This document shows positions 1 to 64,000 of a DNA stretch of 64,000 bases, one piece after another. The stretch spans positions 1-64,000 of the forward strand of contig QQXM01000003.1 of NCBI GenBank assembly GCA_014610835.1, read 5' to 3'. Numbering within the stretch: position 1 is the stretch's first letter; the number at the start of each line of letters is the position of its first letter. The DNA is from Erysipelotrichaceae bacterium 7770_A6. Lineage in GTDB: Bacteria; Bacillota_I; Bacilli_A; Erysipelotrichales; Erysipelotrichaceae. The translations under genes and the position numbers were made by a program. The notes below the pieces were generated by a model. That model had not been told where the DNA came from and did not search any database. It saw only the letters and a list, made by a program, of their open reading frames with translations.

Positions 1-98
1 GATTCAATTTTACGACTGGTACTTTTTTATTTCATTCTTCCTTTCCACTTCCTCATTTACATGTTACAGGAAGCTCAATTATAAAACACCATTTTTCT

Positions 99-566
99 TC
101 AACTAGCAGCTTTTGAAACAGCTAAATTCTTTAAATCTTTCTTTAGCACTAAGATAACACTATAAATTGGATTTAAGATTACAATAGCTAAACTTGCAAA
201 GATAATAAATACTGGATTCTTTAACATAAACCCTGCTAGTATTGCGACTAATACAACCACATAACAACACCAAGATTCTTTCTCTAGTTCTAATAGTTGG
301 TAGTAAATCAAACTATGATTCTGTTTACATTTGTCAACAAATTTCTTGAACATGTAGATACATATTAGTGTAGTTAATAAACCAAATGTCAAATCATAAA
401 TGATACCAAACTTCACAAACTCAATAACAATAAATGATAAGCTAAAGTTAACTCTTGCACCAATCATGCTATAAATATATTCCGATACATATGTCATAAC
501 AACAAAAGTAATAATCAATACACCAATAAAAATACCAGTATATTTAAACACATTTACTTTCTTCAT
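99..566 (-). CDS. four-helix membrane protein, last gene of the Cys-rich peptide operon
   Basis: The product is 155 aa with four hydrophobic segments at about residues 10-28, 55-76, 98-117 and 119-142, and a lysine-rich tail, so it should be an integral membrane protein. I recognise no family. Its ATG overlaps the stop of the upstream Cys-rich exported protein by 4 bases (ATGA), which points to translational coupling, and it has no Shine-Dalgarno sequence of its own. In peptide-export or bacteriocin-like operons, a small multi-helix protein in this position is often an immunity or accessory protein. That role is only an inference from position. The short stretch from here to the window start shows no gene. 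Confidence 0.75.
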   Translation of the reverse strand: MKKVNVFKYTGIFIGVLIITFVVMTYVSEYIYSMIGARVNFSLSFIVIEFVKFGIIYDLTFGLLTTLICIYMFKKFVDKCKQNHSLIYYQLLELEKESWCCYVVVLVAILAGFMLKNPVFIIFASLAIVILNPIYSVILVLKKDLKNLAVSKAAS

Positions 567-1174
567 AAATCACACACATCAAACGTTTCATAATAACCAG
601 TACAAACTTTATCAACACTAAAATGACACGCTGCCCAAACTCCTGATTTACATATAGCAGCAACAATCTTTTTTTTCATCAAACTAAAAATCTCACAAGG
701 CTTCCCTACAATAGCAGTGCAACCAGGACTAGATTGATACGACACATCATATGACCATGATTTGCATGTATACTTAATACATTGGTAGACGCGCCCTATT
801 GTTTCTATATAAATATTAGTCTTATGTTGCTTAATCAAATCATTAACCGATAACAAATCATCTTTGCCAATTGTTAGTAGAACTTCGAGGAATTCACCAT
901 TTTCATCTCCAATAAAAACCAAGTTTCGTACATATTCATCTTCTTCAGTTTTGAGATTATACTCAATGGTAAATCTTGTACCTTCATCTGTCTCAACTTT
1001 ACGTAAAACATCATATTGAATAACTTCATCTGCATAATCTTTATAGTATTTAGATTTTTCAACAATTTCTTTAAATTCATTTTCAGAAGAAATAGAAGTT
1101 TTAGCGCTAATCGGGATCAAAGAAGTGAACGAAAGGGTAATAATTAATATTACAGAAAATATTCTCTTTATCAT
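563..1174 (-). CDS. exported protein with eight-cysteine C-terminal domain (bacteriocin-like precursor?)
   Basis: The product is 203 aa. It has a signal peptide (residues 1 to about 24, ending ISA) and a charged middle region (about 25-128) without cysteine. The C-terminal part of about 75 residues holds all eight cysteines (132, 137, 152, 160, 175, 183, 191, 201). That layout, a pro-region followed by a compact disulfide-rich domain, recalls halocin C8-like and other Cys-rich antimicrobial precursors, but I see no diagnostic match. The upstream gene encodes a thioredoxin-like lipoprotein, which could oxidise or isomerise these cysteines outside the membrane. The downstream gene (4-base overlap) is a membrane protein. 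A structural surface protein is an alternative. Confidence 0.75.
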   Translation of the reverse strand: MIKRIFSVILIITLSFTSLIPISAKTSISSENEFKEIVEKSKYYKDYADEVIQYDVLRKVETDEGTRFTIEYNLKTEEDEYVRNLVFIGDENGEFLEVLLTIGKDDLLSVNDLIKQHKTNIYIETIGRVYQCIKYTCKSWSYDVSYQSSPGCTAIVGKPCEIFSLMKKKIVAAICKSGVWAACHFSVDKVCTGYYETFDVCDL

Positions 1175-1188
1175 AAATTTTCCTCAAA

Positions 1189-1630
1189 TTATTTTAGAAT
1201 ACTTGATAGCTGTTCCTTCGAAGAAATTCCCACTTCTAATGAAATGAAATTACCACTTTCAAACACCATAATTGAAGGAACAGAAGTTACTGAATACACA
1301 GTGAATAATGTTTCTTTTTCCTCATCAGTTAATATTGTAGTATCAAGCACGTAAATATCTGAATTTATTTTATTTGAAGATGAATATTCATTAAACTCTG
1401 TAACAAAAGTTTGACACCCTTTACAATCTGGTCTCAACAGTAATACATAACCATTAAGACCTTTAGAATCTGAGCTATTCGTCAACTGATCTATAGTGAT
1501 TGCATATAAATGAACTGATGTTTCATCCAAATTTAGTTTGTCAATAGTACTTTGATCCAAAGGTATTTTCGTGTTTTTACTACATGACGATAGAAGAATG
1601 TTAATAATAGAATACTATTTTTTTCAACAT
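1189..1630 (-). pseudogene. thioredoxin-like lipoprotein with frameshifted signal sequence
   Basis: The readable body (1189 to about 1600) is a thioredoxin-fold domain with a CxxC site (Cys-Lys-Gly-Cys, after LLRPD) and a typical VPSIMVF cis-proline segment. It has no good start of its own; the nearest is a TTG at 1560. Upstream, an AGGAG site (1636-1640) sits 5 bases before an ATG at 1628-1630 that opens MLKKIVFYY and then stops at TAA. In the +1 frame the sequence continues IINILLSSCSKNTK, which ends in a lipobox (LSSC) and runs straight into the thioredoxin domain. One base lost or two gained between about 1601 and 1617 therefore splits a lipoprotein gene. It could be a true mutation, phase variation or a sequencing error. 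The intact product would be an anchored extracellular thiol-disulfide protein serving the Cys-rich neighbour. Confidence 0.7.
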
Positions 1631-1662
1631 AAAATCTCCTTCAAAATATTATTGATGGAAGA

Positions 1663-1707
1663 CTAAATGTCACCGTTCTTATACCTTGCATTATTTTGAT
1701 AATTCAT
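1663..1707 (-). CDS. 14-codon open frame with strong ribosome site
   Basis: An ATG at 1705-1707 is preceded by GAGGAG at a 5-base spacing, a strong ribosome site. The frame reads MNYQNNARYKNGDI and stops at TAG. It lies first in the operon, 32 bases before the start of the thioredoxin-like lipoprotein gene. It may be a leader peptide, the decayed start of a lost gene, or a very small real peptide; the sequence does not decide. Confidence 0.35.
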   Translation of the reverse strand: MNYQNNARYKNGDI

Positions 1708-1720
1708 ATTTGCTCCTCAC

Positions 1721-1769
1721 AAACATATATGTTTACAACCGCAGCTTAGCATAAAACATGACAATGTCA
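1721..1769 (-). promoter_or_regulatory. two palindromes upstream of the Cys-rich peptide operon
   Basis: AAACATATATGTTT (1721-1734) is a perfect 14-base palindrome directly upstream of the first ribosome site. TGACAATGTCA (1759-1769) is an 11-base inverted repeat whose minus-strand reading contains a TTGACA -35-like hexamer. They look like operators or a 5'-leader hairpin. The rest of 1770-2058 is AT-rich with no gene I can support. Confidence 0.45.
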
Positions 1770-2058
1770 ATATCTTTACATATCATTTATTGTACATAGT
1801 ATTTGCCAATTATTAGCTTTTAGTAAGAGTATATTCCTGAGATATTCTAATCATTATACATGATATTTATTTTCATTATAAGTCTAGAATTTTTATAAAT
1901 ACTACCTATACTGGAGAGCTGAACTGAAAAGTTAAATTCCACTTTCGTATACGCAGAATAGAATTTACTATTTCATCAATTTCCAGTTGATTTTACTCTT
2001 TCAGAATGTTTTATTTTTCTTATCTGGATGTGTTGCCTCACGGAAAGGAGATCATACC

Positions 2059-2685
2059 ATGGCAACATCAAACAAGAATTTGCATTTAACTGATGACGAA
2101 CGTAAAATCATTCAACGCGGTATTGAAAATAATTCTTCTAAAAGTCCATCGCTGATACGCTTGGCAAAGACAAATCTACAATTGGCAAGGAAATCAAGAA
2201 TCATCGCACTCTCTCTTACAAATCCAAGTATCCTGTCGAGTGCGTTGATACCGGAAAATGTCCTAACAAGTATTCGCACCACTGTTCTATGGACTGTCCT
2301 GCGTTCAAGCCTTTTATCTGTAAAAGACGTGACCGCTCTCCTGGCGCATGCAACGGCTGCGAAAGATACAAGCGCTGCCGTTTTGACAAGTACATGTATG
2401 ATGCGTCTGCTGCACAGAAAGAATATGCTGAACTGCTCTGTGATGCACGTGCAGGCGTCAACGCTACAGTCAATGAAATCAGAGATCTCGGACTTCTTAT
2501 CAAGCCTCTTCTGGAACAGGGACAGTCTCTCTACGTCATCTGTCAGAACCATCCAGAGATCAAAGTATCTGACAGGACACTGTATACGTATATCGAAGAC
2601 GGTGTATTTCAGGATGCCGGCGTTTCTATCACCAATCTTGACCTGAAAAGAAAAGTACGCCGCAAGATTCCGAAAAATAAAAGAA
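2059..2685 (+). pseudogene. IS30-family transposase, frameshifted and truncated
   Basis: AAAGGAG precedes the ATG at 2059, and the reading MATSNKNLHLTDDERK opens a typical IS30 transposase with an N-terminal helix-turn-helix. After codon SSKS the frame breaks near 2145; restoring one T (AGT-TCC) gives the IADTLGKDKSTIGKEI motif. The next frame continues through the Cys-rich segment (CPNKYSHHC, then ACNGC) to RKIPK. It ends at about 2680, where the sequence switches to the reverse-oriented PTS gene, so the whole DDE catalytic half is missing. Base composition is visibly richer in G+C than the surroundings. The left terminal repeat was not resolved. Confidence 0.85.
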
Positions 2686-3205
2686 TACCCATCAAGAATG
2701 GCTGTAATTCTGTAGCCCACATAATTAAATTACCAACAGAACTTGCAGCTGCACCAATCGCAGGTGCACATAATACACTTAATCCAACACCAACAAGTAT
2801 TGTTGCTGCAGGTGTGACTAGAATATCTACTTTTGTTTCTTTTGAAACAAGCTTTCCAACTTCACTTGCAACGATAGCAATCAAGTAAACAGCCAATGGT
2901 CCACCTGCGCCACCTAATTCATTCGCAGAAGCACCCACTGCAATCAATGAAAATAATACAAGCTGTGGTGCATGCAATGCATATCCAATAGAAGCTGCCA
3001 TTGTAGGTCCAGCAACACTGCTTGCATATGTACCTGCATTTACCAAGAAATCAATGCCTGTCTGCTGCCCTAATGTCTTAATGATTGTTCCAATCAATAA
3101 GCTTGCAAATAAACCTTGTGCCATTGCACTCATCGCATCAATACCATAACGATGTGCTGAGATAATGACATCTTTCTTTTCAAAAAAAGATTTAATCTTA
3201 TCCAT
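2681..3205 (-). pseudogene. PTS sugar transporter IIC fragment, 3' end replaced by IS30 sequence
   Basis: An AGAGG site precedes the ATG at 3205. The 175 or so residues that follow (MDKIKSFFEKKDVIISAHRY, later GPTMAASIGYALHAP and ANELGGAGGPLA) are the N-terminal half of a hydrophobic PTS IIC permease of the PTS_EIIC_2 type, normally about 350 aa. After QPFLMGIL the reading enters antisense IS30 sequence and ends at 2609 with a meaningless tail. The transporter should be non-functional. It is the only PTS gene in the window, although two phospho-beta-glucosidase genes are present. Confidence 0.8.
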
Positions 3206-3259
3206 TTTTTCTACCTCTTTGCGTAACTATTAAACAACGATATATACATAAATACAATA

Positions 3260-3293
3260 GTCAAATTGACAATTTATTTAAAGTCATTTTGAC
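3260..3293 (-). promoter_or_regulatory. paired GTCA...TGAC repeats upstream of the PTS fragment
   Basis: GTCAAATTGAC (3260-3270) and GTCATTTTGAC (3283-3293) are two near-identical inverted repeats 23 bases apart, in the promoter region of the truncated PTS gene. They look like tandem operator sites. The regulator is not identifiable from this window. Confidence 0.45.
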
Positions 3294-3345
3294 AATAACT
3301 TTGTTATGCAAAAGAAAAAAATAGTCGATCAGCCTAGGCACACTT

Positions 3346-3380
3346 GAAAAAGGGAACTGCTGGAACAGTTCCCTTTTTTT
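3346..3380. terminator. bidirectional intrinsic terminator
   Basis: GGGAACTG and CAGTTCCC pair around a 6-base loop, with A-run on one side and T-run on the other. It lies downstream of the minus-strand flavoprotein gene that ends at 3431. Confidence 0.85.
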
Positions 3381-3430
3381 ACCCGTGGCTTATCGCTTTT
3401 CTAGTCATCTACACTACATTGTAGATACCT

Positions 3431-4306
3431 TTATCTGTTTCTTAGTTTTTGATCTACATATGCAGCTGCAGAGATTGCCGCAATATTTCCTTCACCAGCA
3501 GATTTAATAAACTGATATGGCAAACCAACAATATCCCCTGCCGCAAAGATACCAGGAATATTCGTTTTCATTTCACGATCTACTTTTACAGCATTTCCTT
3601 CTACATGCAATCCAGGAACCAACTGTGTTGGAAATTGTGCCGCTCTTAATACAAACACACAATCTGTAGAATATTCATTCTGGTTCGTCACTAAAGTATT
3701 TGCTTTCATCGTGCCTTTGATCTCAACAGGTTTTTCATTCACCACAACAATATTGTCATGCTTGAACGCAATCTCACCCTTATACAAAGGAATATACTTC
3801 ACAGAATTACATACTTCACCAAGGAATTCAGCTTCACTTTCTTCTTCCTTTGAACCACCAATGACAATTACATCTTTTCCTTTATATAAAGGTGCATCAC
3901 ATGTTGCACAATAAGAAACACCTCTGCCTAAGAATTCACTTTCTCCGCTATATGGTTTTCCCGCAACAACGCCACTTGCCAGAATTACGCTTTCAGCTTC
4001 CACCATTTCATTATTACTTAACTGTAATGCAAAATAGTCGCCCATTGCATATACTGTTGTTACTTTACATTCTGTAATTTCAATTCCAGCATCATGCATT
4101 TGATTCGTAAATGCTTCTGCCATCTGTTTTCCAGTTACATTTGATAAGCCAAGATAGTTTGTAATTGGATGATCAATTACCTGCATCTTGTTAGATAGAT
4201 CTTTTATGCCAAAGATCTGAATGGATTTATTTCTATTTTTCGCAGTCAAAGCTGCTTCTAGTCCTGCAGAACCACTGCCAATAATTGCGATATCTACTCT
4301 TGTCAT
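3431..4306 (-). CDS. thioredoxin reductase-like flavoprotein without NADPH motifs
   Basis: This 291-aa protein has an N-terminal FAD-binding GSGSAG motif (residues 10-15), a redox-active CATC pair (Cys133, Cys136) and a C-terminal GIFAAGDI FAD segment. That is the domain order of low-molecular-weight thioredoxin reductase. The family normally has GGGxSA and HRRxxxR motifs for NADPH; here the equivalent positions read GGSKEEESEAEF and no HRR is present. At 291 aa it is shorter than the usual 305-320. It may be a ferredoxin-dependent (FFTR-like) or deeply branching type that does not use NADPH. No thioredoxin gene is adjacent. It is a single-gene unit followed by a terminator. Confidence 0.85.
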   Translation of the reverse strand: MTRVDIAIIGSGSAGLEAALTAKNRNKSIQIFGIKDLSNKMQVIDHPITNYLGLSNVTGKQMAEAFTNQMHDAGIEITECKVTTVYAMGDYFALQLSNNEMVEAESVILASGVVAGKPYSGESEFLGRGVSYCATCDAPLYKGKDVIVIGGSKEEESEAEFLGEVCNSVKYIPLYKGEIAFKHDNIVVVNEKPVEIKGTMKANTLVTNQNEYSTDCVFVLRAAQFPTQLVPGLHVEGNAVKVDREMKTNIPGIFAAGDIVGLPYQFIKSAGEGNIAAISAAAYVDQKLRNR

Positions 4307-4388
4307 ATGATTTTCTCTTCTTTCATTTTTAATTGTACATTTCTGCCACTATTTCGCAAGTTTCATGCTCGTTTCTATTGTGTTCTTG

Positions 4389-4394
4389 TATAAT
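4389..4394 (+). promoter_or_regulatory. -10 element of asnA
   Basis: A perfect TATAAT lies 25 bases before the asnA start codon. No convincing -35 hexamer was found at 16-18 bases upstream. There is no room for a T-box leader. Confidence 0.6.
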
Positions 4395-4419
4395 GGTTTG
4401 CATTAAGAGGGAAAAAGAT

Positions 4420-5430
4420 ATGAATTTAATTACACCTGAAAACTATGAACCAGTATTGTCTGTCATGCAGACACAAGAAGCAATCAAATATATTCGTGAT
4501 ACATTCCAGAGAGAATTCGGAAAAGAACTAGGATTATTAAGAATTTCTGCACCTTTGTTTGTTACAAAATCTTCTGGTTTGAATGATAACTTAAACGGAA
4601 TTGAAAGACCTGTCAGCTTTGACATTCAGGAACTGCCTGATGAAAGAGTTGAAGTTGTTCAGTCTTTAGCAAAATGGAAAAGATTTGCGTTAAAAAAATA
4701 CGGCTTTAAAGAACATGAAGGTCTTTATACAAACATGAACGCAATCCGCAGAGATGAAATCGTAGATAACCTGCATTCCGTCTATGTTGATCAATGGGAC
4801 TGGGAAAAAATCATCACAAAAGAAGAAAGAACAGAAGAAGTATTAGAAGCAACAGTCAAAGAAATCTTCAAAGTAATCAAGCATATGGAACATGAAGTCT
4901 GGTATAAATATCCAGAAGCAGTATGTCATTTAGCCGATGAAGTATATTTCATTACTTCTCAAGAGCTAGAAGATCGCTACCCAGATTTATCTGTCAAAGA
5001 CAGAGAAAATGCCATCACAAGGGAACATAAATGTGTATTCATCAAACAGATTGGTCATCCATTAAAAAGAAGCGGAAAACCACATGATGGTAGAGCTCCT
5101 GACTATGATGACTGGAATCTCAATGGAGATTTATTATTCTGGCTGCCTTCTTTAAATCGTGCACTTGAAATTTCTTCTATGGGTATCCGCGTGGATGAAG
5201 ACACTATTGTTTCTCAATGTAAAGCATCTCATTGTGAAGGTAGACTCACACTTCCTTATCATCAAATGATTCAAAACAAAGAACTGCCATACACAATTGG
5301 CGGTGGTATTGGTCAATCCAGACTCTGCATGCTTTTATTAAATAAAGCACATGTTGGTGAAGTACAAGCTAGTATCTGGCCACAGAAAATGATTGATGAA
5401 TGTGAAAAGCACAATATCCATTTGTTATAA
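4420..5430 (+). CDS. asnA: aspartate-ammonia ligase (asparagine synthetase A)
   Basis: The 337-aa product matches AsnA in length (about 330) and character. It is the ammonia-dependent, class II aminoacyl-tRNA synthetase-like enzyme that makes asparagine from aspartate and ATP. Recognisable segments are [19 protein letters not shown] near the N-terminus, the GIERPVSF segment, [12 protein letters not shown], and the C-terminal [14 protein letters not shown] motif. An in-frame extension upstream is not protein-like. The ATG at 4420 has an AAGAGGG ribosome site and is preferred. The gene is followed after 47 bases by the ABC transporter genes on the same strand. Confidence 0.95.
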
Positions 5431-5477
5431 AATACTAGATTTAACTGAAAAAATCGAAAGTGGGGTATTCAGAATTT

Positions 5478-6152
5478 ATGAAAACAGAAATCAAAATTGA
5501 AAATATCAGCAAATCTTTCGATACCCAGCAAGTACTAGATCATATAACTATGGATTTCCAACGTGGATATATTCACTTATTGAACGGTAATAATGGCTGT
5601 GGAAAAAGTACTATGTTGAAAATCATGTATGGTTTGATGATTCCAGATGAAGGAACAGTTTACTGGAATGCAAAAGATATCGAAAAAAGTAGAAATGAAT
5701 ACTTAAATCATATTGGCATTGTTACGGCGGATGATCGTTCTTTGTATCATAAATTATCCGCATATGAGAATCTGTATTACATTGGCAGAATCCAAAACAT
5801 TCCAAAGAAAGAACTCGACGAGCGCATTGTTTCTTTACTAGATCGATTACATCTAAAAAATGATAAAACACTGGTAGAAAACTTTTCTACAGGAATGAAA
5901 AAGAAAGTCATGGTAGCACGTGCATTCTTAAATGATCCAGATATTATATTTGCTGATGAAGTTATGAATGGTCTAGATAAAGATACATGCATGATTGTTG
6001 AAGATATGCTGCAAGAACATGTTCAAAATGGGAATACTGTATTTCTTGTTTCCCATACAGGTATCCACAATACCAATCACGTCAAAAACTATTTGATAGA
6101 GGAAGGAAAGATCAAAAATGTTGAATCATTTGAAGAAATTTCTGAAGGTTGA
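5478..6152 (+). CDS. ABC transporter ATP-binding protein
   Basis: This is a stand-alone ABC ATPase of about 225 aa. It shows Walker A (GNNGCGKST), an atypical signature (FSTGMKKK instead of LSGGQ), Walker B (IIFADE) and the switch histidine (VSHTG). Two permease genes follow with overlaps of 35 and 7 bases, so the three form one ABC-2 type transporter. The ATG at 5478 has only a GGGG tract about 12 bases upstream; a GTG at 5460 is the alternative start. The substrate is unknown; exporters of this layout usually move drugs, peptides or lipids. Confidence 0.88.
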   Translation: MKTEIKIENISKSFDTQQVLDHITMDFQRGYIHLLNGNNGCGKSTMLKIMYGLMIPDEGTVYWNAKDIEKSRNEYLNHIGIVTADDRSLYHKLSAYENLYYIGRIQNIPKKELDERIVSLLDRLHLKNDKTLVENFSTGMKKKVMVARAFLNDPDIIFADEVMNGLDKDTCMIVEDMLQEHVQNGNTVFLVSHTGIHNTNHVKNYLIEEGKIKNVESFEEISEG

Positions 6153-6846
6153 TCTTCGCTACAAATGGTTATTGATCAATCTTGTTTTTGGCACCTTTTT
6201 TATGATTGCACCTTATATTTATATGGTTTCCCCCGATCAGCAGGTACTCACATTAAAAGGTATGCTATGCTGGTTTGGACTAAATCAAGCTTTTTTTGGT
6301 ATTGGTGGATTCATGGAAGAAGAAAGAATGGATGGCACTTTTACAAACCTGTTTTTATACCCCGTGCAATTCAGACAATATTTCATCGCCAAAGCATTAC
6401 AGATCGGCATTGAAAGTTATCTTATTTCATTACTACAGATTTTTTTCTTTTCTCTCTGCAATGTTCATATTCCTGATCTTCTGCATTTTATTGTTATTTT
6501 ATTGATCAATGACATTATCACAGCGAATATGGGAATTCTATTCCTTGGTTTCACTCTGAAATTCAGAAAACTTGGATCAGTCAATGCACTTGTTCAACAA
6601 ATCATTGGTTTTTTCAGTGGATATTCCACGGACATCAAAAGATATCCACAAATCATTCAGTTTGTATCATATGTCATTCCATTAACATATACGATTTCTC
6701 TAGCAAGAAACAATACATTTACTATTCACCCATTGTGGTTACTCATTCCTGCCATTCTTTCTTTTGCATTTGCACTGTTTGGCTATGCAATCATTCAAAA
6801 TGATATTTCAACATTAAGAAAAAGAGGAGATACAGAACAATGGTAA
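6118..6846 (+). CDS. ABC-2 type permease subunit
   Basis: The 242-aa protein has about six hydrophobic segments and begins with a short basic cytoplasmic tail (LNHLKKFLKVDLRYKW). The ATG lies inside the ATPase gene, 35 bases before its stop, with a GGAAGGAAAG ribosome site. The motif GGFMEEERMDGTFTNLF after the second helix is the short amphipathic segment typical of ABC-2 permeases. It pairs with the following permease to make the membrane part of the transporter. Confidence 0.85.
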   Translation: MLNHLKKFLKVDLRYKWLLINLVFGTFFMIAPYIYMVSPDQQVLTLKGMLCWFGLNQAFFGIGGFMEEERMDGTFTNLFLYPVQFRQYFIAKALQIGIESYLISLLQIFFFSLCNVHIPDLLHFIVILLINDIITANMGILFLGFTLKFRKLGSVNALVQQIIGFFSGYSTDIKRYPQIIQFVSYVIPLTYTISLARNNTFTIHPLWLLIPAILSFAFALFGYAIIQNDISTLRKRGDTEQW

Positions 6847-7631
6847 AAGCATTCACTCTTCTACAGATGGAACTGAAGGAAAAGTTTCGATATAAAATTG
6901 AAATCTTCTCTGCTAGTACTGATGCTATATTGCTGATATTTCCTTCGATTGCCATTCTTTTATTCGGAAATCTAGAAATATCTGGCATTCAAAGCAAAAC
7001 AGAATATATACAATACATGTTATTTTCATTAATTCTTTGGCAATTTGTGGAAAACATGTGGTCAGCAGTATTTGAAATCCGTCGAAAGCTAAAAGAAGGA
7101 AACTTTGAATATATGATGAATATGCCTTTGAAAGGTATCCATTATGTATTTGGATGGGCTGTGAGTGGTGTTGTTTCCATTGTATTTGAAATGATTCCAT
7201 TGATTGTTATTTTCTTGCTTACTTCATTTCATTTACTCACACTAAAAATCATTCTTTTCTTTTCAGGAATTGCATTGATGATGGCTTTTGGAACATATGG
7301 ATTTGCAGAAATATTAATGGGATTTGCGATTTATTTCAAAGAAGCAGATCAATTCATTTCTTTAATCGCAAATATTGCACCTTTTTTGGGAGGACTCTAT
7401 TTCCCAGTCATTCAGTTACCAGCTCCATTTCTCGCCATTTCCCTTCTCTTTCCATTTACCTGGGGTCTAGATCTTGTAAGAAACCTCTTATTTGGAAGTT
7501 CTCTCATTCTTCCATTGCATTATGAAATCATTGCATTTGTAATTGTAAATATACTTTATACATTCGCTGGAACAAAGATATATGATGCAATGATGAAAAA
7601 AGCAAGAAAGAATGGATTATCTAAATTCTAA
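6840..7631 (+). CDS. ABC-2 type permease subunit
   Basis: The 263-aa membrane protein starts with the pattern MVKAFTLLQMELKEKFRYKI and has about six membrane segments. The segment WSAVFEIRRKLKEGNFEYMM is the cytoplasmic coupling region usual in ABC-2 permeases. It overlaps the previous permease by 7 bases and closes the three-gene operon ahead of a bidirectional terminator. The two permeases are different enough that a heterodimer is expected. Confidence 0.85.
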   Translation: MVKAFTLLQMELKEKFRYKIEIFSASTDAILLIFPSIAILLFGNLEISGIQSKTEYIQYMLFSLILWQFVENMWSAVFEIRRKLKEGNFEYMMNMPLKGIHYVFGWAVSGVVSIVFEMIPLIVIFLLTSFHLLTLKIILFFSGIALMMAFGTYGFAEILMGFAIYFKEADQFISLIANIAPFLGGLYFPVIQLPAPFLAISLLFPFTWGLDLVRNLLFGSSLILPLHYEIIAFVIVNILYTFAGTKIYDAMMKKARKNGLSKF

Positions 7632-7634
7632 CTA

Positions 7635-7664
7635 CAAAAAAATCCACCAACCGGTGGATTTTTT
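7635..7664. terminator. bidirectional intrinsic terminator
   Basis: ATCCACC and GGTGGAT form a stem around AACC, flanked by an A-run and a T-run. It separates the ABC operon from the convergent lipoprotein gene. Confidence 0.85.
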
Positions 7665-7665
7665 C

Positions 7666-8277
7666 TTAGTCAAACATGTAAACCTGTGTGCTTTCTAGAT
7701 CTGTAATATTGAATGTAACTGTATATTCATTTAATTTTGCTTTCGCTCCTGAGTAAGCACTATTAAATTCTCCAGCTTCATATGCTTCATCGCTATATTC
7801 TAGTGTTTTTACTTCAGCCGTTTCTACATGCATAATATACCATGCTTTGCTGTGAACTAAGATTGTTCCTTTGCATCCTTCTTGAATCAAATTAGAAATC
7901 GTTCTTCCATCTGTCATAACAACAGTAATTGTTGCCTGATCTCCACTTTTTTCAACTTTCCACGCATGTATTGTTGACATAGAAGGTGTACCATCGTCAT
8001 TTACTGACATTACTTGTGCAAGTTTAGCACCTTCTTTTTCTTCATATCCAGCTTTTTCAGTTTCTGCTTTTGTCGCCAAATCATTAGAAACTACTTCTAA
8101 ATCTGTCATCGCTGCATCGTAATCATCACCACTTAATACTGTTCTTGTAGTAGATGCACCTGTAACTGTATCTGCTTTTACAGTTTGTGTTGTAGAAGCT
8201 GTTTTAGCAGACTGTGCTGTAGAAGAACATCCAGCTAGTAAAACAGCACATAGAATCATTGAAATTGTCTTTTTCAT
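7666..8277 (-). CDS. lipoprotein, possible flavin-binding split-barrel domain
   Basis: The 203-aa product has a lipoprotein signal ending LLAGC (Cys16). A linker rich in Ser, Thr and Ala contains VTGAST, which resembles the (D)xxTGAT motif of covalent FMN attachment. A later segment, KLAQVMSVNDDGTPSMSTIH, looks like the first strands of a pyridoxamine-phosphate-oxidase-like split barrel. It would be a membrane-anchored extracellular protein, perhaps flavin-binding. The gene is divergent from a TetR regulator, 95 bases away, which probably controls it. The function is not established. Confidence 0.75.
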   Translation of the reverse strand: MKKTISMILCAVLLAGCSSTAQSAKTASTTQTVKADTVTGASTTRTVLSGDDYDAAMTDLEVVSNDLATKAETEKAGYEEKEGAKLAQVMSVNDDGTPSMSTIHAWKVEKSGDQATITVVMTDGRTISNLIQEGCKGTILVHSKAWYIMHVETAEVKTLEYSDEAYEAGEFNSAYSGAKAKLNEYTVTFNITDLESTQVYMFD

Positions 8278-8299
8278 TTTTTTCTCCTTTTCGCAAATT

Positions 8300-8327
8300 A
8301 TTTTAGTACATTTGTCCTAATTGTCAA
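8300..8327 (-). promoter_or_regulatory. promoter of the lipoprotein gene
   Basis: On the minus strand TTGACA (8322-8327) and TAAAAT (8300-8305) are 16 bases apart. Repeats of TTGTCAATT and TAGTCAATT between this promoter and the divergent tetR start are candidate TetR-family operator half-sites. Confidence 0.6.
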
Positions 8328-8372
8328 TTTATTATTTTAGTCAATTCGTTATTTTTGTGTTAAATTAAAAAC

Positions 8373-8990
8373 ATGAAAGAAAATATTAAAACAGAAATCT
8401 TAGAAACTTCCCGACAGCTTTTTAACAAGCATGGATTTGCATCTGTGCCTATGCGTAAGATTGCAAGTGAATGTAATATTAGTGTCGGAAACTTAACATA
8501 CCATTATCCTCACAAGCTAGATATCTTATGTGCTCTAATGGAAGATATTCAGCCTAAACTGGAAGTGTGTGATATTCATTCTCTAACTTCGCTTATTTCT
8601 TACTTAAGGCAGATGATTGAGGGTATCAAAAAAAATGCATTCTTCTTCACAATATCAGATATGCAAAGAATTAATGAAGAATGTTTTGAAATCAATGCAG
8701 AAACCGTTAAAAAACTCCACCAAAATCTCATCACATCTTTAAACAACTTACTTGAAGATGGTATTTTACAGGTACAGAATGCAGATAATATCTTTGAAGA
8801 TATTGTATCTTTCTGGATGCTTTCTCATATTACATGGACAAATGAAGACTACCAGAAGAGTGTCTATAAGCAAACAAATCTGTATCAGTTTCTTTTACAA
8901 CATCTAACACTTCTCTCTCCTTATATGACACAATCTGGAAAAGATGAATACAAAAAACTGAAAGAAAAACTACAAAACGAATCCGTTTAA
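8373..8990 (+). CDS. TetR-family transcriptional regulator
   Basis: The 205-aa protein opens with a TetR DNA-binding domain: TSRQLFNKHGFASVPMRKIA, followed by the recognition helix region NISVGNLTYHYPHK. A ligand-binding C-terminal domain with no recognisable specificity follows. It is divergent from the lipoprotein gene and most likely represses it and itself. There is no Shine-Dalgarno sequence; a TTAAAT -10-like box ends only 7 bases before the ATG, so the mRNA may be leaderless. Confidence 0.9.
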   Translation: MKENIKTEILETSRQLFNKHGFASVPMRKIASECNISVGNLTYHYPHKLDILCALMEDIQPKLEVCDIHSLTSLISYLRQMIEGIKKNAFFFTISDMQRINEECFEINAETVKKLHQNLITSLNNLLEDGILQVQNADNIFEDIVSFWMLSHITWTNEDYQKSVYKQTNLYQFLLQHLTLLSPYMTQSGKDEYKKLKEKLQNESV

Positions 8991-8997
8991 TAAATAT

Positions 8998-9021
8998 CCA
9001 CCGGCCCAGCCGGTGGTTTTT
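8998..9021 (+). terminator. intrinsic terminator of tetR
   Basis: CCACCGGC and GCCGGTGG pair around CCA and are followed by TTTTT. Confidence 0.85.
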
Positions 9022-9088
9022 CAGTTTCGAACATAGCCCTGCTCTCAAAGTTGCGCCTTACAGCGCTAATGTGGTCTGCGGCGTACAT

Positions 9089-9559
9089 TTATTTTTTATT
9101 TCCCGTAAACGGATCTTCTATCTCCAGTTCTAGCTGCTCGGCTATTTGATCCTCCTTCAGCTGATTCTGAATATATTCCTGTATCTTTTTCGTGTTTTTT
9201 CCTACTGTATCCACATAATAGCCTCGACATCAGAATTCTCGATTCCTGTATTTGAATCTTGCATTTGCCCATCTTTCATATATTATCTGACTGCTTTTTC
9301 CTTTCAGATAGCCCATAAAAGACGAAACACTCATTTTAGGTGGTATTTCCAACAGCATATGCACATGATCTATACATACTTCTGCTTCTATGATTGTTAC
9401 ACCTTTCCACTCACACAAATCTCGAAGTATTTTTCCTACTTCAATCCTTCTTGCGTCATAAAATGCTTTTCTTCTATACTTCGGTGCAAACACCACATGA
9501 TACTTACAATTCCATTTCGTGTGTGATAGACTGTGTAAGTCATTAGTATATTTTGACAT
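9089..9559 (-). pseudogene. tnpA: IS200/IS605-type TnpA with premature stop
   Basis: AGGAGG precedes the ATG at 9559. The frame encodes a Y1 transposase: HTKWNCKYHVVFAPKYRRK, the HUH metal site IDHVHMLLEIPP, then FMGYLKGKSSQ. At RNREF the frame meets TGA (9230-9232) where family members have a conserved Trp (TGG). Beyond it the same frame continues CRGYYVDTVGKNTKKIQEYI and ends GNKK at 9089. The single nonsense change removes the helix expected to carry the catalytic tyrosine, so this copy should be unable to transpose on its own. No TnpB gene is present. Confidence 0.88.
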
Positions 9560-9664
9560 TATAAATCCTCCTTTTGTATTCTCGTTTGTAGTTTGCAGAC
9601 CACTCACGATTTATACGCAAGAAGGATTTATTTTTCATTATCTCTCCGCTAAAGCTTTGCCTGA

Positions 9665-9690
9665 CCCCAAGACTATCTTGGGGTTTTTTT
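9665..9690. repeat. stem-loop at the 5' side of the IS200-type element
   Basis: CCCCAAGA and TCTTGGGG pair around CTA and are followed by seven T on the plus strand. IS200 left ends carry a hairpin that blocks incoming transcription, and this fits that role. The histidine kinase fragment begins directly after it, so the element boundary is probably within a few bases. The opposite end (about 9022-9088) was not resolved. Confidence 0.6.
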
Positions 9691-9693
9691 AGC

Positions 9694-9942
9694 CAATTAA
9701 CACAGGATAAACATAAAACATGTATCTGTGTTCAAAACTTTGGAACAACGATTGCTCAAGAAGATCTTCCACACGTATTTGATCGCTTTTATCGCAGTGA
9801 TAAAAGCCGTACAAATGAAACGGAGAGCTTTGGTTTAGGACTCGCCATCACAAGAGAAATGGTCAATAAAATACATGGTGAAATTTCTGTTACGAGTAAT
9901 CCACAAAAAGGTACAATATTTACAGTCACATTCCAAAGATAA
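9694..9942 (+). pseudogene. C-terminal fragment of a sensor histidine kinase
   Basis: With no start codon, an open frame of about 82 codons reads CVQNFGTTIAQEDLPHVFDR, then FYRSDKSR, a G2 box (ESFGLGLAITREMV) and GTIFTVTFQR before the stop. This is the ATP-binding end of a two-component histidine kinase. Its sensor and dimerisation parts are absent, and the sequence starts right at the IS200 stem-loop, so the insertion or an associated deletion probably removed the 5' part. No response regulator is nearby. Confidence 0.85.
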
Positions 9943-9948
9943 AAAAAG

Positions 9949-9977
9949 GCTTGTCACAATCGCGGACAAGTCTTTCT
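9949..9977. terminator. terminator between kinase fragment and hsp20
   Basis: GCTTGTC and GACAAGT pair around an 9-base loop. A run of A precedes it on the plus strand, giving a T-run in the minus direction downstream of the small heat-shock gene. Confidence 0.7.
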
Positions 9978-9984
9978 CAGGGAA

Positions 9985-10404
9985 TTATAGAATTTCAATA
10001 AACTTCTTTGTTTCTTCTTCTTTCTTTGCTTCTGTTGGTAATTCAATCTTTAAAATACCATTTTCGAAGGAAGCATGAATGTCTGAATCCTTGATAGCAT
10101 CAGATACATAGAATGTTCTACTGCAAGAGCCATTGTATCTTTCCTGACGAATAACTCTACCCTTAGCATCCTTTTCTTCATTGGATTCATTGTGTTCAAC
10201 AGCGACTGTCAAGTTACCATTGTAAAGAGAAATCTTAACGTCTTCTTTCTTTACACCAGGCACTTCAATATCAAGAATATATTTTCCATCTTTCTCATGA
10301 ATATCTGTCTTCAATAAAGTATTGTTGCTCATAACTGGAGCTCTGAACATGTCATCAAACATATCATCAAATAAATTTGCATTTCTACGGTCTAAATATC
10401 TCAT
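9985..10404 (-). CDS. small heat-shock protein, Hsp20 family
   Basis: The 139-aa protein has an alpha-crystallin domain: TDIHEKDGKYILDIEVPGVK at the start, the RQERYNGSCSRTFYVSD segment, and the FENGILKIELP motif (A-x-x-x-N-G-x-L type). It ends with a short basic extension carrying IEIL, the usual I-x-I/L oligomer anchor. It is an ATP-independent holdase for unfolding proteins. An AGAGGA site precedes the ATG. The gene has its own heat-shock promoter with a CIRCE-like operator, matching that of the second copy at 16091-16519. Confidence 0.93.
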   Translation of the reverse strand: MRYLDRRNANLFDDMFDDMFRAPVMSNNTLLKTDIHEKDGKYILDIEVPGVKKEDVKISLYNGNLTVAVEHNESNEEKDAKGRVIRQERYNGSCSRTFYVSDAIKDSDIHASFENGILKIELPTEAKKEEETKKFIEIL

Positions 10405-10446
10405 ATTTTTTCCTCTTTTCTAAGACCCTTTCGTCTTACAAGTATT

Positions 10447-10488
10447 AATATACTCTTCGTTTTAGCAGAGTCAATAGTAGAGTGCTAA
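10447..10488 (-). promoter_or_regulatory. hsp20 promoter with variant CIRCE operator
   Basis: On the minus strand TTGACT (10469-10474) and TATATT (10447-10452) are 16 bases apart. Overlapping the -35 box, positions 10462-10488 read TTAGCACTC-N9-CTCTGCTAA. The first arm equals the CIRCE consensus for HrcA, while the second arm is CTCTGCTAA where GAGTGCTAA is expected. The same variant occurs at the other hsp20 gene. Confidence 0.8.
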
Positions 10489-10683
10489 ATATTTTAAGTT
10501 TTTTAATAATATTTTTTATTTTTGTTTGAATTATATGCATAAATAAAAGCTTGTTTGATTTAGCACATTTTTGCATTAAGTGATAATAAATTGTTATTCA
10601 TTTTCTGTATACAATATATGTATCATTGCTATTGTACTTCTTTCTTTTTTCAACATATACTCAAATCGGCAAAGGAAAATAAA

Positions 10684-11685
10684 ATGAAAACAAGAAAACT
10701 AGGTAACATTGAAGTATCAGAAATCGGAATGGGATGCATGGCTTTCTCTCATGGATATGGCGCAATTCCTTCTAGAGAATATGCAATGGAAGCAATTCGT
10801 AGTGCCTATGATCATGGATGCACATTCTTTGATACTGCAGAAGTATATGGAAATGTTTTATATTATGAACATCACAATGAAGAAATCGTTGGAGCAGCAT
10901 TGCATGATATTAGAGAAAATTGTGTCATCGCCACAAAGCTTCACATTCACGATGATGAAGCCAGTGAAGATATGTATGATGTATGTAAAAGACATCTGCT
11001 TGCTTCATTGAAAGCATTAAATACGAACTATGTTGATCTTTACTATCTGCATAGAATCAATCCAGAAGTGCCCGTTAAAAAGGTTGCTGAAGCGATGGGA
11101 AAACTCATTGATGAAGGTTTGATCAGAGGTTGGGGTTTATCCCAGGTTGAAGAATCTACAATCAAACGTGCACACGAAGTTACACCTGTATCGGCAGTAC
11201 AGAACCTGTACAACATGTTAGAAAGAGATTGTGAGACGAATACTTTCCCATATTGTTTAGAACATAATATTGGTGTTGTTCCATTTTCTCCAATTGCTTC
11301 TGGCTTTCTTTCTGGAAAGATCACAAAAGATACAGCTTTTGAAAAAGAAGATGATGTTAGAGTATTTGTTCCACAGCTCAAAAAAGAAAACATTGAAGCA
11401 AACCAGCCAGTCATTGATTTATTGAATCAATACGCAGCGTTAAAAAATGCTACAAACGCACAGATTTCTATAGCTTGGATGCTTCATAAATACCCTAATG
11501 TTGTACCTATTCCCGGTTCTAAGAACAAAGAAAGAATTATTGAACACCTGGGTGCAAACACCATAACATTAACAGATGAAGAATTTCAGACTTTAGAACA
11601 AGCTTTAAATTCCATCAAAGTATATGGTCATCGCGGAAACGTTCAATTCCAGGGACAATCCATGAAAAACTGGGGAAAGAAATAA
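10684..11685 (+). CDS. aldo/keto reductase
   Basis: The 333-aa protein is an NADPH-type aldo/keto reductase of the YajO/Tas-like group. It opens KTRKLGNIEVSEIGMGCMAF and carries the tetrad positions in FFDTAEVYG (Asp, Tyr), VIATKLH (Lys) and VDLYYLHRI (His). The cofactor-binding end reads VVPIPGSKNKERI. The start at 10684 follows AAAGGA; in-frame sequence further upstream is not protein-like. It stands alone, and the physiological substrate is unknown. Confidence 0.92.
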   Translation: MKTRKLGNIEVSEIGMGCMAFSHGYGAIPSREYAMEAIRSAYDHGCTFFDTAEVYGNVLYYEHHNEEIVGAALHDIRENCVIATKLHIHDDEASEDMYDVCKRHLLASLKALNTNYVDLYYLHRINPEVPVKKVAEAMGKLIDEGLIRGWGLSQVEESTIKRAHEVTPVSAVQNLYNMLERDCETNTFPYCLEHNIGVVPFSPIASGFLSGKITKDTAFEKEDDVRVFVPQLKKENIEANQPVIDLLNQYAALKNATNAQISIAWMLHKYPNVVPIPGSKNKERIIEHLGANTITLTDEEFQTLEQALNSIKVYGHRGNVQFQGQSMKNWGKK

Positions 11686-11751
11686 TCAACAAGTCATCAA
11701 GAAGAAGAGACAATCTTTTTCTTTTTAATTATTATAAAGGCGGCAGAATAG

Positions 11752-11846
11752 CGTCTAATCCGATATTAATTTTTAGATTAGACGTTGTTTTCTATTGAAT
11801 TGCACATTTTAAGCGTCTATAATTAACTTAGGTTTTAGATTAGACG
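11752..11846 (+). repeat. two GTCTAATC/GATTAGAC inverted repeats before the ATPase gene
   Basis: CGTCTAATC (11752-11760) and GATTAGACG (11776-11784) form a perfect 9-base inverted repeat. A second, similar unit has CGTCTA at 11814-11819 and GATTAGACG at 11838-11846, ending only 10 bases before the ATPase start codon. A TTTTAGATTAGACG block is common to both. They may be operators or RNA hairpins controlling the ATPase gene. Confidence 0.7.
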
Positions 11847-11856
11847 GAGAAATCAT

Positions 11857-13089
11857 ATGAAATATATTCCAAGAGCAATTACTCCAATTCTGAAAAAACG
11901 AGTTGAGACTAGCAAATGCACTTTACTCACTGGCGCAAGACAAGTCGGAAAATCCACTGTCATAAAAGAAACATTTCCTGCATATACAATTGCCAGTTTT
12001 GACGATGTTTTAACACGCCTACAGGCACACGAAGAACCAAATTTATTCTTTTTAAACAATCCATGTCCTCTTTTTATTGATGAAGTGCAAAAAGAACCTG
12101 GCATATTAGAAAACATCAAATTAATTGTGGATAATTCAGATGAAAGAGGGCAGTTTATTTTATCTGGATCTTCCAAACTTCAGCTGATGAAAGGTGTTAG
12201 TGAATCTCTTGCTGGAAGAGTATCCATTTCTGAATTATCTGGATTATCTTTAAGAGAAATATATGAAGTACCTTTTAACAGACACTTTATTCCTACACAA
12301 GAATACATCCAAGAAAGAGAAAAACAGCTTAAATCTTATTCCAATATATGGGAAATTATCCATAAAGGATCTTATCCAGAACTATATGTCATTGATAGAG
12401 ACTGGCAAGAGTTTTATTCATCTTATGTTTCAACATATATCGAAAGGGACATTCATGATTTAATTTCTGCAGACAGTATTACTTTCTCTAAATTCCTTAC
12501 ATGCCTTGCCGCTAGAACAGGTGAAATTCTTAGTTATACAAACATTTCCAGTGAAGTTGGTGTCAGTGAGCCAACTATAAAAAAATGGGTATCTGTACTA
12601 GAAAGAACAGGAATCATCTATTTATTACAGCCATACAGTTCTTCCAGTCTTTCACGTGCTATCAAATCTCCTAAAATCTATTTTAGAGATACAGGATTAG
12701 TATGCTATCTTACAAAATGGCTCACTGCTGATGCCTTGAAAAATTCTGCAGTAGCTGGCAGTCTATTTGAAACTTTTATTGTATCCGAAATAATAAAATC
12801 TTATTCTAATGAAGGAAAAGATTATTCCTTTAGTATCTTCTATTACAGAGGAAAAGATAAAACTTCCAGTAAAGAAAATGAAATAGATATAGTTATTGAA
12901 GAAAACGGTGTTTTATTTCCAATAGAAATTAAAATGAGTGGAAATCCAAAAGCATCTATGGCATCAGCTAATACTGTACTAGACAAAATTCCAGACAAAA
13001 AAAGAGGTACAGGCATCATCTTATGTCTCATTGATAAAAAGACATATTTAAGAGAAAATCTGATTGCTCTTCCAATAGAATATTTATAA
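11857..13089 (+). CDS. AAA_14/DUF4143 ATPase
   Basis: The 410-aa protein has an N-terminal ATPase domain with Walker A (GARQVGKST, about residues 27-35) and Walker B (LFIDEVQ). Sensor-like LSGSSKLQLMK and LAGRV segments follow, then a winged-helix region and a C-terminal DUF4143 part ending in a nuclease-like strand pattern (EIDIVIEENGVLFPIEIK). Such proteins are widespread as single genes, and their biological role is not settled. The second inverted repeat overlaps the region where its ribosome site (GACGGAGAAAT) lies, suggesting control at that point. Confidence 0.88.
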   Translation: MKYIPRAITPILKKRVETSKCTLLTGARQVGKSTVIKETFPAYTIASFDDVLTRLQAHEEPNLFFLNNPCPLFIDEVQKEPGILENIKLIVDNSDERGQFILSGSSKLQLMKGVSESLAGRVSISELSGLSLREIYEVPFNRHFIPTQEYIQEREKQLKSYSNIWEIIHKGSYPELYVIDRDWQEFYSSYVSTYIERDIHDLISADSITFSKFLTCLAARTGEILSYTNISSEVGVSEPTIKKWVSVLERTGIIYLLQPYSSSSLSRAIKSPKIYFRDTGLVCYLTKWLTADALKNSAVAGSLFETFIVSEIIKSYSNEGKDYSFSIFYYRGKDKTSSKENEIDIVIEENGVLFPIEIKMSGNPKASMASANTVLDKIPDKKRGTGIILCLIDKKTYLRENLIALPIEYL

Positions 13090-13160
13090 AATAATCATCT
13101 TCTAATAACTTTATAGTTAAATTCTATAATATTGATGAAAAACGAATAGGGGCTATTATC

Positions 13161-13250
13161 ATGGAACTCTTTGATAAATTCAAAAAGTTTGTTGTTGATG
13201 AAAGAAATGGTTCTTTATTGATCAAATCTATTTCTTTAGATGATTTTTAA
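13161..13250 (+). CDS. 29-codon open frame, possible gene remnant
   Basis: AGGGG lies 8 bases before the ATG at 13161. The frame reads MELFDKFKKFVVDERNG and ends LDDF. The composition is protein-like and resembles the start of a longer soluble protein. It could be a decayed gene or a small protein; I recognise no family. Confidence 0.35.
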   Translation: MELFDKFKKFVVDERNGSLLIKSISLDDF

Positions 13251-13287
13251 AAAGTATCTTATAATCACTATGTCAAAGGAGATTCAT

Positions 13288-13773
13288 ATGGGTGGATTTG
13301 GTATTGCAATTCTTTTCAGCTTATTTTCATTTATCTATTTGTTTTTTGTTGCGATAGCTATTGGTGTCATATTGTATTTGCTATACAGTTATGTATTTCA
13401 AAGCATTGCATCCATGTGTATGTTAAAAAATATTGGATATGCATATCCATTCACTGCCTGGATTCCCTTTTACCACAAATATTTATTAGGAAAAATTGCA
13501 AACAAGCAAATCTTAGGTGCCATCTCAGGTGTTCTATCATTCATTTCCATTTGTTTATGTGTTCATTTTTATATACATCTAGATTTTGATAGTGTTCTAT
13601 TTTCTATCTTAACAATCAGCTTCATGACTACTTTAATAATTGAAACTATCATTGCACACCAAATATACAAAACACATACAAAATACGCAGATATATTCAC
13701 TATATTTACAGTTCTATCTTTCGGCATATTAAAACCCATATTCTTATTTATCATTAGAAATATGGGCATATAA
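13288..13773 (+). CDS. small membrane protein, DUF5684-like
   Basis: The 161-aa protein starts at 13288, behind AAAGGAG. It has four or five membrane segments. The conserved-looking stretch AYPFTAWIPFYHKYLLGKIA resembles the W-x-x-I-P-x-Y-N pattern of DUF5684-type membrane proteins. No function can be assigned. Its stop is only three bases from the stop of the convergent pcrA gene, and no terminator separates them. Confidence 0.7.
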   Translation: MGGFGIAILFSLFSFIYLFFVAIAIGVILYLLYSYVFQSIASMCMLKNIGYAYPFTAWIPFYHKYLLGKIANKQILGAISGVLSFISICLCVHFYIHLDFDSVLFSILTISFMTTLIIETIIAHQIYKTHTKYADIFTIFTVLSFGILKPIFLFIIRNMGI

Positions 13774-13776
13774 CAA

Positions 13777-15963
13777 TCAACTGAATCTTTCTATTTTATC
13801 CTGGATCTTTTCAAGCTTTTTTGCTGCACGTAAAGCAATTGCACGTGGTGTCTGCATAGAATCAAACAAGATAAAGATTGCTTCTTCATCATAGTCTATT
13901 TTCTCTACTGTTCCATCTTTAAACACTGGATGTCTAACACGATCCCCTTCTTTAAATTCCAGAGAAGATGCACTTGGAATAAATCTTCGATTGACTTTGT
14001 CAATGTTATCCAATGCTTTTTGAATATATGCATCACTTGGTTTTTCTGTATATTCCAGTAATACTGGATCAATATCAAAGAGAAATCTGGAAGGAAATCT
14101 AGATGTATCTCCAATATTTCTTCCACCGGAATCTGATAAGAATAATCCCTTCTCACTTCTTGTCACCGCAACAAAAGCAAGTCTTCTTTCTTCTTCCATG
14201 CCTTCAATTGTTCGTATCTTTCGAGATGGGAAAATACCTTCAACAAGCTGCATGATAAATACATACGGAAACTCTAAACCCTTTGCCGCATGAATTGTCA
14301 TCAATCTCACCTTTCCTTTTTCAATTGCCATATCTGCATTTGTAAACAATGAAATATGTCTTAGATACGACACAAGATCTGTTTCTTCTCCAACGGTTGT
14401 TTCCCATTCATAAATGGATTGTTTTAATTCCGCAAGATCATCTAAACGATCCTGTGCACCTTCTGTACGCATCATTTCTTCATATCCAGATAGATCCAGT
14501 ATCTCACTGAGTAATTCAGATACTGGTTTTTCATTCATATGATCTGTATATGAATCTATCAGTTGAATAAATACCTTTGCTTTTGTATTAGAAAACAAAG
14601 CTTCATCTACATTTTCTTTCAAAGCATCATATAAAGATATATGTTTTTCATCTGCATATTCTCTCAAGAATTTCATTCGTTTCTGTCCCAGATTTCTTTT
14701 CGGGACATTCGCAATACGCATAAAGGATAAGTCATCTTTATATGCAATCAATCTCAAGTATGACAATGCATCCTTAATTTCCATTCTCTCAAAGAATTGT
14801 ACGCCTGAATAAATCATATACGGCATCTTTTCTTTGATCATTTCTTCTTCTATGACACGCGTTACGTAATGTGCACGATACAATATCGTTATATCTCCAG
14901 GATTCACACCATTCTCATTCAAATGACGTATTTGAGAAATGATCCACTGTGCTTCTTTTCTAGGATTTTCTGCATGATGGACGACAACCTTATTTCGATG
15001 CGGAAGCATGGGAATCAAATCTTTTTTCATACGGTTCACATTTTTAGAAACCAGAGAATTCGCAACATCTAAAATTTCAGGTGATGAACGATAATTCTTC
15101 ATCATCATGATTGTCTGCACACCAGGAAAGTTTTTATCAAAATCAGGCAATGAATTTACACTTGCGCCTCTCCATGTATAGATTGTCTGATCAGGATCAC
15201 CTACCACAAACAAATTATTATGATATCCACAAAGATTCTTCATCAATTCATATTGTGGAGGGTCAATATCCTGAAATTCATCGATCATGATATATTCCAG
15301 TCTCTTCTGCCACTTCAGTTTTATTTCCGGAAACTCTCTAAAAATATACAATGACAAGAAAATCAAATCATTGTAATCTACCGCAAAACATTTCTTCTGC
15401 TGGTAAAGATAACCATAGAAAAGAATATCATCTGTTTCTGTAGCTTCCATGTATTTCTGATGTAATTGATCAATTGACATTTGAATGAGATATTCATAGT
15501 ACATTGGTTCTTTGATACATTTACGCATTTCAAACATATCTCTTGCATTCTTGAATGTCATATCTCGCAGTGTGAGATTTCTTTCTTCATAGATCATTTT
15601 TAACATTGCATCAATATCACTGTTATCTAAAACAAGGAAAGATTTTGGATATTGAATGGCATAAGAATCTTCCTGCAAGATTGACACACAAAAAGAATGA
15701 AACGTACATACAAAGCCAGTATCATTATCATCTGTCAGCTGATGAATTCTTTCTTTCATTTCTGCAGCTGCTTTATTTGTAAACGTAACACAAAGAATAT
15801 TGCCTGCACGAATTCCAAGGTCATTGACAAGATAAGCAAAACGATGTGTTAAAGCACGTGTTTTACCACTGCCTGCTCCCGCAATCACACGAATATAACC
15901 TTCTGTTGTCGTAACTGCTTTGATTTGTTCTTCATTTAATCCTTCCAATACATCGTCTACCAT
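13777..15963 (-). CDS. pcrA: UvrD/PcrA-type DNA helicase
   Basis: This is a superfamily 1A helicase of 728 aa. It shows Walker A (AGAGSGKTRALTHR), motif Ia (TFTNKAAAEMKERI), motif II with DEFQDIDPPQ, motif III (VGDPDQTIYTWRGA), motif V (TIHAAKGLEFPYVF) and motif VI (AVTRSEKGLFL). The C-terminal GDRVRHPVFKDGTVEKIDYD resembles the RNA polymerase-binding tail of PcrA. The ATG at 15963 is preferred because GAGG is 7 bases upstream; the ATG at 15969 is too close to it. PcrA translocates 3'-5' on DNA in repair and replication-fork maintenance. Confidence 0.92.
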   Translation of the reverse strand: MVDDVLEGLNEEQIKAVTTTEGYIRVIAGAGSGKTRALTHRFAYLVNDLGIRAGNILCVTFTNKAAAEMKERIHQLTDDNDTGFVCTFHSFCVSILQEDSYAIQYPKSFLVLDNSDIDAMLKMIYEERNLTLRDMTFKNARDMFEMRKCIKEPMYYEYLIQMSIDQLHQKYMEATETDDILFYGYLYQQKKCFAVDYNDLIFLSLYIFREFPEIKLKWQKRLEYIMIDEFQDIDPPQYELMKNLCGYHNNLFVVGDPDQTIYTWRGASVNSLPDFDKNFPGVQTIMMMKNYRSSPEILDVANSLVSKNVNRMKKDLIPMLPHRNKVVVHHAENPRKEAQWIISQIRHLNENGVNPGDITILYRAHYVTRVIEEEMIKEKMPYMIYSGVQFFERMEIKDALSYLRLIAYKDDLSFMRIANVPKRNLGQKRMKFLREYADEKHISLYDALKENVDEALFSNTKAKVFIQLIDSYTDHMNEKPVSELLSEILDLSGYEEMMRTEGAQDRLDDLAELKQSIYEWETTVGEETDLVSYLRHISLFTNADMAIEKGKVRLMTIHAAKGLEFPYVFIMQLVEGIFPSRKIRTIEGMEEERRLAFVAVTRSEKGLFLSDSGGRNIGDTSRFPSRFLFDIDPVLLEYTEKPSDAYIQKALDNIDKVNRRFIPSASSLEFKEGDRVRHPVFKDGTVEKIDYDEEAIFILFDSMQTPRAIALRAAKKLEKIQDKIERFS

Positions 15964-16043
15964 AATCATTCCTCAATCTTTACTGCCTGCTAATAAAATT
16001 GTATCACATACAGCCTGTCGAAAATGCTTCATTGCTTTCCAAT

Positions 16044-16083
16044 AAAAAAATGTTGTATTCAGCATTTACATACCAAATACAAC
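16044..16083 (-). terminator. intrinsic terminator of the second hsp20
   Basis: TGTTGTATT and AATACAACA form a 9-base stem. In the minus direction it is followed by a run of seven T. Confidence 0.8.
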
Positions 16084-16090
16084 ACTTGTT

Positions 16091-16519
16091 TTACTCAATT
16101 GCAATGTACTTTTCGACTGGTTTTGTTTCTTCCTTCTTTGGAACTTCAATTGTTAATACACCATTTTCGAATTTTGCATGAATATCATTTTCTGTGATAT
16201 CTTCACCTACATAATAGCTTCTTGATAAACTTCCAGCATATCTTTCCTGTCTAATCAATGAACCATTCTTATCAGTTTCATCTTTATCAAGGCCTTTTTC
16301 TGCAGAAATTGTTAGATAGCCATCATTCAGTTCAATCTTCATTTCATCTTTCTTGAATCCTGGAAGATCAATCAGCATTTCATAATGATCTTTCATATCA
16401 CGAATATCTGTCTTCATTAAATTCTTTTCATGATGTCCAAATAATGGATTGCTTCTTGTAAATAAGTCTGGGAATACATCAAAATCATCATCGAATAAAT
16501 CTGGTAAATACTTTTTCAT
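16091..16519 (-). CDS. small heat-shock protein, Hsp20 family (second copy)
   Basis: The 142-aa product has an alpha-crystallin domain with MLIDLPGFKKDEMKIELNDG, a RQERYAGSLSRSYYV segment and FENGVLTIEVPKKE, plus an IAIE end. It is clearly paralogous to the copy at 9985-10404 but diverged, especially in the N-terminal arm. GGAGG lies 8 bases upstream of the ATG at 16519; an upstream in-frame start is less likely. It is transcribed alone from a promoter almost identical in design to the first copy. Confidence 0.93.
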   Translation of the reverse strand: MKKYLPDLFDDDFDVFPDLFTRSNPLFGHHEKNLMKTDIRDMKDHYEMLIDLPGFKKDEMKIELNDGYLTISAEKGLDKDETDKNGSLIRQERYAGSLSRSYYVGEDITENDIHAKFENGVLTIEVPKKEETKPVEKYIAIE

Positions 16520-16597
16520 AAACAACGCCTCCAATTTTACTAAGCGGTGCTTTTTCAAAGCATCTCTTGTGAGATCTTATTTGATCTTACACTGTTA

Positions 16598-16639
16598 TAT
16601 ATAGTCTTCTTTTTAGCAGAGTCAAGAGGAGAGTGCTAA
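16598..16639 (-). promoter_or_regulatory. second hsp20 promoter with the same variant CIRCE
   Basis: TTGACT (16620-16625) and TATATA (16598-16603) are spaced by 16 bases on the minus strand. The operator TTAGCACTC-N9-CTCTGCTAA occupies 16613-16639, overlapping the -35 box exactly as at the first hsp20 gene. Confidence 0.8.
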
Positions 16640-16696
16640 TTTTTTTAAAAATTTGTATACTATTTCTAATAATTCAGAGTCAAAAAATCTTCCAAC

Positions 16697-16721
16697 TGAA
16701 AAACCAGGCTTTCACCTGGTT
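16697..16721 (-). terminator. terminator of the amidase operon
   Basis: AACCAGG and CCTGGTT pair around TTTCA-type loop sequence, followed by TTTTTC in the minus direction. Confidence 0.75.
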
Positions 16722-16729
16722 CATTTCAT

Positions 16730-17560
16730 TCACAATATTTTTTCTACACAATACAAATCTAAACGTCTACTCTTCAATAAAGGTAATTCTTCTCTTACCT
16801 GTGTTTCATAATCAAGATCAATTTCTTTCAAAAGAATACCTTCTTTTTCATCCAGCATACCTTCAACAGCTCCCCAAGGATTTGTCACAATCGAATGTCC
16901 CCATGAAGTATAACCTGTTGATGCATCACGCATTGGTGCACATCCAACCATATACACTTGATTATCTAACGCACGTGTTCGAAAAGAAATCTCCCAATGG
17001 GCAGGTCCTGTTGTCATATTAAATGCTGCAGGCACAAAGATTACTTTTGCACCATCATTCGCCATCAAACGAGACATTTCCGGAAAACGAATATCAAAGC
17101 AGACCATGACACCCATTGTTCCAAATTCAGTTTCAAATACAGTATCACTGTTTCCTGCCGTTAACGTATCTGATTCTCTAAAACTCTGCCCGTCTTTGAC
17201 ATCAATATCAAACAAATGTGGTTTCCGATGTTTTCCAATTTGTCTTCCCTGACGATCAAATACATAAGATGTGTTATAGATTTTTCCCTGTTGATTTCTT
17301 TCCGGCATAGATCCGCCAATCAGGTAAATGCCATATTTCTTTGCATATGAAGAAAGCTGCTTCCATACAGGTCCACCTTCTTCTTCCGCATATAATGGAA
17401 AATTAGCTGTCTGATATGGACAACAAAACATCTCGGGCAAAACTACAAAATCCAGATTTTCATCTTTTAATTGTTCAAGATAAGAGCCAACTGCCTTCAC
17501 ATTCTCCATCTTGTCATGTACTGTTGGCATCTGTAATGCTGCTACTTTGATTTTTGTCAT
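16730..17560 (-). CDS. carbon-nitrogen hydrolase (omega-amidase/nitrilase family)
   Basis: The 276-aa enzyme shows the nitrilase catalytic triad: Glu in VVLPEMF, Lys in KHRKPHLFDIDV and Cys in VMVCFDIRFPEM. The segments fit the Nit2/omega-amidase or deaminated-glutathione amidase branch better than true nitrilases. The ATG at 17560 is one base beyond the stop of the upstream PLP enzyme, so translation is probably coupled. It is the last gene of a three-gene operon with a PLP enzyme and RidA, which suggests a role in removing amide or keto-acid by-products of amino acid breakdown. Confidence 0.88.
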   Translation of the reverse strand: MTKIKVAALQMPTVHDKMENVKAVGSYLEQLKDENLDFVVLPEMFCCPYQTANFPLYAEEEGGPVWKQLSSYAKKYGIYLIGGSMPERNQQGKIYNTSYVFDRQGRQIGKHRKPHLFDIDVKDGQSFRESDTLTAGNSDTVFETEFGTMGVMVCFDIRFPEMSRLMANDGAKVIFVPAAFNMTTGPAHWEISFRTRALDNQVYMVGCAPMRDASTGYTSWGHSIVTNPWGAVEGMLDEKEGILLKEIDLDYETQVREELPLLKSRRLDLYCVEKIL

Positions 17561-17561
17561 T

Positions 17562-18677
17562 TTATTGCAGTTTTCCACGGCAGGCAATTGTGAGTTCTTT
17601 TTCCACATCGCCATTTTCATCAATGAGATACATCCTGTCATAGAGATTCACAACTGGACAAATATGTACTGGAACAATACGTACCTTATCACCAACTTTT
17701 ACAGAATCATGGAATTTCTTGTTGTAGATAATTGCGTGTTCATCATACATGAGATCAATATGTGTACCAGGATAATCAATCAGATTTCCTAAACCTTCTA
17801 CAGCACAAATACCTTCACTTCTACTCTGCATTGTTAAACCTTTTGCCCCAACATCAAGAATGACACGTTCCTCTGTTGGTTTACTCATGACCGTTGCCAA
17901 AACAAATGCATTACAATTCCAAGTATGATTCATTGCATTATCCTGAGATGCATCCATAAATGGATATGTGCCAGGACGGATTTCTGTAATACCTTCTAGA
18001 ATATCAGAATCATTTGCTAAAGAAGGCGTAGATCCAATCCCAACAATAGAAATATCAAATCCATTCTCTCTACACATCTTTGCAAATTTCAATGTACGTT
18101 CTTGTGCAATAACAGATTTCCTACGTGCTGTTTCAATATCTTTTGCACTATAGCTATCGCCATCATGAGAGAAGACACCTCTTAAATGAATATGTGGGCA
18201 ATTCTTCAAATAGTCTAATAATTTCTGACATTCTTCCTCTTCCACAATACCAGAACGACGCTCACCTACTTCAATTTCAATTACGCATTGCGCAGGCTTT
18301 GATGCCTTTTCAAATGATTTTTCTATAAGTTCTGCCTGTGCGATAGAATCCAAACCAAACTTGATATCAATTCCCTTTTCAGCAAGCTTCTGAATTCTCT
18401 GATACTTCTTTTCACCAACAATTTCATTGGCAATCAAAATATCTTTTAACCCAGCTTCTGCCATCACTTCTGCTTCGCCAACTTTTGCAACCGCAATTCC
18501 TTTACATCCAAATTCCTGCTGCTTAAGTGCCAATTCTGGTGTCTTATGTGTTTTTGTATGTGGTCGAAGGTTCACATGATGACGATCTGCGTAGTCTTGC
18601 ATCCGACGCATATTTTCTTCCATACCCTTACGATCAACTACCAATGCAGGTGTATCTAATTCCACATAATTATTCAT
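17562..18677 (-). CDS. D-serine dehydratase/D-threonine aldolase-like PLP enzyme
   Basis: The 371-aa protein is a fold-type III PLP enzyme. The PLP lysine is in RPHTKTHKTPEL, and the barrel continues with EIVGEKKYQRIQKLAEKG and EIEVGERRSGI. A C-terminal beta domain has the metal-site pair His-x-Cys in VPVHICPVVNL, as in zinc-dependent D-serine dehydratase and D-threonine aldolase. The next gene upstream is RidA, which hydrolyses 2-aminoacrylate from serine dehydratases, so D-serine dehydratase seems the better guess. AAAGGAG lies 8 bases from the ATG at 18677. Substrate specificity cannot be read from the sequence. Confidence 0.85.
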   Translation of the reverse strand: MNNYVELDTPALVVDRKGMEENMRRMQDYADRHHVNLRPHTKTHKTPELALKQQEFGCKGIAVAKVGEAEVMAEAGLKDILIANEIVGEKKYQRIQKLAEKGIDIKFGLDSIAQAELIEKSFEKASKPAQCVIEIEVGERRSGIVEEEECQKLLDYLKNCPHIHLRGVFSHDGDSYSAKDIETARRKSVIAQERTLKFAKMCRENGFDISIVGIGSTPSLANDSDILEGITEIRPGTYPFMDASQDNAMNHTWNCNAFVLATVMSKPTEERVILDVGAKGLTMQSRSEGICAVEGLGNLIDYPGTHIDLMYDEHAIIYNKKFHDSVKVGDKVRIVPVHICPVVNLYDRMYLIDENGDVEKELTIACRGKLQ

Positions 18678-18691
18678 AAACAATTCTCCTT

Positions 18692-19078
18692 TTAGTCCAT
18701 CGCTACAACAGCTTCAATTTCACAAAGACATCCATTGTAAAGATTGTTTGTGGGAACAACAATACGAGATGGCTTGTGCTCACCAAAATACGATGCGTAT
18801 TCTTCATTTAGATCGCCCCAATATTTTACATCAGGTAAATAGACGCGACATTGAATCACTCTATCTTTGGAAGCGCCCGCAGCCTGAATCACATAATCAA
18901 GATTCTTTAAAGCCTGTCTTGCTTCTTGTTTAATACCACCTTCTGGTACTTTTCCAGTTTCAGGGTCAATGGACAACTGTCCAGAAATATAAAGGACGCC
19001 ATTATAAATCATTCCTGGTGTGTAATGTCCTCCATCTCTTACAGAATATTTTGTTTCTACTTTTTTGATTTCATTCAT
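18692..19078 (-). CDS. ridA: RidA family enamine/imine deaminase
   Basis: This 128-aa YjgF/RidA protein shows YNGVLYISGQLSIDPETG at the start of the fold. The conserved arginine is in KPSRIVVPTNNLYNG, and the end reads CLCEIEAVVAM. The family forms trimers that hydrolyse reactive 2-aminoacrylate and related imines. It is the first gene of the operon, 14 bases from the PLP enzyme gene, which fits a damage-limiting partner. It is divergent from the YheO-type regulator. Confidence 0.92.
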   Translation of the reverse strand: MNEIKKVETKYSVRDGGHYTPGMIYNGVLYISGQLSIDPETGKVPEGGIKQEARQALKNLDYVIQAAGASKDRVIQCRVYLPDVKYWGDLNEEYASYFGEHKPSRIVVPTNNLYNGCLCEIEAVVAMD

Positions 19079-19114
19079 TTGTTGCTCTCCATATACTTTT
19101 TTCTATAGCTAATA

Positions 19115-19128
19115 TAGAACTTTTTCTA
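19115..19128 (-). promoter_or_regulatory. palindrome in the ridA promoter region
   Basis: TAGAA and TTCTA arms around CTTT lie 37 bases before the ridA start. A nearby direct repeat of ATAGAAAAA (minus strand) adds to the picture of a regulator site, plausibly for the divergent YheO-type protein. Confidence 0.45.
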
Positions 19129-19245
19129 TGTGTTTTCAATATGAACATGATAGATTCATTATTTTTTAACTGTATTTGTAATATAATGAATTATAGAATT
19201 ATTTATATATTTTTATACAAAATATATAACGGAGGAATTTCTATC

Positions 19246-19905
19246 ATGATTAGACAAACATTACAGCCATACGTACCTTTAGCAGATATGCTTGTACGCA
19301 CCTTTGGAAAAGGATGCGAAGTCGTATTGCATGATTTAACAAACCCACAGCACTCTGTTGTGTATGTAGCGAACAATGCCGTTACAGGCCGACAAATTGG
19401 AGAAAGCTTCAGTTCCCTTGTTGATCAGGTATTACTCTCTCCAGATTTAAAGCAAAACTCTGTATCAAATTATTATTTCCACACAAAAGATATCAACGGT
19501 GGTAAACTTGTTCGCTCCTCTACCCTCCTAATACGCAAAGAAGATGGAACTTTAGATGGTGCGCTTTGCATCAACCTTGATACAGAACCATTCACAGAAA
19601 TGATTTCATTTCTACAAAGCTTTCTTCCAGAACATTCTGCTTCTCTAAATTTTTCAAAAGAAGAAGTTCCACAGCTTAATGAAGAAGAAAATGTTTCTGT
19701 CATGGTTTCTTCTCTGATTGATCATATCTTAAAAGATATTTCTTTAGATTCCACAAGAGAAGAACGTGTTGAAAAGATTCGTTTCATGGAAAATAAAGGT
19801 ATTTTCTTAATGAAGGGAAGTGTTGAACAAGTTGCAGAGAAGATGGGCGTTAATAAAGTAACAATCTACAGCTACTTAGATGAAGTACACGGAAAGAGAA
19901 GATAA
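19246..19905 (+). CDS. YheO/DauR-type PAS and helix-turn-helix regulator
   Basis: The 219-aa protein has an N-terminal YheO-like PAS domain (MLVRTFGKGCEVVLHDLTNP, GRQIGESFSSLVDQVL, DGALCINLDTEPF). Its C-terminal helix-turn-helix is FLMKGSVEQVAEKMGVNKVT. The start at 19246 follows GGAGGA. A well-studied member, DauR, represses a D-arginine catabolic operon. Being divergent from a D-amino-acid-type PLP enzyme and RidA, this one probably controls D-amino acid use. The ligand is unknown. Confidence 0.87.
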   Translation: MIRQTLQPYVPLADMLVRTFGKGCEVVLHDLTNPQHSVVYVANNAVTGRQIGESFSSLVDQVLLSPDLKQNSVSNYYFHTKDINGGKLVRSSTLLIRKEDGTLDGALCINLDTEPFTEMISFLQSFLPEHSASLNFSKEEVPQLNEEENVSVMVSSLIDHILKDISLDSTREERVEKIRFMENKGIFLMKGSVEQVAEKMGVNKVTIYSYLDEVHGKRR

Positions 19906-19906
19906 A

Positions 19907-19931
19907 AACAGGCATGAGTTTCATGCCTGTT
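19907..19931. terminator. bidirectional intrinsic terminator
   Basis: AACAGGCATGA and TCATGCCTGTT form a perfect 11-base stem with loop GTT. It lies between the convergent regulator and GH1 genes. Confidence 0.88.
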
Positions 19932-19938
19932 ATTTTGG

Positions 19939-21399
<1,461 letters not shown>

Positions 21400-21432
21400 T
21401 TAACGTATAAAAAAGACATTTACATGCCTTTT

Positions 21433-21687
21433 TTACATTTTACCGCCTGTAAATGCCTGACCTTCGATAAGAACTCTGAGCATTAATACTGCGCCCCAAG
21501 GCTGCTTCTTAACTAAGCTCTTTGTATAGCTTGCTAAATCACCATGTGATCCATCATCTTCAACTTCAAACTGCATTTCGATTGGAGTCTTCATTTTTAC
21601 AAATGTGTACTTTGGTGATTCCTGAGCAAGTAATAATTCTTTGATTTCATCTTTCTTCAATGCTGAAGAAACGTTAACTAATGCCAT
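21433..21687 (-). CDS. 84-aa protein of unknown function ahead of the GH1 gene
   Basis: GGAGAG precedes the ATG. The protein is soluble and mildly acidic in the middle (FEVEDDGSHGDLASYTKSL), ending QPWGAVLMLRVLIEGQAF. I recognise no family. As first gene of the CcpA-type regulated beta-glucosidase unit it may have a regulatory or sugar-related role, but that is only context. The length and composition are convincingly coding. Confidence 0.75.
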   Translation of the reverse strand: MALVNVSSALKKDEIKELLLAQESPKYTFVKMKTPIEMQFEVEDDGSHGDLASYTKSLVKKQPWGAVLMLRVLIEGQAFTGGKM

Positions 21688-21720
21688 ATATGTTTTCTCT
21701 CCTTTAATTAGTATGTAATT

Positions 21721-21748
21721 ATTATATCATGTAAGCGTTTTATGTCAT
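21721..21748 (-). promoter_or_regulatory. promoter with cre site
   Basis: On the minus strand ATGACA (21743-21748) and TATAAT (21721-21726) are 16 bases apart, with a TGA extended -10. Between them ATAAAACGCTTACA (21730-21743) matches the cre consensus TGWAANCGNTNWCA at 12 of 14 positions. CcpA binding there would block transcription when better sugars are present. Confidence 0.75.
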
Positions 21749-21772
21749 GTAAAAATGTATTTACACAACTTC

Positions 21773-22732
21773 TCACAATCCAATTTCTTTTCTGGAATTT
21801 GATAATATTTTCATAACTTCCAAAGAATTTTCCAGCCACAAAACCATTGTAGAAGTATCTTTTTCTTCAATGACAGAAGCAATCTGTTCAAATTCATTTT
21901 GCATTGGAGATTGCATTTCTTCCACATCAATATTAATTACTTCATCTTTGAGATGCAGAGTTAAATTCTGAATGATTCCAGGTCTAGAATTCATACTAAT
22001 ATATCCTTTTGTTCCTTGAATCATGATTCCGTTGTGAGATGCACTGTCTTTTGCACCTGTACATACCGCAATATACTCTGGATATTTCATGATCAATGTT
22101 CCACTTGTATCTACACCATTAAAACCAATATTTGCTTCATAATGTGTAAATACAGGTTTTCCAAATACACCTTGTATAAAATGAACATTATAAACATTGA
22201 TATCATACAAAGCACCACCATACTGTTCAGGATCAAACGCAGGTAATACTTCTTGTCTTAAATATGCATCATATCTACTAGAATATTGTGAATAGTTACA
22301 CTGAATCAATTTAATCTCACCAATACGTGAAAGAACAGATTGAATATTCTGATAGTTTTTACTATATCTAGACATGATAGCTTCAAATACAAACACATTA
22401 TTTTTTCTTGTTAGTTCATAGAGTTCCTGTGCTTGTTCATACGTAGAAGTAAATGGTTTTTCAACAATCACATGCTTATGTGCCAATATTGCTTTCTTTG
22501 CATATTCATAATGCAAAGAATTAATTAATCCAATATATACCGTATCAAAAGAATCGTTTTTTAAAAATGCATCATAGTCTGTATACAAAGAAGGAATTCC
22601 ATATTCTTCAACAAGCGGTTTTCCTTTTTCTGCATTTCTACACCATAAGCTGGATACGATAATATCTGTATCCTTTAATACATTTAATGCCGTTTTAACA
22701 ATACCACCATTACCAACTATACCAAGTTTCAT
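21773..22732 (-). CDS. Gfo/Idh/MocA family oxidoreductase
   Basis: The 319-aa protein has an N-terminal Rossmann domain (KLGIVGNGGIVKTAL) and the conserved EKPFTSTYEQAQEL segment, whose lysine is the family's catalytic residue. The C-terminal substrate domain includes GGALYDINVYNV. Members oxidise or reduce sugars and polyols with NAD(P). The ATG at 22732 has AAGGA upstream and lies 4 bases after the stop of the HAD gene. It ends a four-gene run with GNAT, cupin and HAD genes, likely a sugar-modifying unit. Confidence 0.87.
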   Translation of the reverse strand: MKLGIVGNGGIVKTALNVLKDTDIIVSSLWCRNAEKGKPLVEEYGIPSLYTDYDAFLKNDSFDTVYIGLINSLHYEYAKKAILAHKHVIVEKPFTSTYEQAQELYELTRKNNVFVFEAIMSRYSKNYQNIQSVLSRIGEIKLIQCNYSQYSSRYDAYLRQEVLPAFDPEQYGGALYDINVYNVHFIQGVFGKPVFTHYEANIGFNGVDTSGTLIMKYPEYIAVCTGAKDSASHNGIMIQGTKGYISMNSRPGIIQNLTLHLKDEVINIDVEEMQSPMQNEFEQIASVIEEKDTSTMVLWLENSLEVMKILSNSRKEIGL

Positions 22733-22736
22733 ACAT

Positions 22737-23576
22737 TTATCCTTCAATCAATCCATAATACACAAATGCATTCCAGATACCATCTTCAAGAATATCTGTA
22801 GTTACATAATCTGCATGCGTTTTTGCTTCCTCAGCAGCATTTCCCATCGCAACGCTTGTTCCACAAACCTGAAACATTGGAATATCATTTGCGCTGTCAC
22901 CAATGCCAATGGCATTAAAGGATTCTTCATTGTAATGATCCAATACTTTTAAAATTGCGGTACCTTTTGTAACACTTCCATTTGTCACTTCACCAATACA
23001 CAAGTTTTCTTCTGGATGTTCTACTGATTTTGTTAATACGAATGGTTTTTCTAAAAGTTCTGCGAGTTTTGGATATAAAGGCAGCCAGCTAGGTCCATAC
23101 GCACAAATCTTATAAATACTATCATTTTCTTCAGATCCGAAACTTTCTGGATATGTTCCATTTTCCATACACAACGCAACCTGTTTATCATAATCCGTTT
23201 CGCCGCCAGAAAAATATCTCAAAAGATATTCATAGCCAACTTTTGAGCAGTAAGCACCTGCAGCTCCTTCTAAGCAATATCCTAAACCAGCTTTTAATAT
23301 CTGTTTTTTTATACGAGATACATCTCTTTGCGCAATTGGATGATCATAGATTCGTTTTCCATCCGCATAAACCATGCCGCCCGCACCTAAAATAAATCCA
23401 TCAACATCATAGTTTAAATACTTTTGAATTTCAGAAAGAGACCTGCCTGTACATAAAAAAATCTTGTGTCCATTTTTTCTCGCAAGTTGAATTGCCTTTT
23501 CAGCACTATCTGGAATTCTTCCAATCTTTGTAGAATACAATGTTCCATCAATATCTAAAAATATAATCTTTTTCAT
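22737..23576 (-). CDS. Cof-type HAD phosphatase
   Basis: The 279-aa enzyme has the HAD motifs: FLDIDGTLYS (DxD nucleophile), FLCTGRS (motif II), the conserved lysine in NGSVTKGTAIL, and GIGDSANDIPMF (motif IV). The large C2B cap lies between motifs II and III, as in Cof/YidA enzymes that hydrolyse sugar phosphates. No ribosome site precedes the ATG at 23576; a TATACT lies 9 bases upstream, so it may be read from its own very short leader. The next gene follows after 4 bases. Confidence 0.88.
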   Translation of the reverse strand: MKKIIFLDIDGTLYSTKIGRIPDSAEKAIQLARKNGHKIFLCTGRSLSEIQKYLNYDVDGFILGAGGMVYADGKRIYDHPIAQRDVSRIKKQILKAGLGYCLEGAAGAYCSKVGYEYLLRYFSGGETDYDKQVALCMENGTYPESFGSEENDSIYKICAYGPSWLPLYPKLAELLEKPFVLTKSVEHPEENLCIGEVTNGSVTKGTAILKVLDHYNEESFNAIGIGDSANDIPMFQVCGTSVAMGNAAEEAKTHADYVTTDILEDGIWNAFVYYGLIEG

Positions 23577-23625
23577 AATAAGATAAGTATAAATGAAAAA
23601 AACAGAAATCACCGAAAGATTTCTG

Positions 23626-24282
23626 TTAAATATAGAAATTCGTTAAGCCAATCTTTAATTGACCTGTTGTTGGATACATTCTGATATGTGAACCACGCAT
23701 GATTCTCATGGAATCGTCTGGCTTTAGGATTTGCTTCTTGCCATCAACTTCAACAATTCCTTCTCCTTCATAGCCAAAAATCATAATATTTCTTGTTAAT
23801 TCTCTTTCAAAAACACAATCATTCTGATCAAAGCACACAATCGTCACATCAACAAATCCACTAGAAATAACATTTACTGTAGATCTATTGCCATGTTTAT
23901 ATTCGCCTAATGCCGCTGTAGAAAAAACTTCACCAATTTCTTTGATTGTATGATTTACAGTCTGGCCAAGCATAACTTCTAAATACACTGCATTTTCTAA
24001 AGCTTCTAAAACAATGACACGTCCTGTTGGCGTTACAATGCCATCATATTTATTTAATTCCTGCATATGTGGAATGCCACGTTCGTCTTTGATCGTTATA
24101 CGCATTTTCCCCTGTTTTACAAATAACATTTTATAAAAACCAAATGCTTCTGGAGACATACTTGTACCTTTTCCCAAAGAATAAATATGTACCCCTTCCA
24201 TGATCTGCTCTTGAATAATCGTTGAAGGAAGTGGCTGATTTAGCTGTGCCAGATTAAATACTTCACCGATTGGATATCTCAT
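23626..24282 (-). CDS. cupin-like protein
   Basis: The 218-aa product is strand-rich, with two cupin-like halves. The first includes FVKQGKMRITIKDERG and TPTGRVIVLEALENAVYLEV. The second is around FGYEGEGIVEVDGKKQILKP and ends SMRIMRGSHIRMYP. It lacks an obvious full HxH metal site, so it may bind a sugar or be non-catalytic. The start overlaps the GNAT gene's stop by 4 bases. The role is unknown. Confidence 0.65.
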   Translation of the reverse strand: MRYPIGEVFNLAQLNQPLPSTIIQEQIMEGVHIYSLGKGTSMSPEAFGFYKMLFVKQGKMRITIKDERGIPHMQELNKYDGIVTPTGRVIVLEALENAVYLEVMLGQTVNHTIKEIGEVFSTAALGEYKHGNRSTVNVISSGFVDVTIVCFDQNDCVFERELTRNIMIFGYEGEGIVEVDGKKQILKPDDSMRIMRGSHIRMYPTTGQLKIGLTNFYI

Positions 24283-24821
24283 AGTTTCTGCCCCAGTATA
24301 TAGCCGTATTCAGCTTCTACCAAGATTTCAAATCCCATTTTCTGATAGAAATTGAATGCACGCTGATTATTTTTTGCGACACCAACCATGATTCCTGGAA
24401 CATGTTCCTTCTTCAATGCATCTAATAATGTATGCATCAACAATGTTCCACTGCCTTTTCCACAACAATCTTCTAAAATATCGACATGTAAATGTGCTGG
24501 ATATTCTTTTTGATATGCTTCATATTCTGAAATATCACAACGGAGCACAAAGGAAGGTGCAACCTTCTTGATCTCTTCAAAATATTCTTGGATATATTCT
24601 TTAAAAGATGCATAACTTTCTGCACATAAGATATATCCCTGAATTTCTCCTTGATCATCTTGTAAAAGGAAACATTTCCCATGATCCAGATATGGATCAC
24701 AATACATCAACAAAGAGAACTTTCTATGTTCTTCATTCACTAAGTTATCAGGACTGCCTGTATGAATACAGATCTCATGACACTTATCTCTATATTTTTC
24801 TTCAAATGGTATTACTCTCAT
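24279..24821 (-). CDS. GNAT-family N-acetyltransferase
   Basis: The 180-aa protein has the GNAT acetyl-CoA loop (GKGSGTLLMHTLLDALKKE), followed by NNQRAFNFYQKMGFEILVEA, the typical end of the fold. The N-terminal part resembles acetyltransferase domains associated with GlcNAc metabolism. No Shine-Dalgarno site precedes the ATG; a TAAAAT box ends 9 bases upstream, suggesting a nearly leaderless mRNA. It is first in the GNAT-cupin-HAD-Gfo/Idh unit. Confidence 0.85.
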   Translation of the reverse strand: MRVIPFEEKYRDKCHEICIHTGSPDNLVNEEHRKFSLLMYCDPYLDHGKCFLLQDDQGEIQGYILCAESYASFKEYIQEYFEEIKKVAPSFVLRCDISEYEAYQKEYPAHLHVDILEDCCGKGSGTLLMHTLLDALKKEHVPGIMVGVAKNNQRAFNFYQKMGFEILVEAEYGYILGQKL

Positions 24822-24854
24822 AACAAAGACATTTTAACACAAAATCATACCTTA

Positions 24855-24886
24855 TGAAAAAACAGCCTCACTTATTGAGACTGTTT
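24855..24886 (-). terminator. terminator of the second GH1 gene
   Basis: AAACAGCCTCA and TTGAGACTGTTT pair with one mismatch; the minus direction ends in TTTTTT. Confidence 0.75.
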
Positions 24887-24893
24887 CATCAAA

Positions 24894-26399
<1,506 letters not shown>

Positions 26400-26413
26400 C
26401 TACATCTATTTTA

Positions 26414-26427
26414 TCAAAGCGTTTTCA
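26414..26427 (-). promoter_or_regulatory. cre site of the second GH1 gene
   Basis: TGAAAACGCTTTGA on the minus strand matches TGWAANCGNTNWCA except one position and abuts a TAAAAT -10-like box. It implies CcpA repression. Confidence 0.75.
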
Positions 26428-26476
26428 AAAAATGTGTAAATTTGCTCGAATAACATGCAAAATACATCAATGAAAT

Positions 26477-26672
26477 GAAAAAATACCAGACGCCCATCTG
26501 GTATTGATTCTTCTTTTCGCATGATTATGTGTTTGAGGAGGACACATCTATGCTATCTTATCCGGTTCATTATGCCATTTTTACGTTTGCCCTTAACGTA
26601 AATGCCGGATGTTATCACCAGCCATCGTAAAGAAGTGTTTTATTAGGAAAGAGTGATGGTTAGCTCTAACTA
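26477..26672 (-). ncRNA. candidate small RNA with anti-Shine-Dalgarno hairpin loop
   Basis: The stretch between two minus-strand genes is a self-contained unit of about 195 bases: its own promoter upstream (26679-26707), no long frame, and an intrinsic terminator at the end. The terminator pairs ATACCAGA with TCTGGTAT and runs into TTTTTT at 26477-26482. Inside are a TTACGTT/AACGTAA hairpin (26581-26601), an enclosing ATCCGG/CCGGAT pair (26560-26610), and an ATGTGT/ACACAT stem (26527-26547). The 9-base loop of that last stem reads CCTCCTCAA on this strand, so it would expose an anti-Shine-Dalgarno sequence. C-rich loops of this kind are used by Gram-positive sRNAs such as RsaE and FsrA to block ribosome sites. 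A cis-leader is less likely because the terminator precedes the next gene's own promoter. Confidence 0.6.
26550..26630 (+). CDS. alternative: 26-codon frame on the opposite strand
   Basis: GAGGAGG (26535-26541) lies 8 bases before ATG on the plus strand. The frame reads MLSYPVHYAIFTFALNVNAG and ends CYHQPS. It is antisense to the candidate small RNA; its ribosome site is exactly the complement of the sRNA loop. I see no convincing plus-strand promoter. I list it because the spacing is good, but prefer the sRNA reading. Confidence 0.2.
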   Translation: MLSYPVHYAIFTFALNVNAGCYHQPS

Positions 26673-26707
26673 ACTATTATGTTAGCAGACACTAACTCAT
26701 ATGTCAA
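26659..26707 (-). promoter_or_regulatory. sRNA promoter with GTTAG/CTAAC operator array
   Basis: TTGACA (26702-26707) and TAACAT (26679-26684) are separated by 17 bases. GTTAGCAGACACTAAC (26681-26696) covers the spacer and -10 box, and GTTAGCTCTAAC (26659-26670) covers the likely start site. Both are inverted repeats of GTTAG/CTAAC. TTAG half-sites of this kind recall DtxR/IdeR/MntR-family metal-dependent repressors; the regulator is an inference. Confidence 0.65.
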
Positions 26708-26715
26708 TGCTTTAT

Positions 26716-26746
26716 AAAAAAAAAATCCATATTACTTAAATATGAA
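26716..26746 (-). terminator. terminator of the HAD/phosphatase operon
   Basis: TTCATATT and AATATGGA form a stem with one mismatch, followed by nine or ten T in the minus direction, directly after the HAD gene stop. Confidence 0.8.
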
Positions 26747-26747
26747 T

Positions 26748-27587
26748 TTATATAATCTCAAAATATTGTAAAGCTTTTTTTATCCCATCACATTCAATAC
26801 GTGCAGTAATATAATCTGCCTGTTCTTTCAACTCTTCCGCAGCATTTCCCATTGCAATTCCATACTGGCACACTTCAAACATACTTGCGTCATTCATAGA
26901 ATCTCCAAAGGCATATGTCTGTTTTTTATCACATCCAAGCAACTCAATCACTTTTTTACATGCATGTCCTTTTGTGATGCCTTTCATTGTAATTTCTCCA
27001 GTTGTTGCACCACCTCTACCATAAGATGCAGTTGTAGAAACATATTCCAATCGATCATCTTTATGTTTCAGCCACTCTTTTTCAATTTCATCAGAAGCAA
27101 AGCTAACATCACTTTCAAGAATTGCTTGTCCCTGATAAGCATTTAGAGGCTGCATATGAAATACACTCAACAATTGTTCCACAGATACATCTGAATGCAT
27201 TGCTGATTTCTTCACGCTCTCTATCATTTCATCATATTGATTTGGACTCGCAAAAAATTCATCAATCGTACTCATCATGATTTCACCATGAAATTCATCC
27301 ATTACCTGATGTACAAATGCCTGCACCAATTCATCCGTTATAGGTGTTAAGATTGGATCTTCACCTTCCAGAAGAATTCCAGCACCATCAGAAAAGATAT
27401 ATCCATCAAGCCCTAGATTACGATACTCTTGCAATCCTCCAAGATTTCTTCCAGAAGATATCAAACAACGATATCCATTTTTCTGTGCCTTATGAATTGC
27501 TTCTAAACAAGAAGAAGATGGCATAATTTCTCCATGTTCGCTATCCACTAAAGTTCCATCGATATCAAAAAACAAACAACCACTCAT
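26748..27587 (-). CDS. Cof-type HAD phosphatase
   Basis: The 279-aa enzyme shows FFDIDGTLVDS (motif I), LISSGRN (motif II), the lysine in MKGITKGHACK and FGDSMNDASMF (motifs III and IV), with a large C2B-type cap. It should hydrolyse small phosphates such as sugar phosphates or nucleotides. It overlaps the next upstream HAD gene by 4 bases. It is the last gene of the operon that also holds a two-domain histidine phosphatase. Confidence 0.88.
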   Translation of the reverse strand: MSGCLFFDIDGTLVDSEHGEIMPSSSCLEAIHKAQKNGYRCLISSGRNLGGLQEYRNLGLDGYIFSDGAGILLEGEDPILTPITDELVQAFVHQVMDEFHGEIMMSTIDEFFASPNQYDEMIESVKKSAMHSDVSVEQLLSVFHMQPLNAYQGQAILESDVSFASDEIEKEWLKHKDDRLEYVSTTASYGRGGATTGEITMKGITKGHACKKVIELLGCDKKQTYAFGDSMNDASMFEVCQYGIAMGNAAEELKEQADYITARIECDGIKKALQYFEII

Positions 27588-28417
27588 ATTAATTCAAAAT
27601 GCTTTAAAGCTTTATAAATGCCATCATTATCTGCTTCATCTGTCACATAGTCTGCATGTTGTTTGATTTCATCTGTACCATTTCCCATTGCAATGCCTGT
27701 TCCACATACTTCCATCATTTCCAAATCATTGGAACTATCACCAAAACCATATGCATTCTCTTTTTTTCCATGGAATAATTGTAAAACACGTTCAATTCCA
27801 GAACCCTTTGTAACTCCATTAGCAGTAATTTCTCCACCCGTTCTGCCTAAAGATGCATAATATCCACCAGCAACAACTGTATGTAAAGATGGTGGAACAC
27901 GTGCAAAGAATACATCCGCAATCAATTCCGTCTGAAATGAAAAATCAATCTTCTGTACAGGTTCATTTTCATATTCACTAATATAAGCCATAGATCTTCT
28001 TTTTCTAAAATCTTCTAAGTCTTCTCCTGCATGGCGCACAGAAAAGAAGCGGCTCATACGATTTCTTTCCGGTGCATTCTGATAGGCATATGTTGTTGTT
28101 AACAAACCATATCCACCACCCAGGTTATCACAGATTGTTCTAAGTCTTTCCACAGTTGCAGGATCTAAGTCTCTTGTTTCTAAAATTTCTCCATTGTATG
28201 CAATTCCAGCACCATTACAGAAAACAATACCCGGAAATTCCAATTGATCAAAGTATTCCTGTGCCATACGATAACTTCTGCCTGTACAAATAAAACAATG
28301 ATGTCCATTTTCCATTGCTTGTTGGATTCCATCAATTGCACTTTGTGGAATTCTTCTTGTTTTTGGAGCAATTAAAGTACCATCCATATCAAAGAATAAA
28401 AACTTTTTATCACTCAT
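27584..28417 (-). CDS. Cof-type HAD phosphatase
   Basis: The 277-aa paralogue of the neighbouring gene has FFDMDGTLIAP, FICTGRS, the lysine in ANGVTKGSGIE and FGDSSNDLEMME. GGAG lies 6 bases upstream of the ATG at 28417, which overlaps the end of the histidine phosphatase gene by 8 bases. The two tandem HAD genes are not close copies, so different substrates are likely. Confidence 0.88.
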   Translation of the reverse strand: MSDKKFLFFDMDGTLIAPKTRRIPQSAIDGIQQAMENGHHCFICTGRSYRMAQEYFDQLEFPGIVFCNGAGIAYNGEILETRDLDPATVERLRTICDNLGGGYGLLTTTYAYQNAPERNRMSRFFSVRHAGEDLEDFRKRRSMAYISEYENEPVQKIDFSFQTELIADVFFARVPPSLHTVVAGGYYASLGRTGGEITANGVTKGSGIERVLQLFHGKKENAYGFGDSSNDLEMMEVCGTGIAMGNGTDEIKQHADYVTDEADNDGIYKALKHFELI

Positions 28418-29660
28418 ACTTTTCTCCATTCATCATTTCCAGCAACGACCATGTGCCATTGTGGTATTGAAATCTACAGATTCCGCCATTCGGTGTTGGA
28501 TTGATTCCCTTTTCATGTGCTTCATGAAATAACTTTTTACGATCAATTCCAAACAACGTTTCTAACAATACTGTATAGTAATTTGCATGTGTAACTAATA
28601 ATACGTTATCTCCATCCACCGCCTGATCCGTTGTGTCACGCAAGAAGGAAACAATTCTTTTCTGTACATCTTCTTTGTCTTCTCCACCAATATCTTTATA
28701 GTGAACTTCATCAAAACGTTCCTGTTGTTCAGAAAAGTTTTCTTGATAGTCACTTCCTTCTAGATCACCAAAGAAGATTTCTTTCAATCGCTCATCCGTA
28801 TATGCATGCATATCTCTATTAGGCAAAATAATATCTGCGGTATCTCTCGCTCTTTCACTCGTTGAAGAAAATGCTAGATCAAACGTTACGTCTTTTAATT
28901 TTTCACACGTTTGTTTTGCCTGAGCAATTCCATTTTCTGTTAATGGAGAATCGCATTGTCCCTGCAGACGGTGCAGCACGTTAAAATGCGTTTCACCATG
29001 TCGAACAAGATAATATGAAACTGTTTTAGGAAAATGCTTTTCTCTAAACTCTTCAGCACTGACAGGCTCTTCCTGCATTGCCCACTTTCCATCTTCATAT
29101 GTGAATACACAGATACCACAATTCGGCATCCAAGGTTTTCCTTCCGCATTTCTTCTTTCAACATATGCATGCTGGTCAAAGTTTAATAACGTCTTCATCA
29201 AATGCATAATAAAACTGCCATGAGATACAATCAGAACATTGTCATTATCATTACAGTCTTCCAGAATTTCAGAAAATGCTTTTCTTGTTCTTTGATCAAA
29301 GATTTCTGTCGATTCGCCGTGATACTCTCTCCAGTCATCTCTCATCGCATCTCCCCAGATCTTACTTTTAAATTCATCAATTGGCTGACCATCAAGATCA
29401 CCAAAATCAAATTCCTTTAATCCCTTTTTATCAATCAATGAAACGTCATGATACTGACAGATAATCTTCGCAGTATCGAATGCACGTTCACTAGATGAAG
29501 TATATGCATGCTGAAATGACACTTGTCTTAAAACAGATGCAATTTCTTTTGCATCTTCAATGCCTTGTTCCGTTAATGGAGAATCACACATTCCCTGCAT
29601 TCTTCCAAGGCGATTAAACAGTGTCTGCCCATGTCTGACATAATAAAAGTTAACTTTCAT
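28410..29660 (-). CDS. tandem two-domain histidine phosphatase
   Basis: The 416-aa protein is two phosphoglycerate mutase-like domains in one chain. Domain 1 (about 1-205) has YYVRHGQTLFN and the second histidine in IVSHGSF. Domain 2 (about 213-416) has YYLVRHGETHFN and LVTHANY. Both keep the RHG nucleophile motif and the partner histidine, so both may be active. Single-domain enzymes are about 200 aa, so this is a duplication-fusion. It starts an operon with two HAD phosphatases, giving four phosphatase active sites in one transcript. The substrate is unknown. Confidence 0.88.
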   Translation of the reverse strand: MKVNFYYVRHGQTLFNRLGRMQGMCDSPLTEQGIEDAKEIASVLRQVSFQHAYTSSSERAFDTAKIICQYHDVSLIDKKGLKEFDFGDLDGQPIDEFKSKIWGDAMRDDWREYHGESTEIFDQRTRKAFSEILEDCNDNDNVLIVSHGSFIMHLMKTLLNFDQHAYVERRNAEGKPWMPNCGICVFTYEDGKWAMQEEPVSAEEFREKHFPKTVSYYLVRHGETHFNVLHRLQGQCDSPLTENGIAQAKQTCEKLKDVTFDLAFSSTSERARDTADIILPNRDMHAYTDERLKEIFFGDLEGSDYQENFSEQQERFDEVHYKDIGGEDKEDVQKRIVSFLRDTTDQAVDGDNVLLVTHANYYTVLLETLFGIDRKKLFHEAHEKGINPTPNGGICRFQYHNGTWSLLEMMNGEKYE

Positions 29661-29690
29661 ACTTATTTTCCCTCACACCCCATTGTACTA

Positions 29691-29722
29691 AAAAACAGAA
29701 GAAATAATTTACCATTCTTCTG
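29691..29722 (-). terminator. terminator overlapping the end of the kinase gene
   Basis: CAGAAGAA and TTCTTCTG pair and TTTTTT follows in the minus direction. The first arm lies in the last codons of the kinase gene (Ala-Glu-Glu-Trp). Confidence 0.8.
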
Positions 29723-30275
29723 CTTTTATACAAATATTACAAATTTTTTCAAAATGACAAGATGAAAAATATGTTTCTTCTAGTGGAATCCATCGATTTA
29801 TAAAATCATCATACTTTCCCGGATTTCTTTCATAAATTCTTTTTTGTTGGGTTTGTGGATCAATGGTTAAATAAATCATATAGTCATAATACTTTCGTAA
29901 TGAGGGATGCATCGCATATGATCCTTCCACAATCGTTATATGTGTTTGTTTTATAGTTGTTTTTTCTTTTACTGACATTGTTTGACAATCAAATGGTGCA
30001 AATACAATATCTTCATCAGAATGTAGTTTTGACGCAATTTCTTCAATGAAACGTTCACGATCTACATTTCCACCAATTTCAGATAATCTTTCTTTTGTTC
30101 GCTGCTCTTTTCTCAAAAAATAATCATCCATATGAAATACATTGGCATGAAAATATTGCGCCAGTTTATTTGCCAATGTTGTTTTTCCAGAAGCACATCT
30201 TCCATCAATTGCAATCACAATATATTCTTGTGTATTTGCTTCAATTGCTTCAATGACTTGTTTTATCTTATCCAT
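29709..30275 (-). CDS. uridine kinase-like P-loop kinase
   Basis: The 188-aa protein has Walker A in AIDGRCASGKTTLANKL and the segment VFHMDDYFLRKEQRT, in which the acidic pair fits the uridine kinase/phosphoribulokinase family. IVEGSYAMHPSLRKYYD follows, as usual for this family. It phosphorylates a nucleoside or small alcohol, not further defined. TATAAT with a TGA extension lies 9 bases before the ATG and no ribosome site is seen, so the mRNA is nearly leaderless. Confidence 0.85.
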   Translation of the reverse strand: MDKIKQVIEAIEANTQEYIVIAIDGRCASGKTTLANKLAQYFHANVFHMDDYFLRKEQRTKERLSEIGGNVDRERFIEEIASKLHSDEDIVFAPFDCQTMSVKEKTTIKQTHITIVEGSYAMHPSLRKYYDYMIYLTIDPQTQQKRIYERNPGKYDDFINRWIPLEETYFSSCHFEKICNICIKAEEW

Positions 30276-30284
30276 ACTTGCTGC

Positions 30285-30290
30285 ATTATA
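30285..30290 (-). promoter_or_regulatory. extended -10 of the kinase gene
   Basis: The minus strand reads TGATATAAT ending 9 bases before the ATG. A start site 6-7 bases downstream would leave a 2-3 base leader. Confidence 0.6.
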
Positions 30291-30300
30291 TCATGTTTTT

Positions 30301-31626
30301 CTAAATTACTTTAAATTCCAACCATTTTAATGAACGATATCTGCAGTAAAAGATGACTGCACGAATCGTCCAGTCTAAACACATCGCAAATGCAATTCCA
30401 ATCACTCCCATATTCAAATAAATTGCGAAAATGATTGAAAAAACAAATCTAGCAAGTAATGTAGATGCAATGGATACAATCATTGTAAACTTCACATCTC
30501 CTGCCGCACGCAATCCATTACTCAAAGGTCCAGAGATTGGATATACAATTGCATTAAATACACCATGAATTACAACAAGGTAGAAAATCAACTGCAGGGT
30601 TTCACTAGAGAGTTGATAGAAATGCATGAATAACGGTGTCAAAGCTAAAACAATCAAATTCCACACAATCGATAATACAATTGCCAGTTTATTCAACTTC
30701 TTAAAATAATATTTAGCCTGCTCCTGATTACCACTGCCCATGCACTGTCCAATCACAGTAATATAGACTGGTCCAAGTGTCACGCCCATCAAAGCAGCCA
30801 GTGACCAGATACTTTGTGCAACGCCATTTGCGGCAATCTGATATGTGCCAAACAAAGCAACCACACTACTCAATGCAACTTTAACAAACTGAAAAATACC
30901 ATTTTCAATACCATTTGGAACCGCAATACTTAACACTCTTCTTAAAATATCTGTATCAAATGCAAATAAATCTTTCTTTGTATAATATGTCATTTGATTT
31001 TGTTGGAAACATAATTTTGTTATCACAATTGCACTAAATGCTCTAGCAATCAAAGAAGGAATTGCTACACCAGCAACCCCAGCATGCAACACAAATACGC
31101 CAATACAATTGCCAATGACATTAATAATATTGGATGCTAAAGAAACATACATAGTAGTCTTTGTTTTTCCCATAGAGCGGAACAAAGATGCACCTGCATT
31201 ATAGATTGCGATAAATGGATAAGACAACGCAGAAATTACAATATATGTAATACATGCATTCATAACATCTATTTCTACTTTTCCAAATAAAGCAGACAAG
31301 ATTGCCTGATGAAACATGAGAACAATACATGTCAAAACAATAGAGAGCAGTGTTGAAAACATCAACAATTGAGAAGAAGATCGCACACTATTCTTTTGAT
31401 CTTTATTTCCAATATATTGTGAGATGACAACTGCACCACCTGAAGCTAATGCAGTAAAAAGATAGATAAATATTGTATTAAAACTATTTACAAGAGAAAC
31501 CCCAGATACTGCAGCTTCTCCAACATAGGAAACAATAAATGTATCCATAATTCCCACTAACATCACTAATAATTGTTCAAAGAACAATGGTACAATCATA
31601 TTTTTTAAATCACGATTACTAAACAT
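30301..31626 (-). CDS. MATE-family efflux transporter
   Basis: The 441-aa protein has about 12 membrane helices in two similar halves. It shows MATE-type segments: PLFFEQLLVMLVGIMDTFIV in helix 1, SGVSLVNSFN, and GGAVVISQYIGNKDQKNS after helix 2. It would expel cationic drugs or metabolites using Na+ or H+. Its ATG shares one base with the stop of the aldo/keto reductase gene (TAATG), so the two are coupled, and both are divergent from a LysR regulator. Confidence 0.9.
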   Translation of the reverse strand: MFSNRDLKNMIVPLFFEQLLVMLVGIMDTFIVSYVGEAAVSGVSLVNSFNTIFIYLFTALASGGAVVISQYIGNKDQKNSVRSSSQLLMFSTLLSIVLTCIVLMFHQAILSALFGKVEIDVMNACITYIVISALSYPFIAIYNAGASLFRSMGKTKTTMYVSLASNIINVIGNCIGVFVLHAGVAGVAIPSLIARAFSAIVITKLCFQQNQMTYYTKKDLFAFDTDILRRVLSIAVPNGIENGIFQFVKVALSSVVALFGTYQIAANGVAQSIWSLAALMGVTLGPVYITVIGQCMGSGNQEQAKYYFKKLNKLAIVLSIVWNLIVLALTPLFMHFYQLSSETLQLIFYLVVIHGVFNAIVYPISGPLSNGLRAAGDVKFTMIVSIASTLLARFVFSIIFAIYLNMGVIGIAFAMCLDWTIRAVIFYCRYRSLKWLEFKVI

Positions 31627-32495
31627 TAGTCATGAACCTTTCTAGATACGACCATTTTTACAAAATCCGTATCAAAATGTTTTACTGCTGTTCCAACATA
31701 TCCTCTATCTAAAGAAGAAATCTGATTCATTTCTTCTTCACTCAATGCAAAATCCCAAATATCAATGTTTTCTTGAATTCGTTCCACATGTACAGATTTT
31801 GGAATCACTACAACACCTCTTTGCACATTCCATCGCAGCATTACCTGTCCAACACTTTTATTGTGCTTTGAGGCAATTTCCTTTAATACTTCATTATTGA
31901 AAGCATCATATCTTCCACCGCCCAGTGGAGCCCATGCTTCTGCCTGTACATGGTATTCCTTCATAATTTCTAACGCATGAGGCTGTGCAAAAAATGGATG
32001 TAATTCCACCTGGTTTACCATCGGTGGAATTTCTACAAAAGAACAGAAATTCACTAATGTATGTGGGTAGAAATTAGATACACCAATTGCTTTTAATTTA
32101 CCTTCTTTATATGCATCTTCCATTGCGCGATAAGCACTAAAGTAATCGCCCATTGCCTGATGCAAGAGATAAAGATCCAGATATTCCAGACCACTCTTCT
32201 CTAAAGAAGCATCAATTGCTTTCTTTGCGGAATCATAATCTTTCATATCCTGTACCCACATTTTAGATGTAATAAATAATTCTTCTCTCGTACAAATTCC
32301 TTCACGAATTGCTTCTTTCACAGCTTCCCCTACTGCATCTTCATTTGTATAAGCGGCTGCAGTATCAATCAAACGATATCCAGCTTTGATTGCCTCTAAT
32401 ACAGATCGCTTACATTCTTCTTTATCACGTACCTGAAAAACACCAAAACCTTCAAGCGGCATCTGTAATCCGTTGTTTAATGTTGTATATTCCAT
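31626..32495 (-). CDS. aldo/keto reductase
   Basis: The 289-aa enzyme belongs to the 2,5-diketo-gluconate reductase-like AKR5 type. It shows YRLIDTAAAYTNEDAVG (Asp, Tyr), FITSKMWV (Lys), LDLYLLHQAM (His) and VVIPKSVHVERI for the cofactor. GAGAGG precedes the ATG at 32495. With the MATE gene it forms a two-gene operon, probably controlled by the divergent LysR protein, which suggests response to a reactive carbonyl or drug. Confidence 0.92.
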   Translation of the reverse strand: MEYTTLNNGLQMPLEGFGVFQVRDKEECKRSVLEAIKAGYRLIDTAAAYTNEDAVGEAVKEAIREGICTREELFITSKMWVQDMKDYDSAKKAIDASLEKSGLEYLDLYLLHQAMGDYFSAYRAMEDAYKEGKLKAIGVSNFYPHTLVNFCSFVEIPPMVNQVELHPFFAQPHALEIMKEYHVQAEAWAPLGGGRYDAFNNEVLKEIASKHNKSVGQVMLRWNVQRGVVVIPKSVHVERIQENIDIWDFALSEEEMNQISSLDRGYVGTAVKHFDTDFVKMVVSRKVHD

Positions 32496-32594
32496 TTGAT
32501 ATACCTCTCTTTCCATCCATAGAATAGTATTTCCAAAGCAAGAAGTACAATATCAAACATGTATTGTGCTATACTAAAAATGAATAGAGGATCT

Positions 32595-33449
32595 ATGGAT
32601 TTACACTTATTAGAAATATTACTGGCATTCAAAAAATACGGTACACTTTCTAGTACCGCAGAGGCTTTACATATCTCTCAGCCAACATTAACAAGAAACA
32701 TGCAAGCTTTAGAAAAGGAAGTTGATGTTCCTATTTTTATTCATGGAAAAAACACTTTAAAGCTCAACGAAACTGGTGAATTTCTCGTCAAAGAAAGTGA
32801 AAAGCTTTTACATTCCTATGAGGAAATGATTCAAAAGCTCCATATTTTAGATGATTCTTTAAGAGTGATTCATATTGGCTGCTGTGCCCCCGGGCCAAAA
32901 TCAGTATATGAAACTATCATTCAGTCTTACTATCCAACTTCAAAAATTGATTGGATATCCAATCAAAATGAAAATGAATTACTCGAAGGCTTACAAAAGC
33001 ATACATATGATTTCATATTCATCCAAAAACAACCATTATCCAAAGAATTCTACTCAAAATCATGCTTAAAAGAGCAATTATTTACATGTGTTGAAAAAGA
33101 TCATCCATTCATGAAATATAAAGATGGAATCACATTTGAACAAATGGATGGATATACATATCTACAAATTGAAGATGTTGGTATCTGGAAAGATATCAAA
33201 GCTAAAAATATGCCTCATTCAAAAATCATCACACAAAAAGATAGAGAAGACTTAACTGCACTTGTCAACAGTAGTTCTCTACCTTGCTTTGTATCTAATA
33301 TTACAAGTGAGAATGATCGTAAATACCCACGTCGCATTCGCATTCCAATCATCGATTCAGATGCAACACGAGAATTTATGATTGTTCTGCCTAAAAAATC
33401 AACCTCTCGTTTCTCTAATTTTCTATCAGAAGTAAAAACTATCAGCTAA
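32595..33449 (+). CDS. LysR-family transcriptional regulator
   Basis: The 284-aa protein has a LysR helix-turn-helix (YGTLSSTAEALHISQPTLTR, NMQALEKEVDVPIFIHG). The effector domain then begins RVIHIGCCAPGPKSVYE. AGAGG lies 4 bases before the ATG at 32595; a TATACT -10 box lies just upstream. It is divergent from the AKR-MATE operon, the expected target. Confidence 0.9.
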   Translation: MDLHLLEILLAFKKYGTLSSTAEALHISQPTLTRNMQALEKEVDVPIFIHGKNTLKLNETGEFLVKESEKLLHSYEEMIQKLHILDDSLRVIHIGCCAPGPKSVYETIIQSYYPTSKIDWISNQNENELLEGLQKHTYDFIFIQKQPLSKEFYSKSCLKEQLFTCVEKDHPFMKYKDGITFEQMDGYTYLQIEDVGIWKDIKAKNMPHSKIITQKDREDLTALVNSSSLPCFVSNITSENDRKYPRRIRIPIIDSDATREFMIVLPKKSTSRFSNFLSEVKTIS

Positions 33450-33482
33450 GAGAAAAGACCCATACGGGTCTTTCTCTTTTTT
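33450..33482 (+). terminator. intrinsic terminator of lysR
   Basis: AGAGAAAAGACCC and GGGTCTTTCTCT pair around ATAC and TTTTTT follows. In the gap after it, CTGAATGATGT (33511-33521) and ACATTATTCAG (33532-33542) make a further hairpin of unknown use. Confidence 0.8.
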
Positions 33483-33618
33483 CTAAAATTCATTAAGGGG
33501 ATAGAAATCACTGAATGATGTTTAGGGGTTTACATTATTCAGGGCAGATCATTCCTGCACCTATAATATAGTGAACATCTATCTTACAATTATGGCATCT
33601 ATTTGTGAAATTATGTGA

Positions 33619-34260
33619 TTAGGCATTCCCCTGTGCTTTCATAAACACAGATAAGATCCAGTCACTATTAATACATGGGAATTGTTCATCTTCTATTTCA
33701 AACATTTCTTTATTTGCTTCCAGTTCATCATGCAATCCACTTACAGGAATTAAGAATGACATCCCTTTATCATCCATGCGAATATCAATTTTCATTACAT
33801 CATCTTTTGTATAAACATAATCTATCGACGTAACATCTTCAGCTTTTCCTTTTCTACTATCAAGAAAATCAATGAAACTATCGTATTTTGCAAGTTCTAC
33901 CGCAATATCATTCGCACCATCTTCAAAAATCTGAATCTTTTCCACAAATTCTTTTACCGTAGCACATCTTCTTAATGTATATCCCTTTGCAATCAAAGGC
34001 TTCGCAAATGAAGAAAGATCACCTAATTCCTTCGCGGATACCCAGATAATAAAACGATGCTCTGTGTCTTCATACAACAAAGGATTTTGAATCATAAAAT
34101 CACTATGACAATGTGGACAAGAATGTCTAAAGATATCTCCAGACATACATCTTTCTTTTAAATCAGGATCTTGTGATACATTGACTGTATTATAAATTTC
34201 TACATCAAATTCTTTTCCACAATATGGACATGTATACTTGATTGTTTCGCTGTTACTCAT
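33619..34260 (-). CDS. CpXC-domain protein
   Basis: The 213-aa protein starts with two zinc-binding-like pairs, YTCPYCGKEF and RHSCPHCHSDF, which is the CpXC domain layout. A C-terminal part of about 130 residues (from IQIFEDGANDIAVELAKYDS) probably has its own fold. The function of the family is not known. It follows a 233-aa partner gene by 10 bases, and the two are likely one unit. Confidence 0.8.
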   Translation of the reverse strand: MSNSETIKYTCPYCGKEFDVEIYNTVNVSQDPDLKERCMSGDIFRHSCPHCHSDFMIQNPLLYEDTEHRFIIWVSAKELGDLSSFAKPLIAKGYTLRRCATVKEFVEKIQIFEDGANDIAVELAKYDSFIDFLDSRKGKAEDVTSIDYVYTKDDVMKIDIRMDDKGMSFLIPVSGLHDELEANKEMFEIEDEQFPCINSDWILSVFMKAQGNA

Positions 34261-34270
34261 TGTGCCTCCA

Positions 34271-34972
34271 TTAATTCTTTAATGATATTCCATGAAAGTC
34301 GATACCGATTTCATTTGTTTCCTGAATCAGTTGATTCATGACTTTCTTTTGTTCTGCATCTAAATGCTCCCCAGCAAACAATGCAAACAACCTCACACCA
34401 TCATTTAAATATGGAAGTGCATATACTGGTTCCCCTTCATGCACACCAATTGCATCCTTTGGCTCTTCCAATAATGCACCAACTAAAAATGGTCCTTTGA
34501 TTCCTGTAATACGCATTGGATATTCATACATGCTGAGGTCATGGATCATGCCAGCATATACAACATCTGGATAATATGCGTCACGAATTTCATCCAGTCT
34601 TGCATCTTCTCTCGATTTCAAAACATCTTCATCAATATTCTGATCCATCATTTCTAAGAATGGCTGGTTCTTTTCAATCATATCGCGATCTGCTTCCGCA
34701 ACACGCATAGTTTTATAGTAGACTTCATCAATTGTGAAATCACCAAGCATTTTCTTATTCTTCAACCCTCTTGTACAACGCTCCCAGCTTTGTCCAACAG
34801 ATAACACATTGAAATGAATCAAACCTTCTTCATCACAATATGAAGAACACAACACATAACAATCCTTTTCTGTGATTTTTACAATATCATTTAATTGTTC
34901 TGTTAATTCATCTGCTTCAATAGTTATGTATTTATGATAATAATCTGTAAAGTTATACTCTGAAACGATCAT
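34271..34972 (-). CDS. unknown protein paired with the CpXC gene
   Basis: The 233-aa acidic, soluble protein starts at the ATG at 34972 (GGAGA upstream). It has no recognisable motif. Segments such as DVLKSREDARLDEIRDAYYP look helical, and LVGALLEEPKDAIGVHEGEP looks like a compact domain. The position next to a CpXC gene suggests the two products act together, but no role can be given. Confidence 0.7.
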   Translation of the reverse strand: MIVSEYNFTDYYHKYITIEADELTEQLNDIVKITEKDCYVLCSSYCDEEGLIHFNVLSVGQSWERCTRGLKNKKMLGDFTIDEVYYKTMRVAEADRDMIEKNQPFLEMMDQNIDEDVLKSREDARLDEIRDAYYPDVVYAGMIHDLSMYEYPMRITGIKGPFLVGALLEEPKDAIGVHEGEPVYALPYLNDGVRLFALFAGEHLDAEQKKVMNQLIQETNEIGIDFHGISLKN

Positions 34973-34989
34973 AATTTTCTCCAAATAAA

Positions 34990-35013
34990 CAGGCAGGACC
35001 TAAGTCCCGCCTA
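34990..35013 (-). terminator. terminator of the BI-1 gene
   Basis: AGGCAGGAC and GTCCCGCCT pair with one bulge around CTAA-type loop sequence, in the gap after the BI-1 family gene. Confidence 0.55.
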
Positions 35014-35035
35014 TTATATCATTTTTACTCTGTGA

Positions 35036-35746
35036 TTAGTTATTGTTTGAATTTCTTCCAAAGATTCTTAATACATATAAGAAGATATTAATGAAATCCA
35101 GGTAAAGTTCAAATGCACCATAGATTGCAAGATTGTCAGCTAACTGACCATATCCGCCAACACTGTAGTACATTGACTTGATTCTCTGCATATCCCAGGC
35201 TGTAAGTCCTAAGAAGATAATCACACCTAGATAAGATAAGAATAAGCTATCTCTCAATGCTGGAATAAACATAGAAGCAATGGAAGCAATAACCAATGTA
35301 ATCAATCCACCCATCAGTAATGTTGAGAATTGAGACAAGTCTCTATGTGTTGTTGCACCAATGACTGCACAGCTTCCAAATAACACTGCCGCAAACAGGA
35401 ATGCTCCAAATACAGAAGCTGTTGTATAAACATATACAAGTGTTGAGAATGTAAATCCTGTTAATGCAGCATAAGCAAGGAACAATAGATTCGCTGTAGA
35501 GCTCTTCATTGTTGTAATCTGACTAGATAAGCCAATGACTACACCAAACTGTGCGAGAACTAGAATGATTGTTCCAATTCCACCTGTCAAGCTGTACCAG
35601 TAGTACCATGCATTTGTAAAATAACAAACTGCTGCAACCAAAGCTGTAACAGCTAAACCTAATCCCATTTTTGTAAAAACTTTTACGAGGTATGTATTCA
35701 CATCATCCTGTGCAAAACCTCTTGCCTGTGTATTAAAATTTGTCAT
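35036..35746 (-). CDS. Bax inhibitor-1/YccA family membrane protein
   Basis: The 236-aa protein has seven hydrophobic segments and the typical order of the family: an N-terminal cytoplasmic arm (FAQDDVNTYLVKVFTKMGLG), then LAYAALTGFTFSTLVYVY and the C-terminal YGAFELYLDFINIFLYVLRI with the two Asp-like positions near the last helix. Bacterial members are Ca2+ leak channels or modulators of membrane proteases. AGGAGGTG precedes the ATG at 35746. Confidence 0.9.
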   Translation of the reverse strand: MTNFNTQARGFAQDDVNTYLVKVFTKMGLGLAVTALVAAVCYFTNAWYYWYSLTGGIGTIILVLAQFGVVIGLSSQITTMKSSTANLLFLAYAALTGFTFSTLVYVYTTASVFGAFLFAAVLFGSCAVIGATTHRDLSQFSTLLMGGLITLVIASIASMFIPALRDSLFLSYLGVIIFLGLTAWDMQRIKSMYYSVGGYGQLADNLAIYGAFELYLDFINIFLYVLRIFGRNSNNN

Positions 35747-35827
35747 TTTATACACCTCCTTTTCGTAGTATATTTAATAGTTTATATAAGTTTGAACGAA
35801 AGTCAAACGACAAGCATATGCAAATGT

Positions 35828-36298
35828 CTATGCGTTTGTATGATACCAGTCTTGGATCATTTGATTTTCTTTTGCATTCCCATTTAAAACAAAAACACCA
35901 TTTTTATCTGCTTCATCAATCAATATTTTCTTTCCATCAAAATAAATGGATACAATATTCTGTCGCAAGAATGGAACAAATTCATTTCCTTTATGATAAA
36001 CAAGCCATTGATTCGATAATGAAAAATGCTTGTATGTCTGAAATACTTCTTGGTTAAATGTTTCTACAGATACAATCCTTTTTGTGAACTTACGATATTC
36101 TTTGCATCCATAAACATAACTCATCAAAATCAGTACTGCTAAAATAATCATTCCAACAAAAACAAATGAAATACTTTGACTTGTTTCATGTAATGGAAGT
36201 AATGCTGCCCATAAAAGAAGCATGACAACACTCCATATAACAATATTCTTTCCAACGATTGTATTACAAATATTCTTTTTAATTTTTTTCGTTATCAT
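35828..36298 (-). CDS. small membrane protein, YcxB-like
   Basis: The 156-aa protein has two membrane helices (about 19-36 and 44-63) followed by a soluble part with paired strands (FVPFLRQNIVSIYFDGKKI), resembling YcxB-type or bacterial PH-like domains. Its ATG lies 2 bases after the miaA stop, so it is the last gene of the mutL-miaA operon. No function is known. Confidence 0.7.
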   Translation of the reverse strand: MITKKIKKNICNTIVGKNIVIWSVVMLLLWAALLPLHETSQSISFVFVGMIILAVLILMSYVYGCKEYRKFTKRIVSVETFNQEVFQTYKHFSLSNQWLVYHKGNEFVPFLRQNIVSIYFDGKKILIDEADKNGVFVLNGNAKENQMIQDWYHTNA

Positions 36299-36300
36299 AC

Positions 36301-37194
36301 TTATTCACCTTTCAGGAATGTCTCTAAATCATCCCAGATTGTGATTTCTTGTTCCATATCAATCCAATGCACTGGCATCTGGTTTTTAAACCATGTGTAT
36401 TGTCTTTTCGCAAAGTTTCTTGAATGTTTCTGAATACAGTGCATCACTTCTTCACTTGTACAAGTTCCTTCAAAATAATCTTTCCATTCTTTGTAGCCAA
36501 TGCCTTCCATGCATGTATCCTCAAAACAAACACCTGTATCTAATAAATGTTTGATTTCTTGTTCCAGGCCTTTGGAAAACATATTTTCTACTCTCTTGTT
36601 TATTCTTGCATACAAATGCTCTCTTTCCATCGTGCAGCCTATGATATATGCATCATATAACAATTCATGCTTCTGTTCTTTTTCAATATCACTTTGCTTC
36701 TTGCCAGTATTTTTTTGAATTGTTAAAGAACGCATAACTCTTCTACGATTATTTGGATGAATCTTTGCTGCCTGCATTGGATCTGTTTCTTTCAACATTT
36801 CATACAGTTGTTCATTTGTATATGCATCTAAGGCAGGATCATATGCATCTTCTTTTTCATTTTCAAACGTATAGTCATACAGACAAGCCTTTAAATACAA
36901 ACCTGTGCCACCACAAATGATCATTGGTTTTTCACTAGAATCCATAAGTTCTCTCGCCATAGACTGAAACATTGAAACACTATAAGATTCTTTTGGAGAT
37001 AAGATATCAATCAAATGATGTTTGATTCCTTGTGTTTCTTCCTCTGTCACTTTTCCACTGCCAATATCTAATCCACGATATACCTGAATGGAATCACCAG
37101 AAATAATTTCTAGACCATATCTTTTGGCAATTTCAATTGCGAAATCACTTTTTCCTACCGCAGTAGGTCCCGCAACAACAATTACTTTTTTCAT
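36301..37194 (-). CDS. miaA: tRNA dimethylallyltransferase
   Basis: MiaA adds a dimethylallyl group to adenosine 37 of tRNAs that read UNN codons. The 297-aa protein shows the P-loop VAGPTAVGKSDFAIEIA, then ISGDSIQVYRGLDIGSGKV and the ICGGTGLYLKACLY motif, all standard for MiaA. It ends with the zinc-less C-terminal arm (RNFAKRQYTWFKNQ). It overlaps mutL by 4 bases, the common mutL-miaA order. Confidence 0.95.
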   Translation of the reverse strand: MKKVIVVAGPTAVGKSDFAIEIAKRYGLEIISGDSIQVYRGLDIGSGKVTEEETQGIKHHLIDILSPKESYSVSMFQSMARELMDSSEKPMIICGGTGLYLKACLYDYTFENEKEDAYDPALDAYTNEQLYEMLKETDPMQAAKIHPNNRRRVMRSLTIQKNTGKKQSDIEKEQKHELLYDAYIIGCTMEREHLYARINKRVENMFSKGLEQEIKHLLDTGVCFEDTCMEGIGYKEWKDYFEGTCTSEEVMHCIQKHSRNFAKRQYTWFKNQMPVHWIDMEQEITIWDDLETFLKGE

Positions 37195-38975
37195 CGGAAC
37201 TCCTTTATTAGATCATTTACATCCATGAAAAATAAGACTGGTTTATGATCTACAGACATCATTGGTTCTTTACATTGTGATAACTTTTGAATCAATTCTT
37301 TCATTTCATCAATGGATAAATTACTTTTCTTTTTTATATGGGAACAGGCAATCTTCGCAATTTCCTGCTTTTTCATTTTTGCAAAATGCAAAGAATCATC
37401 ACTCTTAAATGCATCTATCAGATCCACTAAGAACTGTTCATCTATATCTTTCATCCAGACTGGCAGACTGCGAACAATCAACGTATCATTACCAAATGGT
37501 TCAAACACAAGATGATATTCTTTACATACTTCATTGATTTCATCACATCTCTGTACAATATCATCACTTGTGTGTACCGTCAACGGAACAAGTAAATCCT
37601 GCATCAACGCTTCTTGATCCATTTGATTTAAAATTTCTTCAAACAACACTTTACGATATGCTCGCGTTTGATCGACAACAGCCAGTGCATGGTCTGTTTC
37701 ACATAAAATATAAGCACGATGCAATTGACCAATTACACGCAGTTCAGGTAAAGGAACACTTTCTTCACCTTTTTCTTCAACAGGTTCCACTTTTGCCATT
37801 AAACTTCTAAGCAATGCTTCATCTTCTTCTTTTTCCTGCCGGATAGATTGTTCCACAGACACATCTTCATGTACTTCTTCTACAGTTTCTTTTTTTGGAA
37901 GTTCTATTTCTGGTCTCATTTCTTCTTCATCAAAAGATAATGGCTGGTAGTATTCAATCTTTGCTTCTTTGACTTCTCTTACAGGAATGATATCTTCAAC
38001 ATTCAATGCCTGGTGTACCTGATCTTTGATCAACGTTTCTAGTTGTATTTCCTTGGAAATACGTACTTCCCACTTAGATGGATGTACGTTTACATCTAAT
38101 AGATGTGGATCCATTTCAATGGATAAAACACACAAAGGATATCTTCCACTTGGAATCAGCCCTTCATATCCATCCTGAATTGCCTTATAGATACGATATG
38201 TTCTAACCATTCTTCCATTCAGAAATACATGCATCATCTTATTAGAAGCACGTGTAATTTCCGGTTTGATCAAATACCCAGTCACATGATAATCAAAGTC
38301 TTCAAAATCAACTTCAATTGCATTTTCACTCGCACTTCTGCCATATACATTAAACACAACTTCTAATAGATTTCCCTGTCCACTTGTTCTAAAAACATCT
38401 CTGCCATCATTAATAAAATGAAATGCAATTTCTGGATGAGATAAAGCAAAACGGTTAATAACATCTTGAATCAAACTAGATTCATAAGAAGCAGAACGCA
38501 TATGTTTTAAACGAGCTGGTGTATGATAAAACAAGCCTTCCACTGTAATTTCTGTTCCTTGATTACAAGGATATGGAGATGCTCTCTTCTTTTCTCCATA
38601 TGCAATCACAACACGTGTATTATCTTTTCCATCACTCGTAACTAAAGTAACTTGTGAAACAGAAGCAATACTTGGTAATGCTTCTCCTCTAAAACCTAAT
38701 GTATGTATCGAAAACAAATCATTCTCACCTTGGATCTTACTCGTTGCATGACGCTTAAATGCCATTTCTGCATCTTCACTGCTCATACCACATCCATTAT
38801 CACTGATCGTAATTTTAGAGATACCGCCTTCTTCAATAGAAATCGTAATTTGTGTACTGCCCGCATCAATAGCGTTTTCCACAAGTTCCTTTACGACACC
38901 CATTGGTCTTTCAACAACTTCTCCTGCTGCGATTAAATTCGCTGTTTGTGTATCTAACTGATGTATTCTTCCCAT
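37191..38975 (-). CDS. mutL: DNA mismatch repair protein MutL
   Basis: The 594-aa protein has the GHKL ATPase core of MutL (IAAGEVVERPMGVVKELVEN, SDNGCGMSSEDAEMA, LGFRGEALPSIASVS) and a dimerisation domain. In Gram-positives the C-terminus normally carries the endonuclease motif DQHA(x)2E(x)4E and CPHGRP; here the equivalents read VDQTRAYRKVLFEE and CKEPMMSVDHKP. The nuclease centre thus looks lost. There is no mutS nearby and no ribosome site before the ATG at 38975. It starts from a shared palindromic promoter with yigZ. Confidence 0.93.
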   Translation of the reverse strand: MGRIHQLDTQTANLIAAGEVVERPMGVVKELVENAIDAGSTQITISIEEGGISKITISDNGCGMSSEDAEMAFKRHATSKIQGENDLFSIHTLGFRGEALPSIASVSQVTLVTSDGKDNTRVVIAYGEKKRASPYPCNQGTEITVEGLFYHTPARLKHMRSASYESSLIQDVINRFALSHPEIAFHFINDGRDVFRTSGQGNLLEVVFNVYGRSASENAIEVDFEDFDYHVTGYLIKPEITRASNKMMHVFLNGRMVRTYRIYKAIQDGYEGLIPSGRYPLCVLSIEMDPHLLDVNVHPSKWEVRISKEIQLETLIKDQVHQALNVEDIIPVREVKEAKIEYYQPLSFDEEEMRPEIELPKKETVEEVHEDVSVEQSIRQEKEEDEALLRSLMAKVEPVEEKGEESVPLPELRVIGQLHRAYILCETDHALAVVDQTRAYRKVLFEEILNQMDQEALMQDLLVPLTVHTSDDIVQRCDEINEVCKEYHLVFEPFGNDTLIVRSLPVWMKDIDEQFLVDLIDAFKSDDSLHFAKMKKQEIAKIACSHIKKKSNLSIDEMKELIQKLSQCKEPMMSVDHKPVLFFMDVNDLIKEFR

Positions 38976-38979
38976 AACA

Positions 38980-38995
38980 AATATTGTACAATATT
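38980..38995. promoter_or_regulatory. palindromic bidirectional promoter for mutL and yigZ
   Basis: AATATTGTACAATATT is a perfect 16-base palindrome. It supplies a TACAAT -10 box on each strand (plus 38987-38992, minus 38983-38988). Each lies only 6-7 bases from its start codon, which implies leaderless transcripts in both directions. No good -35 boxes were found. Confidence 0.6.
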
Positions 38996-38998
38996 TCT

Positions 38999-39604
38999 AT
39001 GCATTTAAAACAAGAATACAGATACGAACAAATTATCAAAAAATCTCAATTCATCACTTGTCTTAAACCAATTCATTCCGAAGATGAAGCAAGAAACTAT
39101 ATCGAAGAAATCAGAAAAGAATTCAATGATGCCAATCATGTATGTACGGCATATGTATGTGGTGAAAACAACATGATTCAGCGATCCAGTGATAACAAAG
39201 AACCAGCTGGTACTGCAGGCGTTCCAATGTTAGAAGCAATCCTTAAAAGTGATATTCAGGATGTATGTGCCTGTGTTGTTAGATACTTTGGAGGTATTAA
39301 ATTAGGTGCTGGCGGTTTGATCCGTGCCTATTCTTCTTCTGTTTCTACTGCACTGCAGCAGGCAGATAAAGTTGTGGATGTCATATTTCATCAATATTCC
39401 ATTACTTATCCATATGAATTATCTGGAACAATGGAAAACTGGCTGCATAGAAATACAAATGTTGTAGATTATATGTATGATGAACAGGTTACATGTTTAT
39501 TTGAAACAGAAAGCAAAGAAATTGAAACAGAAATTCAAAATTTAACTTCTGGAAAATGCACTGCAGAATACATCAAAGATGTAAAAAGAGAAAAAGACAT
39601 TTAA
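38999..39604 (+). CDS. yigZ: YigZ/IMPACT family protein
   Basis: The 201-aa protein has the IMPACT N-terminal domain: IKKSQFITCLKPIHSEDEAR, HVCTAYVCGENN, then SDNKEPAGTAGVPMLEAILK and VRYFGGIKLGAGGLIRAYSS. The latter are the family signature. A ferredoxin-like C-terminal domain follows. The family is linked to translation and stress responses, with an unsettled biochemical role. The ATG at 38999 lacks a ribosome site but lies 6 bases from a -10 box. Confidence 0.92.
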   Translation: MHLKQEYRYEQIIKKSQFITCLKPIHSEDEARNYIEEIRKEFNDANHVCTAYVCGENNMIQRSSDNKEPAGTAGVPMLEAILKSDIQDVCACVVRYFGGIKLGAGGLIRAYSSSVSTALQQADKVVDVIFHQYSITYPYELSGTMENWLHRNTNVVDYMYDEQVTCLFETESKEIETEIQNLTSGKCTAEYIKDVKREKDI

Positions 39605-39640
39605 AAACACCTTCTCAGTAAAATACCAGGAAGGTGTTTT
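39604..39640. terminator. bidirectional terminator between yigZ and pepF
   Basis: AAAACACCTTC and GAAGGTGTTTT pair over a 15-base loop. Confidence 0.8.
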
Positions 39641-39651
39641 CTTAAACATCA

Positions 39652-41457
39652 TTAGAATCCTAATTCATCCGCAATCTTTTCAGCTTCTTCAATGACTCTT
39701 TCAAACTTATCTAAAGCAATATTAATTGGTTCAGGTGTTGTTAGATCAACACCCGCATGCTTTAATTCATCCAATGGATATTGACTAGAACCCATAGACA
39801 AGAATTCAAGATAGTTCTTTAATGCATTTTCTTCCTTATGCAAGATCTTTTCAGAAATAGCACATGCAGAAGAATATCCAGTTGCATATACATAAACATA
39901 GAACATGTTATAGAAATGAGGAATTCTACTCCATTCATACTTCACCGCATCATCAACAACCATATCTTCACCAAAATATAATTTGATTAAATTCAGATAT
40001 AGATCATTCAATGACTGCGTTGTTAAAGCTTCTCCTCTTTCACACATCGCATGTGCTTCCTTTTCAAATTCCGCAAACATTGTCTGACGATAAACTGTAC
40101 CCTTGAATCCCTCTAGATATTGATTCAATAACGCAAGTCTTCTCTTAGGATCTGTTTCTTTTTCAAGCAGCTGATCAATTAACAGATTTTCATTCACTGT
40201 AGAAGCAACTTCCGCTACAAACATTGTATATTCACTATACTGGAATGGCTGTGTATGATTTGTCAGCCATGTATGCTGAGAATGTCCCATTTCATGTGCC
40301 AGTGTAGAGACAGAATCTAATGTACCTGTATAGTTCATCTTGATGACAGGGTTAGAATCATATGTTCCTGCTGAGAATGCTCCTGTTTCTTTGCCCTTGT
40401 TTGGATAAACATCAATCCATTTCTGATCAAATGCTTCCTGTACTCTTTCAACATATTCTTTCCCTAAAGGTGCTACAGCATCAAGAACCATACGCTGTGC
40501 TTCTTCATAGGAATATGTATCTGTAATGCCGCTTGTTAATGGTGCATATAAATCATAGTAATGTACTTCATCAAGTTTCAAGAGTCTCTTTCTCAAACGC
40601 ACATAGCGATACATGAGATCCATTCTTGCATGTACTGTTTCAATCAAGTTGTCATATACCGTCTCAGGAATATTATCACTTGCCATTCTCATCTGACGAG
40701 ATGAATCATAATGTCTGAGTCTAGCTTCTGTTGTACATGTCTTAACATTACCAGCATAGACTGCTGTTAATGTATTGTTATTATGTGCAAAGCTTTCATA
40801 GAAAGAATCAAATGCATTCTTTCTTAATACACGATCCTGTGATGTTTGAAGAAGAATATAGTTCGCAGCTGTTACTTCGTGTGCTTTTCCTTCACTATCC
40901 AAAGCATCCTTAAATAACATATCTGCATATAACAATGCACCCATAGCTTCTTCTGGCGTATTCAATGCTTCCGCAAAAGAAGCCATGATAGCTTCTTCTT
41001 TATTAGATAATGTATGTGCTTTTGCACGAACAAGATTTTCCAGATAAATCTTATAGTCTTTTAAACAATCATCCTGAATGATTGTATTTAATGTTTCTTC
41101 ATCATTGCTTAAAATTTCAGGTTCAGCATAGGAACAGATCGTCTGCATCTTAACAACTTCACTATATGCCTTTGCATACATTCCCTGTGCCTTTGTATCT
41201 CTTGTATCTTCAACTTTTCTTAAAGAAGCATAAGAGAAAATATCTGTCACTTTCAACATCACACCATATTCCGCATCCAGGAATGTCTTGATTGCGGAAG
41301 CATTTGTTAATGTACCTTCATACTTAGCAAGATCTTCTACACTTGCTTTTACTGCTTCTAATGCATCTTCGAATTCATCATCACTGTGAAATAGCGTACT
41401 GAGATCCCACATGTACGCAGGATCCATTTCATTTCTTTCCTTTAAAACTTCACTCAT
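39652..41457 (-). CDS. pepF: oligoendopeptidase F (M3 family)
   Basis: The 601-aa metallopeptidase has the HExxH zinc motif in LAHEMGHSQHTW with the third ligand glutamate in EVASTVNENLL. The all-helical M3 fold and length match PepF. The enzyme cuts short peptides in the cytoplasm. The helix-rich N-terminal part reads MDPAYMWDLSTLFHSDDE. The GH25 lysozyme gene ends 4 bases upstream of it. Confidence 0.93.
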   Translation of the reverse strand: MSEVLKERNEMDPAYMWDLSTLFHSDDEFEDALEAVKASVEDLAKYEGTLTNASAIKTFLDAEYGVMLKVTDIFSYASLRKVEDTRDTKAQGMYAKAYSEVVKMQTICSYAEPEILSNDEETLNTIIQDDCLKDYKIYLENLVRAKAHTLSNKEEAIMASFAEALNTPEEAMGALLYADMLFKDALDSEGKAHEVTAANYILLQTSQDRVLRKNAFDSFYESFAHNNNTLTAVYAGNVKTCTTEARLRHYDSSRQMRMASDNIPETVYDNLIETVHARMDLMYRYVRLRKRLLKLDEVHYYDLYAPLTSGITDTYSYEEAQRMVLDAVAPLGKEYVERVQEAFDQKWIDVYPNKGKETGAFSAGTYDSNPVIKMNYTGTLDSVSTLAHEMGHSQHTWLTNHTQPFQYSEYTMFVAEVASTVNENLLIDQLLEKETDPKRRLALLNQYLEGFKGTVYRQTMFAEFEKEAHAMCERGEALTTQSLNDLYLNLIKLYFGEDMVVDDAVKYEWSRIPHFYNMFYVYVYATGYSSACAISEKILHKEENALKNYLEFLSMGSSQYPLDELKHAGVDLTTPEPINIALDKFERVIEEAEKIADELGF

Positions 41458-41461
41458 TTCC

Positions 41462-42307
41462 TTATCCTTTCTTCACAAACATAATATCCATGTCTGTGTG
41501 AGTTCCTTCAATACCATCTACTGTACCACAATCTGTGTATTGCCATATTGAAAATGCATATGGATAGTCAGGATATTCCGTATCATAATGTGCTACCCAT
41601 GTTTCAAATTCCTGCATATATTCCAACAAGAAATACTGTTCCAGTAGACGAGCACTATTATAAATCATTGTCTGATATCCCGCATTCTGAATCACATGTA
41701 AAAAAGTCACCGCATTCTGCGTCCATGTTTCTTGACTCAATTGATCCACTCTGCCATTGCCCTCACCAGCTTTTTCAATATCAAAACATACCGGAAGATC
41801 AATCGCATAGTCTTTGATTTCACGCAATGTAAATTCAGCTTCTTCTCTTGCTTCCTCTACCGTAGCAGCCTGTGAAAAGAAATACACACCTACCTTTAAA
41901 CCATTCTTCTTTGCCTGTTGAATATTGTAGTCAAAGTAAGAATCTTTATGAATTTTTCCTGTTTCATAGCCACGATAACCAACACGAATATATGCAAATT
42001 CTATTCCAGAATTCTTTACTTTTTCCCAGTCGATCCACTCTTGATGAGAAGAGACATCAATGCCCTGCATAGATGTATATTGATCATCTTCATAAGACAT
42101 ACGATCTCCATCTTTTACAAGTTTTGACCAGTCATATGTGTTTCGAATCAATGCACTTTCCACAGGTGTTTCTTCTTGTTCACGAACTCTTTGAAGATCC
42201 TTCAAACAGGAAGAGATTCCAAAAATCACTAAAGACACCAGCAAAATAACAATTAGAACATTTTTCTTGTTAACTTTTCTTTTTCTCTTTCTTCTCTTTT
42301 TTGCCAT
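41462..42307 (-). CDS. membrane-anchored GH25 lysozyme-like hydrolase
   Basis: The 281-aa protein begins with a very basic run (KKRRKRKRKVNKK) and one membrane helix (about 16-34). A GH25 muramidase domain follows: MQGIDVSSHQEWIDWEKVK, AYIRVGYRGYETGKI and the catalytic acid pair in LPVCFDIEKAG. The end reads FSIWQYTDCGTVDGI. It would be a type II membrane protein cutting peptidoglycan outside the cell. Genes for pepF and this enzyme are 4 bases apart. Confidence 0.92.
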   Translation of the reverse strand: MAKKRRKRKRKVNKKNVLIVILLVSLVIFGISSCLKDLQRVREQEETPVESALIRNTYDWSKLVKDGDRMSYEDDQYTSMQGIDVSSHQEWIDWEKVKNSGIEFAYIRVGYRGYETGKIHKDSYFDYNIQQAKKNGLKVGVYFFSQAATVEEAREEAEFTLREIKDYAIDLPVCFDIEKAGEGNGRVDQLSQETWTQNAVTFLHVIQNAGYQTMIYNSARLLEQYFLLEYMQEFETWVAHYDTEYPDYPYAFSIWQYTDCGTVDGIEGTHTDMDIMFVKKG

Positions 42308-42351
42308 ATGTAAAATTATACTCTACAAACAGGCAATGAATTATTAAGTGA

Positions 42352-43572
42352 TCATGAAGATATGCAATCCCACAATAACATGCGTATTTCTACACATTCA
42401 AATATTTCTTCACACATTACTTCACCATGATATTTCTCAACGATTTGCTTGATTGTTGCCCATCCATATCCATGACTCTCAGCGGATGAAACAATGAATT
42501 CTCCATCTTTTAATACATTGTGATCAATAGAGTTTCTCTCAATGATTTTCAGACAATTGCCTACTTCACTGATTTCAAGAACGATATTCTTCTTGCTTCC
42601 AACGTGCTGCATTGCATTATCCAGCAAATTTGATATTAATAGATATAAGTCACTATCTTCCATCTTGACTGTATGAGACAGTGTCATAACAAACGAAAAC
42701 GTGATTCCTTTTTCTTTACATTGTTGTTTTGTATGATTCAACAATACATCTAGCACAGTATTTCCTGTTTCTACTGGAATCAGGTCTTGATTGATTTCAT
42801 TAAGATATTTTTCTTTCATTGCCTCATCATCTAATGCATTCACATAGTGTTTTAAATCATGTTTGATTTTCAATAATTCCTTCTTTGTATTTAACAACTG
42901 GTTCGCAGAAATACTATTCTGTTTATACAACTCCGCAAGAATTTCCTGTTCCTTTAATTTTTCTTCTTCCTGAATTAAATGTATGGACCAGTAAATCAAT
43001 ACAACAGAGAAAATCATGAAACAATACAGACAAATACCTAAATAAGATTTCGTCATTTCATCTGTACACAATGCGATTTCAAAACAATCTAATACAATGA
43101 TCAGAAAAATCAGAAGTAAAGAATATACAGAATAACTCACAGATGGCAGATGCAGCTGTTTCCGATTCCATTTCTTGTAAGCAAAAAGCAAGATTCCCTG
43201 CATACATAAAGATACGATCCAGGCAATATGCAAATTATTATTGTGTAATAGCTTATAATCCAGATTGTTATATATAATCATACTCACAACGTATATTGCG
43301 GCTGCATTACATACCGCAATACCACTTTCTAATACACAGCACGAAAAGAGATCTTCCGCATGAAACTTTCTTTTATCAATGATAAAAAATACAATTTCCA
43401 TCACTAAAAGAAGCATTGTGGAATAAATTGGACTAGTAAATACGTTTCTTCCATCCATCCAGAACAACAGAACAGAAAAACCACCAATCATACATATCTT
43501 CCCAGCTTTACTCATCAAATGGTTCAAAAACAAGACTCTAACTACAATCTGTAAAAATAATAATACTTTCAT
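42352..43572 (-). CDS. GHKL-type sensor histidine kinase (AgrC-like)
   Basis: The 407-aa protein has about six N-terminal membrane helices, a coiled helix, and a histidine box in LLKIKHDLKHYVNALDDEA. The GHKL ATPase domain has ISNLLDNAMQHVGSK and the lid SHGYGWATIKQIVEKYHGE. This layout is that of peptide-sensing AgrC/ComD-like kinases. GGAG precedes the ATG at 43572, 2 bases after the regulator gene's stop. The signal is unknown. Confidence 0.88.
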   Translation of the reverse strand: MKVLLFLQIVVRVLFLNHLMSKAGKICMIGGFSVLLFWMDGRNVFTSPIYSTMLLLVMEIVFFIIDKRKFHAEDLFSCCVLESGIAVCNAAAIYVVSMIIYNNLDYKLLHNNNLHIAWIVSLCMQGILLFAYKKWNRKQLHLPSVSYSVYSLLLIFLIIVLDCFEIALCTDEMTKSYLGICLYCFMIFSVVLIYWSIHLIQEEEKLKEQEILAELYKQNSISANQLLNTKKELLKIKHDLKHYVNALDDEAMKEKYLNEINQDLIPVETGNTVLDVLLNHTKQQCKEKGITFSFVMTLSHTVKMEDSDLYLLISNLLDNAMQHVGSKKNIVLEISEVGNCLKIIERNSIDHNVLKDGEFIVSSAESHGYGWATIKQIVEKYHGEVMCEEIFECVEIRMLLWDCISS

Positions 43573-43574
43573 AG

Positions 43575-44285
43575 TCATCTCCGTAAGCAATATGTTATAT
43601 ATGCTCTTCTTATTTTTTCTAGGTTATTTTTAGGGATTTTCAAAGAAACACCATTTTTCATTTTGAATGTTCCATTGGACAACATATCAACGTTATATAA
43701 ATTCACAATATACCTTTTGGAAATTCGAATAAAATCTGGCTGTTGAAATATCTTTTCAAATTGTTTTAATGTTTTTCTTTCGCGAAAACCTGTTTTGTTT
43801 TTTTGAGTGATGATATTTGCATCATTATCACAAACTTCAATATACATAACATCCTGATAATCAATTGACTGCACTTCACCATTATATGCATACACATATT
43901 TTCTAGTTGCTTTCATTGACTGAAGAAAACGATATAACATCATAGGAACATCATGTTTTAAATTTGCTTTACGAATAAAGCCATCAATTCCAAACTGCAG
44001 AATTAAATCATCATGATTTGAAGACAGATATATCTTTGCATTAGGTTTAACTTTACGAATTTCATTAGAAATACAGACACCATTTCGATATGGCATATCA
44101 ATATCAATCACATACAGATCAAAAAACACTGGATTCTCAACTTCAAACATTTCATTCATAAATTGTTTATCTGTTACGCATTGCACATAAAATGTAATGC
44201 CATCCATATAAATATGTTCAATTTCATTTTTGATCAAAATAGAATCCTGTACATCGTCATCAATGATTATCACTCTATATTCCAT
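43575..44285 (-). CDS. LytTR-family response regulator
   Basis: The 236-aa protein has a receiver domain with the phospho-acceptor Asp61 in YVIDIDMPYRNG. The C-terminal LytTR DNA-binding domain (about 130-236) has SIDYQDVMYIEVCDNDANII, FIRISKRYIVNLYNVD and IPKNNLEKIRRAY. It forms a pair with the GHKL kinase, as in AgrA/ComE systems. A probable target is the divergent small membrane protein gene at 44485. The 44286-44440 region contains a CACGTTTAG sequence resembling a LytTR half-site. Confidence 0.9.
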   Translation of the reverse strand: MEYRVIIIDDDVQDSILIKNEIEHIYMDGITFYVQCVTDKQFMNEMFEVENPVFFDLYVIDIDMPYRNGVCISNEIRKVKPNAKIYLSSNHDDLILQFGIDGFIRKANLKHDVPMMLYRFLQSMKATRKYVYAYNGEVQSIDYQDVMYIEVCDNDANIITQKNKTGFRERKTLKQFEKIFQQPDFIRISKRYIVNLYNVDMLSNGTFKMKNGVSLKIPKNNLEKIRRAYITYCLRR

Positions 44286-44484
44286 ACTTTTTCCCCACTA
44301 AAATTTTAATATGGCTTTGCTTTCACTACGTCTCAAAATAGTCACGTTTAGCTCAATATTTCACATCTTCCAAAATAATTGCTTATACTATAATTAATAA
44401 AAGAAAACATCATTTCTTATTCCATTTTACACACAAAACAAAAGGAGGAAAGCAACAGATTACAATCTAGTTGTACATGAAACT

Positions 44485-44709
44485 ATGAACAAAAAAACGA
44501 GTGGAAAGCTATATATTACAATTTCAATCGTCTTATTACTTACTGGATGGCTGATTGTAAAAAAGATTGGATATCCCTTAATTGCTTTTGCATTAATTCA
44601 AGGTGGTTATGAAGATATCCTGTATCTCAGTGAAGTCCTTTCGATAGATTTTATTGCACTACTCATTGGGATCCACGGTATTCTGCTTCTACACAGTAAA
44701 GATGAATAA
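44485..44709 (+). CDS. 74-aa two-helix membrane protein
   Basis: The protein is basic at the start (MNKKTSGKLY) with two membrane helices (about 11-26 and 48-68). It is divergent from the LytTR/GHKL pair and may be its target. The best ribosome site, AAAGGAGG at 44441-44448, is 36 bases before the ATG, and no alternative start exists in the open frame between, which is unusual. I recognise no family. Confidence 0.6.
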   Translation: MNKKTSGKLYITISIVLLLTGWLIVKKIGYPLIAFALIQGGYEDILYLSEVLSIDFIALLIGIHGILLLHSKDE

Positions 44710-44713
44710 CAAA

Positions 44714-44757
44714 ACAGAAGAACTTGCATGTAACTGCTTGTTCTTCTGTTTTTATTT
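44714..44757. terminator. bidirectional intrinsic terminator
   Basis: ACAGAAGAAC (44714-44723) and GTTCTTCTGT (44740-44749) form a 10-base stem, followed by a T-rich run, between the small membrane protein and telA. Confidence 0.85.
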
Positions 44758-45942
44758 TTATTCGTTTGTTTCAACCTGCTTTTTCTCAGCATTGATTTCT
44801 AACAGCTTATTTGTAAGTTCATTTTCAATCTTGGCAAGTTCCTGTTCAGCCTGTGCACGCTTTTCTCTGCCATCTTTTTGAATCTGTTGCACTTCTTCTA
44901 ATGTAGAAATCAACTGTTCATTTGTATGTTGCAATGTTTCAAGATCAACAATGCCTCTTTCACTTTCCTTCGCTGTATCCACAGTTGCCTGGTGCAATGT
45001 TTCAGCATTTTTCTTGAGAAGTGTATTTGTCATATCCGTAACTTCTCTTTGTGCTTCCATTGCTTCCTTAGAATGAGAAATACCCAAAGCAAGAACAATC
45101 TGGTTCTTCCATAGAGGAATTGTATTCACAAGTGTAGACTGGATCTTTTCTGTCATCAGTGTATCGTTATTCTGAACGAGTCTGATCTGAGGTGCCATCT
45201 GAATTGAAATCTGTCTTGTCAATTCAAGATCATATAACTTCTTTTCAAATCTAACACAAGCCTGTTCCAGATCATTTGCTGCCTGTGCATCTTCTGGCAA
45301 GCCACTTTCCTTTGCTTTCTTTGTTAGTTCTGGAAGTTCATTCTCACGAATTTCATTCACTCTTTTCTTACCAGCTAAGATATACATTGTTAATTCCTTT
45401 GTATTCTGCTGGTTGCGAGCATACAATTCATCTAACAAAGCAATGTCTTTCAACAAAGTAATCTGATGATCTTCCAGCATCTTTGCAACTTTTTCAACAT
45501 TTGCTTCTGCCTTGTCATACTTTGCCTTAAACTTTGTAACGGAATCTCCACCCTTATCAAATAAAGAAGCAAAGAAACCCTTCTTTTCCGTTTCATTTGC
45601 ATCATATTCTTTCAATTCCACTACAAGATCACTCAATAATGTACCAATTTCACCAAGATCCTTTGTACGAACATTATTTAAAGCTGTATCTGAGAAATCA
45701 GATACTTTCTTCTGTGCTGCAGAACCATACTGTAAAACAGTATTACTTTCCATAATGTCGATCTTAGAAGAAAATTCATTCACAGTCTGTCTTTCCACTT
45801 CAGATAAATTTGCTTCATCAATAGGATTTTTTTCAACAACTGTTTCTTCTGCCTGTTCTTCTTTTTGAGCTTCTTGTTCTTCTGCTTCAGGATCAAGTGT
45901 TAATTTGATTTCTTCAGCCTGTGCCTGTTTGTTTTCACTCAT
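44758..45942 (-). CDS. TelA-like toxic anion resistance protein
   Basis: The 394-aa protein is helical throughout and carries TelA/YceH-type segments, including SQIDIMESNTVLQYGSAAQK-type start of the domain, DIALLDELYARNQQNTKELT and TNTLLKKNAETLHQATVDTA. TelA proteins are linked to tellurite, nisin and beta-lactam tolerance, with unknown biochemistry. They typically neighbour an XpaC-like gene, and one is present at 50322-51290. The start at 45942 follows GAGGAGA. It is 11 bases after the nucleotidase-like gene and shares its transcript. Confidence 0.88.
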   Translation of the reverse strand: MSENKQAQAEEIKLTLDPEAEEQEAQKEEQAEETVVEKNPIDEANLSEVERQTVNEFSSKIDIMESNTVLQYGSAAQKKVSDFSDTALNNVRTKDLGEIGTLLSDLVVELKEYDANETEKKGFFASLFDKGGDSVTKFKAKYDKAEANVEKVAKMLEDHQITLLKDIALLDELYARNQQNTKELTMYILAGKKRVNEIRENELPELTKKAKESGLPEDAQAANDLEQACVRFEKKLYDLELTRQISIQMAPQIRLVQNNDTLMTEKIQSTLVNTIPLWKNQIVLALGISHSKEAMEAQREVTDMTNTLLKKNAETLHQATVDTAKESERGIVDLETLQHTNEQLISTLEEVQQIQKDGREKRAQAEQELAKIENELTNKLLEINAEKKQVETNE

Positions 45943-45953
45943 CTTGATTCTCC

Positions 45954-48050
45954 TCATCTTTCTCTCTTTTTAGAAATGATAAATGCTAATAACTTGATAC
46001 ATAGAATCGCTACAAGGATTCCAGAAACAAGTTTTATATATTTTGAAAGCTGTGATTCTGTTGTATTTTTAAAGAAACCCCACAGTGTAAATTCTGTATC
46101 TTCTGTTTTGACTTCTGCAGCATTTTTATAGCTGGAAGATATTTCTGCGATATTATCACTGTTTCTTTCCAGTTCTGAAAGATATGTACAGATTGCTTTA
46201 AAAGATTTCAGCTCTTTCTTTTTATATGTTAATACATTTGCGCCCAATTTTTGAATCTTTCCACCGTTCACATCATAATAACGCACATTCAGACTGCCAT
46301 CTGTATATGAAGAAAGATTTAATAAATCTCTTGCGGTAGATAATGTTGTAACAACAGGATATAGCTCATCATTGTGTACAGGAACATAATAATCATTCAC
46401 CGCATCAACGTATACTTCTTCTACATGGTTATTATCCTGGCGATAATCACTGTATGTATATTTCAAGCCAGAAAAATACAACTGATTTTCTCCATCACCT
46501 TTTCTACCATACGTAACATCATATTCGCAAAGCTTACGTACATCACTGCCCTTTAAGAATACAAGAGTTAACGATTCCCCATAACTGCCATCACTGCCTG
46601 TACCATTTGGAACAACATTATATGCATCCAATGCCGAAATAGAATCCTTTGTAAATGTAGACTGAATTTCCTTCTTGCTGATTAAACCAATCGCACGTTT
46701 CTTTACCGTTGGCTTCATATTCTGGATTTCTTCGAGTTTTTTATATTCAGGAGTATCTGGTGTTGGTGTAGGAGTTGCCTCAGCCTGTTCTTCTGTTGAC
46801 TCTTCTGCAGGCTGCTCTTCCGTATTCTTATTGACTAAAGACTGCGCTGCTTTCAACATCTGCTTTTTCTTAGCTTTCCAGGAAGCATACCACTGTGCAT
46901 ACCAGTCATCATATGCCAATGCATATGCATTTGTAATCAGATCCGCAGTATTGTTATTCAATAATTCATTAGTACTATGGTCGACTGGCGTAAAGTTAAA
47001 TGGATTCGCTGCCATTGTTTTATCCACAGAAACACCATATGCATCAAATAATGCAGAAGATACCTGGTTTGTATAGTCATTGATTCTATACGCAACATCT
47101 GGGTTTTCTTCAATTTCACTTGTGACTGCGACTAACTGATATCCACTAATAGAACCATCCTCTTTATTGATGTCTAATACACCAAGATATTGTCCATTTT
47201 CTCCACAAGAAACAATATTTGTTTCTCCTTCTGTTTCAACTTTCCATTTTTCAACAACGTCACAAGAAGCAATAACAGTATTGATACCCTCAACGCTCTT
47301 TGCAATTTCATGTGCGAATGCATCACCACCATGTGCAATCGCAATCACATAATCACAACCTTCTTCATTCAATGAAGAAACAATATCTTTTGCTGAATCT
47401 ACTGCGCTTTCCAAAGAGACATCATCACTAGAAATAGATTGCTCTTTCATCACTGAAAAGATGCCAATTTTCTTCCCCGCTCTTTCAACAACTTTATATG
47501 TAGAACCACCCTTTTCAGCCAATGTACTCTTCAATGCTTTTCCAGCTTCACTGTCAGAATAATTCAGATTACCAGTTAATAATGTAGGAACCGTTTCATT
47601 CACACCAATCATATCAGCCAGTGTCTGTGTTCCATAAGTAAATTCTTCATCCCCTAATGCAATGGCATCATAGCCAAACATAGACATCAAAGATAAATCT
47701 GGTGCACTTGTAGAATTCAAGCAGCTGAATGCTGAACCAGTAGAGAAATTACCACCATCAATCAACACCGTATTTTCTGTACGATTGAGCTGAATAAGAT
47801 TTGCTAAACGAGAATAGCCTCCTAAAGTAACATATTCCTCATTATCTGCCTGTTTATATTGAAGAATATGATCCTGCAGATCACTTGTGAATAAAATACG
47901 TAGATTTGTATCTTCCACCGCTTTTTCTTCACCCTCTTCTGATATTTCTTCTATGTTACCGTCATCTTCACCTTCTGCAAAAACAGTAAATGACTGGATG
48001 CTCGTGAAAGCTAAAACAGATGACAATAATAAAGGAACATATTTCTTCAT
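45954..48050 (-). CDS. surface 5'-nucleotidase-like protein with degenerate metal site
   Basis: The 698-aa protein has a signal peptide (about 1-25), a metallophosphatase-like domain, a 5'-nucleotidase C-terminal-like domain (from FNFTPVDHSTNELLNNNTAD to YFSGLKYTYSD) and a C-terminal membrane helix with a short basic tail. The usual metal ligands are mostly replaced: D-x-H reads Asp57-Leu-Gln59, D-x-G-D reads DGGN (98-101), GNHE reads GDEE (123-126), and the terminal GHxH region reads SCDV. Only His220 in IAHGG fits. It is probably a non-enzymatic binding protein anchored outside the cell. A low-complexity Thr/Glu/Pro linker joins the halves. Confidence 0.85.
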   Translation of the reverse strand: MKKYVPLLLSSVLAFTSIQSFTVFAEGEDDGNIEEISEEGEEKAVEDTNLRILFTSDLQDHILQYKQADNEEYVTLGGYSRLANLIQLNRTENTVLIDGGNFSTGSAFSCLNSTSAPDLSLMSMFGYDAIALGDEEFTYGTQTLADMIGVNETVPTLLTGNLNYSDSEAGKALKSTLAEKGGSTYKVVERAGKKIGIFSVMKEQSISSDDVSLESAVDSAKDIVSSLNEEGCDYVIAIAHGGDAFAHEIAKSVEGINTVIASCDVVEKWKVETEGETNIVSCGENGQYLGVLDINKEDGSISGYQLVAVTSEIEENPDVAYRINDYTNQVSSALFDAYGVSVDKTMAANPFNFTPVDHSTNELLNNNTADLITNAYALAYDDWYAQWYASWKAKKKQMLKAAQSLVNKNTEEQPAEESTEEQAEATPTPTPDTPEYKKLEEIQNMKPTVKKRAIGLISKKEIQSTFTKDSISALDAYNVVPNGTGSDGSYGESLTLVFLKGSDVRKLCEYDVTYGRKGDGENQLYFSGLKYTYSDYRQDNNHVEEVYVDAVNDYYVPVHNDELYPVVTTLSTARDLLNLSSYTDGSLNVRYYDVNGGKIQKLGANVLTYKKKELKSFKAICTYLSELERNSDNIAEISSSYKNAAEVKTEDTEFTLWGFFKNTTESQLSKYIKLVSGILVAILCIKLLAFIISKKRER

Positions 48051-48071
48051 ACACTCAACCTCGACCCATGC

Positions 48072-48077
48072 ATTATA
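48072..48077 (-). promoter_or_regulatory. extended -10 of the nucleotidase-like/telA unit
   Basis: TGATATAAT on the minus strand lies 21 bases before the start codon, behind the terminator of the ATPase gene. A GAGG ribosome site lies between. Confidence 0.6.
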
Positions 48078-48149
48078 TCATTATTCAAGCATCTCATATA
48101 TACAGAATAATATTATATGCATGCCAATAATTAAGATTTTTCCAAAAAG

Positions 48150-48173
48150 AAAAAGGCAACGTGTGCCTTTTTC
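48150..48173. terminator. intrinsic terminator after the two-AAA ATPase gene
   Basis: AAAAAGGCA and TGCCTTTTT form the stem; T-runs lie on both sides. It separates the xpaC-like/ATPase unit from the nucleotidase-like/telA unit. Confidence 0.75.
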
Positions 48174-50318
48174 TTACTTCATCATATTCATGATATCATT
48201 CAAAGAAGGTTCATTGCTTTCCTGCTTTGGTTTTACTTTTACAGTATAGTCAAAATCTTCCTTCTTTAATTCCGTCATTTCTTTCTGATCTGTAGAATTC
48301 ACAAGTCTTTCTGCCTGTTTTAGAATGGCTTCTTCTACAACATTTCTAGCTAGACGACCATTGCCAGCTTCTTCAGCATTGATGGACTGTACTTCATTAA
48401 AGTATTGGATCAATGGCTCTTTCGCATCTTCACTGATTTCATATCCCTTTGATTTTGCCTGGATACAAGCAATCTGATAAAGCTGTGTTCCAGTGTAGTC
48501 ATCAAAGTTAATTAAATTTGGAAATCTAGACTTCAAACCAGAGTTTGCTTCCAGAAATGTAGCCATTTCTTTCTTGTAGCCAGCCAATACGACAATCAGA
48601 TTATCTCTATGATCTTCCATGGCTTTGACAAGCGTATCAATTGCTTCTAGACCAAATGAATCATCTTTTCCTCGATACAGAGAATATGCTTCATCCACAA
48701 ACAATACACCACCCATTGCGCTCTTGATCACAGACATTGTTAATGGTGCTGTCTGACCAACATATTGTGCAACCAGGTCTGCTCTTGTTACTTCTACAAG
48801 CTGTCCTTCACTCAATACACCAATAGCTTTTAAATAACGTGCAAGTAACCTGGCAATGGTTGTTTTCCCTGTACCTGGATTACCCGTAAAAATCATATGC
48901 ATGGAAACAGAAGCACTCTTGAGACCTTGCTGTTTTCTTTTTTCCTGTAAAGAAATATGAGCCTGTAAAGAACGGATATAGTTTTTTACTTTATCTAGAC
49001 CTACAATTTCATCAAGTTCTTTATTCACTGCTTCAATTTCTTCTGCACTGTTCTTTTCTCTTGATAATACTTGTTTCTTGCTTCCATAGACTGCATATGG
49101 CATGCCATCTGCTTCCTGTAAAAGAATTTCTTCATTGCTGCCTAAGTTCTCATTTAAAACAAAGGCTGAAATAGATACATAAAAATCATGAAAGACAGAA
49201 CGAATTGCATCAATTCCCTGTGTTTTATCAAAATGTGTATGTACCCAGCAACGAATACTTTCATCCACTTTCGCATCAATATGCAGATTGTTTTTACATT
49301 TTTCAACAAATGCATCTGTATTTTGAATAATGATCTTGCTGATGGCTTCATCATCTAGCTGTACAAATGTAATGTCATCTAATACGTGATACATAAAGTC
49401 CGCACCAAATGCATTCTGCACGCCAGATACTTTTCCATTTGTAATAAACACAAGATATTTACCATTCACATGCAATGAATCAATCGCATCTTTCACAAGA
49501 CCCGTCTGTGCTTCCACTAAAACACCTTTATTCAAGACATATCTCTTATTCAATACAACTTTTCCATCAATCACTAATGCATCCACCATTCTAAGAAATG
49601 ACGCAAATGAAGATTCAAAGTTTTCAAAGCAAATCACAGTTCCTTTGCCATTTAAAGCCTCGTACAGATCCTGCAAGAAAATCTGTTCTTGTGAAGCAGA
49701 TGTATAGCGAGACATATCCATCGTATATACTTCATTGCTCGCAAGAATGTTTCTTTGACACAATGCACTCGCCACTTCATGAATGGAAGAATGCTTTCCT
49801 GTACCACGTGGGCCGTGTATAAGCATCACATTCTTAATGCCATTCTCATTTTCACCCATCACAAAAGGACGACGGAACGCAACACAAACCTTTTTCACAG
49901 CTTCATCCTGACCAATAATTTTTTGAGATACTTCAGTTTCAATTTCCTGGAATACCTTTCCTTGATCAAATTCTTTGATCACTTCTTTTGTTGGTTCAAT
50001 TCCATAATCATCTTTAAGCTGTTTCTCAAGTGTTTCTAAATCAATGTCTCTTTGTGTCTGTGCGCGTGCTGGTTCTTTCTTATTCAACTGTTCCTGCATT
50101 TGTTGAAGATCTTCTTTTTGTTTTGTTAAGATGCGATTCAACTCCTGCATTGCCTTATCTGCCGTTTTTAAAATTGCATCCGTTGTAGAAGGTGCAGATT
50201 CTTTCTTTGGTGCTTCTATTGTTAGTTCAATGTTTGAATCATCTTTTTCTTCATATGTTCTTTTCTTTGAAAACACTTCATTCCAAAGACGATTCTTTTC
50301 ATCATTTCTATCACTCAT
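48174..50318 (-). CDS. double-AAA+ ATPase, CbbX/SpoVK-type second domain
   Basis: The 714-aa protein has a helical N-terminus (coiled coil about 50-82) and two AAA+ domains. Domain 1 (about 130-390) looks Clp-like but has a Walker A ending Lys-His (GPRGTGKHSS, 169-178) and Walker B reduced to VICFENFE, so it is probably not hydrolytic. Domain 2 (about 440-690) is intact, with GNPGTGKTT (479-487), VLFVDEAYSLYRG and LKSRFPNLINFDDYT, close to CbbX/SpoVK. It is encoded 3 bases after the XpaC-like gene. A chaperone or remodelling role at the membrane is inferred from the neighbours. Confidence 0.85.
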   Translation of the reverse strand: MSDRNDEKNRLWNEVFSKKRTYEEKDDSNIELTIEAPKKESAPSTTDAILKTADKAMQELNRILTKQKEDLQQMQEQLNKKEPARAQTQRDIDLETLEKQLKDDYGIEPTKEVIKEFDQGKVFQEIETEVSQKIIGQDEAVKKVCVAFRRPFVMGENENGIKNVMLIHGPRGTGKHSSIHEVASALCQRNILASNEVYTMDMSRYTSASQEQIFLQDLYEALNGKGTVICFENFESSFASFLRMVDALVIDGKVVLNKRYVLNKGVLVEAQTGLVKDAIDSLHVNGKYLVFITNGKVSGVQNAFGADFMYHVLDDITFVQLDDEAISKIIIQNTDAFVEKCKNNLHIDAKVDESIRCWVHTHFDKTQGIDAIRSVFHDFYVSISAFVLNENLGSNEEILLQEADGMPYAVYGSKKQVLSREKNSAEEIEAVNKELDEIVGLDKVKNYIRSLQAHISLQEKRKQQGLKSASVSMHMIFTGNPGTGKTTIARLLARYLKAIGVLSEGQLVEVTRADLVAQYVGQTAPLTMSVIKSAMGGVLFVDEAYSLYRGKDDSFGLEAIDTLVKAMEDHRDNLIVVLAGYKKEMATFLEANSGLKSRFPNLINFDDYTGTQLYQIACIQAKSKGYEISEDAKEPLIQYFNEVQSINAEEAGNGRLARNVVEEAILKQAERLVNSTDQKEMTELKKEDFDYTVKVKPKQESNEPSLNDIMNMMK

Positions 50319-50321
50319 AAA

Positions 50322-51290
50322 TCATCTTCCCTGGCCGCTTGAGCGCATACTGCCATCACTCGTTAATCCATCTTTTTTCAATACTGCTTCTAATGTAGAA
50401 ATATCTGCAGATAAATTAATGAAATCTTCATCTGTCATAGAAGAAATGATCTTAGCCATTGCATCATTGATCAGATGAATTGTACGAATCAATTTATTTT
50501 TTGTATCTTCATAAGAAGGATCAGTTTTTGCATACTGCAGATTACGATACTGATTCAAGATATTGATCAAGATTGGTAAATAATACTCATACAGTTTCTT
50601 CAGCTTATCTTTAGAATTCGGAAACTTAGACTCTAATGTCTGCACCTGTTTCAATAAAGAAGCCGTTTCATATAAACCATTGGAAATCTCTTCATCCGGA
50701 ATATCATTATTCAAGCTTGTTATTTCTTCAATGAAATATTGTGCATTCTTTTCTTTCTTTACAGTTTCTTCCTTCTTTGGCTGTGGATTTTCTACCACTT
50801 CAGCATCAAATACTTCAGCCTGTAAAGGAGAATTTGCCTGTGTGGAATAAAGATCATTAATGATTGCAGAATAAGATTCTGGATATCTTCTCTGGTAATC
50901 ATTCAAAGAACAGATATATGTATTATTACGATATACATCCAAGGAAGATAAAGAAGCATATTTTTCTTCTCTCAAACGCAATTCAATTTGGTCCACGACG
51001 CGAATACTGTTTCTAGATTTAAAATACTGTCTTAAATATAAATTGATTTTTGCGATTTTACTGGATTGACTGCTGCCACTTCTCTGATATCTGTTTTCTC
51101 TTCGATAGGATGAAAACTGATTGAAAGACTGCTCGTCAGAACTATTGTTTTTATATGTGGAAACAGAAGCAATCGCAATTCCAACAACGACCGCAATGAT
51201 TAAAAACAATGGCAGCATAAAGCTCATGCCACCTGAAAAAACAAAAAATAATATTAACCAAACCCACCAGTTTGAATTTCTTCTTCTCAT
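50322..51290 (-). CDS. XpaC-like membrane protein
   Basis: The 322-aa protein has two adjoining N-terminal membrane helices (about 8-42). A basic linker and a soluble helical domain of XpaC type follow (EISNGLYETASLLKQVQTLE, then KLKKLYEYYLPILINILNQY). XpaC-like proteins are the usual neighbours of TelA. AAAGGAG precedes the ATG. This gene leads the unit with the double-AAA ATPase. The biochemical role is not known. Confidence 0.82.
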   Translation of the reverse strand: MRRRNSNWWVWLILFFVFSGGMSFMLPLFLIIAVVVGIAIASVSTYKNNSSDEQSFNQFSSYRRENRYQRSGSSQSSKIAKINLYLRQYFKSRNSIRVVDQIELRLREEKYASLSSLDVYRNNTYICSLNDYQRRYPESYSAIINDLYSTQANSPLQAEVFDAEVVENPQPKKEETVKKEKNAQYFIEEITSLNNDIPDEEISNGLYETASLLKQVQTLESKFPNSKDKLKKLYEYYLPILINILNQYRNLQYAKTDPSYEDTKNKLIRTIHLINDAMAKIISSMTDEDFINLSADISTLEAVLKKDGLTSDGSMRSSGQGR

Positions 51291-51318
51291 ACTAAAAATA
51301 CTCCTTTAGTTTGTCACA

Positions 51319-51363
51319 ATTATAGCATATCCACTCTTCATTCAATTGTTAATATTATTAACA
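51319..51363. promoter_or_regulatory. xpaC -10 and a 17-base palindrome between xpaC and addB
   Basis: On the minus strand TGCTATAAT (with TATAAT at 51319-51324) is an extended -10 for the XpaC-like gene. TGTTAATA-T-TATTAACA (51347-51363) is a perfect palindrome in the middle of the divergent region, a likely operator for one or both genes. Confidence 0.55.
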
Positions 51364-51395
51364 CTTTCAAAACAAATTCATTGTAGAATATATCC

Positions 51396-53957
51396 ATGAA
51401 AAAAATAATTGCATCGAGCGATCAAAAAGATCCTATTTTAAGAAAACTATCCAGCCAAAATCATGGTATTGTAACCGACACACAAATCATTCCTCTTTCA
51501 ACTTTTCTCAAAGAAGAAAAAGATGATGATCTCGTTTTAAGTATTCAACTATCTAATAAACTATTACAGGCACAAGAACATTTCCCTATTTATCAGGCAA
51601 TGTTCCTCTTTCCTGTATTCATTCAAGAAATCTTATCTTTCGCAAAGGAATGTATTCTATATTCAATTTCTGTAGATGATCTTCCAGAAACAAATGCGAA
51701 CGAAAAAGAACTCAAAGAAATTCTCAACATTGCCTTTACTTTAGATTTCGCAGAAAAAGACAATGCAAAAAATGGAATTCCTGTTTCTTCAGATTCTATT
51801 TCATTACATTATCAATTTATTAAAGATTTCTACCACTATGATATCTATGAAAAACTAAAGAAAACATATGACTATGAAGCATACCCATCCAATACCCCAG
51901 ACGTATCTTTGAAGTATGCACTAAACGCAAGAAGTGAAGCAGAAGCTATCGCACAGGATATCTGTAGAAAACAGATTCCTTGTAATGTGATTCTATCCAC
52001 TGCTACTGCTTTACCTCTATACGAAGCTGTCTTTAGAAGATATAACATTCCATTTTCATCTTTAAGGCAGTCAAAGCCATTACACTTACCATTGCTTTTT
52101 AAATCATTGATTCTTTTTGGGATTCATAAAGATCGCAAATCATTTTTAGAGGCATTGAAATACAATGCATTCTCTCATAGAGTCAGTAACGATACATATG
52201 CATTCTTACGTGATACATTAACAACATATGATCTTCCTGATCCAATTGATCTAGAAAATACAAACTACGCAAAAGATATTGAAAAATATCAGGCTTCCTA
52301 TGAAAAAGCACAGGCATATTATGATTTGATCCAGGATGAAATCGATAGTCTATTGACATATACATCCATTCATGAATTCTTATTCCGTGCATTTGATATT
52401 GTACGCAAATCATCTTATCTGAAAGATCCAACTGAATTACAGGCTGGTATTTCAATGCGTCAGACAATCATTGAATGTGAACCATATATTCAAACGGAAC
52501 AAGATCTTTTATTTTTAGCACGCTGCTTTGAAACATTGCATTCCGATGAACAGGTTCTACAATCCGATTTCTGTGTGATTACAGATCTAACACATCCTGT
52601 TGAGCCAAAGCAAATCAGTTATGTCTGTTCTGTTTCTGGTGCAAACTATCCTTCTGTACCAAAATGCAGTGGATTGTTTGATGAATCCTATGTAGAAAAG
52701 ATTACGAAATATCCATCTCGTTCTACACGTTATCAACTCTATATGGATCAACTATCCTGGATTGAAAACAGTGCAGAAAAAAAACTTATTTATTCTACAT
52801 ACACAAATGACTACCAGGGAAAAGAAATTCAGCTGGCATTTGAAATTGAAAATAAATATCCAGACATGTTAGAGAAATGGAATCTTGTTTCCTTAGCTCC
52901 AGACAAAAAGAAAAATCATGCCTTAACAGAAGAAACCGCAAAAAAACTCTTTGCGAAAAACAATTGTATTACTGGTTCTATTTCAACAATTGAACGTTAT
53001 TTTGCGTGCCCATATTCCTATTTCATCCAATCTGGCTTAAAAGTCAGAAAACAGGATCATTCATGTGTTGATGCTAGAACTGTTGGAAATATGCAACATG
53101 AATTACTGGAAACAAGTGTGAAAGAATATGGTAAAGGCTATTCTAAAATTACAGAGGAACAGATTCGAACATATTTAAAAGATGCATTTGATGTATTAGA
53201 TGCATTACATCCAACAGAAACAATCTTCAATCAAATCACAAAAGAAAGAATTGTACATGGTATTCAACAGGCGCTTGTATTCTTGAATGATTTTGAAAAT
53301 CATACTTCTTTTAAAATCAAAAGAGTTGAACACCAATTTCATGAACAAGTTACAGAACATGTTGATCTTGTTGGAAAGATTGATCGAATTGATCACTACG
53401 GGAATGAATTGATTCGCATCCTTGACTATAAATCATCTAGTAAATCATTAAGTGAAGCACAAATCAAATCTGGTCAGCAATTACAGTTAATGACATATAT
53501 GATGATTGCGAAAAAGCTCTACAACATAGAGCCAGCAGGTGCCTATTACTATTCTTTAAAAGACGAAAGTTATCAGGCAGATGCTAAAAAAGTAGTGAAG
53601 AAAGAGATTGAGGAGCAAGACTGGAGTGAAGAAGCAGAACTTGTTCGAATGCTTAATGAAAGAAGACTCAGAGGGTTTACGTTTACAAAGCGTTTGACAG
53701 AAATGGATGACGATGAAAAACATATCGTTTCTTTAAAAACACAGATGAGTTATGAACTTATTGAAGAGTGTCTGAAGGAAATCTATGAATATTTCTATGC
53801 ACATGTCACACATGGAGAAATTGACTTATCTCCTACAGACAATGCTTGTCTGTATTGTGACTATAAGACAATTTGTCGATTCCATGGAGAAAGAAGAAAA
53901 CCTGCACCCATTTCTTGTGAGGATATCAGTTTTAAAGTCGGAAAGGAAGAAGCATGA
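51396..53957 (+). CDS. addB: AddB/RexB-type subunit of the AddAB helicase-nuclease
   Basis: The 853-aa protein ends in a RecB-type nuclease domain (VGKIDRIDHYGNELIRILDY, with LDYKSS as the catalytic strand). It has an iron-sulfur staple of Cys in YFACPYSY plus the three in NACLYCDYKTIC. No Walker A is visible near the N-terminus, and the length is well below the usual 1100-1160, so it is a compact RexB-like form. It overlaps addA by 4 bases. A TAGAAT box ends 6 bases before the ATG and there is no ribosome site, so the mRNA may be leaderless. Confidence 0.88.
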   Translation: MKKIIASSDQKDPILRKLSSQNHGIVTDTQIIPLSTFLKEEKDDDLVLSIQLSNKLLQAQEHFPIYQAMFLFPVFIQEILSFAKECILYSISVDDLPETNANEKELKEILNIAFTLDFAEKDNAKNGIPVSSDSISLHYQFIKDFYHYDIYEKLKKTYDYEAYPSNTPDVSLKYALNARSEAEAIAQDICRKQIPCNVILSTATALPLYEAVFRRYNIPFSSLRQSKPLHLPLLFKSLILFGIHKDRKSFLEALKYNAFSHRVSNDTYAFLRDTLTTYDLPDPIDLENTNYAKDIEKYQASYEKAQAYYDLIQDEIDSLLTYTSIHEFLFRAFDIVRKSSYLKDPTELQAGISMRQTIIECEPYIQTEQDLLFLARCFETLHSDEQVLQSDFCVITDLTHPVEPKQISYVCSVSGANYPSVPKCSGLFDESYVEKITKYPSRSTRYQLYMDQLSWIENSAEKKLIYSTYTNDYQGKEIQLAFEIENKYPDMLEKWNLVSLAPDKKKNHALTEETAKKLFAKNNCITGSISTIERYFACPYSYFIQSGLKVRKQDHSCVDARTVGNMQHELLETSVKEYGKGYSKITEEQIRTYLKDAFDVLDALHPTETIFNQITKERIVHGIQQALVFLNDFENHTSFKIKRVEHQFHEQVTEHVDLVGKIDRIDHYGNELIRILDYKSSSKSLSEAQIKSGQQLQLMTYMMIAKKLYNIEPAGAYYYSLKDESYQADAKKVVKKEIEEQDWSEEAELVRMLNERRLRGFTFTKRLTEMDDDEKHIVSLKTQMSYELIEECLKEIYEYFYAHVTHGEIDLSPTDNACLYCDYKTICRFHGERRKPAPISCEDISFKVGKEEA

Positions 53958-56900
53958 ACTTAGATATTGAACAAAAGCAAGCCGTTGAAGCTTTAGGAAA
54001 AAATATACTTGTATCTGCTTCTGCAGGTGCTGGTAAAACAGGTGTGCTTGTACAACGATTAAAGAAAAGAGTCATTCAAGACCGTGTTCGTGTTTCTCGT
54101 ATCCTTGCGATGACATTTACTGCAGCTGCAGCTTCTGAAATGAAGAAACGTCTTGCGAAGGAATTGCATACTGCCTTTCTGGAAACAACAAGCGATGAAG
54201 AAAAAGCATGGCTGAGTGAACAATTGGTTGAATTAGAAGCCGCAAATATCACTACGATTGACTCATATTGTTTAACAATCATTAAAAAATATTATTCTGT
54301 CATTGGATTGGATCCTGCAACAGCCAAGAAAGTCCTTTCCCAAGGCAGTGTAAATATTTATAAAAAGGATGCATATCTCAATACATTAGCGAAATATATT
54401 GAAAATGATCCTGCTTTATCCTATAAAGTCATTTCTTATTTTTCTGCACGTGCAGAAGATTATGATTCTTTATACTCCATTATCAATACAATCAATACAC
54501 ACGCACAAAGTACCATTGATCCAGATGATTGGTATCAACAGGCCATTTCTTCCTATGCACCAATTTCACGCATTTCAGATTTATCCCAATCAACGCTTGA
54601 GAACTTCTTTTTCCGTCTTTCACTAGATTTAAATTGCCTGTTATCATATTTAAATCAAATGCGTTTTTACGGCGATGGTGATGAAAAGATCAAATTTGAA
54701 ACGCTAGACCAGGAAGAAATCGCAATCCGCAATTGCATCAATGCCATTCAGGATCACAACTATTCTAAATATTCATATTCTTTAGAAAATCTAGCATTAT
54801 GTAAAACAAGTCCTGACACAAAGAATGCTGAATATACTGCTTCAAGAAAAGCACTCAATAATAAAATCAAAGATTTATTAAAAAATAATTATGATTCTAA
54901 AATGATGATCCAGGATCATAATGATCTTTCTGATATCACATCTTATATCGTTTCCCTGGCAAAAGATTCATGGAATGCATTTATTTCATCCAAGCAGGAA
55001 GACGCTGTCATGGATTTCAGTGACATGGAACGCTATGCATATGATATTTTATGTGCGAATAACTACACAGTAGCGCATATCTTACAAGATTCCTTTGATG
55101 AAATCATGGTAGATGAATTTCAGGATACATCCGATTTACAGAATGCAATCATTGATATGATTTCCAATGGACACAACGTATTCAGAGTAGGAGATGTCAA
55201 ACAATCCATCTATCGTTTTCGACAGGCAAAACCTTCTCTAATGAGAAATCTCATGCATAATCCAGATACAATTCAAATTACTTTACGGCATAACTTCCGA
55301 TCTATGAATTCCATTATAGAGTTTTCCAATCATTTGTTTTCCAGAATCATGAATGTTGATGGATGTAAAGATTCCTATACAGAATTGGATACCGTTTCTG
55401 TAGGTACTGCGCGTCAGCAAGAAGAAATCGTTCCTGTTGAATTTACACTCATCAAGCAAGAAAAAGATGCAGATGAAGAACTTAGCGCAAAACAACAGAA
55501 AGCATACTGGATTGCGAAAAAAATCTTATTGATGAAAAAAGAAGATTCTGCATTATCCTTTAAAGATTTCTGTATTCTTGTACGTTCACATGCAGATAAA
55601 ACTGTGATTCGTTCTGCTTTTGATTTCTACAATATTCCATATTTAATTGATGCAAGAGAAGGCTTCTATCAGTCTGAATTATGTCAGACAATTCTTTCTA
55701 TGATTCGTGCAGTCAAAGATCCTAGAGATTCGATTGCTTTAGTTTCAGTATTAACTTCTCACTTCTATGATTTTTCTGATGAAGATCTAGCCCTTCTTAA
55801 AATTAGACACAGTTCTATTTATGAAGGTATATCAGAAGAGCATCCAGAAATCATTGCAGAATTAAAAGAACTCAATCATATTGCGGAAGATAGAAATATT
55901 ATTGAATTACTCACACAGATTTCTATTCGTCATGATTTCTATAATCGACTTAACAACAATCAAAAAGCAAACTTTGATTATCTCTTTGATCAAGCCAGCA
56001 ATGCAAAAGTGGATACGATCCAGGACTTCCTGGAAACAATGGAAGCAAGTGTCGATGAAAAATCATCTGAAGCTGTATCAAAAGGAAAAGATGATGACGT
56101 TGTTACTGTTACAACCATTCACCAATCCAAAGGATTGCAGTATAAGAATGTATTCCTGTGGAGCACTTCTAAAAATGACTTTAGAGACAAAAGCAGTGCT
56201 GTCATGATTGATGATGAATTAAAACTTGGCATCAACCATTTAACAATGCCATACCGTTTAAAACGGCCAACCATTCAAAGACTTGCTGTAGAGTATCACT
56301 CTAACTTAGAAGATATCGAAGAATTTATTCGTCTTTTATATGTTGCGATTACACGTGCAGAAAAGAGAATGTTTATTGTTGATGCAACAAAGAAGGATAT
56401 CTTAAAACAGCCTGTTGATCTATCTCTATTATCACAGCGTGGTGGCATGACTGCATTGATCTACAGTGCAATGAAAGATGATCCATATTTCAAACTCACA
56501 GAAGTAGATGAAATGGATGTCGAAAAAGAAAAGGAAATTCCTAAGACATATGTCCAGGAACTTCCACACTTAACAATACAGCCTGCACTTCTTTCTTCTT
56601 TGTATACTCCATCCAGTACAGAATTTAAAGAATTGCCTGTATTAGATGAAACAAGCAAGCTTGCGGGCAGTAAATATGGTACAAAGATGCATGAAATCAT
56701 GGAAGCATTGCCGAATAAACTATGGACAATGCAAGACTTAGAAGCTTATGCTTTATCCACTACAGATAAACAAAGAATCCTGGCTTTTTCACAATCAGAT
56801 ATTTATCAGCAATGCCTGTCTATGGAAATTCATAAAGAATTCCCATTCTATGTTGAACAAAATGGGGAACGTATCACTGGTACAATGGACTTTTTAGCAA

Positions 56901-57082
56901 TGAATGATTCAAATATCATTCTGATTGACTATAAGACAGATAACGCACCAGAAATAGAAATCAGGCAAAGATATTCTCCACAGCTGAAAACATACATGAA
57001 AGCATTATCAATCATGTACCCAAATAAAGAAGTCAAAGCATATGCATATTCTTTCCATCATGAATCATTCATTCAAATTTAA
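53954..57082 (+). CDS. addA: AddA helicase-nuclease subunit
   Basis: The 1042-aa protein is a UvrD-like helicase with a C-terminal nuclease. It shows Walker A (ASAGAGKTGVLVQR), DEFQDTSDLQNA, GDVKQSIYRFRQAKP, TIHQSKGLQYKNVFL and LLYVAITRAEKRMF. The nuclease motif is in LIDYKTDN. It is somewhat shorter than the usual 1200. With AddB it resects double-strand breaks and prepares them for RecA. A strong terminator follows. Confidence 0.94.
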   Translation: MNLDIEQKQAVEALGKNILVSASAGAGKTGVLVQRLKKRVIQDRVRVSRILAMTFTAAAASEMKKRLAKELHTAFLETTSDEEKAWLSEQLVELEAANITTIDSYCLTIIKKYYSVIGLDPATAKKVLSQGSVNIYKKDAYLNTLAKYIENDPALSYKVISYFSARAEDYDSLYSIINTINTHAQSTIDPDDWYQQAISSYAPISRISDLSQSTLENFFFRLSLDLNCLLSYLNQMRFYGDGDEKIKFETLDQEEIAIRNCINAIQDHNYSKYSYSLENLALCKTSPDTKNAEYTASRKALNNKIKDLLKNNYDSKMMIQDHNDLSDITSYIVSLAKDSWNAFISSKQEDAVMDFSDMERYAYDILCANNYTVAHILQDSFDEIMVDEFQDTSDLQNAIIDMISNGHNVFRVGDVKQSIYRFRQAKPSLMRNLMHNPDTIQITLRHNFRSMNSIIEFSNHLFSRIMNVDGCKDSYTELDTVSVGTARQQEEIVPVEFTLIKQEKDADEELSAKQQKAYWIAKKILLMKKEDSALSFKDFCILVRSHADKTVIRSAFDFYNIPYLIDAREGFYQSELCQTILSMIRAVKDPRDSIALVSVLTSHFYDFSDEDLALLKIRHSSIYEGISEEHPEIIAELKELNHIAEDRNIIELLTQISIRHDFYNRLNNNQKANFDYLFDQASNAKVDTIQDFLETMEASVDEKSSEAVSKGKDDDVVTVTTIHQSKGLQYKNVFLWSTSKNDFRDKSSAVMIDDELKLGINHLTMPYRLKRPTIQRLAVEYHSNLEDIEEFIRLLYVAITRAEKRMFIVDATKKDILKQPVDLSLLSQRGGMTALIYSAMKDDPYFKLTEVDEMDVEKEKEIPKTYVQELPHLTIQPALLSSLYTPSSTEFKELPVLDETSKLAGSKYGTKMHEIMEALPNKLWTMQDLEAYALSTTDKQRILAFSQSDIYQQCLSMEIHKEFPFYVEQNGERITGTMDFLAMNDSNIILIDYKTDNAPEIEIRQRYSPQLKTYMKALSIMYPNKEVKAYAYSFHHESFIQI

Positions 57083-57112
57083 AGGTATCTCGCATTGAGA
57101 TACCTTTGTTTT
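57081..57112 (+). terminator. terminator of addBA
   Basis: AAAGGTATCTC and GAGATACCTTT pair around GCATT; a T-rich run follows. The first arm overlaps the addA stop codon. Confidence 0.85.
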
Positions 57113-58932
57113 TATGCTATTTCGCTCACAGTATTTGTAACCATTTCTTCATACTGACGTGTATAAAGATCATAGTAATAGCCATGTGCCTGCATGAGTT
57201 CTGCATGTTTTCCTCTTTCAATGATCTTGCCATCTTTTACAACTAAGATAACATCAGCATCAACAATCGTTGATAAACGATGTGCAATCACAAAAGATGT
57301 TCTACCTTTGATCACTGTAAAAATTGCATCCTGAATTGCTTTCTCTGTCAATGTATCAATAGAAGCAGTAGCTTCATCTAACACTAAGATCTTAGGATCC
57401 GCTAGAATTGCTCTTGCGAATGAAATCAATTGCTTTTCACCCGTAGATAACATATCTCCACCTTCACCTACTTCAGAATCCAAACCTTTATCCATTTTAT
57501 CAATGACAAATTCCGCATTCACAAGTTTCAATGCCTTCCAGATTTCTTCATCCGTAGCATCTGGCTTACCATATCTCAAGTTATCTCTCACTGTACCCGA
57601 GAATAGATGAGGGGTCTGTAAAACATAGCCAATATTTGAATGCAGCCATAGCTGAGATCTATCTCTTGCATCTTTTCCATCAATCAGTACTTGACCATAT
57701 GTTGGCTCAAAGAAACGACATACTAGATTTACAAGTGTAGATTTACCAGCACCTGTTTCTCCAACAATCGCAACGTTTGTACCCTGTGGAACTTTCAAAT
57801 CAAAATGTTCCAGTACCATTTCATTCCCATCAGGATATTTGAAAGATACATCTTTGAATTCTACATCTCCATATAAAGGTTCCCAGTTTTCTTTCTTAGG
57901 ATGGAATGTATCTCCATACTTTTCAACAACTTCAACGCGATCCGCTACATCTGACTGTGTTTCAAGTAATGTTGTAAAACGTTCAATATTGACTTGAATT
58001 GCAATCAATCTTGCAATACCGCCAACAATACTCTGGATTGGTTCTAACATATTCAATGCATATGTCATAAATACAGAAAGTGTACCAATCATAATGATAC
58101 CTTCCTGGTTAATCATTCCACCTTTCCATAGAATAATTGCTAATGTAATAGAAGATAACATTGTAACTAAAGAAGAGAACAATGCGGAATATCTTCCCGC
58201 AAGAACAGATGTTTTTTCCATATCATCAGAATCTACATCAAAGTCATGATTGATCTTGTTTTCAACAACCAGTGTCTTAATGGATTTTGCACCAGTAATG
58301 CCTTCATTGAAGTTTGAAGTGATTTTAGAGTTGATTTCACGAATCTTACGATTCAGCGCAACCAGTTTCTTCTGAAAGAAAATAATCAGAATCACTGCGA
58401 AAGGAATAATCAGCATAATATACATTGCTAAATGAATATTAATGAGTGCCATATTGATCAATACAAATAACAAATAAGATCCCTGCCATACCATATCCAT
58501 CATATCCCATGACACTAACTGTCCAATTCTACCCGTATCACTCATAACTCTAGCATGAACATAACCAACATTGTTTTGATTAAAATAAGAGAATGATAAT
58601 TCCTGTAAATGATTAAATGATGCATTTCTCAAATCACGATTCACACTCATTTCAATCTTTCCAGCCCATGTTGTACTAACAAAATTCAAGATAACAAATA
58701 CGATCAAAATCACAATATATACAATGATAAATGGAACAATTGTATCTGTTGTTTTCAATGCGATGAAATGATTCAGTGCATATTGATTAAACAAAGGATA
58801 TATAGAATCAATCAGTGAAGAAAGAGCACCCATAATAATCATACTGATCATGATCTTCTTGTATGGTTTTACAAAAGGCAGCAGCTTTGGAATACCAAAA
58901 TACTTGAGTTTTACATTCTTATTTTCGCTCAT
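57112..58932 (-). CDS. ABC exporter half-transporter (active-site Walker B, variant signature)
   Basis: The 606-aa protein has six membrane helices and an ABC domain with Walker A GETGAGKST, Walker B ILVLDEA (catalytic Glu kept) and switch His in FVIAHRLS. The signature reads LSTGEKQ instead of LSGGQ. This is how the canonical partner of a BmrCD/TM287-288-type heterodimer looks. It overlaps the other half by 4 bases. The likely substrates are drugs or lipids. Confidence 0.9.
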   Translation of the reverse strand: MSENKNVKLKYFGIPKLLPFVKPYKKIMISMIIMGALSSLIDSIYPLFNQYALNHFIALKTTDTIVPFIIVYIVILIVFVILNFVSTTWAGKIEMSVNRDLRNASFNHLQELSFSYFNQNNVGYVHARVMSDTGRIGQLVSWDMMDMVWQGSYLLFVLINMALINIHLAMYIMLIIPFAVILIIFFQKKLVALNRKIREINSKITSNFNEGITGAKSIKTLVVENKINHDFDVDSDDMEKTSVLAGRYSALFSSLVTMLSSITLAIILWKGGMINQEGIIMIGTLSVFMTYALNMLEPIQSIVGGIARLIAIQVNIERFTTLLETQSDVADRVEVVEKYGDTFHPKKENWEPLYGDVEFKDVSFKYPDGNEMVLEHFDLKVPQGTNVAIVGETGAGKSTLVNLVCRFFEPTYGQVLIDGKDARDRSQLWLHSNIGYVLQTPHLFSGTVRDNLRYGKPDATDEEIWKALKLVNAEFVIDKMDKGLDSEVGEGGDMLSTGEKQLISFARAILADPKILVLDEATASIDTLTEKAIQDAIFTVIKGRTSFVIAHRLSTIVDADVILVVKDGKIIERGKHAELMQAHGYYYDLYTRQYEEMVTNTVSEIA

Positions 58933-60749
58933 TTGGATACCTCCGAAGCACTTCTGCTTTGTAATTCATAAATCTGCTGATAGATGCCGCCATTGTGAAT
59001 CAATTCCTCATGTTTACCCATCTCAACGATTTTTCCATGATCCATCACAACAATTAAATCTGCATTCATCAATGTTGTAATTCTCTGTGCAATTAAAATC
59101 ACTGTAGAATTTCCGACATTTTCTTTTAACGCATGACGAATTTTAGCATCTGTTTCCGCATCAACTGCACTCAAAGAATCATCAAATACCATCACAGGAG
59201 GTTTCGAAATTAACATCTGTGCAATCGCAGTTCTTTGCTTCTGCCCACCAGAAAGTGTAACGCCTCTTTCTCCAACATACGTATCATAGCCTTCTTTAAA
59301 GTGTTCAATTGCATGATCCAGTGAAGCAATCTTCGCTGCTCGCTTTACTTCTTCACGGTCCATTTCAGGCAAAGCAATGGCAATATTTTCTTCCAGTGTT
59401 CTAGAGAACAGATAAGGTTCCTGTAAAACCATACCAATATTTGTTCTCAAACAGCTCAATTTAATATCTCTAACATTAACGCCGCCAATTGTAATTGAAC
59501 CATTCTCTTCTGGCAGTTCGTATAGACGATCCAGTAAATACATCAATGTACTCTTGCCAGAACCCGTTCCACCAAGAATACCTACTGTTGTTCCTGCTTT
59601 GATTGTAAAGTTGATATCATCTAAGATTTCAGCACTTCCATTTTCATATTGGAAAGATACATGATTGAATGCAATATCCTGATGCAGATCGACATCCTTT
59701 GCACCTTCAACATCCTTTTCTTCTTTACTGTTCATGATATACATCAAACGTTCAATGGAAATTCCAGCTTTTGCCAGGTTTGCGATAACTCTGCCAATAT
59801 TACGAATTGGCCACATTAACATCGTCGTATAGGAGTTGAATGCGATAAAATCACCCGCACTCATTTCTCCATTGACACACAATACCGTGCCAACACATAA
59901 AACACTAAAAATCTGCAAATACGAAAATAAATCAGAACTGCTCCAGAACGCAGCTAATAAGCGCATTAGATGCACCCACATATTTGTGTAGTGTTCATTC
60001 TGTGCTTCGAATCTTTCTCTTTCGTATGATTCTCTGCCAAATGCACGAACAACTCTAACACCTGTTAAATTCTCTTGTGCAATAGAAGAAAGTTTACCTT
60101 CTTCAATGTCTACCTTTTCAAATGATTTTCCAATTCCTTTATGAAAGAACAAGGAATATCCAATAATCATTGGAATAAAGATAGAAGAAACAAGTGTCAG
60201 CTTCACATTGATTGTAAACATGAAATACATCGCAAATGTAATCAAAATAACAATTCGGAATAAGAATATTAACTGTTCAGATAAGAAGATTTTGATCTGT
60301 TCCACATCTGACGTACATCTTTGAATGATATCTCCTGTCTGGTTTTCAGAATGCCAGACAAATGGTAAATGCAAGATGTGATTAAACAATTCATTTCTCA
60401 TTGTGTGTACCAATTTCTCTGCCCCTTTTGCATTCAAAAGATTTAAAAAGAAACGGAATAATGCACCTAATGCTGCAATACACACAACAAGCAATGCCAT
60501 AAACCACAAGTGCTCTTTAATCCACACTGTCCCACCAACAGAAATCAACATTTTGTTTAGCACTGCTGGCAGTTCTGTTACTTTATCTCCAAGAACACTG
60601 TCGACTGTAAACCCAATGATTCTTGGATTGATCATATCCATGAAAGACACAAGACATCCTGAAATGATCGCAAGAAGAAAATATTTCTTACTTCCATTCA
60701 GAAAAAACAAAACCATCTGTGTCTTTGTTTCAAATCGCTTCCTTTCCAT
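58929..60749 (-). CDS. ABC exporter half-transporter (degenerate Walker B)
   Basis: The 606-aa protein has six membrane helices and Walker A GGTGSGKST, with a normal signature (TLSGGQKQR). The Walker B reads VMVFDDS (Asp in place of the catalytic Glu), and the switch residue is Gln in LIAQRIT. Together with the partner's variant signature, this predicts one degenerate and one consensus ATP site, as in asymmetric heterodimeric exporters. It is the first gene of the pair. Confidence 0.9.
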   Translation of the reverse strand: MERKRFETKTQMVLFFLNGSKKYFLLAIISGCLVSFMDMINPRIIGFTVDSVLGDKVTELPAVLNKMLISVGGTVWIKEHLWFMALLVVCIAALGALFRFFLNLLNAKGAEKLVHTMRNELFNHILHLPFVWHSENQTGDIIQRCTSDVEQIKIFLSEQLIFLFRIVILITFAMYFMFTINVKLTLVSSIFIPMIIGYSLFFHKGIGKSFEKVDIEEGKLSSIAQENLTGVRVVRAFGRESYERERFEAQNEHYTNMWVHLMRLLAAFWSSSDLFSYLQIFSVLCVGTVLCVNGEMSAGDFIAFNSYTTMLMWPIRNIGRVIANLAKAGISIERLMYIMNSKEEKDVEGAKDVDLHQDIAFNHVSFQYENGSAEILDDINFTIKAGTTVGILGGTGSGKSTLMYLLDRLYELPEENGSITIGGVNVRDIKLSCLRTNIGMVLQEPYLFSRTLEENIAIALPEMDREEVKRAAKIASLDHAIEHFKEGYDTYVGERGVTLSGGQKQRTAIAQMLISKPPVMVFDDSLSAVDAETDAKIRHALKENVGNSTVILIAQRITTLMNADLIVVMDHGKIVEMGKHEELIHNGGIYQQIYELQSRSASEVSK

Positions 60750-60773
60750 TCATTTCCCCTCTTTCTAGAAAGA

Positions 60774-63653
60774 TTAGATTGTTTCTAATTTTGTATATCC
60801 TTCTAATTTTTTATATGTTTCTTCATTTCCAACAACACAGATACATCCTTCATCTAAAGCTTTCTTAAATACATCTGCGTATGTGGAAAGTTCTTCCCCT
60901 GTTGTTTCGATGATTGATTTACGATTATTTTTTCTATCTTCATACGTTACATTTGTAAAATAGAAGCGATCTGCAACTCTCACTTTTGATAGTGGAGAAA
61001 GCAAAGGTTCGCTTGAAGCAATCGTACCAATGATCATCTGCGTCAGATCTTCATTGGAACTTGCTAATGAAGCAACTCTTTCATATACATGCTTATATGC
61101 ATTGATCGCATTTGTAACATCTGGATCACGATATGAATATGCCCCAATATTTCCATTCTGATTGACCGCAAATCCAGTACCATAAGCACCTCCCTTCACT
61201 CTGACTTCATTCCATAAATAATCGTATGTCAGTAAATGAGAAAGAACATTTAACTTTGGTGAATACTTGCCACCAGTTTCTTCAATATTCTGATTGATTG
61301 CACTATAAGAAACACCACCAGTAATCTGAATAAACTCTTTCTTATCTTTTAATAATGGATAATGCATCTTAGCTGGCTGAGCATCCACGGTATATAATCC
61401 ATCTACAAACTTTTCAACAAATGACAATTGATCTTCTCCTGTAATAGAAGCTGTGCAGCGAGCCTTTGAAAATAATATTTCCTGATACAATTCACATTCC
61501 TGAATAAACGTATCTATTTCCTTTTCAAAGTTCTTTTCTAGATTCTTTTCATAGATACCAGACTCATATCCACCAACATATTCTCTAAAGACACCTTCTG
61601 CACTATTATGTGCAGCACATCTTCTCATTGCGATACTTTGACCATTGGCAAGTAATCCTTGTCTAAAGGATTCATTATCCTGTTTCAAAAGAGGAAGAAT
61701 CTTTTCTGGATCAAAGACTGTTTCTTTCGCTATTTCTAGCATCAAATGAATTGCTTTTTCTGTATTTTCCTTTAAACAAGAAGCTGAAATACCAAGCAAT
61801 GGAATACAAGAATCATGTACCCCTGTTGGAGAATATGCATCCAGGAAGAATGATAATCCACCTAGATCTTTACGAATTGCACTTTGAATCTGTTCAACTG
61901 ACTTATTCTTTGTTGGAAGATTCGTAAATAAACTTGCAAAGAATCCTAATGATGGTAAATGATCTACAGTAATTCCTGCTAAGTTAAAATAGAAATTTAA
62001 ATATGTAATACCACTATCTTCTGCTGGATGTAATACGACATCGACACCATACTTACGAATGACTTCATATGGATATACAATTGGATCCTTTGAAATATCT
62101 TCTTTTGTCAGCTTTGGCAGTGTAGCTAGCTGTTCTTCTGTATCTGCTGTTGCCTGCCAATTATCTAGTGTTTGATTTAATGCAATGTATTTTGATACAT
62201 CTTCTTTCCAGGAATCTTTTGCTTCCTTTAATTTTGCTTCTTCTTTTTCTACTCTTTCTTGAGAAAGTGTATAGGAAGGTACCGCAACAACTGTGGATAA
62301 ATGATCTGACAGGAAGAATTCTTTTAACAATTCTTCAAAATATCCTTCATCTACTTTCTTGCGTAATTCTTTAAATACAGGATTTAAAGAGAATCCTTGT
62401 GTAATGTCCCCATCATAAAGCCATGTTTCTAATGCACGCTGTGCAAACATGACACCTGCGGGTTCATGCTTTTCACGATATTTGAATTCTAACTGATTGA
62501 GTGTAGCTAATATCGCATCATGATCTAAACCATTTTCAATCAATCCTTCTGCGCACTTCTTGATTGCTTGCATCACTTCATCATATTTCTCTGCATCTGT
62601 ATTTCTAACACACATGACAATCCATGGCTGTTGAATGCCATCATAGATATCTAATTCAACATCTTCACCAAGATCTTGTTCAATGATTGCTTTTTTCAAT
62701 TCAGATTCATTGGAAGATACAAGAATTGTTGATAGTAATCCCCATGCCAGGTTCTTTAAAGGCTGATCATAGGAAGATACAATTCTTGCCAACGCAATCT
62801 GTGTTCTATGTTCTTTGCTTTCATCTTTAGATAATTCATATTGCACAGTATGATGTTGTGCTTCTCTTTCAACTTGATTTGGAATGGAAAAATCCGTCTC
62901 TTCCTTTTCATATTGAGAGAAATATTCATCATTGATAAACTTTGTTACTTCATTGATATCTAATGTACCATCCAGCCACACTCTTGCATTACTTGGATGA
63001 TAAAACTTCTGATGTGTTTCAATAAAAGATTCATAGCTGAGGTCTGTAATATGTTCAGGATCTCCACCAGATACATATTGATAACAGTTATCAGGAAATA
63101 GCATACGATTCAATTCATCAATAATCGTTTCATCTACAGAAGAGAATGCACCTTTCATTTCGTTTAAGACAACACCTTTATAAATTGGTGTATCTTCTTC
63201 ATGACGAATTTCATAATGCCACCCTTCCTGATAAAAAATATTAGGATTTGTATAAATTGCTGGATGGAATACCGCATCCATATATACAGACATCAGATTC
63301 ATAAAGTCTTTATCATTTCTAGAAGAAACGGGATACAATGTCTTATCTGGGAATGTCATTGCATTCAAGAATGTCTGCATGCTTCCTTTCAATAGTTCAA
63401 CAAATGGTTCTCTGACAGGATATTTCTTAGATCCATTTAAAACTGAATGTTCAAGAATATGGAATACACCTGTATCATTTTCAGGAATTGTTTTAAATGC
63501 TATCGCAAATGTTTTATTTTCATCTGCACGATCAAGCCAGGCAAGCTTTGCACCTGTCTTAACATGCTGCATTTCATACAGTGTACCTTTCACATCACTT
63601 AATTCTGTTATATTTTTGATTTCAAATCCGTTGATTACTTCATTTATTATCAT
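60774..63653 (-). CDS. M16C metallopeptidase (presequence protease-like)
   Basis: The 959-aa protein has the inverted zinc motif HxxEH in VFHILEHSVLNGSKKYPV. The further glutamate is in VVLNEMKGAFSSVDE, and four repeated M16-type halves follow. Length and the SMQTFLNAMTFPDKTLYPV segment place it with PreP/CYM1-like M16C enzymes, which break down unfolded peptides in a closed chamber. There is no signal peptide. GAGGG precedes the ATG. Its stop is 24 bases from the ABC exporter start. Confidence 0.93.
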   Translation of the reverse strand: MIINEVINGFEIKNITELSDVKGTLYEMQHVKTGAKLAWLDRADENKTFAIAFKTIPENDTGVFHILEHSVLNGSKKYPVREPFVELLKGSMQTFLNAMTFPDKTLYPVSSRNDKDFMNLMSVYMDAVFHPAIYTNPNIFYQEGWHYEIRHEEDTPIYKGVVLNEMKGAFSSVDETIIDELNRMLFPDNCYQYVSGGDPEHITDLSYESFIETHQKFYHPSNARVWLDGTLDINEVTKFINDEYFSQYEKEETDFSIPNQVEREAQHHTVQYELSKDESKEHRTQIALARIVSSYDQPLKNLAWGLLSTILVSSNESELKKAIIEQDLGEDVELDIYDGIQQPWIVMCVRNTDAEKYDEVMQAIKKCAEGLIENGLDHDAILATLNQLEFKYREKHEPAGVMFAQRALETWLYDGDITQGFSLNPVFKELRKKVDEGYFEELLKEFFLSDHLSTVVAVPSYTLSQERVEKEEAKLKEAKDSWKEDVSKYIALNQTLDNWQATADTEEQLATLPKLTKEDISKDPIVYPYEVIRKYGVDVVLHPAEDSGITYLNFYFNLAGITVDHLPSLGFFASLFTNLPTKNKSVEQIQSAIRKDLGGLSFFLDAYSPTGVHDSCIPLLGISASCLKENTEKAIHLMLEIAKETVFDPEKILPLLKQDNESFRQGLLANGQSIAMRRCAAHNSAEGVFREYVGGYESGIYEKNLEKNFEKEIDTFIQECELYQEILFSKARCTASITGEDQLSFVEKFVDGLYTVDAQPAKMHYPLLKDKKEFIQITGGVSYSAINQNIEETGGKYSPKLNVLSHLLTYDYLWNEVRVKGGAYGTGFAVNQNGNIGAYSYRDPDVTNAINAYKHVYERVASLASSNEDLTQMIIGTIASSEPLLSPLSKVRVADRFYFTNVTYEDRKNNRKSIIETTGEELSTYADVFKKALDEGCICVVGNEETYKKLEGYTKLETI

Positions 63654-63682
63654 TTTGATACCCTCACATGTCTTCTATTTTA

Positions 63683-64000
63683 TTATGGATTGCTTTCTTT
63701 TTCTTCTTTTTTGACTAACATACTTCTATTTTTATACCAGAAAATGTAAGAAATTAAACCAACGACGCAAAATACAGCGGATAAGCCATACGACGTAGTC
63801 AAAGATTGATCTGCCGCAACTCCAAACGAAACACCAGTAAAAAACATTCCTAAATGTTGAAATAAGGAATACAGTGATAACGTACTTGCACGTGGTGTAC
63901 CGTCAATGGATTCATTTTCAATGTCATTCATCAATGCATATGTCATAGATTCTGCACACACCATACATGCAAATATAACAACAGAAAGAATTGCACTATG
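63683..64000 (-). CDS. MFS transporter, 3' end only (runs off the window)
   Basis: The frame is open to the window edge, so the start is missing. The visible 105 residues include three hydrophobic segments. The middle reads NDIENESIDGTPRASTLSLY, a typical loop of MFS-type permeases, and the tail is charged (KKEEKESNP). It sits 29 bases upstream of the M16C peptidase gene on the same strand. The substrate is unknown. Confidence 0.7.
   Translation of the reverse strand, partial: HSAILSVVIFACMVCAESMTYALMNDIENESIDGTPRASTLSLYSLFQHLGMFFTGVSFGVAADQSLTTSYGLSAVFCVVGLISYIFWYKNRSMLVKKEEKESNP

Follow-up and report, generated by a model that had tools for sequence, protein, structure and literature searches.

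What does a small exported protein with eight cysteines do when its gene lies between those of a thioredoxin-like protein and a small membrane protein? The question is raised by positions 99-1769 of the window, the 64,000-nucleotide stretch of an Erysipelotrichaceae contig (QQXM01000003.1) analysed here. An initial annotation had proposed an uncharacterised antimicrobial or signalling peptide system, with the C-terminal 75 residues as its active part. We consider this interpretation of the three-gene system plausible and partly supported. On balance we lean towards the cassette encoding a Sec-exported, pro-peptide-type disulfide-rich bacteriocin, here called Cys8, together with a folding factor and an immunity protein.

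Layout of the locus and the Cys8 precursor

The minus strand of this stretch carries three open reading frames, which would be transcribed in the order thioredoxin-like protein, Cys8 precursor and membrane protein (Table 1). The Cys8 and membrane protein genes overlap by 4 bases (ATGA), while a 14-base gap separates the thioredoxin-like and Cys8 genes; the tight overlaps described in the initial annotation thus hold for the former junction and not for the latter. Ribosome sites lie ahead of the thioredoxin-like and Cys8 start codons, that of the Cys8 gene being of the GAGGA type and preceding an ATG. As the contig starts at window base 1, the downstream end of the operon is missing from the window. 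A promoter and terminator scan was uninformative, with 16 promoter-like sites against 13.9 expected and no terminator. The upstream side of the cassette consists of transposase debris. At 2040-3205, a truncated and frame-broken transposase-like gene (IS30-like by eye; the tested frame had no Pfam match) continues into a PTS EIIC gene read in antisense, which has itself lost its end (PF13303 positions 2-167 of 327 matched, 1.4e-33).

Table 1. Positions of the Cys8 locus features in the window.
Feature	Position	Strand	Description	Basis
Cys8 precursor, 203 aa	563..1174	(-)	signal peptide ~1-24, pro-domain ~26-127, eight-cysteine domain ~128-203	ORF, family alignment, pro-domain model
Predicted mature domain, 75-76 aa, ~8.4 kDa	566..793	(-)	Cys gaps 4-14-7-14-7-7-9	
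Thioredoxin-like ORF	1189..1560	(-)	CxxC + Val-Pro motif; readable part of damaged gene	
Thioredoxin gene 5' part	1561..1640	(-)	ribosome site, ATG 1630-1628, signal sequence split over three frames, lipobox SSC	
Small membrane protein, 155 aa	99..566	(-)	four hydrophobic segments; candidate immunity protein	

The precursor has the parts originally assigned to it: a signal peptide (Sec-type by eye), a pro-like region and an eight-cysteine C-terminal domain. At least eight cysteines in the last 76 residues has a binomial probability of ~1e-5 against the cysteine content of the window reading frames of at least 250 residues (208 Cys in 15285 residues; this set was compiled mechanically and includes non-genes). 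The densest other 76-residue stretch among those 33 frames holds 6 cysteines. No family in Pfam or NCBIfam matched the Cys8 domain, the pro-domain or the membrane protein sequences, and a PDB sequence search with the precursor gave no match of weight (best E 0.08). An AlphaFold model based on a two-row alignment predicts helices and a four-stranded sheet for the pro-domain (pLDDT about 60-90). The full-length model was usable for the pro-domain only, and a model of the Cys8 domain alone was unusable (pLDDT 34); Foldseek returned no solved structural relative of the full-length model in the PDB (best E 0.18).

One known toxin family was considered and rejected. Residues 3-86 of the window precursor weakly matched the SAR2788 family putative toxin model (NF038340; E 0.0015; score 18.3 bits, cut-off 50). 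This match disappeared once the signal peptide was removed and did not reflect any relation of the Cys domain, and the SAR2788 kinship was therefore dropped. A search for this family in 149 class genomes was uninformative, as the controls were as silent as the genomes.

Relatives of the precursor and their gene neighbourhoods

A protein search with the precursor of 272 Erysipelotrichaceae genomes found eight with E ≤ 0.01. Near-full-length relatives were confined to the window genome, G193 (49% identity), and G006 and G141 (~30%), and a fifth genome (G081) carries a remnant of the gene; matches in G184, G165 and G078 were dismissed as due to the signal peptide or to chance. Extending the search with a profile to 315 genomes of the order gave 35 at E ≤ 0.01, comprising 4 strong matches, a second remnant (G140) and 30 others that were weak or mostly located at the signal-peptide end; these 30 were set aside without individual inspection of each. 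In total, four intact genes and two remnants were found, and hence two of the six Cys8 genes are decayed. A search for the pro-domain on its own in other proteins gave a similar picture, with 11 of 266 genomes at E ≤ 0.05, the four intact members scoring strongly (E ≤ 2.2e-31) and the next best at 0.0018.

A profile of the domain alone produced six clear matches (E ≤ 2e-18) in the 272 family genomes, which are the same rows that built the profile; the next match was at 0.0022, and 66 genomes had matches at E ≤ 1. In these 272 genomes the domain was never found inside a larger protein, surface proteins included, all matches beyond the six clear ones having E ≥ 0.0022; this result favours the system as first proposed. 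A sample of 395 genomes of the class contained one clear Cys8 domain, that of the window itself. A scan of 84,980 species genomes yielded a single relative, the G193 contig (Erysipelotrichaceae bacterium SUG362), and no relative was found on the plasmids, phages or viral contigs searched; the species-genome and viral-contig scans depend on short peptide patterns matched exactly and may overlook distant relatives. Literature searches on halocin C8, SAR2788, thioredoxin-linked and Erysipelotrichaceae bacteriocins yielded no description of such a family. Judged by these sequence searches, the Cys8 precursor defines an undescribed family, here confined to Erysipelotrichaceae. None of the libraries searched contained this family before; the kind of system is already known.

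All four intact copies keep the eight cysteines, and in each the chain ends two residues past the last of these. Outside the cysteines the domain drifts, with 24-30% identity in the two distant members. It opens with Arg-Val followed by a cysteine within two residues in three of the four copies, and with R-G-P-V in G193. The cleavage point probably lies near this conserved R-V-x-C start. A fixed cysteine frame in an otherwise drifting sequence, together with the constant chain end and the R-V opening, fits an oxidised 8-kDa peptide that would be cut extracellularly from a pro-protein.

The order thioredoxin, Cys8, membrane protein on one strand recurs in three of the four intact loci (window, G193 and G141). 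In G193 the trio is preceded by a regulator-like gene and followed by a second membrane gene. The fourth intact locus, in G006, has Cys8 followed by a 257-residue lipoprotein and a 183-residue protein with a hydrophobic C-terminus, with no adjoining thioredoxin. Among the remnants, G081 retains a truncated thioredoxin-like lipoprotein gene, with CxxS instead of CxxC, whose initial portion runs into the Cys8 remnant, and a 143-residue membrane protein comes next; in G140 the remnant is followed by a 77-residue membrane protein, and the genome has no thioredoxin-type match at 1e-3. Of the intact loci, 3/4 thus have a thioredoxin immediately before Cys8 and 3/4 a small membrane protein immediately after it; for the remnants the figures are 1/2 and 2/2, respectively. 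With only two thioredoxin-type matches (E ≤ 1e-3) in the whole 2.3 Mb window genome, the genes are unlikely to have become neighbours by chance; the co-occurrence survey suggested at the outset therefore came out as non-random.

The window thioredoxin-like frame contains the motif CKGC and a Val-Pro (SVP), and matches the NCBIfam thioredoxin model at 1e-7, under the cut-off of that model. Its upstream part is disrupted (gene at 1189-1630): the AGGAG-preceded ATG at 1630 opens a frame that ends after nine codons, while the hydrophobic core and the lipobox LLSSC each occupy a further, different frame. The window gene is therefore either decayed or mis-assembled. The export signal is intact in the other two copies, the G193 protein being an intact lipoprotein (IIGC) and that of G141 having a signal sequence without a lipobox (both by eye). 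All three copies retain the CxxC and Val-Pro. HMM matches to the thioredoxin fold were under cut-off, with the exceptions of PF00085 (G141) and TraF PF13728 (G193). The CxxC thioredoxin lipoprotein of the initial annotation is thus present as a CxxC thioredoxin-like frame with a lipoprotein relative in G193, but the window copy is frame-broken.

The window membrane protein shows the four hydrophobic segments originally noted. Membrane partners are scarcely alike between loci: that of the window shares 20% identity over 128 residues with the first membrane protein of G193 (Mem1; E 0.003 without composition correction), and by eye the partners have no common CxxC or conserved core. Their common role is consequently inferred from position. 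Little mutual similarity is usual for matched immunity proteins.

Insertion contexts differ between genomes, being the ftsA/ftsZ side in G193, the position after tmRNA in G006 and transposase remnants in the window. The G193 five-gene cassette (L009 6103-11646) sits within a housekeeping cluster, between an ftsA-like gene, which adjoins an ftsZ-like gene, and a thiamine pyrophosphokinase-like gene (names by eye). In G006 the Cys8 gene immediately follows tmRNA (L011 7279-8942), a common island insertion site. Past the G141 cassette (L010 3812-7562), a transposase-like gene separates a subtilase fragment from a truncated MFS transporter; a role for the subtilase fragment as the processing protease is conceivable, though the link is weak. 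Near the G141 locus (L010 11675-13240), as well as in G140 (L052 3144-6719), regulators with HTH and TPR regions are divergent from a gene for a small exported peptide with two cysteines (CEEHHKSDYCW and CPEHHKVDDCW), of which G140 has two copies. These are candidate peptide-sensing pairs. Also encoded in G140 (L052 4838-5750) is a 110-residue protein whose hydrophobic stretch is rich in glycine; an 85-residue membrane protein comes after it. Neither had significant family matches; they are possibly a second peptide-immunity pair.

Possible functions of the cassette

The sequences show three genes in a conserved order, a conserved cysteine frame, a domain that is absent from other protein contexts and a patchy, decaying distribution. 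In the bacteriocin reading, the Cys8 protein would be exported by Sec, with the pro-domain keeping it inactive or aiding its folding. Outside the membrane, the thioredoxin-like protein would make or reshuffle four disulfide bonds in the manner of PedC or BdbA, and a protease would then release the compact 75-residue peptide, against which the adjoining membrane protein would protect the producer. We infer disulfide pairing, cleavage, killing and immunity from the genes and their arrangement. By analogy with known systems, the CxxC protein beside Cys8 fits an oxidative folding factor. A membrane protein that is small, divergent and encoded downstream would suit an immunity role. The rarity of the cassette, its differing insertion sites and its frequent decay are in keeping with a bacteriocin locus that is repeatedly gained and lost. 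Counting against the bacteriocin are the intact G006 gene without an adjoining thioredoxin, the lack of any Pfam or NCBIfam match for the Cys8, pro-domain and membrane protein sequences, the lack of a recognisable dedicated ABC exporter, and a trio order that is intact at three loci only, with the thioredoxin gene broken at one of these.

Precedent for the folding step comes from PedC/BrcD and from BdbA of sublancin, where, as predicted for the Cys8 loci that have a thioredoxin-like gene, an extracytoplasmic thioredoxin-like CxxC protein is encoded beside a disulfide-containing peptide. In the case of pediocin, co-expression of PedC cut the MIC threefold, from 1.2 to 0.4 uM, and BdbA and BlpGst are reported to do similar work (PMC4919988). 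Among NCBIfam models, the G141 thioredoxin matched the PedC/BrcD maturation model TIGR01295 best (6.6e-7), at 29.3 bits against a cut-off of 120; the G193 thioredoxin scored 14.2 bits against the same cut-off and the window copy had no match at E ≤ 1. Unlike these systems, the Cys8 peptide is part of a large pro-protein rather than following a short leader peptide, and no ABC transporter was seen.

The conserved gene order would also be expected of an exported disulfide protein of any other kind that has a dedicated folding factor. Cys8 could be a protease inhibitor, an adhesin, or a metal-binding or redox protein, with the membrane protein as anchor or disulfide-regenerating partner. A folding factor encoded beside a Cys-rich exported protein is a sign of disulfides rather than of killing. 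The membrane protein could stand in for a DsbB/CcdA-like partner, since none was recognised separately. The membrane partners, however, lack the common CxxC or conserved core that was looked for by eye, and rarity, decay and sequence drift would be unusual for a housekeeping exoprotein. We regard such a role as unlikely.

Cys8 might instead be a secreted disulfide-rich signal to sister cells, controlled by a peptide-sensing regulator that adjoins the cassette. The 420-residue regulator-like gene directly upstream in G193, with weak TPR matches, points in this direction, as do the HTH and TPR regulators near the G141 and G140 loci. RRNPP-type regulators provide a precedent for a small peptide as signal, but the natural signal for regulators of this kind would be the small peptide encoded divergently from them and not a 75-residue Cys8 domain. 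Furthermore, the regulator in G141 is separated from the cassette by an IS-like transposase, no such regulator was recognised by eye in the ORF list of the G006 locus, and only transposase debris is found upstream in the window. We consider a signalling role improbable.

Comparison with halocin C8

A bacteriocin made as a pro-protein has a counterpart in halocin C8, described in a review as an exported pro-protein with a 76-residue Cys-rich end, the remaining, N-terminal part being the immunity peptide HalI (PMC11509114). Both precursors comprise an export signal, a pro-domain (roughly 100-200 residues) and a C-terminal Cys-rich domain of ~76 residues. The last six cysteines of Cys8 follow the halocin spacing C-x7-C-x12-16-C-x7-C-x7-9-C-x8-9-C, a pattern present in 4/4 intact Cys8 members and the 3/3 haloarchaeal proteins fetched. 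Random placement gave it in 2-7 of 400000 trials per sequence, a figure that overstates the case because the pattern was written after both families had been seen.

Nevertheless, the comparison with the halocin C8-like family proposed in the initial annotation gave no sign of homology. The TIGR04449 model (cut-off 24 bits) did not match the window protein or its own genome (E ≤ 1) or the four Cys8 domains alone (E ≤ 5). None of the 245 genomes of a phylum sample (0/245) was matched at E ≤ 1e-3, and the Haloferax volcanii control was. Residue similarity beyond the cysteines was not significant: profile comparison by hhalign gave a probability of ~1% for the domain and 1% for the full-length protein, and shuffles with the cysteines fixed scored as well against the halocin profile in 35-139 of 1000 cases (244-823 of 1000 in the reverse direction). 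Since the model, the profile comparison and the shuffles all fail to show homology, and the cysteine spacing alone agrees, membership was rejected and Cys8 is not filed as a halocin. Further differences are the number of cysteines (8 in all four Cys8 members, 10 in the three haloarchaeal domains), the Sec-type rather than Tat-type signal (by eye), and the thioredoxin partner at Cys8 loci, for which the annotated genes around the three fetched halocin loci offer no equivalent. A strict halocin C8-like bacteriocin, with the pro-domain as immunity protein and the C-terminal domain as a distant halocin C8 homologue, shares architecture and cysteine core with Cys8 but is very improbable in the face of these tests.

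The Cys8 system may still work like halocin C8. We put forward as an unlikely, more specific proposal that Erysipelotrichaceae possess a new class of large, Sec-exported, four-disulfide bacteriocins, produced as pro-proteins and with their own oxidative folding factor, in which the six-cysteine disulfide frame would equal that of halocin C8, by convergence or by very old cross-domain kinship. Whether the shared cysteine spacing reflects a shared disulfide frame is a concrete question that a single structure could settle. If the bacteriocin reading is true, the cassette would add an undescribed disulfide-rich antibacterial peptide family from a gut-associated bacterial family, and would offer a compact system in which to test how the disulfides of a secreted peptide are set by its dedicated thioredoxin partner.

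Follow-up and report, generated by a model that had tools for sequence, protein, structure and literature searches.

Iron-sparing small RNAs (sRNAs) have evolved repeatedly from unrelated origins; examples are RyhB, PrrF, FsrA, IsrR and MrsI. In Staphylococcus, the iron-sparing IsrR is controlled by Fur, uses three C-rich regions that pair with the Shine-Dalgarno (SD) sequence and start region of its targets, and is conserved among staphylococci (PMC9410917). FsrA of Bacillus, an 84-nt RNA under Fur control and aided by FbpABC, spares iron through an unpaired C-rich region that pairs with ribosome sites (PMC12871923), and the iron-sparing MrsI of Mycobacterium tuberculosis, an actinobacterial RNA of 106 nt with a 6-nt seed, has in its promoter a site for the DtxR-family repressor IdeR (PMC8628891). 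RsaC of Staphylococcus aureus, which belongs to a manganese system, is listed as cognate to the DtxR-family regulator MntR in a 2022 review whose table holds zero sRNAs for iron-type DtxR regulators (PMC9294342), to which MrsI/IdeR in mycobacteria is likely an exception. In RoxS/RsaE, C-rich unpaired motifs block ribosome sites in Firmicutes, and the literature consulted ties these RNAs to nitric oxide and redox, not iron.

The locus described here lies in a window of 64,000 nucleotides, the whole stretch of DNA analysed, from Erysipelotrichaceae bacterium 7770_A6. Sequence comparison points to an undescribed sRNA family, carried by this bacterium and 19 relatives of its genus, which is apparently on when iron is short and seems to block the translation of iron proteins; our literature search found no prior sRNA work on gut or rumen Erysipelotrichaceae. 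Like IsrR (PMC9410917), the RNA has hairpins H1 to H3 and a terminator, three unpaired stretches that lie within loops or next to them, a pair of putative repressor boxes over its promoter, and predicted targets that encode iron and Fe-S proteins. The H1 and H2 stems of IsrR covary little and its promoter has Fur boxes (PMC9410917), whereas the stems here covary strongly, and IsrR-type Fur boxes were not found at the promoter, which carries an operator of the form GTTAG-N6-CTAAC. The motifs also differ from those of IsrR, compared here by description, in being C/U-rich (CUCUUUCC, ACUCCUU, GUCCUCCUC) and in the addition of GGGCA loops. With FsrA the RNA shares the predicted iron-sparing role and SD pairing, with MrsI (compared by its description in a review) the predicted iron-sparing role and a promoter site putatively bound by a DtxR-family repressor, with RsaC (compared by Rfam scan) a probable link to that repressor family, and with RoxS/RsaE unpaired motifs predicted to block ribosome sites. 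No family among the Rfam covariance models matched the sRNA, whether that of the window or those of four relatives, and the FsrA and RsaE/RoxS models in particular showed no similarity in either. Since none of IsrR, FsrA and MrsI is a demonstrated relative, the RNA is best called their analogue.

The minus-strand gene and its relatives

Positions 26477-26707 of the minus strand hold a complete small-RNA gene with a promoter, two operators, three hairpins and an intrinsic terminator; the promoter, two inverted repeats, hairpin and terminator of the first-pass annotation were each found where it had placed them. Both promoter hexamers were recognized by a promoter scan, which in the AT-rich region around the sRNA returned fewer consensus matches than expected from shuffles. 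The −35 hexamer TTGACA (26702-26707) is identical in 17/20 members, and after a 17-nt spacer follows the −10 hexamer TAACAT (26679-26684), which is preceded by TG and was also identified by comparison of the members. Transcription would start near 26672. A terminator scan located the intrinsic terminator AATACCAGATGGGCGTCTGGTATT TTTTC (26477-26505), whose stem (26505-26482) is followed by TTTTTT, so that the predicted transcript, with its 5′ end taken from the −10 box and its 3′ end from the terminator, is about 196 nt long (26477-26672). This predicted transcript is kept in 20 genomes, and the gene is single-copy in the genome of the window. Compared across members, and from sequence alone, the gene has the features of a separate small transcript, one that is served by a promoter and a terminator of its own and lacks a conserved open reading frame (ORF).

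The first hairpin, H1 (26622-26659), is closed by the stem CCATC (26659-26655)/GATGG (26626-26622), in which 5/5 pairs show compensatory change across the 20 members. Its loop of 23 nt holds two unpaired motifs: CTCTTTCC (26646-26653), which most members keep despite their varying stems, and the anti-SD-like ACTTCTTT (26629-26636), which reads ACTCCTTT in most relatives. H2 (26560-26610) consists of an inner hairpin and an outer stem, ATCCGG (26610-26605)/CCGGAT (26565-26560), with compensatory change in 6/6 outer pairs. H3 (26519-26553), which also covaries, has outer GCAT/ATGC and inner ATGTGT/ACACAT stems, the latter forming a hairpin at 26547-26527. Its loop presents the anti-SD motif GTCCTCCTC (26535-26543), the complement of which marks the predicted targets, and the loop singled out by the first reading, CCTCCTCAA (26541-26533), lies within this hairpin. 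TCCTCCT of the H3 loop was found in 20/20 members and is the longest invariant run in a 12-member alignment.

In the Infernal alignment of the 20 members, 15/19 pairs showed two-sided compensatory change, and 90% of alignment cells were paired vs 22-47% after sliding the partner, counts that lean toward the structure used for the alignment. The arms of H1 and H3 were therefore also taken by their distance from the loop motifs, without an alignment, which gives an arm-swap test free of this leaning; for both hairpins cognate arms paired better than permuted arms, with 0/5000 shuffles exceeding them (16 clusters). The stems vary freely while the loops CUCUUUCC and ACUCCUU (both H1) and GUCCUCCUC (H3) are kept. 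By itself, the folding energy of the single sequence was mildly better than that of shuffles (z = −2.1), weak evidence, and the case for the sRNA therefore rests on the comparison of relatives.

Because the sequence is too diverged, blastn recovered one full homologue in the genus (L002), and plain DNA search of the genus and family otherwise gave operator-only matches. A covariance model (R1), built from equal-length aligned pieces of the window sequence and L002 with the operator and promoter deliberately omitted, found further members in the family. The rebuilt models R2 and R3 were run on 316 genomes of the order and 70 of the genus. These searches placed the sRNA in 20/70 genus genomes, the last round adding none, and yielded no convincing sRNA outside the genus across the family or the 316 order genomes. 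Weak matches outside the genus (L012, L015, L017, L019, L106, L107, L109, L111-L115) had no operator and several fell plainly inside or beside genes; two within it (L018, L110) had no operator either. L118 and L119 were set aside as weak outliers by their E values (0.02-0.04 vs 2e-7 for the next best). A specific DNA pattern searched over 84,980 named species genomes matched ten Erysipelotrichaceae metagenome-assembled genomes (MAGs), named as Solobacterium sp. and uncultured Erysipelotrichaceae and mostly from rumen or gut, plus two chance matches in Eubacterium (L027) and Nomurabacteria (L031).

A gene for a HAD-family phosphatase (26748-27587, minus strand) lies directly upstream of the sRNA and is kept as its neighbour in 11/20 members, which supports their common descent. 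Chance origin of the unit is excluded, since 20 species keep it and the operators, which lay outside the search models, are present in 20/20. The stretch is conserved in relatives as a minus-strand RNA together with its operator repeats, as the first-pass annotation required, and comparative sequence analysis confirms it as a genuine conserved non-coding RNA gene.

Predicted target mRNAs

Candidate targets were drawn from pattern searches and sampled genome stretches. A search of the 20 carrier genomes for TGAGGAGGAC-N1-9-ATG, built on the extended H3-loop complement, placed this pattern ahead of 25 ORFs with 60 codons or more, apart from the sRNA's own antisense image. By Pfam, 10/25 encode iron proteins or Fe-S assembly proteins vs 0/40 controls with strong SD sites (Fisher P = 1.8e-5). 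The controls, whose ribosome sites read AGGAGG, were sampled over 300 kb of a single genome, the complete carrier; the iron class was assigned by us from Pfam, and orthologues are not independent. Counted by distinct family, the comparison was 8/21 vs 0/38 (P = 9e-5), a slightly generous figure, since the eight were counted before an OYE-type oxidoreductase (L149), in which we did not find the cluster motif, was taken out of the iron class. The ten are rubrerythrin (two genomes, the second, L137, near-identical to L125), SufU (two), a 4Fe-4S aldo/keto reductase (two), a Fer4_20 protein (two), an iron-containing alcohol dehydrogenase (Fe-ADH) and an IlvD/Edd dehydratase; in an eleventh candidate (L124) the cysteines are spaced in the manner typical of 4Fe-4S proteins. 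Target prediction with the loop as seed, as the first-pass annotation proposed, thus showed its extended complement to be enriched at the start sites of iron-protein genes.

Within the genome of the window itself, AGGAGGAC sites precede the genes for rubrerythrin and pyruvate:ferredoxin oxidoreductase (PFOR). Two iron proteins among about eight genes with such sites are suggestive but fall short of significance, and by predicted pairing energy these two genes cannot be told apart from rpsK. The earlier idea that genes of the window could be targets is weaker: only six ORFs of at least 80 codons have GGAGG before ATG, none an obvious iron protein, and as main targets they are rejected, better candidates (rubrerythrin, PFOR) lying elsewhere in the genome.

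Operator and proposed repressor and mechanism

Operator 1, GTTAGTGTCTGCTAAC (26681-26696, minus strand), overlaps the −10 box, and operator 2, GTTAGTTAGAGCTAAC (26659-26674, minus strand), the predicted start site. The GTTAG-N6-CTAAC operator lies across the promoter in 20/20 members, though it was absent from the search models. In five of them the first operator sits on the −35 rather than the −10 box, a shift that leaves the operator in contact with the promoter. Eight carrier genomes were scanned for the operator pattern, one mismatch being allowed. In that of the window it occurs at 14 sites vs 32 for the reversed control and thus shows no genome-wide excess; support for the operator therefore comes from where the sites are placed. 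They precede feoA, a feoA-feoB fusion, a flavodoxin-ferredoxin gene, DUF3793 and a methyltransferase gene in this genome, and in relatives another feoA, ABC exporters, ATC_hydrolase and (in two of them) ZnuA-type metal-binding lipoproteins; in a different genus a double operator of this type lies on feoAB. Sequence comparison establishes in this way that the operator over the sRNA promoter also stands before iron genes.

Several further sites were recorded. Double GTTAG-N6-CTAAC operators are carried by two genes for DUF3793, L005 and L052 (of which L052 diverges from a gene with a beta-lactamase fold), and on sequence grounds DUF3793 seems to belong to the family's iron regulon. An operator in another genus (L006 1501-1516) lies between the genes for galactose mutarotase and pyruvate:ferredoxin oxidoreductase. 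In the complete carrier genome (L087 1385-1926) an operator precedes a Fur/PerR-type regulator gene that adjoins rubrerythrin, a predicted sRNA target.

DtxR-family proteins (PF02742 above cut-off) were present in 5/5 genomes tested, and no Fur-family match was found in the genome of the window (98% complete). The latter encodes two DtxR-family proteins; the gene for the second (L085, G000:C150) adjoins an ABC exporter gene, and similar exporters are preceded by GTTAG-N6-CTAAC operators in relatives (L033, L072). The core of the first-pass reading, a metal-regulated sRNA with SD-blocking loops, is supported in silico by the conserved minus-strand RNA, the conserved operators and a plus-strand frame that is not conserved. 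Its DtxR/MntR-type repressor is a weaker part of that reading: we infer that a DtxR type is likely. The metal is likely iron, since the other genes of the operator and the predicted targets are iron-linked.

From these comparisons we infer the expression of the sRNA, its repressor and metal, and a translational block as the outcome. When iron is plentiful, a metal-dependent repressor, most probably a DtxR-family protein that answers to iron, would occupy both GTTAG-N6-CTAAC operators at the −10 box and start site and keep the gene off; as iron falls, the repressor would leave and the RNA of about 196 nt would be made. Three pyrimidine-rich loops (CUCUUUCC and ACUYCUUU in H1, GUCCUCCUC in H3) would imitate the anti-SD sequence of the ribosome and pair with extended purine-rich ribosome sites, so that translation of selected mRNAs would stop. 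These mRNAs would mostly encode iron-using proteins (rubrerythrin, PFOR, SufU, Fe-ADH and 4Fe-4S oxidoreductases), whereby scarce iron may be left for essential uses. A trans-acting, iron-repressed, SD-blocking, iron-sparing sRNA is the best reading of the locus, and we hold it to be probable.

An unlikely variant keeps the same RNA and anti-SD mechanism, has a manganese-sensing, MntR-like repressor, and has the RNA adjust the balance of Mn and Fe in the way of RsaC under MntR. Such a repressor would fit the two DtxR-family proteins of the window's genome, both short and of MntR length, which score best against MntR models (below the NCBIfam equivalog cut-offs) and of which the one set against solved structures comes closest to MntR; it would also fit the operators before ZnuA-type lipoproteins. 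It fits poorly with operators before feoA and feoAB in several genomes and with predicted targets that are iron proteins, and the aligned protein has Cys at a position that is Cys in DtxR but Glu in B. subtilis MntR.

GGGCA loops, flanking genes and the plus strand

The inner loop of H2 carries the motif GGGCA (26588-26592, minus strand), which most relatives repeat in their terminator loop; it is present in 20/20 members, usually in both places, vs 2/167 other terminator-like hairpins, and does not match ribosome sites. The RNA might, rather doubtfully, be a new bipartite riboregulator, in which the anti-SD loops are joined by a GGGCA module (H2 and terminator) as a separate device, for example an RNA-chaperone docking site or a second seed, and in which the H1 loop AUCACACUCCUUU mimics the 3′ end of 16S rRNA (AUCACCUCCUUU), so that the RNA would compete with the 30S subunit for the same mRNAs instead of only covering single sites. 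The universal presence and usual duplication of the motif could also mean that the RNA, iron-regulated as proposed, acts mainly by protein binding through the repeated GGGCA loops, the C/U-rich loops being secondary; we think this quite improbable, given that no invariant run is longer than the anti-SD loop and that the extended complement of this loop marks iron-protein genes.

Downstream of the sRNA lies a gene for a family-1-like glycosidase (24894-26381, minus strand), which follows it in 5/20 members with the terminator in between. The arrangement allows the RNA to be read as a cis-acting leader or attenuator of this gene instead of a trans-acting sRNA, a very improbable reading: most members have no glycosidase gene in the examined flank, the operator belongs to the iron type, the loops that are conserved have anti-SD sequences, and we saw no alternative fold of an antiterminator kind. 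A further argument against it is a separate site resembling those of catabolite repression, TGAAAACGCTTTGA (within 26405-26430, minus strand), which adjoins the glycosidase start between it and the sRNA terminator and suggests that the glycosidase gene is under its own sugar control. In the complete carrier genome an ordinary TPP riboswitch (Rfam RF00059, L009 1747-1835) closely follows the sRNA.

No reading frame is conserved on either strand across the 20 members, nor was a conserved sense ORF with a ribosome site found; a dual-function sense ORF is thereby ruled out. The 26-codon frame with a GAGGAGG site noted in the first reading (26535-26623, plus strand) is the antisense image of H3, is not conserved and stands outside the system. 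That the plus strand encodes this peptide and the minus-strand features are incidental is scarcely credible: although GAGGAGG-N7-ATG in the window has similar layouts in several relatives, in 4/20 relatives no start codon occurs within 24 nt, the 2-33-residue peptides are unrelated and share no sequence, a scan found no plus-strand promoter there, and the operator, promoter and terminator are all on the minus strand.

If the iron-sparing reading is true, the RNA would be a further independent iron-sparing sRNA, in anaerobic gut and rumen Erysipelotrichaceae. Its 20 diverged sequences, with clean covariation and short predicted sites, would then offer a natural experiment on target choice by SD-mimicking sRNAs.
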